From positions 1 to 41,157 of the forward strand of contig JAHDHJ010000006.1 of the NCBI GenBank assembly GCA_020631375.1: DNA of 41,157 nucleotides. The letters are read 5' to 3'. Shown piece after piece: positions 1 to 41,157 of the stretch. Source of the stretch: Saprospiraceae bacterium (GTDB taxonomy: Bacteria > Bacteroidota > Bacteroidia > Chitinophagales > Saprospiraceae). The notes below the pieces were generated by a model. That model saw only the letters and a list, made by a program, of their open reading frames with translations. It was not told the DNA's origin and did not search any database. Each line of letters opens with the position of its first letter. Positions within the stretch are counted from its first letter, which is position 1. Made by a program: the position numbers and the translations under genes.

Positions 1-927
1 TTATTTTTCATCCAAGTAAACTTCGGCCATCATACAACGAGCACTACCGCCTCCTATTCCTTCTATGGTATAAATTGGAGCATGTAGGATTTGTGTATGT
101 ACTTCGATTTGTTGAATTTGATCTTTTCTCAAAGATTTGAATGCTTGTTCGGACATGACTAAAAATTTATCTCCTTGCCGATTTTGGATTTGAAGCATAT
201 TTCCGGCAAAAGAATTGACTTGTTCCAAAGTGATATCAATAATCTCCTTACCAGTTTTGGAAAACATTTTTTCCAATGCCTTTCTTTCTGAAGAATCCGG
301 AATCGATTCCATGCAAATAATGACAAAAGATTCTCCCATTGCCATCATTACATTGGTATGATAAATATCTGTTCCTTCTCCATCGACAGAACGGAATTCC
401 ATTTTTTTATAATTCGCCCAATGGCAGAACTCATCCAATAATTTAGCATCAGTTCTAGGGGAAAGACAAGCATAAACAATTCGATTGACCCGATCCAAAA
501 CCATACTTCCCGTACCTTCAAGGAATTGATTTGAATTTTCATATTCCTCAAAACGGACCAGTCGTTTTACCTCGAAATTTTCTTTTATCATGTCTATCAC
601 ATCCTCCCTTCTTTCGGTTCTCCTCAAAGGAGCATACATCGGGTATGTAATGACCGTTCCATTGTTATGGAACGTAATCCAATTGTTTGGAAAAACGGAA
701 TCGGGCCGTATGGGCTTCTCTTCTTCTTCCACTACGATAACATTGACTCCTTTAGCCCTTAACTGCTCAACAAAACCATCAAATTCTTGCCTGGCTTTTG
801 TTTTAATTTCTTGCAATGACAATCCAACATCTTTATTTTGGAATGCATTATTTTCTGCCGTTTCCGGATTAAATCCGAAATTAGCCGGACGCACCATCAT
901 TATATGCGGAGTAGTTTGACTGCTCAT
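1..927 (-). CDS. ctlX: Citrulline utilization hydrolase CtlX-type (arginine deiminase/amidinotransferase fold)
   Basis: 308-aa ORF; motifs MVRPANFGFNPETAENNAFQ, VFPNNWITFH, GTGSMVLDR, SFAGNMLQ and GGGSARCMMAEVYL are typical of the ADI-like CtlX family. Confidence 0.8.
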   Translation of the reverse strand: MSSQTTPHIMMVRPANFGFNPETAENNAFQNKDVGLSLQEIKTKARQEFDGFVEQLRAKGVNVIVVEEEEKPIRPDSVFPNNWITFHNNGTVITYPMYAPLRRTERREDVIDMIKENFEVKRLVRFEEYENSNQFLEGTGSMVLDRVNRIVYACLSPRTDAKLLDEFCHWANYKKMEFRSVDGEGTDIYHTNVMMAMGESFVIICMESIPDSSERKALEKMFSKTGKEIIDITLEQVNSFAGNMLQIQNRQGDKFLVMSEQAFKSLRKDQIQQIEVHTQILHAPIYTIEGIGGGSARCMMAEVYLDEK

Positions 928-932
928 GTAAC

Positions 933-1817
933 TCAGATTTTGGCAACTATGGCAATTTTACCTTTTTTCACAGCAATTCGCGTGATTTCTTTATTATCAA
1001 TAATATGATTTACCCTAATTAACGAGATCCATTCATTTCCTTGTTGGGGTTCTAAACGATATAAATGGCCGTCATAACCCGTAATTATTCTACCGTCGGG
1101 CATTATGGCATAATCTTCTGTCTCAGGGAGAGTTTGGGTGAGTAGTACCGTTTCGTCGGTTTGGATATTCCTTGATTTTAGTTGCCAAACCGTATCAGAA
1201 ACTTTATGGACATATATAAGATTTCCTTTCGGGGATTTCATTAAGCACCGCCCCACATTAAATGAAACATGGGTAATGTCTCCGGTCCTCAAATCACCAA
1301 TTACTAATTCATGTCCCTTTTCTTCATCCACCAAAAACAAAGCCACCTCGTATTCATTCATCCAACAATGATAACCGATATTTGTAATCTGAGGGAACAG
1401 TGCCTCTCCGGTATCTTGCCGATCCAATGGTAATTTCCATAACTGTTGGACTCCATTCTCAAAAGCCCTTACCACCGAAAAATGCTTCCTGTCGGGACAT
1501 AGAGTGGGAGAGTATTCACTTGATAAAGATTTGGTGACTTGGCTCTTTAATTTATTCTTGACATCCAGAGCAACAATATCCGTTTGCTCCTTACCGAATT
1601 TTTTGAATGAACGGGTATAATATAACTCATCTCCAATAAATGTGGGTTGATTGTTATATCCAGTTTTGTTATCAAAAGAAAGGAACTTTGTATTGTATAA
1701 CTTGAATTCGGATCCGTCGGTGAAATCGAAGGTATAAATCTGGGTATTGGGAAGCTGAGCTTGCATATGTATTGCCAATACCATGAAAAACCCTAGTTTT
1801 AATATTCTCGCCATCAT
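933..1817 (-). CDS. Exported TolB-like / WD40-like beta-propeller protein
   Basis: N-terminal signal peptide (MMARILKLGFFMVLAIHMQAQ) and repeated blade-like motifs (QLWKLPLD, GYHCWMNEYEVALFLVDE); 5-bp gap to ctlX. Confidence 0.6.
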   Translation of the reverse strand: MMARILKLGFFMVLAIHMQAQLPNTQIYTFDFTDGSEFKLYNTKFLSFDNKTGYNNQPTFIGDELYYTRSFKKFGKEQTDIVALDVKNKLKSQVTKSLSSEYSPTLCPDRKHFSVVRAFENGVQQLWKLPLDRQDTGEALFPQITNIGYHCWMNEYEVALFLVDEEKGHELVIGDLRTGDITHVSFNVGRCLMKSPKGNLIYVHKVSDTVWQLKSRNIQTDETVLLTQTLPETEDYAIMPDGRIITGYDGHLYRLEPQQGNEWISLIRVNHIIDNKEITRIAVKKGKIAIVAKI

Positions 1818-2015
1818 CTTGAATTAATTTATTTCAATAAAAATGGTTTTAAAAATGGGAATACTCCTATTTTTTTGCAAATATGATCAATTTATAAGGG
1901 ATTTGGATATTTGTTGTTAATTTTATTCTCAATTACCCTCTCTTAGACAAATAACAAAGCTTAGATTAGCGAATTTTTATCATCTTTACATTGAAGTATC
2001 TGTTCCAAATATAAG

Positions 2016-4310
2016 ATGGGTAGAAAAAAGAACAAAAAGAAATACCAAGAAAAAGTACACTTTTCAGAGAAGAAGGTAAAGTCTGATAAAGGAACTGATT
2101 TATCCACAGTAAAAGAACCCAAAACTCAAAAAAATCTGACATATTATATTGATAGATTTTTTAAAGAACCTGTTTCGGATCTGAAAGAAAAAAATCAAAA
2201 TTGGACTACCTCCATATTTAGACTCCTATTTGCGTCCCTCTCCATTTTTATGTTAGCGAGTATGATTTTGATGGGCATCAATTCCGGCATCAATGAAGAT
2301 GATTCCTATCAGAATGATTACTCAGAAAAACTCATACAGTTCTATACTACTTTTGGAGAAAACAAATCTGCTTTGGATGTACCCAAAGGGAGAATGCATT
2401 TCTATGGTGGCTTTTTCGATGTAACAACCGGAATGGTGAATAAAATACTAGGCAATGATCCCTATGATGCAGGTTATCATCATATCCGACACATCTTCAA
2501 TGCGTTTCTAGGGTTTATGATCATCTTTTTTATGGGATTATTCTTAAAGGAACTTGTAGGGTGGAAAGGAGCCGTATTAGGAATGTTATTCCTGTTTCTA
2601 TCTCCGAGGTTTTTAGGACATTCCCTAATGAATCCGAAAGACATTCCTTTTGCCGCTGGATATATTATGTCAATTTATTTCATGCTGAAATTATTACATG
2701 AAATGCCAAAGCCGAAATGGTCTTTGGTAATAGGTTTGGGCTTGTCGATGGGATTGGCTTTGGGAACTCGGGCAGGTGCTATGTTGATTTGGGCATACTT
2801 CGGCCTTTTTGCGTTAATGCACCTTATCTCAAAGCAAGGGATAAAAAACATATTCAAGGATACAAAATTGTTATTGGATTATATAAAATATTGTGGTGCC
2901 GCAGCATTATTAGGATTTATAATTGGAATTTTGTTCTGGCCTTATGCCCTAGTGAATCCCATAGAACACATTAGTAAAGCACTGACAGAATTTTCACAAC
3001 TCACCATAGGCGTATCACTTCTTTTTGAAGGAGCAAATATCAAATCGAATGATATACCCTGGTATTATCCTTTCGCATGGATTTGGAGAACGATCCCTTT
3101 ATTCGTCCTGCTCATTTATCCCATCAGTTTTTTATTCATTCCCACTTGGTTGAAAAAATTCAAGGATAAATGGCTTTATATATTTGCCCTGTATTTTGCT
3201 ACAATTTTCCCTTTGGCCTATATCACTTATCAAGGTTCTAGTATGTATGATGGATGGAGGCACCTGATATTCATTTATCCAACAATGGGCGGAATAGCGG
3301 CATTATGTTGGCTCCATATCAGCAACATGCTCAAGGAAGCAAAAATATTGCTAATAGGCTGCTTTGCTTTACTAGGAATTATGATGATGGAATCCGGATC
3401 ATTCATTATCAGAAATATTTCTTACCCTTATGTTTATTTCAATACACTAAGCGGAGGAGTTTCTGCCGCCTTAGGAAACTACGAATTGGATTATTGGGGC
3501 TTGAGCATCAAACCCGCTTTGCTTTGGTTGGAAAAGGAAGGACATATCAGTCCGGATATGGATAAGACGGTTACTATCCGTACCACATATCATTACCACG
3601 GCAATACCTTTGCCAAGAGAAGATACAATGATAAAGTGAAAATCACTTATGCTCGTTTCAGGGAACGATACAACCAACCTTGGGATTTCGGAATTTTTCC
3701 ATCCAGATATATCAAGGGACCACATTTGAGGAATGGAACTTGGCCCAATTCAAGAAGCATCCATGAAATCACCGCCAATGGAACCCCCATTGCTTCCATT
3801 GAAACCGGGAAGAATCCTAATATTTTTGAAGCAGAACGTTTGGTGAGTAAAAGGGATTTCAACACAGCAATCAGCTATTACCAACAAGAAATCGCAACTT
3901 ACCCAGACAATGAAGTCGCTTCTAAAAGAATAGCATGGACTTATTTGGCGGTCAATGATAATCAGGCAGGAATTAATTATGCCAATAAAACATTAGAAAT
4001 TGCTCCCGACGATCCGGATGCCATTCTTTACCGAGGAATAGGTAAAATGAATTTGGGAAGAAATCAGGAAGCAACAGAAGATTTCAACCAAGTGATTGAG
4101 ATAAGTAATATGTATGCAGCAGCCCATTACTATCAAGCTTTGCTTTTAAAAAGAGCCGGTGACAATATGGGTGCATTTGAACAATTAAAAATAGCCCTTA
4201 AAAAAGATCCCAAATTAAAACTTGCCTACAAATTATTAGTGGAGTTATATGAAGAAAGTGGCGATCGAGCCAACGCCCAAAAATTCAGGGATATTTTGAA
4301 TCGTTTGTGA
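2016..4310 (+). CDS. Multi-TM GT39/PMT-like glycosyltransferase with C-terminal TPR repeats
   Basis: 764-aa ORF; basic N-terminal tail, many TM segments, conserved HIRHIFNAFLGF and PRFLGHSLMNPKDIPFA, then TPR motifs (AIAYY..., DPDAILYRGIGKMNLGRNQEATEDFNQVIEI). Confidence 0.75.
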   Translation: MGRKKNKKKYQEKVHFSEKKVKSDKGTDLSTVKEPKTQKNLTYYIDRFFKEPVSDLKEKNQNWTTSIFRLLFASLSIFMLASMILMGINSGINEDDSYQNDYSEKLIQFYTTFGENKSALDVPKGRMHFYGGFFDVTTGMVNKILGNDPYDAGYHHIRHIFNAFLGFMIIFFMGLFLKELVGWKGAVLGMLFLFLSPRFLGHSLMNPKDIPFAAGYIMSIYFMLKLLHEMPKPKWSLVIGLGLSMGLALGTRAGAMLIWAYFGLFALMHLISKQGIKNIFKDTKLLLDYIKYCGAAALLGFIIGILFWPYALVNPIEHISKALTEFSQLTIGVSLLFEGANIKSNDIPWYYPFAWIWRTIPLFVLLIYPISFLFIPTWLKKFKDKWLYIFALYFATIFPLAYITYQGSSMYDGWRHLIFIYPTMGGIAALCWLHISNMLKEAKILLIGCFALLGIMMMESGSFIIRNISYPYVYFNTLSGGVSAALGNYELDYWGLSIKPALLWLEKEGHISPDMDKTVTIRTTYHYHGNTFAKRRYNDKVKITYARFRERYNQPWDFGIFPSRYIKGPHLRNGTWPNSRSIHEITANGTPIASIETGKNPNIFEAERLVSKRDFNTAISYYQQEIATYPDNEVASKRIAWTYLAVNDNQAGINYANKTLEIAPDDPDAILYRGIGKMNLGRNQEATEDFNQVIEISNMYAAAHYYQALLLKRAGDNMGAFEQLKIALKKDPKLKLAYKLLVELYEESGDRANAQKFRDILNRL

Positions 4311-4316
4311 GGAATT

Positions 4317-5033
4317 ATGGCAGAAATTAACAAAGAAAAGGAATTTGATAACTTTGTAGAGGATTACAAAACGCTACATCAAAAGAGTGTAAAGTTATCC
4401 GGATACGACACTTCTTATTTTGATGAAATGAAAATAAAGGAAGTGTCCGATTTCCTCAGAAAGAAAAACAAACAGCCCAAAAGTATTTTGAATTTTGGTT
4501 GTGGTATTGGAAAAAGCGAACCTTATTTCAGATCTTATTTTCCAGATGCAAAAATTTTAGGAATCGATGTTTCTACAAAATCAGTTACCCATGCGAAGGG
4601 AATTCATAGGGAATTAGAAAATGTAGCATTCATGCCCTATGATGGACAAACACTTCCTACAAATGAGAAATTCGATTTGATTTTTGCTGCCAATGTATTC
4701 CACCATATTCCTTTTTCGGAACATGACCATTGTTTTACATTAATTAAAAATGCACTATCGGAAAAAGGTTCTTTTTTCTTGTTCGAACATAATCCGTACA
4801 ACCCTCTAACTTTAAAAGCAGTAAAAGATTGCGAATTCGATGCAGATGCCGTTCTGCTCTCTCCAAGATATAGCCAGAAAAAATTATCAGAAATAGGGTT
4901 TTCATCTTTAACTCGTCATTTTATTCTTTTCATTCCATTTTTCTTACGATTTTTGCAACCCATAGAAAAGTACTTGAAATTCTTGCCCATGGGTGCCCAA
5001 TATTTTTACTACTCTGAAAAGGGAAATAAATGA
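4317..5033 (+). CDS. Class I SAM-dependent methyltransferase
   Basis: Motif I ILNFGCGIGKSEPYF, acidic loop GIDVSTKSV, FDLIFAANVFHHIPF. Confidence 0.85.
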   Translation: MAEINKEKEFDNFVEDYKTLHQKSVKLSGYDTSYFDEMKIKEVSDFLRKKNKQPKSILNFGCGIGKSEPYFRSYFPDAKILGIDVSTKSVTHAKGIHRELENVAFMPYDGQTLPTNEKFDLIFAANVFHHIPFSEHDHCFTLIKNALSEKGSFFLFEHNPYNPLTLKAVKDCEFDADAVLLSPRYSQKKLSEIGFSSLTRHFILFIPFFLRFLQPIEKYLKFLPMGAQYFYYSEKGNK

Positions 5034-5977
5034 TTGAATTATCCATTGTTGTACCGATTTATAATGAACAAGATAATTTGCTGCTCCTAAATGGACGGCT
5101 CCTCGCTGTTTTAGAAAAATTATCGGTATCCCATGAAATCATTTATGTAAATGATGGCAGTAGAGACAACTCTATAAAAATCATAAAAGAAATAGCCCTA
5201 GAGTTTCCTAATGTAAAATATATTGATTTCAGTCGGAATTTCGGGCATCAGATTGCTGTAACTGCCGGATTGGAATTAAGTGCAGGAGAATCCATAGTTA
5301 TTATTGATGGTGATTTACAAGATCCTCCCGAATTAATCGAAGAGTTGTACCAAAAGAAAAAGGAAGGTTTCGAGGTCGTTTATGCCAGAAGGAAAAAGAG
5401 AAAGGGAGAAAGTGTTATGAAAAAAATGACGGCCTCCTTGTTCTATCGTATATTAAAAAATATCACTTCAATAGATATTCCAGTAGATACCGGTGATTTC
5501 AGAATCATAGATCGAAAAATCGTTGATGTTTTGAAGCAAATGCCCGAGTATCACAGATATATTAGGGGGCAAATTTCTTGGATTGGCTTTAATCAATCCT
5601 ATGTAGAATATAATCGGAATGAACGCAATTCCGGCGAAACTGGATATTCCTATCGGAAAATGTTCCGATTTGCCTTAGATGGTATCACATCTTTTTCGGA
5701 TTTTCCTTTGAAATTGGCTACTTTTTTAGGATTTGTGGTTTCCATTGTAGCCTTTGTTGTTTTACTGTTTACACTGTTCAATAGATTTTTTACTGAGAAT
5801 TTCGTGACCGGTTGGACGTCGATTATTATCAGTATTTTATTTTTAGGTGGTATTCAATTATTATCTTTGGGCATTATTGGGGAATACATTGGTCGAATCA
5901 ATACTCAAGTAAAAAGACGTCCTTTGTATATTATTAAGGAAACCAATATCCAAGAAGAACAAACATTAAAAAATTAG
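5030..5977 (+). CDS. Glycosyltransferase family 2 (DPM1/GtrB-like) with C-terminal TM segments
   Basis: [38 protein letters not shown]; start overlaps the preceding stop (ATGA). Confidence 0.9.
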
Positions 5978-5990
5978 AAGCACTAATTGT

Positions 5991-7535
5991 ATGTTGGAAA
6001 AGAACTTAGAAATCCTACAAGAGAAAAAGGAAAAAGCATTTTTGGGAGGTGGTGAGAATAGAATTGCGAAGCAACACCAAAAAGGAAAACTGACAGCCAG
6101 AGAACGCATCCATTTTTTATTGGATGATGGTTCTTTTGAAGAAATCGGTATGTTGGTGACTCATCGTACTACTGATTTCGGTATGGAAAAGCAGATTTTC
6201 CTCGGAGATGGAGTAGTCACCGGTTACGGAACCATCTCAGGAAGATTAGTTTATGTCTTTGCCCAAGATTTTACGGTATTTGGTGGTTCGTTATCAGAGA
6301 CTCATGCCGAAAAAATTTGCAAGATCATGGATTTGGCAATGCAGAACGGAGCACCGGTCATCGGCTTGAATGATTCCGGTGGAGCAAGGATACAAGAGGG
6401 GGTTCGCTCCTTGGGGGGCTATGCTGATATTTTTCTTCGGAATACCTTGGCATCTGGAGTTGTTCCACAAATTTCAGCCATTATGGGCCCTTGTGCCGGC
6501 GGGGCGGTCTATTCACCGGCCATCACAGATTTCATACTGATGGTTCAAGACACATCCTACATGTTTGTAACGGGACCGAATGTGGTAAAAACAGTGACCA
6601 ATGAAGAAGTCACCTCAGAAGAATTAGGTGGTGCTTCTGCTCATTCTACCAAATCCGGTGTAACGCATATTACTGCATCCAACGATATGGATTGCATCCA
6701 AAAAATTAAATCATTATTGAGTTATATGCCTCAGAATTGTGAGGAAAAAGCGCCTCAATTAGAATATAATATCGAGGATGAATATAGAGATGAATTATCA
6801 TCCATCATTCCGGAAAGTTCAAATCAACCCTACGAGATGAAGGAGGTGATTGAAGGAATTGTAGACAAAGATTCTTTCTTTGAAATCCATCCCGATTATG
6901 CCGAAAATATAGTGGTGGGATTTGCCCGAATTGCTGGGCGTAGCATCGGTATTGTTGCCAATCAGCCCATGAATATGGCGGGTGTTTTAGATGTGAATTC
7001 ATCCAAAAAAGGAGCAAGATTTGTCCGCTTTTGCGATTGTTTCAATATTCCGCTTTTGGTTTTGGTCGATGTACCCGGTTTTCTTCCTGGTACCGATCAG
7101 GAATGGAATGCCATCATTACCAATGGAGCAAAATTATTATATGCTTTCAGCGAAGCCACTGTGCCGAGGGTTACCTTAATTACCCGTAAAGCGTATGGAG
7201 GGGCGTATGATGTGATGAACTCCAAACACATTGGTGCGGACATGAATTTTGCTTGGCCATCGGCAGAAATTGCCGTGATGGGAGCGAAAGGAGCGAGTGA
7301 AATCATTTTCCGTAAGGAAATCAAAGCGGCGGATGATCCGGAAGCCAAATTAAAGGAAAAAGAATTGGAATATGCAGATAAATTTGCGCATCCGTATCGG
7401 GCAGCAGCGAGGGGTTTCATTGATGAAGTCATCCAACCGAGGGACACCCGAAGAAAATTAATCAAAGCATTTACCATGTTAGAAAATAAGGTGGCTCATT
7501 TACCAAAGAAGAAACACGGCAACATGCCTTTGTAA
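5991..7535 (+). CDS. Acyl-CoA carboxylase (propionyl-CoA carboxylase-like) beta / carboxyltransferase subunit
   Basis: 514-aa [91 protein letters not shown]. Confidence 0.93.
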
Positions 7536-7558
7536 TTAGATGAGCTAATCCAACAATT

Positions 7559-8095
7559 ATGAATCTGAACGAAATCGTCGTTTCCCGACTGAATGAAAAT
7601 GAGGTGTGGGAAAAAGAACATCTCCTGAAAAGAAATGAATTTCTGAAGGAAGAGGGAACGATGGATTCGAGGGTTTACCATATTGTGGAGGGGAGTGTCC
7701 GTATTTTTGTTTGGGATGAGGATGAGGAGCAAATTATCCGGTTTGGTTACCAGGGTGATATTATTGGCTGCCTCCAATCTTTTTTCATGGAGCAACCTTC
7801 GGATGTTGAGATTCAGACCATCCGTAAGACGCATCTTAAATCCGTTTCCAAAGAGAAATTTATGGAATTCATTTATTCCCATGCCGAAAATATCCATTTA
7901 TGGAATCAGATTTTAGCGGCCAGTATTTGCCAACAAATGGAACGGGAACGGGACATCCTTATTTCTTCTCCTCAAAAGAGATATGAACGAGTTTTGGAAA
8001 GGAGTCCGAGGTTATTTCAAGAAATACCCAATAAATATATTGCCAATTATCTCCGCATGACACCTGAGACTTTATCAAGAATCAAAAAATCTTGA
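7559..8095 (+). CDS. Crp/Fnr family transcriptional regulator
   Basis: 178-aa ORF with cNMP-binding-like domain (YHIVEGSVRIFVWDEDEEQIIRFGYQGDIIGCLQSFF) and C-terminal HTH (NKYIANYLRMTPETLSRIKKS). Confidence 0.88.
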   Translation: MNLNEIVVSRLNENEVWEKEHLLKRNEFLKEEGTMDSRVYHIVEGSVRIFVWDEDEEQIIRFGYQGDIIGCLQSFFMEQPSDVEIQTIRKTHLKSVSKEKFMEFIYSHAENIHLWNQILAASICQQMERERDILISSPQKRYERVLERSPRLFQEIPNKYIANYLRMTPETLSRIKKS

Positions 8096-8105
8096 TCTGA
8101 ATCAA
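8092..8105. promoter_or_regulatory. FNR-type operator candidate TTGAT-CTGA-ATCAA
   Basis: Perfect TTGAT-N4-ATCAA palindrome overlapping the stop codon of the crp/fnr-like gene and upstream of the DinB gene. Confidence 0.5.
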
Positions 8106-8169
8106 TATTTATGACATTTATTTCCTTCAAATTTGTATTGTAATTATTGATGAATCAAAATCAGGTATA

Positions 8170-8730
8170 ATGAAAATACAAACAAATCAATTATTAGAAG
8201 ATTTAAAAAATCGAACACTCAGAAATATTGAAAAGGCAAAGGAGTATCAAGAACTTTCTGAAGAACAATTGAATTGGAAAGAAAATACAGAAAAATGGTC
8301 GGTACTAGAATGCTTGGAACATTTGAATTTATATGGTGATTTCTATTTACCGGAAATTAAAAATAAAATGGCAGCTTCGACAGTTTCTGCCGATGCTACA
8401 TTTAAAAGTGGTTGGCTCGGAAATTATTTTGCCATGAGTATGCTACCCAAAGAAAAATTAAATGTGATGAAAACATTCAAGGATAAAAATCCGGTGGGAA
8501 GCGATTTAGATAAATCTATTATAGAGCGTTTTTTATCTCAACAATATACTATGTTGGAATTATTGGACAAGGCTTCTTCTATAAATTTGAACAAAGTAAA
8601 AACCGGCATCAGTATTTCCAATTGGATTAAATTGAAATTAGGCGATACGTTCAGAGTGGTCATTTATCATAACGATCGCCACATTGTACAAGCAGATAAA
8701 GTTTTGGCTTTACAATTAGTTGAAGTTTAA
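8170..8730 (+). CDS. DinB family protein
   Basis: 186-aa ORF; WKENTEKWSVLECLEHLNLYGDFYLPEIK and C-terminal HNDRHIVQADKV are typical of the DinB/YfiT four-helix fold. Confidence 0.8.
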   Translation: MKIQTNQLLEDLKNRTLRNIEKAKEYQELSEEQLNWKENTEKWSVLECLEHLNLYGDFYLPEIKNKMAASTVSADATFKSGWLGNYFAMSMLPKEKLNVMKTFKDKNPVGSDLDKSIIERFLSQQYTMLELLDKASSINLNKVKTGISISNWIKLKLGDTFRVVIYHNDRHIVQADKVLALQLVEV

Positions 8731-8742
8731 AATTTAGAATAT

Positions 8743-8780
8743 AGCTGTCCGAAGTTTAAAACTTCGGACAGCTTTTTTAA
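8743..8780 (+). terminator. Intrinsic terminator formed by a 31-nt palindrome plus T-tract
   Basis: agctgtccgaagttt-a-aaacttcggacagct followed by tttttt, between convergent genes. Confidence 0.8.
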
Positions 8781-9154
8781 TTGGATAACTGTTGATGTTC
8801 TTTTGCTGATCTAAGCCCAATTAAATTTCCGTCCGGATCTCTAAATTTTGCAATCGTTCCCCAATCAAATTCAGAATAACGATACGTAATTGAATTTTCA
8901 TCTAGAATTCTACAAGCATCTTTTACATTTGTTACATTTATTCTGATGCAGGTTCGATCCGAATCTAATTGGGGGCGTTCTGTTCCTACAAATTCGTCAT
9001 CAATTTCTACCATGAGATAACTTCCTAAAAAATCAAAACAGGTTAAGGTCTCATTTTCATATAATATTTTTAGTCCTAATATTTCTTTATAAAAAGAAAT
9101 GCATTCTTTGTACTTGACTACGTACAGTATAAATCCGGTTTGTATTTTTTTCAT
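8777..9154 (-). CDS. VOC (glyoxalase/bleomycin resistance) family protein
   Basis: 125-aa ORF; FILYVVKYKECISFYKEILGLKILYE and FRDPDGNLIGL. Confidence 0.88.
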   Translation of the reverse strand: MKKIQTGFILYVVKYKECISFYKEILGLKILYENETLTCFDFLGSYLMVEIDDEFVGTERPQLDSDRTCIRINVTNVKDACRILDENSITYRYSEFDWGTIAKFRDPDGNLIGLRSAKEHQQLSN

Positions 9155-9163
9155 AACTTAAAT

Positions 9164-10264
9164 TTAAGGCATTAACAAATGTAAATCTCCAAATTCATGC
9201 CACAAATAATTTTCTTCTATGGCTTCGTTGTACGTTTTTTCTAAATGCTCTCTTCTAGCCAAAGCTTCCAACATAAATAAATGTGAGGCTTGAGGTTCAT
9301 GGAAACCCGTTAATAAACCATCAACGATTTTTAATCCTTTTTCTGGAGTGATAAAAATATTTGTCCAACCTGTACCCGCATGGATTTCTTTATGTTTATT
9401 TGCCAAAGTTTCCAAAGTTCTTACGACAGTTGTACCCACAGCTATTATTTTTTTTCCTTGCTTTTTTGCAAAATTAATTCGATTGGCTGAGTGCTCTGAT
9501 ACCCTAAAGTATTCTTCATAAGGTTTTTCATTTTTTTCTAAACTTGCGACGCCCGTATGCAAAAGGACAGGAACAATTTCTACGCCTTTGATAATTAATT
9601 TTGAAATTAATTCTGAGGTAAAAGCTCTGCCTGCCGAAGGCATTTCCGCACTACCCATTTCATTGGCAAAAACAGTTTGATAATAAGACGTAGGGTAGGA
9701 GTCCTTTAGATAATTATAGCGAATATTTTCACCATGTTGTTCTAAATAATTTTCTAGAGAATTATTCAACAACAAATCAACAATCCAAAGTTGCAAATGA
9801 TTTTGATTGTCATCTTTTATTGGGGAATTATGATCCGATTCATTATAATATGGCTTGACCAATTTTATTTTTCCTCCATTTTTTAATTGAATAAACCCAC
9901 CTATTTTTCCATGGGAAAACCTTCTGGTTTTTCCATCAATTATTTCTCTGATTTCAATGACCCATTTTTTATTTTGGGTTTGTGTAGAAAAATGAACATT
10001 TACATTGGTTTCATTATTGTAAACTCCGGTTAATGCCGCTTTCATTGTGCCGCTTGTATTCACAACCAATACATCCCCTTCGTTCAGATATTCTACAATA
10101 TTTTTAAATACATCATGATGAATTTTATCCGTTTCCATTTCAGAAACCATCAGGCGAACTTCATCTCGTCTTAGTCCTCTTACTTCTGTCGGTTTACTAC
10201 ATTCCAAATTTGCAGGCAATTCAAAAGAAAAAGGAATTTTATTTATTTTAGGTATCGTTGTCAT
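9164..10264 (-). CDS. QueA-like S-adenosylmethionine:tRNA ribosyltransferase-isomerase family protein (divergent)
   Basis: 366-aa ORF; RDEVRLMV, EYLNEGDVLVVNTSGTMKAALTG, EMGSAEMPSAGRAFTSELI, LHTGVASL, GTTVVRTLE, TNIFITPEKGLKIVDGLLTGFHEPQASHLFMLEAL. Confidence 0.8.
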   Translation of the reverse strand: MTTIPKINKIPFSFELPANLECSKPTEVRGLRRDEVRLMVSEMETDKIHHDVFKNIVEYLNEGDVLVVNTSGTMKAALTGVYNNETNVNVHFSTQTQNKKWVIEIREIIDGKTRRFSHGKIGGFIQLKNGGKIKLVKPYYNESDHNSPIKDDNQNHLQLWIVDLLLNNSLENYLEQHGENIRYNYLKDSYPTSYYQTVFANEMGSAEMPSAGRAFTSELISKLIIKGVEIVPVLLHTGVASLEKNEKPYEEYFRVSEHSANRINFAKKQGKKIIAVGTTVVRTLETLANKHKEIHAGTGWTNIFITPEKGLKIVDGLLTGFHEPQASHLFMLEALARREHLEKTYNEAIEENYLWHEFGDLHLLMP

Positions 10265-10276
10265 GATAAATTAATT

Positions 10277-10981
10277 TTAATGTGATGAAATTATTTCTTC
10301 TATTTTTCTAGCTTCATATCTTCCACTTTCATAATTCCCTTCTATTAATTGAATAAAACCAGGAACAGAAGTTTCCGGCAAAGGACGATCGCTGATGTCT
10401 TCATTCGGAAAAGCTTCTTGGTGCATTTGTGTTCGCATATCACCAGGGTCGACAGCGTAGATTTTCCATTGTGGATTTTCTTTTGCTAAAATTCTTGTCA
10501 TGTGATCCAAAGCTGCTTTGCTGGCACTATATCCACCCCAACCTTCATATGCATGTATTGATGCATCACTCGATATATTAATGATCGTTGCTTCTTTTTT
10601 TATTTGATGTTTTATTTTCTGCAACAAAGAAAGAGGGGCAATTACATTCGTATGGAAAATAGAATGGATGACTTCAATAGGGTAGTCCAATAAATGCGGT
10701 TGGGGGGACATACCAATTGTACTTGCATTATTAATAATTAAATCCAAATGCCCCATTTTTTCAATCCGTTCAGGAAATTGAATTAAATGTATTTCATCAA
10801 TGACATCGCCAGAAATGGCGTCAACATTTGTAAATTGTTCCAATTCTTTTTTTGCTTTTAAAAGCGTATGCGGATTCCTTCCGTTAATCATTAAGTGCCA
10901 TCCCTTCTTGGCTAAAGATTTTGCTAATTCGAATCCTAACCCTCGGGATGCCCCGGTAATTAATGCCGTTTTATTTTTCAT
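10277..10981 (-). CDS. SDR family NAD(P)-dependent oxidoreductase
   Basis: TALITGASRGLGFELA, INNAST, YSASKAALDHMTR. Confidence 0.93.
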   Translation of the reverse strand: MKNKTALITGASRGLGFELAKSLAKKGWHLMINGRNPHTLLKAKKELEQFTNVDAISGDVIDEIHLIQFPERIEKMGHLDLIINNASTIGMSPQPHLLDYPIEVIHSIFHTNVIAPLSLLQKIKHQIKKEATIINISSDASIHAYEGWGGYSASKAALDHMTRILAKENPQWKIYAVDPGDMRTQMHQEAFPNEDISDRPLPETSVPGFIQLIEGNYESGRYEARKIEEIISSH

Positions 10982-11141
10982 AATATTAAATTTTTAAAAT
11001 GATATAATTATTGCAGTGTTATTACACCACAAATATCAGAGGTAAATGAAGGAAGTGCTTCATCCGAAAGAATAGAAAAAAATGGAAAAAGGGACAGCAA
11101 GGAAACTGTACTTTAGTACAGGTGAGGCGGAACAATAAGAA

Positions 11142-11771
11142 TTAAATAGTAATTATTCCTTGTTTTATAGCAATTTGAACGGCATCCGTTCTGTTGTTTG
11201 CATTTAATTTACTGAGGATAGAACTAATGTGAAATTTTACAGTCCTTTCTGAAATAAATAATACTTGGCCAATTTCTTTGTTCTTTTTTCCATTGGCAAT
11301 TTCTTGTAAAACTTCTTTTTCTCTTTGGCTTAATGCATCTTCTTGTTGATTCATTTTTTGAATGAATTTCGTAGCGACGATAGGCTGCAAAATAGAGCCC
11401 CCTTTATGGGCTTCTCGAATGGCATGGAATATTTCTTGGTGCGATGCCCCTTTTAATAAATATCCCTTAGCACCGGATTGTATGGCACTTACAATTCTTT
11501 CATCCGTATCATACACCGTAAAAACAATAATAGGTAATTCCGGTTTTATTTTTTGTAAATCCTGAATAACTTCTAATCCATCTTTTTGGGGCATTTCCAA
11601 ATCGCAAATTAAAACATCCGCTGCTGTATTTTTTATTTTGGAAATAGCCTCACCTCCATTTCCTGCCTGTCCTACAATTACAAAATCTTCTTGAGTTTCT
11701 AAAATAGAAATCAAGCCATCCCTTACTATGGGGTGATCATCAGCGATAAATATTTTAATTGAATTATTCAT
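11142..11771 (-). CDS. NarL/LuxR-family response regulator
   Basis: Receiver (IFIADDHPIVRDGL, LICDLEMPQKDGLEV) plus LuxR HTH (LSQREKEVLQEIANGKKNKEIGQVLFISERTVKFHISSILSKL). Confidence 0.95.
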   Translation of the reverse strand: MNNSIKIFIADDHPIVRDGLISILETQEDFVIVGQAGNGGEAISKIKNTAADVLICDLEMPQKDGLEVIQDLQKIKPELPIIVFTVYDTDERIVSAIQSGAKGYLLKGASHQEIFHAIREAHKGGSILQPIVATKFIQKMNQQEDALSQREKEVLQEIANGKKNKEIGQVLFISERTVKFHISSILSKLNANNRTDAVQIAIKQGIITI

Positions 11772-12912
11772 TTATTGGTATTTTGATGTGTATGAGAGTA
11801 CCTTCTTTAGGTAGGCTATTTATTTCAAAAATCCCATCCAATAATTTCACCCGTTCACTCATGCCTAAAATTCCGAATCTATTGTTTTGAATAGCGTCTA
11901 CATCAAATCCAATACCATTGTCTTGTATTTTTATAGATATTGATGTTTCTTCAAAAATGAAATCACAATTAATTTTTGAAGCCTGTGCATGGTGGATAAT
12001 ATTATTGAAACTCTCTTCAATGATTCGATACAAACCCGATTCTATTCGAATAGACAATGGGACTCGTTTCCCTTTAATATTAAATACGGTTCGATACTTT
12101 TCTTCGGGGAATGTATTCTTGATTAATTTATCAGTTGCTTCGATTAAATTGTGTTCTAAAAGAGGAGCCGCCCGTAAATCCAAAACAGAACGCCTTACAT
12201 TTTCTAAATTGGTTTGTGTAAGTTCTAGCGTTTTGTTTAAAATATTTTTTATTTTCTGATTGGGATTTTCCCCCAGCAATAATTGAGCAGTTTCGAGGTT
12301 CAAAGAAATGCCAGTCAGTCCTTGAGCAACGGTATCATGTATTTCACGTGCCATCCGGTTCCTTTCTTCAATAATTCCCGTCTTTTTACTATCTTCGAAC
12401 AATCGTCCCCGTTCAATAGCAACGCTTAACATTCCTCCGATGGTCTGAAGTAATTCTAATTGTTGTTTGGATAATTTTTGGGTTTTAGCACTCACCACAT
12501 TTAAAATTCCTATTTTTTTATCTCTTGAATAAAGAGGAACGCTTGCATGATATTTTAAACCATCGGTACCATTTTTCACACCCTTTAATCTGGAACAAAT
12601 AATTTCACTAATATTTGTGGCTGTGTCCAGATTGTCCTCTAAATATTTTTGAATACACCAACAACTCCCTTCCAATAATTCTCTTTGGTTTTGTAAAATA
12701 GGAGGTAGATTATATGAGGATGCTAAATAAGTCTTTTTAGGATCTGGACTTAAAAGCCAAATCCATCCCGTGTTTAATTGAAATAATTCTACCACTTTTT
12801 TCAATACAATATCCAAAGCCTTTCCCAAAGAAAGTTCCTCGTTCAAATGCTTGGCAATTGAATTTAAAATATGGAGCTCTTTGTTTCTTTGTTCTAATTC
12901 TTCAATATTCAT
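11764..12912 (-). CDS. GAF-domain sensor histidine kinase (HisKA_3 type)
   Basis: GAF region, then IIEERNRMAREIHDTVAQGLTGISLNLE and ATPase IQDNGIGFDVDAIQNNRFGILGMSERVKLLDG; overlaps the response regulator by 8 bp. Confidence 0.93.
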   Translation of the reverse strand: MNIEELEQRNKELHILNSIAKHLNEELSLGKALDIVLKKVVELFQLNTGWIWLLSPDPKKTYLASSYNLPPILQNQRELLEGSCWCIQKYLEDNLDTATNISEIICSRLKGVKNGTDGLKYHASVPLYSRDKKIGILNVVSAKTQKLSKQQLELLQTIGGMLSVAIERGRLFEDSKKTGIIEERNRMAREIHDTVAQGLTGISLNLETAQLLLGENPNQKIKNILNKTLELTQTNLENVRRSVLDLRAAPLLEHNLIEATDKLIKNTFPEEKYRTVFNIKGKRVPLSIRIESGLYRIIEESFNNIIHHAQASKINCDFIFEETSISIKIQDNGIGFDVDAIQNNRFGILGMSERVKLLDGIFEINSLPKEGTLIHIKIPINE

Positions 12913-12921
12913 AATGATGAA

Positions 12922-13368
12922 TTACTTAGGAATATAATCTAAGAATTGATATGTTTTCTCTTCTTGATGTATTTTACAGCAATAAGTTTGTATGCCATTG
13001 GTCACCATTAAAAAATCAACTTGTAATTCAATATTATATAAAGCAACCTGATCAAAAACTTTTTGGTTGATTTCTATTTCGGGTCGTTTACATTCTATCA
13101 AAAAATAAGGTTGTATGTCATCATCATAAATTAAGATATCACATCTTCTTTCTAATGTATTTACTTTTAAGAATTTTTCTAACTGAATTCTATTTTTATT
13201 ATAACCAACGGTTCTATACAAATGTTCAACGACCAACTGGCGAACCATTTCTTCAGGTTGTAATACATACCATTTTTTTCGGATATCATCCCAAACATAT
13301 TTTTTTCCGTCTTCACTTTTGAATTTTAAAAAATCAATATAATCTAGGAAATTAACTTCGATCAACAT
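12922..13368 (-). CDS. Stand-alone HsdR N-terminal-like PD-(D/E)XK domain protein
   Basis: 148-aa ORF; LEKFLKVNTLERRCDILIYDDDIQPYFLIECKRPEIEINQKVFDQVALYN with D...ECK nuclease motif. Confidence 0.75.
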   Translation of the reverse strand: MLIEVNFLDYIDFLKFKSEDGKKYVWDDIRKKWYVLQPEEMVRQLVVEHLYRTVGYNKNRIQLEKFLKVNTLERRCDILIYDDDIQPYFLIECKRPEIEINQKVFDQVALYNIELQVDFLMVTNGIQTYCCKIHQEEKTYQFLDYIPK

Positions 13369-13372
13369 ACCA

Positions 13373-15437
13373 TTATTTTAAGGAAATAATTTGAGCCGTT
13401 GTTCTATAAGGTATATTCTTTTCTTCACATTTTTTTATATAGAATTTAGTTTTTGATATAGAATTCGAACCATCTATCAAAATATATTTGAAATTAAAAT
13501 CTTCTTTCAATGTTTCAAAATTAACGAAAATACTGTTTTGAAGAATTAAACCATCAATTTCAATCGGCGAAGAACTCATTAAATCGTAATAATCTTGTTT
13601 GAGCAAATAAAACCGTTGTTCTCCAATTTGAAGAAAAGAACCATTTTTGTAATAAAAATCGCTTTGATTTTCTTCTTCGGATTCTTCTAGCTTAGGTGCA
13701 TGTAAAAAAGTACGATAACCTTTAGAGGCAAACCGCTCTTGCTTTTCAGATAATTCCAAATCTTTAATGGTTATTCTTTTCCCATCCTTGAAATAATCAA
13801 TCAATGTATATTTGGAGTCATAGAATACAATTTGTTCTTTTTCATGCCTCACAATTTTCCGAATGTTTTGGACCGCACAAATAAATCCAAAAATACCTAA
13901 GAAAATCCAAAGATATTTTTTATTTTCCAATTTCAACCAAGCGACTAAAAATCCGATGGCAATATAAGAGACAAGCATTTGGGCAAAAGAAAAATGTATA
14001 TTTTCTATTAAACTGTAAGGCAATTTTTCCAGAAAGAAAATAATGGAATTTACCCACCATATTATTTTTTCTAAAAATATTCCAATAAAAAAAGCAACTG
14101 GTGGAAAAACAGATTCTAACAATAAGAGCAATAGTCCTAATCCCATAATCAAGGAAGCAGCGGGAATCACAACCAAGCCCGAAAAAATAAAATAAGTAGG
14201 GAATTGATCGAAGTAAAACAAACTAATGGGCAAAGTAGTAATTTGTGCTGCCAAAGAAACAGCAATTAAATTCCAAATATAATCACCCCATTTATTTTCG
14301 ACATACCAACTCTTATAGATCCAAGAATGGAAAAACACAATTCCAATCACCGCTAAATAAGACAATTGGAACCCTGGATGAAATAATAAATAGGGATCGA
14401 AAACAAGGAGAAAAAAAGAAGATGCAGCTAAAGTATTATAAATTTTTCCGATTTAATAAATTCCCAAATTCTAAAAAAGAGAACATGGTGGCGGCTCTTA
14501 AAACAGAGGGCGAAGCTCCGGTCAAAAATGCAAAGCCCCAAATCATAAACATGGATAAAATAAACTTTGTGATATTTATTCTTGTATTTTTTCTTTTTAT
14601 AAATTGAAAAAAGAATTGAATAATCAAAAATAAAATACCTACATGCAATCCGGAAACGGCCAAAACGTGCATGGCTCCTGTTCCAGCATAAGCAAGTTGT
14701 ACTTCTTCCGTAATCTCATCTTTATATCCTAACAATAAAGCTGAACCCACAGCAAATTCATTGGCACTTTTCAAATGCTTTTTTAACGCTTTAATTCCTT
14801 TTTTACGGATCGAATAACTCCATCTAAAAAAAGGAGATCCTTTGTTTTTTTCTAAGACTATATATGCCCCTCCACGAACATACGACGTATGATGCACATT
14901 TTGAAAATGCAAGAAACGGGAATAATCAAAAGCCTTCGGATTTTTTGAAGGAGCCGCTTTATTAATCCAAGAAGAAAAAACAATCCGATCCCCATAATTC
15001 AATTGATGAGATAAAGTATCCAAAGGAATTTGTACTGCTAAATTTCCACTACACTTTACCCAACCGCTATCTTTTTTAATTCCCTCGATTTTAAAATGCA
15101 TTTTTATAGGATCGCCCGGGACGGGCATACTAGAAATCTGACCCATGATTTCATTTTTGCCTTCTGTTAATTTGGATGCAAAATAATCTGGCTTTTTTCT
15201 TTCATCCTTGAGCTCAACCAAAGTATAGCCCAATAAAAACAACATCGAAAAGGCAGCGACACCAAAGCCCAGACCTCCCTTTAGTCTTTCTCTATTAAAA
15301 GTGAAAACCAAAAGTAAGAGAAGAGGAATCCAAGCCAACTGCAAATATGGTAAATCGACAAATTCACCCAATACGATACCAGCCATCAAAGGAATGATGA
15401 GCCGAACGAAAGGTATGGGTCTGAAGATGTTTTTCAA
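13373..15437 (-). pseudogene. comEC: ComEC/Rec2-family DNA uptake channel, split by a frameshift (N-terminal ORF 14436..15437, C-terminal ORF 13373..14365)
   Basis: N-terminal ORF has GTGAMHVLAVSGLHVGILF and FLTGASPSVLRAATMFSFLEFGNLLNRKNL-stop. The +1 frame continues directly as IYNTLAASSFFLLVFDPYLLFHPGFQLSYLAVIGIVFF, a continuous ComEC core. It may be a true pseudogene or an assembly indel. Confidence 0.8.
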
Positions 15438-15519
15438 GTTTGCCTTTGTTTTTTACGAACATACTGAATTTTGACCATAATCTGAACATCATTTTTTTCT
15501 TTTTCACTAATATTGTGGC

Positions 15520-16539
15520 ATGGAATTAAAGAATGATTTATTATTGAGAACCGCTAAAGGCGAAAAAACAGAAAGACCTCCCGTTTGGTTGATGCGCCAA
15601 GCCGGAAGAATATTACCACAATATCGAGCTTTAAGAGGCAAATTATCCGGATTCAAAGAGTTGGTCGAAACACCGCATCTTGCAGCAGAGGTCACCATCC
15701 AACCCATAGATGAGTTAGATGTGGATGCTGCCATCATTTTCTCGGATATTCTTGTCATTCCGGAAGTGATGGGTTTGGAATACCAAATGGTAGAAAAGAA
15801 AGGTCCTTGGTTCCCAAAGACCATCCAATCCTTGGATGATGTCAAATCCCTTCGTTCCGGAGCGGAAGCCGCTGCCGAATTAGAATACGTATATGAAGCC
15901 CTGAAAATCACAAAAAGAGAATTGAATGGCAGGGTTCCCCTTATTGGTTTTTCTGGTGCTCCTTGGACACTCCTTTCCTATATGATTGAAGGAAGTGGCT
16001 CGAAAACGTTCTCCAAAGCCAAAAAATTCCTGTACACCCAACCCGAAGCCGCTCATTTACTTCTCGAAAAATTAACTGAAACCATTATAATTTATCTGAA
16101 AACCAAAATAGCTTCAGGAGCGGATCTGGTTCAGATTTTTGATTCTTGGGCAGGAATCCTTTCTCCGGAACAATACAAAGAATTTTCCCTACCATATATC
16201 CAAAAAATATGTGATGCTATTGATGAAGCTCCCATCACGGTATTTGCCAAAGGAGCTTGGTTTGCTTTATCAGATATGAAAGATTTATCCTGTAATGTGA
16301 TTGGTTTGGATTGGAATACAACTCCTGAATTTGCACGAGAAAAATTAGGGCAACGAGTAATACAAGGCAACCTCGATCCTTGTGTTCTATATTCCGATTT
16401 TAAAAATATACAAAATAAGACCCATCTTATGATTCAAAATTTCGGGGGGCACCATATTGTTAATCTGGGGCATGGGGTATATCCGGATACTCCTCTCGAT
16501 GGTGTAAAATGTTTTGTTGATACTGTGAAATCTTTATAA
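15520..16539 (+). CDS. hemE: Uroporphyrinogen decarboxylase
   Basis: 339-aa [91 protein letters not shown]. Confidence 0.97.
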
Positions 16540-16863
16540 TTTTTTTAGAATTTGGGACACTCATTATTCTTTATTTAGATATTTTCCTCCTTTTGTTCGT
16601 TAAACAGTGTTAAAGGTGCTTCCTCTTAACATGGGTATTAATTGGTTCTTTTTGCATAAAAAAACAGCTTGAACACCAAACACATTACCTATGACAACAC
16701 TGATATATAATTAATAATAAATAACATTATTTACCAATATTTAAATTCACATCGTCACAAACAGGACAAAATAATTCTTAAATCGCATTTCTTTGGCAAG
16801 ATGTATGGCTTTATAAGTATGACACTAAACCCATGAATTCTTATAATTTTAAATGCGATTGAA

Positions 16864-17901
16864 ATGTACAACACAAAAACCTTTTATGCCCTAAAAAGCA
16901 CTCTAATCATTGTGATAGTTTTTGGGGCAACTCATATGATATCCGCACAAAACTGTATAATTTCTTCAAATGGAATTATGACAGAATCCAATTGCAATGC
17001 AGGGAATACGATTTGTACCTACACCTTAGATTTATGTGCAGATGTACCGGCTTCCCCGGCTCCTAAAAATATTACTTTTACCATTGTTTATGATTCGGAT
17101 GGGAATGGAGTGATAGATGGGAATGATGCATCCGTTTCTTTTAATCATGATCCTCCTGGATCTAATCCTGTTCCTCAGGGTACATTTTGCCTTTCTGACA
17201 TCAATGAAGAATTGGTATTCAATGCAGTTCCAAATTCTCCTGTTCAGATTTCTGTAGATGGATTTACCGGAAATGGTGCAGGGAGTAATTGTGTAACGTA
17301 TATTACCACTTCACAAGCATCTCACAACAATGTGATTTCTGATTTGCCTGTTGAATTGGCATATTTCCAAGGAAGAGCCTTCCAAGGAACGATAATGTTA
17401 CAATGGACGACTCTAAGCGAAATCAATTCTTCTCACTTTGAAATTGAAAAAAGAACTTCTTCTTCAGATTTCAAAATGATAGGAGCCATCAATTCCCATC
17501 ATTTTTCAGTAGATGAACTCAATTATAGATTCGAAGATGATCATCCGGATTACATGAATTATTATCGCTTGAAAATGGTTGATTTAGATGGTTCTTATGA
17601 ATATTCCGAAACAATTATGATAGTGAATCCAGATTTTGAAGGGAATGAAATAAATGTTTTCCCGAATCCGGTCAAATCCAAAGGTAGTATTTCCTTTTCT
17701 TCTTCAAAAGAACAGAATGGAGTAAAATTGGTTGTTTATTCTATCCAAGGAGAAATCATATACAAAAAGGATATATCACTTCTAAAAGGAATCAATACCA
17801 TTTCTTTAGAAGTAGATGAATGGCCGGTAGGGAATTATCTAATCCAGATTAGGACTCCTGATGGCATCTTCACCGAGATGCTGACAAAACTTAAAATTTA
17901 A
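16864..17901 (+). CDS. Secreted protein with T9SS type A C-terminal sorting domain
   Basis: Signal peptide ending ISAQ; module LPVELAYFQG...LQWTTLSEINSSHFEIEK...YYRLKMVDLDG; C-terminal VFPNPVKSKGSISFSS...VGNYLIQIRTPDGIFTEMLTKLKI. Confidence 0.82.
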   Translation: MYNTKTFYALKSTLIIVIVFGATHMISAQNCIISSNGIMTESNCNAGNTICTYTLDLCADVPASPAPKNITFTIVYDSDGNGVIDGNDASVSFNHDPPGSNPVPQGTFCLSDINEELVFNAVPNSPVQISVDGFTGNGAGSNCVTYITTSQASHNNVISDLPVELAYFQGRAFQGTIMLQWTTLSEINSSHFEIEKRTSSSDFKMIGAINSHHFSVDELNYRFEDDHPDYMNYYRLKMVDLDGSYEYSETIMIVNPDFEGNEINVFPNPVKSKGSISFSSSKEQNGVKLVVYSIQGEIIYKKDISLLKGINTISLEVDEWPVGNYLIQIRTPDGIFTEMLTKLKI

Positions 17902-18000
17902 TAGACTTTATTCCGAATCGTTTTTTATGGAAGGGAAATAACGCAGTAGATTTTACAAAAGATCAATTTACCTATAATCAATTATTCGTAATAAAGTCTA
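17902..18000. repeat. 99-bp element bounded by 17-bp inverted repeats (16/17), possible MITE-like insertion
   Basis: tagactttattccgaat (17902-17918) versus attcgtaataaagtcta (17984-18000); outermost dinucleotide TA on both sides. Confidence 0.45.
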
Positions 18001-18069
18001 ATGATCTAAAAATTCAATATTTGACGACAGTTAAAGGGATGACCGGGTAGGGGTTGTACCTTTTTCTAT

Positions 18070-18999
18070 TTAAGGACGCAAAAGATAATCATAAAAAACG
18101 CCAAAATTCACAATACCCATTCCAAATAAAATAGAACTGTTCAAATAGAATTCAAATAAATTAAAAGAGTCATTATCAATCAAATTGATTTGCTTAGGAA
18201 TTTGCCGAGTCTTCATAAAAAAATAAAACGCCGTGCCTGAAGCAATACAAGCAAACAACCAAGGCAAGGAATCCAAGAAAAAATATTTCATCAATAGGAG
18301 AGAGAGACCAAAGAACAGAATGGAATATTCTAAAAACACCCTAGCCATTTTTGATCCGCTTACCGTTACCCAAGTGGTCTTCCCTCCATATTTATCACTT
18401 TTCTCATGAACCAACGAAGACGAAAGAGAATGAGATAAAACCAAAAAAGCAAAAGGTGCAAGAAATGGCATGATAGCTGAAAAATCCAAAGTCTTCGCAT
18501 TTAGGTAATACATAAATAAAGGAATAAAAACAGCAATCCCCAATAATTCTAATATTTCGCCTCCTCCTCTGTAATTCATTCTAAACGGTGGGAAAGAATA
18601 AACCCCAAGTAAGATAAAACCCAAAAATCCAAATGGTAAAATATGGTAAGCCCCCGTTAATTTAGAAAATACAAAAAGTGGGATAAAAGAAAGCAGTCCC
18701 AATAATACACCCATCCACAGCATTTGTTTTTCAGAAGGGAATAGTTGGTAACGAATAGAATTAAGGCTATAATTTTCCTTCATAGAATCCGGCAGGGCAT
18801 CCGCAAAATGATTAAGGAGAATGACCGAAGCCGTCCCCAAAACAAGATAAAATCCTAGAAGAATAAAATGATGGATTTGAACAAAACCTTGACTATGGAT
18901 ACCTACAACCTGACCCAACAAAAAAGCCATGATGACTCCGGGCCAAACCCGAGAGGAAAATGCGGAAATCCATTGTGTTAGTTTTTCTCCCATTATCAT
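18070..18999 (-). CDS. UbiA-family prenyltransferase-like membrane protein
   Basis: 309-aa polytopic ORF; LLNHFADALPDSMKENY, FRMNYRGGGEILELLGIAVFIPL, KSDKYGGKTTWVTVSGSKMAR resemble MenA/UbiA proteins. Confidence 0.7.
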   Translation of the reverse strand: MIMGEKLTQWISAFSSRVWPGVIMAFLLGQVVGIHSQGFVQIHHFILLGFYLVLGTASVILLNHFADALPDSMKENYSLNSIRYQLFPSEKQMLWMGVLLGLLSFIPLFVFSKLTGAYHILPFGFLGFILLGVYSFPPFRMNYRGGGEILELLGIAVFIPLFMYYLNAKTLDFSAIMPFLAPFAFLVLSHSLSSSLVHEKSDKYGGKTTWVTVSGSKMARVFLEYSILFFGLSLLLMKYFFLDSLPWLFACIASGTAFYFFMKTRQIPKQINLIDNDSFNLFEFYLNSSILFGMGIVNFGVFYDYLLRP

Positions 19000-19105
19000 G
19001 AAGGGATTTCTTCCTCAGGAACCAATTTGATGTGAGAAATGGTTACATAAGGAACAAGAAATTGCGTATGCTATACTAATTTATATACATTTATCATAAA
19101 TATAA

Positions 19106-19113
19106 TAACTTTG
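19106..19113 (+). promoter_or_regulatory. Candidate Bacteroidota -7 element (TAACTTTG) upstream of argS
   Basis: Exact TAnnTTTG match 38 bp before the argS start; no clear -33 TTG. Confidence 0.4.
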
Positions 19114-19151
19114 CCGCTGCTTGATTCATACTTTAAAACTTCATTAAGAAA

Positions 19152-20999
19152 ATGAACATACTTGATATCATCCATAATAAAGTACCTGAAGCCTTAAAGG
19201 CATTATACGACTTGGATATCCCTGCTCAAAATTTGGTCATTAATGTTACCAACAAAGAATTTGAAGGAGATTATACTGTTGTTACGTTTCCATTCACGAA
19301 GCAGGCAAAAAAACGCCCCGATCAAATTGCCCAAGAAATGGGCGAATACCTTCTTGAACATGTCGACGAATTTGAAAAATTCAATGTAGTAAAAGGTTTC
19401 CTGAATCTGACCGTAGGCGATTCTTATTGGAAATCTTTCCTAGGTACTATTTTGGATAATGATGATTATGGAAAGGCAAACCCAAACGGACAAAAAGCTT
19501 TGGTCGAATTTTCATCACCCAATACTAATAAACCTCTTCATTTAGGACATATCAGAAACATTTTATTAGGATGGTCGATGGCTAAGATCCTAAAGGCATC
19601 GGGTAGTGAAGTAGTGAAAACCCAAATCATCAATGATAGGGGGATCGCCATTTGCAAATCTATGCTGGCTTGGGAGAAATTCGGTGAAGGAAAAACACCC
19701 GAATCAGAAGATGTGAAAAGTGACCATTTTGTTGGGCATTGGTATGTGATATTTGAGACTAAATTCAAGGAAGAATATAACAATTGGCAGAAAACAGATG
19801 AAGCCAAAAAATTATTATCCGAAAAAGAAGTAAAGGAAGAAAATATAGACGCATTTTTCAAAAAATACAAAAACGAATATTTCAACCAATACAGCCAACT
19901 GGGCAAAGAAGCCAAAAGTATGTTGCTGAAATGGGAAGATGGAGATCCCGCTACAAGACAACTGTGGCAAAAAATGAATGGTTGGGTCTATAATGGTTTT
20001 GAAGTAACTTATAAAGACCTAGGCGTCGATTTTGATTTGCTCTATTACGAATCAAATACTTATCTTTTAGGCAAGGATATCATCATGGACGGATTGGAAA
20101 AAGGCATTTTCTATAAAAAAGAAGACGGCTCTATTTGGATTGATCTGGAAGACCAAAAAATGGATCACAAATTAGTCCTGAGAAGCGATGGAACGTCTGT
20201 GTACATGACACAAGATATAGGTACCGCACATGAAAGATTTAAAAATCATGGCACCGAGAAAATGATCTATGTTGTGGCCGATGAGCAAAACTATCACTTC
20301 AAAGCCTTATTTGCCATTCTTGAAAAATTAGGAGAACCCTATGCCCAAGGTTGCCACCACCTATCATACGGAATGGTCAATCTTCCCACTGGTAGAATGA
20401 AATCAAGAGAAGGAACCGTCGTCGATGCAGATGATTTAATGGAAGTGGTCATTAAAGAAGCAGCAGATTCTGCGAAGGAAATAGGAGCATTGGCGGGGTT
20501 ACCGGAAGAGGAACAAAACAATATTTTCCGACAAATCGGAATGGCCGCTTTGAAGTTCTTTATCATAAAAGTCAGCCCAAGAAAATCCATGATTTTCGAC
20601 CCAACAGAATCTGTGGACATGCAAGGACAAACAGGTCCTTATGTCCAGAATGCGGGTGTAAGATGCAGATCCATTCTCCGAAAATTAGGCGAGTATGATA
20701 AATCACGCATCAAAGATTATACAGAAATTCAGGCACCGGAAAAAGAATTGCTGCAATTGCTCCATTCTTATCCTGAAGTGATACAAGAAGCAGCAAGAGA
20801 ATATGACCCATCTCATGTAGCCAATTTTTGTTATGCCCTAGCAAAGAATTTCCATAAATTCTTTAATAGTGGCTTATCGGTGATTCGAGCAGAAACAGAA
20901 GATGCCAAAGCATTTAGAGCTGCTTTAACAGAATCTACGCTTAATACATTGATTTCAAGTATGGATCTTTTAGGTATCGAAATCCCGAAAAGAATGTAA
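19152..20999 (+). CDS. argS: Arginyl-tRNA synthetase
   Basis: 615-aa ORF; FSSPNTNKPLHLGHIRNILLG (HIGH-like), YVVADEQNYHFKALF, GMVNLPTGRMKSREGTVV (KMSKS-like), C-terminal anticodon-binding region. Confidence 0.97.
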   Translation: MNILDIIHNKVPEALKALYDLDIPAQNLVINVTNKEFEGDYTVVTFPFTKQAKKRPDQIAQEMGEYLLEHVDEFEKFNVVKGFLNLTVGDSYWKSFLGTILDNDDYGKANPNGQKALVEFSSPNTNKPLHLGHIRNILLGWSMAKILKASGSEVVKTQIINDRGIAICKSMLAWEKFGEGKTPESEDVKSDHFVGHWYVIFETKFKEEYNNWQKTDEAKKLLSEKEVKEENIDAFFKKYKNEYFNQYSQLGKEAKSMLLKWEDGDPATRQLWQKMNGWVYNGFEVTYKDLGVDFDLLYYESNTYLLGKDIIMDGLEKGIFYKKEDGSIWIDLEDQKMDHKLVLRSDGTSVYMTQDIGTAHERFKNHGTEKMIYVVADEQNYHFKALFAILEKLGEPYAQGCHHLSYGMVNLPTGRMKSREGTVVDADDLMEVVIKEAADSAKEIGALAGLPEEEQNNIFRQIGMAALKFFIIKVSPRKSMIFDPTESVDMQGQTGPYVQNAGVRCRSILRKLGEYDKSRIKDYTEIQAPEKELLQLLHSYPEVIQEAAREYDPSHVANFCYALAKNFHKFFNSGLSVIRAETEDAKAFRAALTESTLNTLISSMDLLGIEIPKRM

Positions 21000-21015
21000 G
21001 GAATTCAGCTGGCAC

Positions 21016-21054
21016 AATTTCAGGATTAAATTCCGAATTTAATCCTGAAATTTT
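21016..21054 (+). terminator. AT-rich 17-bp perfect hairpin with 3-nt loop, probable argS terminator
   Basis: aatttcaggattaaatt-ccg-aatttaatcctgaaatt followed by tt, 16 bp after the argS stop. Confidence 0.6.
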
Positions 21055-21078
21055 CAGTACCTTTTAATCGGAAAAAAT

Positions 21079-21086
21079 TACCTTTG
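21079..21086 (+). promoter_or_regulatory. Candidate -7 element (TACCTTTG) immediately upstream of pyrR
   Basis: Exact TAnnTTTG match 5 bp before the pyrR ATG. Confidence 0.35.
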
Positions 21087-21091
21087 TAAAC

Positions 21092-21640
21092 ATGGAAAAC
21101 AAGGGCCGGATCATATTGAAGGATCAACAATTCAAATTGACCATAGATCGATTGTGCCACCAATTGATTGAAACCCACAACGATTTCAGCCATTCTTGCA
21201 TCATTGGCATCCAACCCAAAGGTACTTTCTTAGCCCAAAGATTACATGCTCGTTTATTGGAACTGACTGATATTCCAAAGATCGACCTAGGCATTTTGGA
21301 TGTGACCTTTTATAGGGATGATTTTCGCACAAGGGACAAACCCCTTGCCGCCAATAAGACCATCATGGATTTTCTAGTAGAAAACAAACAAGTTATCCTT
21401 ACGGATGATGTGTTGTATTCTGGTAGAACGGTAAGAGCAGCCCTTACTGCCTTAGAGCATTATGGACGGGCAGACAGTATAGAGTTGGTTTCGATGGTTG
21501 ATCGTAGATTCAACCGCCATTTACCCATCAAATCCGATTATATTGGAATTAGGGTGGATGCACTGGATGAAGCGTATGTAAGAGTGGAATGGGATGAAGT
21601 GCAGGGCAAGGATCGGGTCATATTGTTTCCTAAAAAATAA
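21092..21640 (+). CDS. pyrR: Bifunctional pyr operon regulator/uracil phosphoribosyltransferase PyrR
   Basis: 182-aa ORF; CIIGIQPKGTFLAQRL, LDVTFYRDDFRTRDKPL, VILTDDVLYSGRTVRAALTAL (PRPP loop). Confidence 0.95.
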   Translation: MENKGRIILKDQQFKLTIDRLCHQLIETHNDFSHSCIIGIQPKGTFLAQRLHARLLELTDIPKIDLGILDVTFYRDDFRTRDKPLAANKTIMDFLVENKQVILTDDVLYSGRTVRAALTALEHYGRADSIELVSMVDRRFNRHLPIKSDYIGIRVDALDEAYVRVEWDEVQGKDRVILFPKK

Positions 21641-21657
21641 AACTAAATCGAAAACTT

Positions 21658-22593
21658 GTGTCACAAAACCAATTAAGTACAAGGCACCTTTTAGGCATCA
21701 AACACCTTACCGTAGAAGATATACGCCTAATTTTTGATACCGCACTTGAATTCAAAGAGGTTATTAATAGGCCCATAAAGAAAGTACCTTCACTAAGAGA
21801 TATCACCGTAGCCAATCTTTTTTTTGAAAATTCCACCCGTACCCGCATTTCTTTCGAGCTGGCTGAAAAACGCCTTTCGGCGGATGTTGTCAACTTTTCT
21901 GCTTCATCTTCTTCCGTAAAAAAGGGAGAAACATTACTGGATACCGTCAACAATATCCTTTCCATGAAAGTGGATATGGTGGTCATGAGACACCCAGCGC
22001 CCGGAGCTCCCATATATCTTTCCAAAAGAATTCCGGCCAACATCATCAATGCCGGAGATGGGACACATGAACATCCTACACAAGCACTCTTGGATGCTTT
22101 TTCCATGCAACTTGCCCTCAATGATGAACTGAAAGGAAAAAATATTGCCATTTTTGGGGATATATTACATTCAAGAGTGGCAATGAGTAATATCTTTTGT
22201 TTGAAAAAACTGGGAGCAAATGTAAGATTATGCGGACCACCTACACTTATCCCAAAACATATCCATAAATTAGGTGTAGATGTTAGTTATGATATTCGGA
22301 AAACTCTCGAATGGTGTGATATTGCTAATGTGCTCAGAATCCAATTGGAACGTCAAGACATTAAATATTTCCCTTCGTTAAGAGAATACCATAACCATTT
22401 TGGGATCAGTAAAAAATTATTAGACAGTTTAGATAACCCAGTTATTGTGATGCACCCAGGGCCTATCAATAGGGGTGTAGAACTAACTAGTGATGTAGCA
22501 GATTCAGATCAATCCATTATCCTTCAACAAGTTGAGAATGGAGTAGCTATCAGAATGGCTATCTTATATTTATTGTCAACTTTAAGAGCTTAA
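21658..22593 (+). CDS. pyrB: Aspartate carbamoyltransferase catalytic subunit (GTG start)
   Basis: 311-aa ORF; FFENSTRTRISFELAEKRL, SVKKGETLLDTVNNI, MRHPAPGAP, GDGTHEHPTQALLDAFS, VMHPGPINRGVEL. Confidence 0.96.
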   Translation: MSQNQLSTRHLLGIKHLTVEDIRLIFDTALEFKEVINRPIKKVPSLRDITVANLFFENSTRTRISFELAEKRLSADVVNFSASSSSVKKGETLLDTVNNILSMKVDMVVMRHPAPGAPIYLSKRIPANIINAGDGTHEHPTQALLDAFSMQLALNDELKGKNIAIFGDILHSRVAMSNIFCLKKLGANVRLCGPPTLIPKHIHKLGVDVSYDIRKTLEWCDIANVLRIQLERQDIKYFPSLREYHNHFGISKKLLDSLDNPVIVMHPGPINRGVELTSDVADSDQSIILQQVENGVAIRMAILYLLSTLRA

Positions 22594-22772
22594 TATATTC
22601 ACAATTTCAGAATTGGAACCGTTCTACTACTAGAATAATAAACCTTTTGTCACAATTTTGATGCAAAACTTGCAGTTTATCGCATTAAAATCATTTTGAT
22701 AGACCACAAAATATTATTATCTTGTGTAAAATGATACTTATAAGTATTGAGTCTAATCTAAAAAAACTGATC

Positions 22773-25700
22773 ATGAATAATCGATGGATAAAAATCTATT
22801 TCTTTGTTTGTCTTATTATCCTAACTTCATTTGGATTACAAGCACAAAACTGTAGTGGTATAATTGCTGATAACAAATCTCCAGGGAGCATACAGCTTTT
22901 ATCCTCAGAAAAAAAGCAATTGGCTATACGCTCTGGCTCAAATTATGAATTCTCGTTAGAAAATAAAAATGATGGATTTTACATGACCATCTATTCTAAA
23001 GGAGGAGCCCGATTGAATCAAGACGATAAGGTAGTATTTGAGGATGTCAATAAAAAGAAAAAGGTTTATGCATTCGAATCCATGTCTGATTTGAGAAAGA
23101 ATTCTTCTGGAATACCGCATTATACCAATAGTTTAACAGTAGATTTGGGCTTTCTTCAATGGTTGTCTTCTAATAAGATAAATAGAATTTTATTGTTGGA
23201 TCAAATGACTGGAAAGGGGCTTCAACTCACTTTTCCTGCTTCAACACAAACTGAATTGAAGAATGTTTTTGCCTGTGTTAATAGAACATTGGACAAAAGC
23301 AAAGTTTCTCCCAATGCAAAAAGAGATAATTCTATCAATAGTGGAATAGCTGGCAAAAGTGGAGGAAGTAAATCTACTAAAAGCAAATCTTCAGGTGGAG
23401 GCAAAGTAAATCCTGAAGATGAAAAAGAAGTGAGGAATTTACAAGAAGAATTAATGGCTTTAAAAGCTAGGCTTAAAGATGAAATCATAGCAGAGAAGGA
23501 AAAAGGGGATGCTATGAAGAAGCAACTACAGGCAGAGGTTGGTACATCAAGGGAAGCAGCTACCGCAAAGAAAAATGAATTTGCCCAAGAAGTACTGGCA
23601 GCTCGTAAAAGAGCAGACGAAGAAATTCAAAAAGCATTGAAAGATGAGGCAAATGCCATTCAGATTGCTAAAGAGAAAGCAAGTGGAGAAATCGAGAAAA
23701 TTGCTTTATCCGTCCAAGAATCTAAACAAAAAGCAGCAGAAGAAGTCCAAAAAGCGAAATTAAGATCAGCAGAAGAAGTGGCCGCAGCTCGTCAAAAAGC
23801 AGCAGAGGAGCTTGTGGAGGTCAAGAAAAATTTAGATGTAGCCAAACAAGAATATGCAGATGAAGTAGCATCGGCAAGGGAAAATTCTACATTAGAATTA
23901 CAAAAGATTAGGGAAGAAACAGCTGCTGTTATTGCCGAAGCCAGACAAAAAGCAAAAGAAGAAAAGAATAAAACAGCAGAAGATGTTGTCAATATGAAAA
24001 AAACTGCATCGGAGCAAATTTTGGAAATCAAGGAAGCTACCGCTGAAGAAATCGCAAGAATTAAGGAAAATGCTGTATTAGAAAAAGAAAAAGTTGCATT
24101 TGATGTTGCGGAATCCAAAAGAAATGCAGCAGAAGAAAAGGCCCTGGTCCGTGAATCGAGTGCTGCCGAGGTTGCTGATATGAAAGAAAAAGCAGCATTA
24201 GAAAAAGAAACCACTGCACGAGAAGTGGCGGAATCAAAAAAACGGGCTGCCGAAGAAATTTCATCAGCTAAAAAGCAAGTGGCAGAAGAAAAGCAAATCG
24301 CTAAAAGTCGAATTGATTCTACCAAACAAGATGTTGCCGCTGAAGTTTTAGATGCCAGAAAAGAAGGTGAAAAACAAAAGGCAGCTTCAGCTGCAGATGT
24401 GGCTGCTGCCAAAGAAAAAGCAGCTGCAACCATCAAAGATATTAATGCTGAAGAGGCAGAACGAGTTAAGTTAGCACGAGACAAGGCCACTGAAGAAAAA
24501 TCCAAAATAGCGGGAGAAGTCGCAAATGCGAGAAATAAGGCAGCAGAAGAAATCAAGAGAATCCAAGAAGAAGTAGCTGCAGCTGTCGAAATAGCGAAGA
24601 AGAAAGAAATGGAGGTGAAAGAGCAATCTGCAAAAGAAGTGACAGATGCCAGATCCAGGGCAGGAGAAGAGATTCAGAAGGCGAATGAAGAAGCGAAAAA
24701 CAGAGTGACAGAAGCCAAAACAAGTTCTGAAGATGCAAAATCCAAATACGCTTCAGATGTTCAGGCTGCCCAAGCAGCTGCCCAAGCCAAAATACAAGAG
24801 ATACAAACAGAAATGGCTGCAAAAATGAAGGATATCAAAGCTAAAGAAGCCGAATCTAAAGATATGTCTGTAGAAGATGTTCAAGCAGCAAAAGAAAGGG
24901 CTGGCTCAGAAATAGCAAAGGCTAGGGAGTTGGCGGCTCAGGAAATAGCAAAGGCCAAAGAAGAAACGGCCAAGGCAAAACAAGCTTCTGCCGAGCAAGT
25001 GGCAGAAGCTCAAAAAGCTGCTGCTGAAAACATCTCTAAGACAAGGGAACAAGAAGCGGAACAAGTTCGTTTGGCAAAAGAAAATGCAGCTAATGAAAAA
25101 CAAAAAATTGCTGAGGATGTTGCAGCAGCCAAAGAAAAAGGAATGTTGGAAATCAATGAAACGAAAAGAGTAACAGCCGAAGAAGTAAAAACAGTGAAAG
25201 AATCTGCAGCTAAAGCAAAAGAGGAAGCTAGATTGGCGGAGTTGGAAGCTAAACAAAATGCAGCAGAAGAAATTGCTCTGGCAAAAGAAACTGCGGCAAA
25301 AGAAGTTTCTCAGACCAAGCAAAATGCAGCTACTGAAATCCAAGAAACTAAGATAGATGCCGAAACTAAAAAGGCACAATATGCTCAAGATGTCGCCGAA
25401 GCTAAAGCCAAAGCCTTAGAAGAAATCAAGGCTGATCAAGAAAAATCAGCGGAAGAAATTGCTGCGGCTAGGGAAGAAACAAATGCAAAGAAAGCTCAAT
25501 ACAACCAAGAAGCAGAAGAAGCTCGAAAAGCATCTCAAGAAGAAATTTCAGCAGGAAAGAAAGCTGCTTCTGATGAAGTTTATGCTGCTAAACAAGAAGC
25601 GGCGTTAGAAATCGAACGTGTAAAAGAAGCCAATGAAGCCAAAATAAAGGATGAAGAAGCTAAATTGACCGAGGTTCAGACCAAAGTTCAGGAAACGGAG

Positions 25701-25778
25701 GAAATTCTAAAAGATTTATTAGAAGAAATCGAAAAATTGAGACAGGAGAAGGAAGAAGAACAAGGGGATGGCAATTAA
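22773..25778 (+). CDS. Large exported coiled-coil protein (Ala/Glu/Lys-rich, hendecad-like repeats)
   Basis: ORF track starts at 22722, but the in-frame ATG at 22773 (MNNRWIKIYFFVCLIILTSFGLQAQ) gives a better signal peptide. A ~170-aa N-terminal domain and Ser/Lys/Gly linker are followed by ~780 aa of AAEEVxxAKxK-type repeats. Confidence 0.85.
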   Translation: MNNRWIKIYFFVCLIILTSFGLQAQNCSGIIADNKSPGSIQLLSSEKKQLAIRSGSNYEFSLENKNDGFYMTIYSKGGARLNQDDKVVFEDVNKKKKVYAFESMSDLRKNSSGIPHYTNSLTVDLGFLQWLSSNKINRILLLDQMTGKGLQLTFPASTQTELKNVFACVNRTLDKSKVSPNAKRDNSINSGIAGKSGGSKSTKSKSSGGGKVNPEDEKEVRNLQEELMALKARLKDEIIAEKEKGDAMKKQLQAEVGTSREAATAKKNEFAQEVLAARKRADEEIQKALKDEANAIQIAKEKASGEIEKIALSVQESKQKAAEEVQKAKLRSAEEVAAARQKAAEELVEVKKNLDVAKQEYADEVASARENSTLELQKIREETAAVIAEARQKAKEEKNKTAEDVVNMKKTASEQILEIKEATAEEIARIKENAVLEKEKVAFDVAESKRNAAEEKALVRESSAAEVADMKEKAALEKETTAREVAESKKRAAEEISSAKKQVAEEKQIAKSRIDSTKQDVAAEVLDARKEGEKQKAASAADVAAAKEKAAATIKDINAEEAERVKLARDKATEEKSKIAGEVANARNKAAEEIKRIQEEVAAAVEIAKKKEMEVKEQSAKEVTDARSRAGEEIQKANEEAKNRVTEAKTSSEDAKSKYASDVQAAQAAAQAKIQEIQTEMAAKMKDIKAKEAESKDMSVEDVQAAKERAGSEIAKARELAAQEIAKAKEETAKAKQASAEQVAEAQKAAAENISKTREQEAEQVRLAKENAANEKQKIAEDVAAAKEKGMLEINETKRVTAEEVKTVKESAAKAKEEARLAELEAKQNAAEEIALAKETAAKEVSQTKQNAATEIQETKIDAETKKAQYAQDVAEAKAKALEEIKADQEKSAEEIAAAREETNAKKAQYNQEAEEARKASQEEISAGKKAASDEVYAAKQEAALEIERVKEANEAKIKDEEAKLTEVQTKVQETEEILKDLLEEIEKLRQEKEEEQGDGN

Positions 25779-25798
25779 ATCACATTAGATAGAAACAT

Positions 25799-25836
25799 AA
25801 AAAGAGGGGCAAAATAAATTTTGCCCCTCTTTTTTG
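25799..25836 (+). terminator. Intrinsic terminator after the coiled-coil gene
   Basis: aaaagaggggcaaaa-taaa-ttttgcccctctttttt. Confidence 0.88.
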
Positions 25837-25955
25837 TCCTAAGTTTCACAGAGATGCCTATAATCATACTTTTTTATGCTTAAGAAGTATGATAACAGGT
25901 AATAATATTGATTAAAACCCTTACTTTTAAGGGGAAATAATCAAAAGCTACTTCA

Positions 25956-26720
25956 ATGGTCATAAATAGAGGGCATTCCGGAGAGGATTTGTTATTAGCT
26001 GTTATTTTGACAGATAAGGATCGTAAAATCCAATGGACAAATGATGATTTCACCCAAATTACCGGTTACCATCTGAAAGAAGTAAAAGGAAAGAAACCTA
26101 GCATATTACAAGGTCAAAATACCGAACCCGATGTCGTCCAGGAAATACGGAGGGCTCTATCTAACATATTACCCATCAAAACCGAAATCACCAACTATAG
26201 AAAAAATGGACAAGAATATCTATGTAAGTTGGTAATATACCCCTTATTCAATGAGAATGAAGAACATACCCATTACCTGGCCTTTGAGATTGACGGAGAT
26301 AAAATCAAGGAAGATAGTGATATTTCCATCATGCAATTGCAGCCACGTTATAGAAGCAGTAGTCTTTCTAATGTAAAGGCTCTTGATATTTATGTTCGCC
26401 TCAATCTCCTTTTCGAAAGAGAAAAAATTTACTTGGATCCTACGCTTAAATTAAAGAATCTGACCAATCGTTTAGGAACGAATACAAGATACTTATCGCA
26501 AGTAGTGAATAGGGAAACAGGGAACAATGTGTTATACTTCATCAATAAATATAGAATTGAGGAAGCTAAAAAGAAAATCCAAGATCCGAACCTGAAACAT
26601 CTTACTACCTATGGAATTGCTCAATTATGCGGTTTTAGAAATAAATCCACATTTTATAAAGTCTTTAAGGAATTTGAAGGTCTGACACCCAAAGACTATC
26701 TAAGGGAGTTGAATAAATAA
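25956..26720 (+). CDS. PAS (LOV-like) sensor domain plus AraC-type HTH regulator
   Basis: N-terminal ILTDKDRKIQWTNDDFTQITGYHLKEVKGKKPSILQGQNTEP...NYRKNGQEYLCKLVIYPL; C-terminal NKYRIEEAKKKIQDP...GIAQLCGFRNKSTFYKVFKEFEGLTPKDYLREL. Confidence 0.88.
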   Translation: MVINRGHSGEDLLLAVILTDKDRKIQWTNDDFTQITGYHLKEVKGKKPSILQGQNTEPDVVQEIRRALSNILPIKTEITNYRKNGQEYLCKLVIYPLFNENEEHTHYLAFEIDGDKIKEDSDISIMQLQPRYRSSSLSNVKALDIYVRLNLLFEREKIYLDPTLKLKNLTNRLGTNTRYLSQVVNRETGNNVLYFINKYRIEEAKKKIQDPNLKHLTTYGIAQLCGFRNKSTFYKVFKEFEGLTPKDYLRELNK

Positions 26721-26728
26721 AACGACCC

Positions 26729-27346
26729 TTAGATTTTCAAATATTGTCTTACAATTTCTTTTATATTCGGATATATAGGCAAGTAAGATGTTGTAAAATC
26801 GTTTACATCCACCCATTCTACCTTATCAATGTCCTCTTCGGTTTGTGGTATGGTGGCTTGGTTGGGTGCCGTCATTAGAAACCAATGGGATATCTTCATT
26901 ACCCTTTTTCCATGTCTATTTCTGAAAGAATGATACGTTGTTCCGATTAAATCATGCCGGCTCACATCACTAATCCCCGTTTCTTCCATCACCTCTCGAA
27001 CAGCCGCGGCTTCAATGGTTTCTCCACTATCCAATTTTCCTTTCGGTAAATCCCAATGCCCCCGCCTGAATATCGCTAATAATTTTTCATCCTCATTAAA
27101 AACCAAGCCTCCGGAGGCTTCAACTATTTCGAACAATCGAAAGAAATCATTTTTCAGTTTTTCCAAATTTCTTGAAAATATTTGAATCGACTCCAAACTA
27201 TTCACTTTCTCAAGTGTATCTATGTATTGAAGCAGTGTAACCGGCTTGTTGATATAGACAGCTGTTAAATTTTTAGCATCGCCGGCATGATAATGTTCGA
27301 ATCCTTGGAGGTAAAGCGGTATATCGTTGATGTATATTTTGTACAT
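26729..27346 (-). CDS. NUDIX hydrolase
   Basis: Nudix box GKLDSGETIEAAAVREVMEETGISD. Confidence 0.94.
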   Translation of the reverse strand: MYKIYINDIPLYLQGFEHYHAGDAKNLTAVYINKPVTLLQYIDTLEKVNSLESIQIFSRNLEKLKNDFFRLFEIVEASGGLVFNEDEKLLAIFRRGHWDLPKGKLDSGETIEAAAVREVMEETGISDVSRHDLIGTTYHSFRNRHGKRVMKISHWFLMTAPNQATIPQTEEDIDKVEWVDVNDFTTSYLPIYPNIKEIVRQYLKI

Positions 27347-27376
27347 TTGTCCGAATTTAAGTAAAAATACATTTAA

Positions 27377-28006
27377 GTGGAAAAATCACTGGCTCAAAAG
27401 TTATTGCAAATAAAGGCAATAAGATTGAATCTACAAAAGCCTTTCACTTGGGCTTCAGGAATAAAATCTCCCATTTATTGCGATAATCGGGTTATCCTTT
27501 CATATCCCGAAATAAGGAATTTGGTTAAGAAAGGCTTGGTAGACTTATCAAAAGAATTTGATTTTGATGTGGTTGCCGGAGTGGCGACTGCAGGAATCGC
27601 CCATGGAGCCTTACTCGCTGATGCATTGGAAAAGCCTTTCATTTATGTTAGAAGCAAGAAGAAAGGACATGGACGCCAAAACCTGATAGAAGGTCATTTG
27701 GAACAAGGAACCAAGGTTCTGATGGTTGAAGATCTGATTTCTACCGGAGGTAGCTGTATTAAGGCGATTGAAGGTGTTCGTGAAGCGGGTGGGGAAGTAG
27801 TCGGCGTTTTGGCTTTGTTCACGTATGGTTTCCAAGAATCTATTGATGCTTTCCAAAATATAGGATGTACTTTTAAAACCTTGAGTCATTACGATGCTCT
27901 TTTGGAATTTGCCTTAGAACAAGGCGACCTTGATTCATCAGGCAAGTCTTTTTTACAAGAATGGAGGAAAAATCCACGGAAATGGAGTGAGCAATTTACA
28001 GTATGA
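27377..28006 (+). CDS. pyrE: Orotate phosphoribosyltransferase (GTG start)
   Basis: 209-aa ORF; FTWASGIKSPIYCDNRVILSYPEIR, VAGVATAGIAHGALLAD, VLMVEDLISTGGSCI. Confidence 0.96.
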   Translation: MEKSLAQKLLQIKAIRLNLQKPFTWASGIKSPIYCDNRVILSYPEIRNLVKKGLVDLSKEFDFDVVAGVATAGIAHGALLADALEKPFIYVRSKKKGHGRQNLIEGHLEQGTKVLMVEDLISTGGSCIKAIEGVREAGGEVVGVLALFTYGFQESIDAFQNIGCTFKTLSHYDALLEFALEQGDLDSSGKSFLQEWRKNPRKWSEQFTV

Positions 28007-28056
28007 TTATAACCCATCTTTAATCATTCATAAATCATAAAACTAATAACAGATAT

Positions 28057-29139
28057 ATGTCAATATTGAATAAAGAATCCAAAGCCTTTATAGAAAGGTA
28101 TCTTAATAATGCATCCCCTACAAGTTTTGAATCTCCTGGACAAAGAATTTGGTTAGATTACCTCAAACCTTATATCGATGATTGGGGTTCTGATAATTAT
28201 GGAACCGTGTATGGTATCATCAATCCCGGACAGGATTATAAAGTTGTCATCGAAGCCCATGCCGATGAAATTTCTTGGTACGTTTCCTATATTTCTGATA
28301 ATGGAATGCTAACCGTTTGCCGAAATGGTGGCTCCGACCACATGATCGCTCCTTCGAAAAGAGTAAATATCCACACCCGTAAAAATGGAATTGTAACCGG
28401 AGTTTTCGGATGGCCGGCCATCCATACCCGTAAAGGTGAAAATGCAAAACTAGCCCCTTCTCTTGATAATATTTTTATCGACGTAGGAGCCAAAAATAAG
28501 AAAGAGGTATTGGAAATGGGAATACATGTGGGCTGCGTTATCACTTATCCGGATCCAATTATCGAATTGAATGATCGTTATTATTGCGGCAGGGCCTTGG
28601 ATAATAGAATGGGAGGTGTGTGCATAGCCGAAGTAGCTCGTTTACTTAAAGAAAACAAAATTGAATTACCTTACACTTTATATATCGTAAATTCAGTTCA
28701 AGAAGAAGTGGGTTTGAGAGGTGCCAGCATGATTGCACACACCTTATCACCCGATTTGGCCATCGTAACGGATGTTACACATGATACAACTACCCCCTTA
28801 ATTAATAAAAAGAAATATGGAGATATCAAATGTGGTTTGGGACCAACGGTCACTTATGCTCCTCCATGTCATATAAATGTCGTTAGGTTGGCAGAAGATG
28901 TAGCTACGAACCATGAAATCCCATTCCAACGTGAAGCGGCAAGCAGAGCTACCGGAACCGATACGGATGCCTTTGCTTTTTCCAAAGGAGGAGTTCCATC
29001 TGTTTTGATTTCTCTTCCCTTACGTTATATGCATACCACAGTAGAAATGGCACACAAAGATGATATTGAAAACACCATCAAATGGATGTATGAAATGCTT
29101 CGGGCTGTAAAAAAAGGACAAAGCTTCAAATACATTTAA
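28057..29139 (+). CDS. M42 family metallopeptidase (glutamyl aminopeptidase-like)
   Basis: 360-aa ORF; KVVIEAHADEISWYV, CGRALDNRMGGVCIAEVARLL, NSVQEEVGLRGASM, TGTDTDAFAFSKGGVPSVLISLPLRYMHT. Confidence 0.94.
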   Translation: MSILNKESKAFIERYLNNASPTSFESPGQRIWLDYLKPYIDDWGSDNYGTVYGIINPGQDYKVVIEAHADEISWYVSYISDNGMLTVCRNGGSDHMIAPSKRVNIHTRKNGIVTGVFGWPAIHTRKGENAKLAPSLDNIFIDVGAKNKKEVLEMGIHVGCVITYPDPIIELNDRYYCGRALDNRMGGVCIAEVARLLKENKIELPYTLYIVNSVQEEVGLRGASMIAHTLSPDLAIVTDVTHDTTTPLINKKKYGDIKCGLGPTVTYAPPCHINVVRLAEDVATNHEIPFQREAASRATGTDTDAFAFSKGGVPSVLISLPLRYMHTTVEMAHKDDIENTIKWMYEMLRAVKKGQSFKYI

Positions 29140-29148
29140 TAAGTAAGC

Positions 29149-29179
29149 AGCTGTCCGAAGTTTGAAACTTCGGACAGCT
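29149..29179. repeat. Second copy of the 31-nt palindrome found at 8743-8773
   Basis: agctgtccgaagtttgaaacttcggacagct; differs from the first copy only at the centre base; lies between convergent genes. Confidence 0.85.
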
Positions 29180-29184
29180 CCTAC

Positions 29185-30330
29185 CTATTTTACCTTCCTT
29201 CCTTTCCATTCATATTGTTTGATGAAATTCGCTGCCATTCCAATCGTAAAAATATACGTAATATGAAAGAATTGTGAAATGAAAAAAGTTTTCATTAAAT
29301 CCTTTCGTTGAAAAAAATGGCTCATCTTTTTTAAGAAAAAATAATCAGCTATACCTTTTCCAATTAAAATAATAAGCATATTAATCAATAATAATTTCGG
29401 AAAAAAAACAAGAAAAATAATGGAGGTAAAAAAATTAAAGCAAGTAAAAAAAACAATCGCATTAATAAATAAAACTCTTAGATCATCATAGTCTGCATTT
29501 TTGGTCGCCCAGCGTAAGCGTTGTTGGTAGAAAGATGATATAGTTGGCTTGGCTTGTGTATAGACCGTTGCCTTTTCTTGTTTAAGGAAACCAATGCCAT
29601 CAGGATATTTTTCTGCAATTTTATGTAGGAGAAACATATCATCACCAGAAGCCTTTTCTTCGTTTCCAGAAAATCCATTCACTTCTAGAAAAACATCTTT
29701 CTCATATGCTAAATTCGCCCCATTGCACATGCGCATAAATTGTTGTTGGATGCCCGCCGCGGTTACTCCCATCATGCCAATAAAATCCAAGGATTGGAAT
29801 TTTTCTAAGATATTTTTTTCTTGGTGAAAATTGACAGGTGCCGCAATGAGTTTATATATTTTTTCTTCGTAAAAAGAAACTAGATTTTCCAACCAATTTT
29901 CGTTCATGACACAATCCGCATCCGTCGTGATGATGAGTTGTCCAGTTGCTAAGGGGATGGCAGTTTCGATAGCTGTTTTCTTAAAGGAAGTAATTTTTTC
30001 TTGCTCGATATAATCCCCTAATGAAATAACTAATTTATTTTTAAATGGATGATTTTTTGCTATCTGAAGCGTGTCATCTTCAGAATGGTCATCCACAAAA
30101 ATACATTGGAATAAATTCTCTGGATAATTTTGTCTTGCCAGGGCATCCAACAGAAAGGGTAGGGCGGTTGCCTCATTTCGTCCGACGATAATAATAGAAA
30201 CGGAAGTGGTCGGCGTAAAATCTTCAGGGATTTTCCATTCAGGTGTAGCATTCCATCCTTTCAAAGTGAAGCGGATAGCCAACATATAAGCCAGCGTACA
30301 TACAATAGAAAATCCTACAAAAAAATACAC
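29185..30330 (-). CDS. Membrane-associated family 2 glycosyltransferase
   Basis: 381-aa ORF; TTSVSIIIVGRNEATALPFLLDAL, CIFVDDHSEDDT, ITTDADCVMNENWL, YQQRLRWATKN (Q-x-x-R-W). Confidence 0.92.
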   Translation of the reverse strand: MYFFVGFSIVCTLAYMLAIRFTLKGWNATPEWKIPEDFTPTTSVSIIIVGRNEATALPFLLDALARQNYPENLFQCIFVDDHSEDDTLQIAKNHPFKNKLVISLGDYIEQEKITSFKKTAIETAIPLATGQLIITTDADCVMNENWLENLVSFYEEKIYKLIAAPVNFHQEKNILEKFQSLDFIGMMGVTAAGIQQQFMRMCNGANLAYEKDVFLEVNGFSGNEEKASGDDMFLLHKIAEKYPDGIGFLKQEKATVYTQAKPTISSFYQQRLRWATKNADYDDLRVLFINAIVFFTCFNFFTSIIFLVFFPKLLLINMLIILIGKGIADYFFLKKMSHFFQRKDLMKTFFISQFFHITYIFTIGMAANFIKQYEWKGRKVK

Positions 30331-30356
30331 GTATAATTTTAATATTGATTCGGCAC

Positions 30357-30400
30357 AAAAATAAAACCTCCATCATTTTTTGTGACGGAGGTTTTATTTT
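30357..30400 (-). terminator. Terminator hairpin (possibly bidirectional)
   Basis: aaaataaaacctcc...ggaggttttatttt, adjacent to the stop of the 30400..30912 ORF. Confidence 0.7.
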
Positions 30401-30912
30401 TATTTGAAAAATTCATCGTAGGAATTATCATCCCTCTTTTTATTTTTGACTTCACCCACATCTGGTAATTCAATAATGGTCGGTTCCTCATCCACAATTT
30501 CCTCGAATTCTAGATATTCATCGTCCTTTTCCTCTTTTTTATTCCAAATGCTTTCCGCTTTGCTGTTGTCGATTTTTCGTAACATCATCGCTTTGCCAAA
30601 AAGATAAAAAACAACAAAAGGCAACAAAGCTAAAGTCAATAAAACGGCACCGATACCCAACACCCAATTTTCCTTGAAAATATTGGAAATGAATTTCCCA
30701 AAATCAAGGTAAACATTATGATTGATGATAAGGGTTGCTATGGCAAGAATAGGCATCGCCCAAGATGCGAGATAGAACAATCCTTTTACCAAGAAATAAA
30801 TAATGACGATAGAAATCACCAATGTAAGCACGCCCATAAGGGGATTTGCTCTATAGTTTTTTCTTTGATTCAACATATTCAGATTTGATTGATACATATA
30901 CTTATCTACCAT
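30400..30912 (-). CDS. Hypothetical membrane protein
   Basis: 170-aa ORF with TM segments and acidic/basic C-terminal tail. Confidence 0.6.
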   Translation of the reverse strand: MVDKYMYQSNLNMLNQRKNYRANPLMGVLTLVISIVIIYFLVKGLFYLASWAMPILAIATLIINHNVYLDFGKFISNIFKENWVLGIGAVLLTLALLPFVVFYLFGKAMMLRKIDNSKAESIWNKKEEKDDEYLEFEEIVDEEPTIIELPDVGEVKNKKRDDNSYDEFFK

Positions 30913-30981
30913 CTAAATTACAAAAAGGTTGACTTTTTCTCCCATCATCATGATAAAAAGCTTCAGAATATCGACGAATGA

Positions 30982-32919
30982 TTAGTTTTTAATGATTTTC
31001 TGTGTAGATACCAAGGCTCCGGATGTACTACGGATAAAATATGCCCCTGAAGAAATATCTATTACAGATAATGTCTTAGAATCGCTATTGGACAATAGCC
31101 ACTGTTTCGTCAATTTGCCCTGCATATCAAAAATTTCTATTTGGATTTGATTAATAGAATTTTCCCATTCGAACGTAATTTCATCCTTCACAATAGAAGG
31201 GTAAACCTGAATCCAATTTCGTTTGTCGTGATCTACTATTACCGTCTTGGATATTTCTTCCGAACCATCCAAATCAATCATTCTAAGTCGATAATAATTC
31301 CGACCCAATTGAGCATTTTTATGAATGAATTCATATTGTACTTTTTCTAACGATTCTCCTTGTGCAAAAACATCGCCCACCGCTCTGAAATTAGAACCAT
31401 CCATACTGTGTTCAATTATAAAATGGGAAGAATTAATTTCAGATAAGCTCACCCATTCTAAACGACTTTGTAATTCAGGTAATGCAAAGACATCAAAAGA
31501 AGCCAATTCTATAGGTACAAAAGCAGGACATCCCATATCTGTTGAACTACCCCATATGTAATACACGTACTCTGGGTGGTCGATAAAAGGATTTCGGTTG
31601 CCTTGTATTGAAAAAACAGCATTATTCCGATCAGTTTCCTTTTGACTTACAGCGTCGTTTTCGTGCCAATCCAGCAAAGTTTGTAACAGCCAAGAATCAA
31701 AAGCGGTATAGGAAACGCCATCCATCGCATCTGTATAATTACCTTCCCAATCATCAATATCGTAATTATAACGAGTGGAAAAATAAAGATACATCCGTGC
31801 AAAATCCCCTTTGTAAGCATCTATCGGTTCGAAGACCATTCCAGAATAACTGGGATGCGTACAATCTCCAACTTGGCAACCGTTATCAGAAGTATAGGCA
31901 TTGCCTGGATTGGATGTACTTGTCCCATCATTTTCTCCAAGTGGGTAATTCCACTTTTTGGTATTAACGACTTTATCCGAAGGAACCACATAGTGGATGT
32001 CGGTATATTGGGTATCCAAACTGCCGGTGCCACCGCCCCACCAAGATTTGGGATAGGTATGTTCTCGGTTATAAAAATCCCCTTCATTATTGGTAGATGT
32101 TCCTACATCTCGATCGGCTCCTAGTGTAAATTCGTAGGGTTCTGCTCCAGCAGGATTATCCGAAAACATATCATATACAATTTCTGCAGTAGCTGCATCA
32201 TTCCATCGACGATCCGTGACAAAATGAGAATCCCAAACATCAAAGGAAGAAGAAGAATATTCTATTTTTGTATGTCCATTAATCAATTCGTGAAGCCCTT
32301 GTTTCAAATCATAACATTTGTCTCCAGCATCAATATCGGCAATGATGTCAGCATAATAATCTGCAGTAAGGCGAACGTTATCAATACTCCAACCCTGCGT
32401 TCCGGAGCCTTGACTGATATAACGGAATGCTAGGTAAACCGAAGTGCCGGTAATGGCACTCAAATCAATGGAACGCTGAAAAAGATAATTGGATATATAT
32501 GTATCGTTAGCATTATCATATAAATCAGTAGACAAGGAATTCCAAGTGGCGTTCGATACTGCCGTTCCTGTACCCGAACCATCATAATCTGTAGAATATA
32601 ATAAGGTAAGACCGTTCATGGCTGTATTGTTATTATACTCGAAAGAGAAAAATTCGATATCGTAATTATCTAGATTGAAAGCCGGGGAAATGAGCCAATC
32701 TTCATCATTGTTTCCATCATTATCATAAAACTCCATATAGATTCGTCCACCAAAAGAAGTGCAAGACCATTCGTCTGCGGCTTCCGAATCGCCGGAGCCT
32801 CTTACTGTATTCCAAGTAACACTGCCACAATTGTTGAAGTCTTCTGTGTGTACGATAGTATTGGCGAGGGGTATCTGTAAACTCCATAGGAGAATTAAAA
32901 AAGTAAAAATTAATCTCAT
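30982..32919 (-). CDS. Secreted endonuclease I family nuclease with choice-of-anchor-J-like N-terminal domain and T9SS sorting domain
   Basis: 645-aa ORF; signal peptide; DWLISPAFNLDNYD...RYISQGSGTQGWSIDNV; FYNREHTYPKSWWGGGTGSLDTQYTDIHYVVPSDKVVNTKKWNYPLG; C-terminal VYPSIVKDEITFEW...GAYFIRSTSGALVSTQKIIKN. Confidence 0.9.
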   Translation of the reverse strand: MRLIFTFLILLWSLQIPLANTIVHTEDFNNCGSVTWNTVRGSGDSEAADEWSCTSFGGRIYMEFYDNDGNNDEDWLISPAFNLDNYDIEFFSFEYNNNTAMNGLTLLYSTDYDGSGTGTAVSNATWNSLSTDLYDNANDTYISNYLFQRSIDLSAITGTSVYLAFRYISQGSGTQGWSIDNVRLTADYYADIIADIDAGDKCYDLKQGLHELINGHTKIEYSSSSFDVWDSHFVTDRRWNDAATAEIVYDMFSDNPAGAEPYEFTLGADRDVGTSTNNEGDFYNREHTYPKSWWGGGTGSLDTQYTDIHYVVPSDKVVNTKKWNYPLGENDGTSTSNPGNAYTSDNGCQVGDCTHPSYSGMVFEPIDAYKGDFARMYLYFSTRYNYDIDDWEGNYTDAMDGVSYTAFDSWLLQTLLDWHENDAVSQKETDRNNAVFSIQGNRNPFIDHPEYVYYIWGSSTDMGCPAFVPIELASFDVFALPELQSRLEWVSLSEINSSHFIIEHSMDGSNFRAVGDVFAQGESLEKVQYEFIHKNAQLGRNYYRLRMIDLDGSEEISKTVIVDHDKRNWIQVYPSIVKDEITFEWENSINQIQIEIFDMQGKLTKQWLLSNSDSKTLSVIDISSGAYFIRSTSGALVSTQKIIKN

Positions 32920-32993
32920 AAATTATTTATGGTTCAAGGTCCTTAAATTTTTGGCTTCAAGGGAAAATGAGATTCAAATGAGTTTGGGCTGAA

Positions 32994-35813
32994 TTAGTTT
33001 TTAATAATTTTCTGAATGTGAATAATGTTTTTATTTTCTTTGATATGTAATAAATAAATTCCGGTAGAAAAATCAGAGATATCCAAGTAAGATTGATTTG
33101 CTGATTTTGATAGAACCAATTTTCCTAACGTATTGTATATGTGTATTTCTTGATTTTCGTTCAAGGAGGAAATATTTATTATTCCTTTTGTCGGATTCGG
33201 ATACACAGAAATTAAGCTTTCTCCTAATGTAGAATTGTTTTCTCTAGCAGGCGAACAATTCGTTTGTACTTCGAAGGCTCCGATATCAACGGTATTGAAA
33301 AAACGGTTATTCCCGTTAATATCAATCGGGCCAACAGCAGCCGGATCTGAACCATTATTCACTACGGGAGAACATTCATTAACAGAATAATCTGCATTCA
33401 ACATAAGGTCACCGGCGGTATCAGAATAAAGGTTATTAATCGTCGTTCCTAAAACAGAACTTCCTTGTACATAACAATGTTCCGTCAGTAAATTGATAAT
33501 TCCATTGTTGTAATCCTTAAAAGATTTCAAATAAGAAATATTTTGATGGGCAACAATACAATTTCTAAAATTAGCATCTAATTGATCGCCAAATCCTACT
33601 TGCATCGTTACTAAATATCTGTCCTTCGCTTCACCTAATATTGTAGTGTTGATGACATCCAAGGTTTGATCCCTATTTGTCGCAATGGTACCAATGGCAT
33701 TGGCATTTTTAGAAATATTGTTGGCAATGAGAGAATTTTCGATATACGTGTATAAAGAATTATTAATTTCAATGGCACAACGTACCAAAGAATTATTATC
33801 GATTATCCGACTTCTTTTAATATACATCTGGGTTTCATTGCTGTGATAAATCGCAGCACCATAATTGGCGGTATTCAGTTCGAAGGTGCAATCCTCAAAA
33901 GTAACGTTGGGTGAAAGATAGGCAAATATTCCACCACCATAAATGGCAAAATTATTGGAGAAAATGACATTAATAAATGTTGACGTACTTCCCGTCGAAT
34001 ATACTCCACCACCTCTGGCTCTGGCGAAGGTAGCAGCTTGATTGGCACTCCCATCAGAAATGGTCAATCCATCTAGCACGACATTGCTAACGTTGGCCAA
34101 TTTCACAACTCTGAATGAATTGCCATCATGCCCAGCCATATTATCCACTTCACCAGAAAGGATCGTTGAATAGGTATTCGGCTCTCTTACACCACCGCCC
34201 GCAGGATATCCACCTAATAAGATGGCATCTGATGGAACATCAAATGAAATACCTCTACTTGTACCCGACGTTGGTTTGTATGTTCCTTCGGCGATATGGA
34301 TGGTTTCTCCCATACCTATCGCCAAGGCATCTTGTAAATCTGTAAAGGCATTCGCCCAAGAAGAACCATCGTTGTTTCCAGTAGCAGATGCATCTACAAA
34401 CAACCCACAACTCACAGTACATGATGGGCATGCCACATTATCCGACGTCCCCCAAATATATGAAACATATTCCGGGTGATCAATTAAAGGATTTCTATTT
34501 CCTTGAATGGAAAATATCGCATTATTCCGATCCAATTCTTTTGTACTAACGGGATCGCTTTCATGCCATTCCAATAAAGTTTGTAAAAGCCAGGGTTCAA
34601 AACAAGTATAAGAATCACCACTCAGAGCTTCCGGATAATTACTAGCCCAACCTGCGATTTCATGATTATAACGGATGGCAAAATACAGATACATTCTGGC
34701 GTAATCACCTTTGTAATAATCAATGGGTTCAAAGACGGCACCCGAAAAATCAGGATGGGTACAGTCTCCAATTTGACCGCCATTCTCCGTTGTATAAGAA
34801 GAGGATCCGCCGGCATCATTATTCCCTAAAGGATAATTCCATTTTTTGTAATTTACATATTTGTCGGATGGAATGACATAATGGATGTCGGTGTGCTGTG
34901 TATCGAGACTGGTCGTTCCTCCTCCCCACCAAGATTTAGGGAAAATGTGTTCTCTATTGTAATAAATGCCCTCTGCCACTGAATTCCCACCCGGGTCTTT
35001 GTCAGCTCCATGGGTGAACTCATAAGGCTCAGGACCAGAAGGATTATCCGAATACATATCATAAACTATTTGGGCTGTTCCGGCATCATTCCATCTTCTA
35101 TCTGTAGTATATTGAGAATCCCATACATCAAATTCAGTACCCGAATAGGTAATGGAGTTATGATCGTTGATATGCTCGTGAAGTTCTTTTAAGAGTTCGT
35201 TACATTTCATACCCGTAGCGACCAAAGGTTCGATGGTACTATAATAATCGCCTGAAATCGTTACGTTATCGATGCTCCAGCCCTGGGTTCCATTACCCGG
35301 ACTGATATATCTGAAAGCAAAATAAACCGAACTACCACTAATGGAACTTACATCAATAGAAGGATGGAACAGGAAATTGTACAAGTAAGCATCCGCATCA
35401 ATATTAAATAAATCGATAGGAATTTCTACCCATGTGGCATTGTCTACAGATGAGGCTGTTCCGGAACCGTCATAGTTGGTAGAATAGAAAAAGGATAAGC
35501 CTACAGCATCTGTATGGTTATCATATTCGAAAGAAAGATAATCTATTGAAGTGTTATTGAGATTGACTGAAGGGGAAATGAGCCAATCTTCATCGTTGTT
35601 CCCGTCATTATCATAAAATTCCATGTAAGTACGTCCATTATAAGTGGTGCAATTCCATTGGTCGAAAGATTCCGTATCGGAACTGCCTCGAACGGTTGTC
35701 CATGAAATGGAAGAACAATTATCAAAATCCTCAGAATGGATAATGGTGTTGGCTAATAGGGGAGCTGTGAAAAATACACATAATAAAAATAAGTGCAATG
35801 TAAATACTCTCAT
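32994..35813 (-). CDS. Secreted endonuclease I family nuclease fused to a right-handed beta-helix domain and T9SS sorting domain
   Basis: 939-aa ORF; YYNREHIFPKSWWGGGTTSLDTQHTDIHYVIPSDKYVNYKKWNYPLG; FVDASATGNNDGSSWANAFTDLQDAL...GGGVYSTGSTSTFINVIFSNN...; C-terminal VYPNPTKGIINISS...TGIYLLHIKENKNIIHIQKIIKN. Confidence 0.9.
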   Translation of the reverse strand: MRVFTLHLFLLCVFFTAPLLANTIIHSEDFDNCSSISWTTVRGSSDTESFDQWNCTTYNGRTYMEFYDNDGNNDEDWLISPSVNLNNTSIDYLSFEYDNHTDAVGLSFFYSTNYDGSGTASSVDNATWVEIPIDLFNIDADAYLYNFLFHPSIDVSSISGSSVYFAFRYISPGNGTQGWSIDNVTISGDYYSTIEPLVATGMKCNELLKELHEHINDHNSITYSGTEFDVWDSQYTTDRRWNDAGTAQIVYDMYSDNPSGPEPYEFTHGADKDPGGNSVAEGIYYNREHIFPKSWWGGGTTSLDTQHTDIHYVIPSDKYVNYKKWNYPLGNNDAGGSSSYTTENGGQIGDCTHPDFSGAVFEPIDYYKGDYARMYLYFAIRYNHEIAGWASNYPEALSGDSYTCFEPWLLQTLLEWHESDPVSTKELDRNNAIFSIQGNRNPLIDHPEYVSYIWGTSDNVACPSCTVSCGLFVDASATGNNDGSSWANAFTDLQDALAIGMGETIHIAEGTYKPTSGTSRGISFDVPSDAILLGGYPAGGGVREPNTYSTILSGEVDNMAGHDGNSFRVVKLANVSNVVLDGLTISDGSANQAATFARARGGGVYSTGSTSTFINVIFSNNFAIYGGGIFAYLSPNVTFEDCTFELNTANYGAAIYHSNETQMYIKRSRIIDNNSLVRCAIEINNSLYTYIENSLIANNISKNANAIGTIATNRDQTLDVINTTILGEAKDRYLVTMQVGFGDQLDANFRNCIVAHQNISYLKSFKDYNNGIINLLTEHCYVQGSSVLGTTINNLYSDTAGDLMLNADYSVNECSPVVNNGSDPAAVGPIDINGNNRFFNTVDIGAFEVQTNCSPARENNSTLGESLISVYPNPTKGIINISSLNENQEIHIYNTLGKLVLSKSANQSYLDISDFSTGIYLLHIKENKNIIHIQKIIKN

Positions 35814-35856
35814 TATCAGGAATGGTTAGATTTGCTTTAAAATTTGCCAAGGGAGA

Positions 35857-35864
35857 CAAATATA
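35857..35864 (-). promoter_or_regulatory. Candidate -7 element (TATATTTG on minus strand) for the beta-helix nuclease gene
   Basis: Exact TAnnTTTG match about 44 bp upstream of the start at 35813. Confidence 0.4.
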
Positions 35865-35947
35865 TAATAAGTATCGTTATGTAGCGAAATAAAAAAAGAA
35901 AATTCTTACAGTTTGTGACTTCATAAAATAAAAAATGTCACTTTGGT

Positions 35948-37711
35948 TTAGGCTGTGGTCGTATTGAACTGCATTTCATACAATTCCTTATAATGGCCGT
36001 CCTTTAGTTGAAGAAGTTCATCATGGCTTCCCATTTCTTGGATTTCTCCTTGATGCAACACCATAATGGTATCAGCATGGCGGATGGTGGAAAGCCGATG
36101 AGCAATAATAATGGAAGTTCTTTTCTGAATCAATTTCTCAATCGCATATTGGATAATGGATTCGGTTTCCGGATCGATGGACGAGGTGGCTTCGTCCAAT
36201 ATGAGGATGTCCGGATTGAAAACCAAGGCACGTACAAAAGAAATCAATTGTCTTTGTCCCATAGAAAGAGTAGCACCTCTTTCCATAACTTCATAATCAT
36301 ATCCTCCCGGTAATTTTTCAATGAATTCGTGGGCACCGATAAGTTTAGCAGATGCTATAACTTCTTCTCTGGAAATACTTTCATCCCTTAGGGTGATATT
36401 TTCCAAAACTGAACCCGAAAATAGAAAAACATCTTGAAGGACCATCGACAACCGGCTTCGTAAGGCATTCAGCTCGTAATCTTGTATAGGAATACCATCT
36501 ATTTGGATCTTCCCGGATTTTATTTCATAAAAACGATTCAGGATATTGATGATGGTCGTTTTACCGGAGCCGGTACTCCCCACAATGGCCAGTGTTTTAC
36601 CAGCTTCCAAATCGAAACTGATATTTTTAAGGACTTCATGTAAACCATCGTAAGCAAAATGGACTTTTTCAAAAGAAATGTGCCCTTTTAATTTTTCGGG
36701 TTGGATAGTTCCTTTGTTATTTATGAATGAGTTATTATCGAGGATACCAAAAACACGTTCTGAAGCGACTAAACCCATTTGCAAAGTATTGAACTTATCC
36801 GCCAACATTCTGATGGGTCTGAAAAGCATTCCCAAGTACAGAGGAAAAGCGACTAAAACTCCAATGGTAACTTCATTGCTTAGTACCCCTTTGGCTCCCC
36901 ACCAAATCATTAGACCCAAAGAAGAAGCTGAAAGAATTTCCACAACCGGAAAAAAGATGGAATAATATAAAATGGTATTGATATTGGCTTTCCTATACTC
37001 TCTATTGATTTCCTTGAAATTGTCCAATTCTTTTTCTTCGGCATTGAATATTTGAACAATCCGCATACCGGTAATCCTTTCTTGTAGAAAGGCATTCATA
37101 TTAGAAATCTGAGTTCTTACAATTTGATAAGCTGCCTTCACTTTTTCCTTGAAAATATAGGTAGCGATAATTAAAAGTGGAACAGTGGACAAACAGATAA
37201 TGGACAGTCGCCAACTGGTAGAAAACATCACAGCCAAAACAACTACCAAGGTCAATATATCTGCAATAATGGTTATGACTCCTTGTGAGAATATATTATT
37301 GATGGTTTCGATGTCGCTGATGGTTCGGGTGGTGGATCTACCCACAGGTGTATGATCGAAATAAGTGAGTTTGAGCCGGGTGATGTGCCTAAAGACTTTC
37401 ACCCTCAAATCCCGAATGACAGATTGCCCTAAGAGGTTCGCCACAAAAATAAAGGAATACCTCATAGCTGCTTGAAGAAAAAGAACACCCACCAGCATCA
37501 TAATCATGAAGATCAATCCATCATAATTGAAATCCATGATATAATTATCTACAGTATATTGAATCAGGTAGGGGCGGAGTACGGCCAAAGGTGCTAAAAT
37601 AATCGCTAAAGATGCAGCTAATATAAAAGCTGATTTATAGGGGCGTGCTAGGGACAAAACCCGTCCTAGTAAAATGAAATCAATTTTATTACTTGATTGT
37701 TCTGTACTCAT
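35948..37711 (-). CDS. ABC transporter with fused permease and ATPase (MsbA/LmrA-like exporter)
   Basis: TM domain; Walker A VGSTGSGKTTIINIL; signature LSMGQRQLISFVRAL; Walker B ILILDEATSSID. The ORF extends to 37756, but the Met at 37711 (MSTEQSSNKIDF) is a plausible start. Confidence 0.94.
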   Translation of the reverse strand: MSTEQSSNKIDFILLGRVLSLARPYKSAFILAASLAIILAPLAVLRPYLIQYTVDNYIMDFNYDGLIFMIMMLVGVLFLQAAMRYSFIFVANLLGQSVIRDLRVKVFRHITRLKLTYFDHTPVGRSTTRTISDIETINNIFSQGVITIIADILTLVVVLAVMFSTSWRLSIICLSTVPLLIIATYIFKEKVKAAYQIVRTQISNMNAFLQERITGMRIVQIFNAEEKELDNFKEINREYRKANINTILYYSIFFPVVEILSASSLGLMIWWGAKGVLSNEVTIGVLVAFPLYLGMLFRPIRMLADKFNTLQMGLVASERVFGILDNNSFINNKGTIQPEKLKGHISFEKVHFAYDGLHEVLKNISFDLEAGKTLAIVGSTGSGKTTIINILNRFYEIKSGKIQIDGIPIQDYELNALRSRLSMVLQDVFLFSGSVLENITLRDESISREEVIASAKLIGAHEFIEKLPGGYDYEVMERGATLSMGQRQLISFVRALVFNPDILILDEATSSIDPETESIIQYAIEKLIQKRTSIIIAHRLSTIRHADTIMVLHQGEIQEMGSHDELLQLKDGHYKELYEMQFNTTTA

Positions 37712-37776
37712 TCCATATACCCAACAGAAAAATGCCCTGTTTGGTTTTGGGAACAAAGGTAGTTCTTTTCGGGTAA

Positions 37777-38478
37777 TTACAATTTTCCTTCATCAGCAAA
37801 ACTAAAATAGCCATTCTCCGAAATGATAATATGATCCAAAACTTGGATTTCCATGGTTTGTCCAGCTTTTTTTAATTTTCTTGTTATGTCAATGTCCGCT
37901 TGGCTTGGATTTAAATTACCTGAAGGGTGATTATGGAAAAGAATAATCCCACTGGCCAATGATTCTATGGCTTTTCTAAAAATGATCTTTGCATCGACCA
38001 CTGTTCCTGCCACACCTCCGGCGCTCACTTTCTCCTTGGAGATAACTCTATTGGCCCGATTGAGCAATAGTATCCAAAATTCTTCATATGGAAGATCCAT
38101 CAGTAAAGGAGCGAGTAATTGGTAAGCATCCTGGCTACTTGTGATTTGTGTTTTCTCCTTAATGGGGGAGAGCTGTCTTCTTTTTCCTAATTCTAGCGCA
38201 GCAGCGATAGAAATCGCCTTAGCTTCTCCAATCCCCTTGAATTTCATCAGATCATTCAGTGAACTTTTCCCCAATTCATTGAGGTTATGATTCACCCTTG
38301 CTAAAATTTTCTGTGCCAAACCGACAGCAGATTCTTCCCTCGACCCCGAGCCAATAAGAATCGCTATCAGTTCTGCATCAGTTAGGCTATGCTTGCCCTT
38401 GGAAATGAGTTTTTCTCTTGGACGGTCTGCTTCAGCCCAAGATTTTATACCCAAATTGTTGTTGTAAGTTGTTGACAT
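37777..38478 (-). CDS. radC: RadC family JAB-domain protein
   Basis: 233-aa ORF; IKSWAEADRPREKLISKGKHSLTDAELIAILIGSGSREESAVGLA; ILFHNHPSGNLNPSQADIDITRKLKKAG. Confidence 0.95.
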   Translation of the reverse strand: MSTTYNNNLGIKSWAEADRPREKLISKGKHSLTDAELIAILIGSGSREESAVGLAQKILARVNHNLNELGKSSLNDLMKFKGIGEAKAISIAAALELGKRRQLSPIKEKTQITSSQDAYQLLAPLLMDLPYEEFWILLLNRANRVISKEKVSAGGVAGTVVDAKIIFRKAIESLASGIILFHNHPSGNLNPSQADIDITRKLKKAGQTMEIQVLDHIIISENGYFSFADEGKL

Positions 38479-38626
38479 TTCACATGCATTTGATACATAG
38501 ACGCAACAGAATGTGGAATTCCATAAAAATCAAATTATTTTTTTCAATAATGTTAAACTATTGTTGAACACTGCTCGAGTAATCAAATTCTGCTATATTA
38601 CAACCGAACTAAATCTTATTCATATC

Positions 38627-38908
38627 ATGATACCATTAATTATTTCGCTTGTCAGTGGTGCTTTAGGTGGCAATCTTGCTGGTACTTTAATGAAAAATCT
38701 TTCTTTGGGAACATTAGGTAATTCTATTGCCGGAATTCTCGGAGGAGGGCTTGGCGGTTCTCTTTTAGGCATGCTGGGCATGTCGGTTGGAGATGCCAGT
38801 GCAGGCTTGGATATTACCAATATTCTAGGCAGTGTGGCTAGTGGTGGTGTTGGTGGTGGTGCTGTAATGGCCATCATCGGACTCATCAAAAGCATGATGG
38901 GTAAATAA
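38627..38908 (+). CDS. Small glycine-rich hydrophobic (glycine-zipper-like) protein
   Basis: In-frame ATG at 38627 inside the longer ORF; MIPLIISLVSGALGGNLAGTLMKNLSLGTLGNSIAGILGGGLGGSLLGMLG...SVASGGVGGGAVMAIIGLIKSMMGK. Confidence 0.75.
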   Translation: MIPLIISLVSGALGGNLAGTLMKNLSLGTLGNSIAGILGGGLGGSLLGMLGMSVGDASAGLDITNILGSVASGGVGGGAVMAIIGLIKSMMGK

Positions 38909-39014
38909 TTGAATTTTATCAATTGTGAAACTATTAAGCCAACTTTACTGAGATGATGTCAGGCAGAATTTTCTCCCTGAATTATCTAACCACAGATTTT
39001 CTGTTCACGCTTAA

Positions 39015-39046
39015 CGAAAAAGGCTGCCTTAGGGCAGCCTTTTTCG
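39015..39046. terminator. Strong bidirectional intrinsic terminator
   Basis: cgaaaaaggctgcc-ttag-ggcagcctttttcg. Confidence 0.85.
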
Positions 39047-39077
39047 TATGTTAATAGGTGAATTGCAAATAAACGAG

Positions 39078-39107
39078 AAAGGAAGCGGAATAAATTCCGC
39101 CTCCTTC
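39078..39107. repeat. Stem-loop (near-perfect)
   Basis: ggaagcggaa-taaa-ttccgcctcc with one G-T position. Confidence 0.55.
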
Positions 39108-39220
39108 TTACTTACTATACATTTGGTAAACATGGGTATACAGGGTCTTGGAGGATTAGGTGCTCTTTGATATTTTCTTAATGTAAAGTACCGACAATTG
39201 TACCTTAGAATTTTGGAATA

Positions 39221-39366
39221 AGTGTGAATGGCAGGATAAATGGTGTGAATGGTAATATTTTTGGTTTAAACGGGGGAAACAGGCCTTTTTAGCATTGGTT
39301 CGCACATATATTGGTGTGAATGGTAGAAAAAACAGTGTGAATGGTATTTTTTTTGGTTTGAACGGG
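39221..39366. repeat. Two 54-bp imperfect direct repeats (39221-39274, 39313-39366), each with three 21-bp-phased motifs
   Basis: TGAATGG/TGAATGG/TAAACGG at 39225/39246/39267 and TGAATGG/TGAATGG/TGAACGG at 39317/39338/39359; by eye 45/54 identical between copies. Confidence 0.85.
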
Positions 39367-39418
39367 AAAAGCTATATTTCCTGAGCTAATAATATTTACG
39401 AAGTAGAAGAAAAAGAAT

Positions 39419-40816
39419 TTAATGCACATCCCTAATTTTTGATAAGAGCCATGATTTATTTACAATATCCTCCTGTTCCTCTACTGCTTTTTTGAGGGTT
39501 GATAATTTCTCATTTTCATGCGGAAGTATTTTTAAGAGTTTGTTCGTAAACCGGATTAAATTCTGATATTGCTTTTTCATTTTGGGTGTTATTAATTTGT
39601 TCCTCATTAAATACAATCTGAAACTGGATAATAAGGACTCTAGTGCATCATGTTCATTCGTTTCATAATACGCCCTCATTAATAAAAGCCTTCCATCCAA
39701 TTCATAAGCGACATCCGAAAATTGAATCTGATTTAATATTTCGATGGTAGAATCATATTCTTTTTTATAAAAAAAGAAATTTGCCAAATTATAGGAATAG
39801 GCATTTTCTTTTTCTTTTTCCGTCAAATAATTTTTATACTCTTCCAGAAATAATTTCACCCAATCAAAATTCTTGGATAACAATCCGGCAGTAATTATAT
39901 TTTTATACATCCAAGGAGTGAATGACTTAATTTCTTTTAGCACACCTATTTCCATCATATCCATATATACATTTACCAAGCGGGAAAGATATTCATTGTT
40001 TCCGGAATTAATTTGACGGATGGAAACGTTCTGTAAATACGTATATAAATAATAGACTTCTTCGAAATTAAAATAAGAATAATATTTTTTTATGAGACTT
40101 TTTACTCCTTGGAATTTTTCTACATTTTGCAAATCCATCAACAACAAATAAATATTATAATAAATATTGATGACCGGTGTTTTCAAGTAGCCGGAGTGGG
40201 GGAGCGACTCCATTAAAACATCCCCTATTCCCAAATTAATTTCAACATTCCGAACTTGCATATAATTGATGGACTCGCAAACATATTTTAATTTTTCGAG
40301 AATATATTTTTGATCGATACTTTCATGTATTTCATTGAAATTATTTTTGCCTAATCTGTTTTTTTCCAAACTTAAAAATGAGAGTTCCAATTCCTGAAAT
40401 TGGAGTTCTTTTTTAATGGTATCCGCTCCTTCGTTTTTCTTTTTCCATTCAATGATTTTTCTCTTGTATAATTGAAAATGTTTGGGCAGTTTTCTATCCA
40501 AAAGTAACTTTGCCAAATCAAAATTTGTATTAATTCCTTCTTGTTCTAATTTTTGATGGAGTAAAAATTTTTCTGCTAATTTGACCAATACCGAAGTCTT
40601 TTGCCTGAATTCTAAATCATTATATTTTCGATTTTTAAAGGCCTTTTTCCAAACTTTTTCCTTTTCTGGTTCCCCATCTTTGTCCAAAAAGTGTAGAAAA
40701 GATGAAAACAGAGCAATTGAATCTGCATTTTCATTAAAAAATGGCGAAATTAGGTACTTTTGAAACCGCACTATCTCCATTTTATTGAAAGTTTCAAATA
40801 ATTCTATGGCTTTCAT
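39419..40816 (-). CDS. Hypothetical protein (helix-rich, repeat-like)
   Basis: 465-aa ORF; MKAIELFETFNKMEIVRFQKYLISPFFN...; no recognised catalytic motif. Confidence 0.7.
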   Translation of the reverse strand: MKAIELFETFNKMEIVRFQKYLISPFFNENADSIALFSSFLHFLDKDGEPEKEKVWKKAFKNRKYNDLEFRQKTSVLVKLAEKFLLHQKLEQEGINTNFDLAKLLLDRKLPKHFQLYKRKIIEWKKKNEGADTIKKELQFQELELSFLSLEKNRLGKNNFNEIHESIDQKYILEKLKYVCESINYMQVRNVEINLGIGDVLMESLPHSGYLKTPVINIYYNIYLLLMDLQNVEKFQGVKSLIKKYYSYFNFEEVYYLYTYLQNVSIRQINSGNNEYLSRLVNVYMDMMEIGVLKEIKSFTPWMYKNIITAGLLSKNFDWVKLFLEEYKNYLTEKEKENAYSYNLANFFFYKKEYDSTIEILNQIQFSDVAYELDGRLLLMRAYYETNEHDALESLLSSFRLYLMRNKLITPKMKKQYQNLIRFTNKLLKILPHENEKLSTLKKAVEEQEDIVNKSWLLSKIRDVH

Positions 40817-41022
40817 ATCTTAATTTTCCGACAAAATGATGATATAATTGATTTAAAATACTGTATATCAATCATATCTGTTATTTTATGTTAATTTTCT
40901 GTATGACAAATATAGAAAAATGTACTTTCAGAAACACTCATATTGCCCCAACTTTGTATTGTAACAAGTAGAAAAAGCCAATTAAGGCAATAATTATAGA
41001 TACAGAATAAAACGACTACATT

Positions 41023-41157
41023 ATGAAACGAGCAGGATTAATAGCGATTTTGATGATGCTTTTCTTGGGAAGGGGATTTGCAAACAATTCTAACAATTGT
41101 GATTTAGGGATTTTCCCTGATGAAAACGTTTGTGTTTTTGTAGATTCTTTTCAATAT
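41023..41157 (+). CDS. N-terminus of an exported protein, truncated by the window end
   Basis: ATG at 41023; MKRAGLIAILMMLFLGRGFANNSNNCDLGIFPDENVCVFVDSFQY, open to the end, signal-peptide-like. Confidence 0.65.
   Translation, partial: MKRAGLIAILMMLFLGRGFANNSNNCDLGIFPDENVCVFVDSFQY

What the first reader, a model, noticed from the sequence alone, without database searches (positions are those of the whole stretch)
39221..39366. Two triplets of 21-bp-phased direct repeats in a convergent intergenic region
Seen directly: GTGTGAATGG occurs four times, plus GGTTTAAACGGG and GGTTTGAACGGG. Aligned on T(G/A)AA(T/C)GG, the motifs start at 39225, 39246, 39267 and at 39317, 39338, 39359. Spacing is exactly 21 bp within each triplet and 92 bp between triplets. 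21 bp is about two helical turns, so all sites in a triplet face the same side of DNA. On the minus strand the motif reads CCATTCACA / CCGTTCAAA, which resembles the direct-repeat boxes of LytTR-type regulators (9-bp boxes about 21 bp apart, established). The array lies downstream of both flanking genes, so it does not look like a promoter for either. No ORF explains it.
Basis: partly seen in the sequence, partly recalled or inferred. Interest (0 to 1): 0.62.

Follow-up and report, generated by a model that had tools for sequence, protein, structure and literature searches.

The report
Orphan LytTR-type binding-site array
Six copies of a regulator docking site, spaced exactly two DNA turns apart, form a gene switch of a known type (LytTR) that here points at a stretch with no obvious gene, so it probably drives a short RNA or is left over from a lost gene.

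Summary
Two 53-nt units (85% identical, 92 bp apart) each carry three boxes at exact 21-bp spacing; dinucleotide shuffles expect 0.05 such pairs in the window and 4 are seen. Read on the minus strand the box is ACCATTCA-N13-ACCATTCA.

The LytTR reading holds up. In nine genomes of the genus (Saprospiraceae), 25 of 58 TGAATGG pairs have exactly 21-bp spacing (other spacings average 1.1). About 11 of 30 intergenic arrays adjoin a LytTR response-regulator gene (0.8% expected). In two sets of loci a Bacteroidetes -7 promoter element sits a fixed 40-41 bp past the last box. The usual layout is array, -7 element, secreted-protein gene.

So the array is promoter-like, but points along the minus strand, away from both neighbours' starts. 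There it has a weak -7 (GTACTTTA, 39191-39184), no credible ORF and two hairpin terminators. A few other arrays share this orphan layout. Best explanation: a LytTR-dependent promoter for a short untranslated RNA of about 100-165 nt. The main rival is a relic of a lost target gene; sequence alone cannot decide. The kind is known; the box code, fixed geometry and orphan class in Saprospiraceae found no match in the paper library searched.

The parts
39357..39366 (-). Box 1, distal, upstream triplet: CCCGTTCAAA
   Evidence: 21 bp from box 2
39336..39345 (-). Box 2: ACCATTCACA
39315..39324 (-). Box 3: ACCATTCACA
39265..39274 (-). Box 4, distal, downstream triplet: CCCGTTTAAA
39244..39253 (-). Box 5: ACCATTCACA
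39223..39232 (-). Box 6, promoter-proximal: GCCATTCACA
39222..39274 (-). 53-nt triplet unit A (downstream, promoter-proximal on the minus strand)
   Evidence: 83% identical to an array at G007:C79:240-292
39314..39366 (-). 53-nt triplet unit B, tandem duplicate 92 bp upstream
39184..39191 (-). Candidate -7 element GTACTTTA, 40 bp from the last box; weak (3 of 6 to TAnnTTTG) but 6 of 8 identical to TTACTTTG at the same offset in three related promoters
39078..39177 (-). Predicted short transcript, about 100 nt, start inferred about 7 nt after the -7 element; no credible ORF
   Evidence: inference
39078..39107 (-). Hairpin with a partial T tail, terminator-like on the minus strand
   Evidence: (13 pairs)
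39014..39047 (.). Strong 15-bp bidirectional terminator hairpin ACGAAAAAGGCTGCC/GGCAGCCTTTTTCGT

Best explanation
The six boxes are binding sites for a LytTR-domain response regulator, arranged as two tandem triplets of direct repeats two helical turns apart. As in related arrays of this genus, bound regulator would activate a promoter whose -7 element lies 40 bp past the last box. Here the promoter fires along the minus strand near 39177 and makes a short untranslated RNA ended by the hairpin at 39107-39078 or the terminator at 39047-39014. Box identity and promoter geometry rest on comparative evidence; transcription, the RNA, its function and the cognate regulator are inferred.
For: 21-bp spacing in 25 of 58 pairs against 1.1 for other spacings in nine genomes. 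About 11 of 30 intergenic arrays lie within 1 kb of a LytTR domain (expected 0.8%), mostly just 3' of the regulator gene and before its target, or between divergent genes; repeated in other genera at L256, L262, L264, L267. TAnnTTTG (at least 5/6) at offset 40/41 in 10 of 23 genus loci and at 61/62 in 6 more, background 0.23 loci per offset; 7 of 24 at 40/41 in a further set chosen only by the boxes. ACCATTCA orientation points to secreted-protein genes starting about 84-235 bp on. LytTR binding to triplets of direct repeats 18-21 bp apart is published for CoxC and RcoM (PMC11347149). The stretch past the array folds into two hairpins (z = -7.0). Orphan arrays with a perfect -7 and a nearby hairpin occur at G007:C79 (terminator called) and G005:C762 (hairpin by eye).
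Against: The window's own -7 element (GTACTTTA) fails the 5/6 threshold used to establish the geometry. The predicted RNA has no relative in the genus outside its hairpins, no Rfam match at gathering threshold, and no similarity to the stretches past other orphan arrays. No expression data. The boxes (ACCATTCACAC) differ at the base after ACCATTCA from those beside the one intact regulator of this group in the genome (C293, ACCATTCATG), so the cognate regulator is not identified.
Confidence: 0.5

Rival explanations
1. Relic promoter: the array once controlled a gene on the minus strand (probably a secreted protein, as at other arrays) that has been deleted; boxes and a decaying -7 element remain.
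For: Weak -7 element; most arrays have a gene start within about 84-235 bp while here there is none; a regulator paralog of the group at C87 is itself a pseudogene, so the network is losing parts in this genome. In G093 a homolog of the upstream gene (23% identity, E 8e-28) also sits directly before an array, followed there by an outer-membrane-type gene.
Against: All six boxes and both spacings are well preserved while the DNA between them has diverged, which suggests continuing selection or recent loss. Other arrays with a perfect -7 element also lack genes (G007:C79, G005:C762).
Confidence: 0.3
2. The array is a regulator sink (decoy) or DNA-architecture site that acts by binding alone, without transcription.
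For: Six sites, more than most arrays in the genus; convergent gene-free position; weak -7.
Against: Related arrays have promoter geometry; nothing points to titration.
Confidence: 0.1
3. The boxes are sites of a non-LytTR regulator that happens to use 21-bp direct repeats.
For: No binding experiment exists, and most LytTR genes in these genomes have no array nearby.
Against: About 11 of 30 arrays adjoin LytTR genes, by chance about 5e-16, in several regulator subfamilies and genera.
Confidence: 0.06
4. A neutral tandem duplication or generic dispersed repeat.
For: The two triplets are duplicates of each other.
Against: Conserved 21-bp spacing at unlinked loci with different spacers, plus regulator linkage and fixed -7 distance; the full triplet is found only once more in the genus.
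Confidence: 0.03

Closest known systems
RcoM and CoxC LytTR operators (Paraburkholderia xenovorans, Afipia carboxidovorans; PMC11347149)
   Same: Triplets of short direct repeats two helical turns apart; RcoM binds upstream of the -35 region and activates
   Different: Box sequence TTCNNGCA or TTNNNGCN, CO-responsive one-component regulators, target gene present; CoxC represses
BtsR (YehT) operator of E. coli, ACC[GA]CT[CT]A-N13-ACC[GA]CT[CT]A (from my own knowledge; PMC5552118 confirms conserved motifs only)
   Same: LytTR response regulator; very similar box ACCATTCA and identical N13 spacing
   Different: Two boxes, sigma-70 promoter, controls a pyruvate transporter
AgrA-activated P2/P3 promoters with RNAIII (PMC4227749; RNAIII from my own knowledge)
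   Same: LytTR response regulator with direct repeats upstream of a promoter; one product is a regulatory RNA
   Different: Different box sequence, Firmicutes promoter, RNAIII is long and partly coding; here the RNA is only predicted
Bacteroidetes promoter with -7 element TAnnTTTG (PMC7366714)
   Same: The -7 element found at fixed distance from the arrays
   Different: The usual -33 element is replaced by LytTR boxes here

Membership tests
LytTR-type operator | Short direct repeats (about 9 bp) about 21 bp start to start | tested here: met
   published rule in PMC11347149
LytTR-type operator | Sites genetically linked to LytTR regulator genes | tested here: met
   About 11 of 30 genus arrays and 4 further loci in other genera; the window array itself has no such neighbour
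LytTR-type operator | Bound by a LytTR protein | not testable with these tools
   Needs EMSA or DAP-seq
LytTR-activated Bacteroidetes promoter | -7 element TAnnTTTG at the fixed distance of 40/41 bp from the last box | tested here: inconclusive
   The related arrays meet it as a group; the window has GTACTTTA at offset 40, below threshold, but close to TTACTTTG of three related promoters
LytTR-activated Bacteroidetes promoter | A downstream gene or RNA as target | tested here: inconclusive
   No credible ORF; two terminator hairpins
Regulatory sRNA | Conserved or known RNA sequence | tested here: not met
   No genus homolog outside hairpins; no Rfam match at gathering threshold
Coding tandem repeat | Open frame through the repeats | tested here: not met
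   Stops in all six frames, 92 bp not a multiple of 3

The most novel reading that the evidence does not exclude
Saprospiraceae use LytTR response regulators to switch on a set of short, fast-evolving non-coding RNAs from gene-less promoter arrays (window, G007:C79, G005:C762, G004:C131, G005:C491 and others), beside the secreted-protein genes that the same box type controls.
Probability: 0.3. Interest if true: 0.65.

Novelty: new member of a known kind. Interest (0 to 1): 0.45.

Why it matters
LytTR regulators are common in Bacteroidetes (11 to 23 domains per genome in this genus), yet full-text searches for LytTR with Bacteroidetes or Saprospiraceae terms found no paper on their binding code. 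This gives a readable code (ACCATTCA-N13-ACCATTCA with a -7 element 40 bp on) that assigns targets, mainly secreted, type IX-sorted or lipoprotein-like proteins, to regulators and can be tested directly. The gene-less arrays would point to an untranslated layer of control if they are transcribed.

Tried and rejected
Coding repeat: rejected, stops in all frames. Generic dispersed repeat: the full triplet recurs only once in the genus. Conservation of the exact locus: not testable, because the convergent pair is not syntenic in relatives; the left gene has one ortholog in the genus (G001:C109) with a different right neighbour and no array. Association with the 465-aa upstream gene family: no array was found beside its paralogs in this genome, only one homolog in another genus. 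A conserved RNA shared by orphan arrays: none. Rfam: only sub-threshold matches around the hairpins. Small ORF MFTKCIVSKKEAEFIPLPF... at +98: reads through both hairpins and lacks an A-rich leader, judged not real. Several early hits in other genera are 7-bp microsatellites (TGAATGG)n and were set aside.

Full report
What is there. On the minus strand the array reads, from 39366 to 39223, box-N11-box-N11-box, a 40-bp gap, and the same again. Each box is a 10-mer close to ACCATTCACA, and within a triplet the start-to-start spacing is exactly 21 bp. The two triplets are 85% identical over 53 nt and 92 bp apart. Shuffles of the window expect 0.05 matches to TRAAYGG-N14-TRAAYGG; four are found, all here. 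The array starts 52 bp past the end of a minus-strand gene (39419-40816) and is followed by two hairpins, 39107-39078 and 39047-39014, before the convergent plus-strand gene ending at 38908.

The spacing is a property of the genus, not of this locus. In nine genomes of the genus, TGAATGG pairs were counted at every spacing from 7 to 37 bp. 25 of 58 lie at exactly 21 bp; the other spacings average 1.1 each. The 21-bp pairs lie at unlinked places with different spacer sequences. Relatives carrying the motif are named Saprospiraceae: L137 (JAHDFV010000086.1) matches G003:C47 and L135 (CALFBH010000010.1) matches G011:C10 in contig length and position.

The sites belong to LytTR regulators. All LytTR domains (PF04397) in the nine genomes were located and compared by hand with the 21-bp pairs. 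About 11 of 30 intergenic arrays lie within 1 kb of a LytTR domain, where 0.8% of the genome would qualify; the chance probability is about 5e-16, or 3e-11 counting only 8 independent cases. The usual order is regulator gene, array, target gene, all on one strand (G003:C47, G006:C105, G006:C119, G006:C120, G007:C138, G001:C12), or regulator and target divergent around the array (G000:C293, G007:C149, G011:C10). One regulator was checked in full: receiver domain plus LytTR. In other genera of the family, found only by the strict box pattern, four more arrays adjoin such regulators (L256, L262, L264, L267).

The arrays are promoters with fixed geometry. In 23 intergenic arrays, a match of at least 5/6 to the Bacteroidetes -7 element TAnnTTTG (PMC7366714) lies exactly 40 or 41 bp past the first C of the last box in 10 loci, and at 61 or 62 bp in 6 more, where a degenerate further box often fills the extra 21 bp. 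The background is 0.23 loci per offset. In a further set of 24 loci, taken from other genera of the family and two other families of the order and chosen only by their boxes, 7 are at 40/41, and 6 at 50/51, partly with the variant box ACCATTCAGAACAT. The ACCATTCA orientation points at the target, typically a secreted, type IX-sorted or lipoprotein-like gene. Published LytTR operators with triplets two helical turns apart exist for RcoM and CoxC (PMC11347149).

What that means for the window. The array has direction: minus strand, toward lower coordinates. At offset 40 it has GTACTTTA (39191-39184). This is below the threshold used above, but it matches TTACTTTG at the same offset in three related promoters at 6 of 8 positions, and the core TACTTT is shared. 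Beyond it lies no credible ORF, and the stretch folds into two stable hairpins (z = -7.0), of which the first is scored as a minus-strand terminator. I therefore infer a LytTR-dependent promoter for a short untranslated RNA. The unproven steps are binding, transcription, and any role of the RNA.

Why it may be a relic instead. The -7 element is weak, the RNA is not conserved, and most arrays have a gene. The regulator group is losing members in this genome: the copy at C87 is a pseudogene. Against this, the boxes and spacings are intact while the DNA between them has drifted, and other gene-less arrays have perfect -7 elements: G007:C79 with a called terminator about 30 bp past the -7 element, and G005:C762 with a hairpin seen by eye but not called by the script. 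At G004:C131, next to a LytTR gene, the array is followed by two tandem copies of a hairpin-forming 75-nt sequence.

Cognate regulator. The base after ACCATTCA seems to track the regulator: C293-type regulators sit beside ACCATTCATG boxes in three genomes, the G005:C491, G007:C84 and G126:C328 type beside ACCATTCAGAACAT, and the G003:C47 type beside ACCATTCACAC. The window boxes are of the last type. No close relative of the G003:C47 regulator was seen among the LytTR genes compared from this 88%-complete genome, so the regulator is unknown.

Limits. Gene calls were mechanical (open frames). The adjacency count was read from two tables by hand, and orthologous loci were only roughly discounted. 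The -7 background for the validation test was an assumed rate close to the measured one.

Noticed in passing
G000:C87:2429-2653 (L023): A LytTR response-regulator gene 61-65% identical to the C293 and G007:C149 regulators lacks its start and is frame-shifted: a pseudogene, or an assembly error.
   Followed up: partly
G004:C131:2673-2748 and 2822-2893 (L241): Two tandem copies (93% identical) of a roughly 75-nt hairpin-forming non-coding sequence downstream of a LytTR array next to a LytTR gene; a candidate unannotated RNA.
   Followed up: partly
G007:C79:52-98 and 244-353 (L029, L113): A second, degenerate array lies beyond the terminator of the first, and the first is itself a double triplet; two LytTR promoters in series near a contig end.
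   Followed up: partly
L258 (G107:C182): Downstream of an array: a 45-aa peptide MKKSIKGLSTKAIKNINTIKGGNGDDD... with a double-glycine, leader-like motif; possibly a secreted peptide under LytTR control. No NCBIfam match.
   Followed up: partly
G005, G061, G099, G102, G126, G141: A box variant ACCATTCAGAACAT with spacer ATATTTCCT is nearly identical across several genera; its -7-like matches tend to lie 50/51 bp from the last box rather than 40.
   Followed up: partly
window 39419-40816: A 465-aa protein with no Pfam family, 12 matches in this genome and 22 in G006: a lineage-expanded unknown family.
   Followed up: partly
window 37777-38908 and G000:C86 (L066): radC is divergently paired with a 93-aa glycine-rich gene of unknown family, and the same pair occurs a second time in the genome (83% identity of the small protein).
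   Followed up: no
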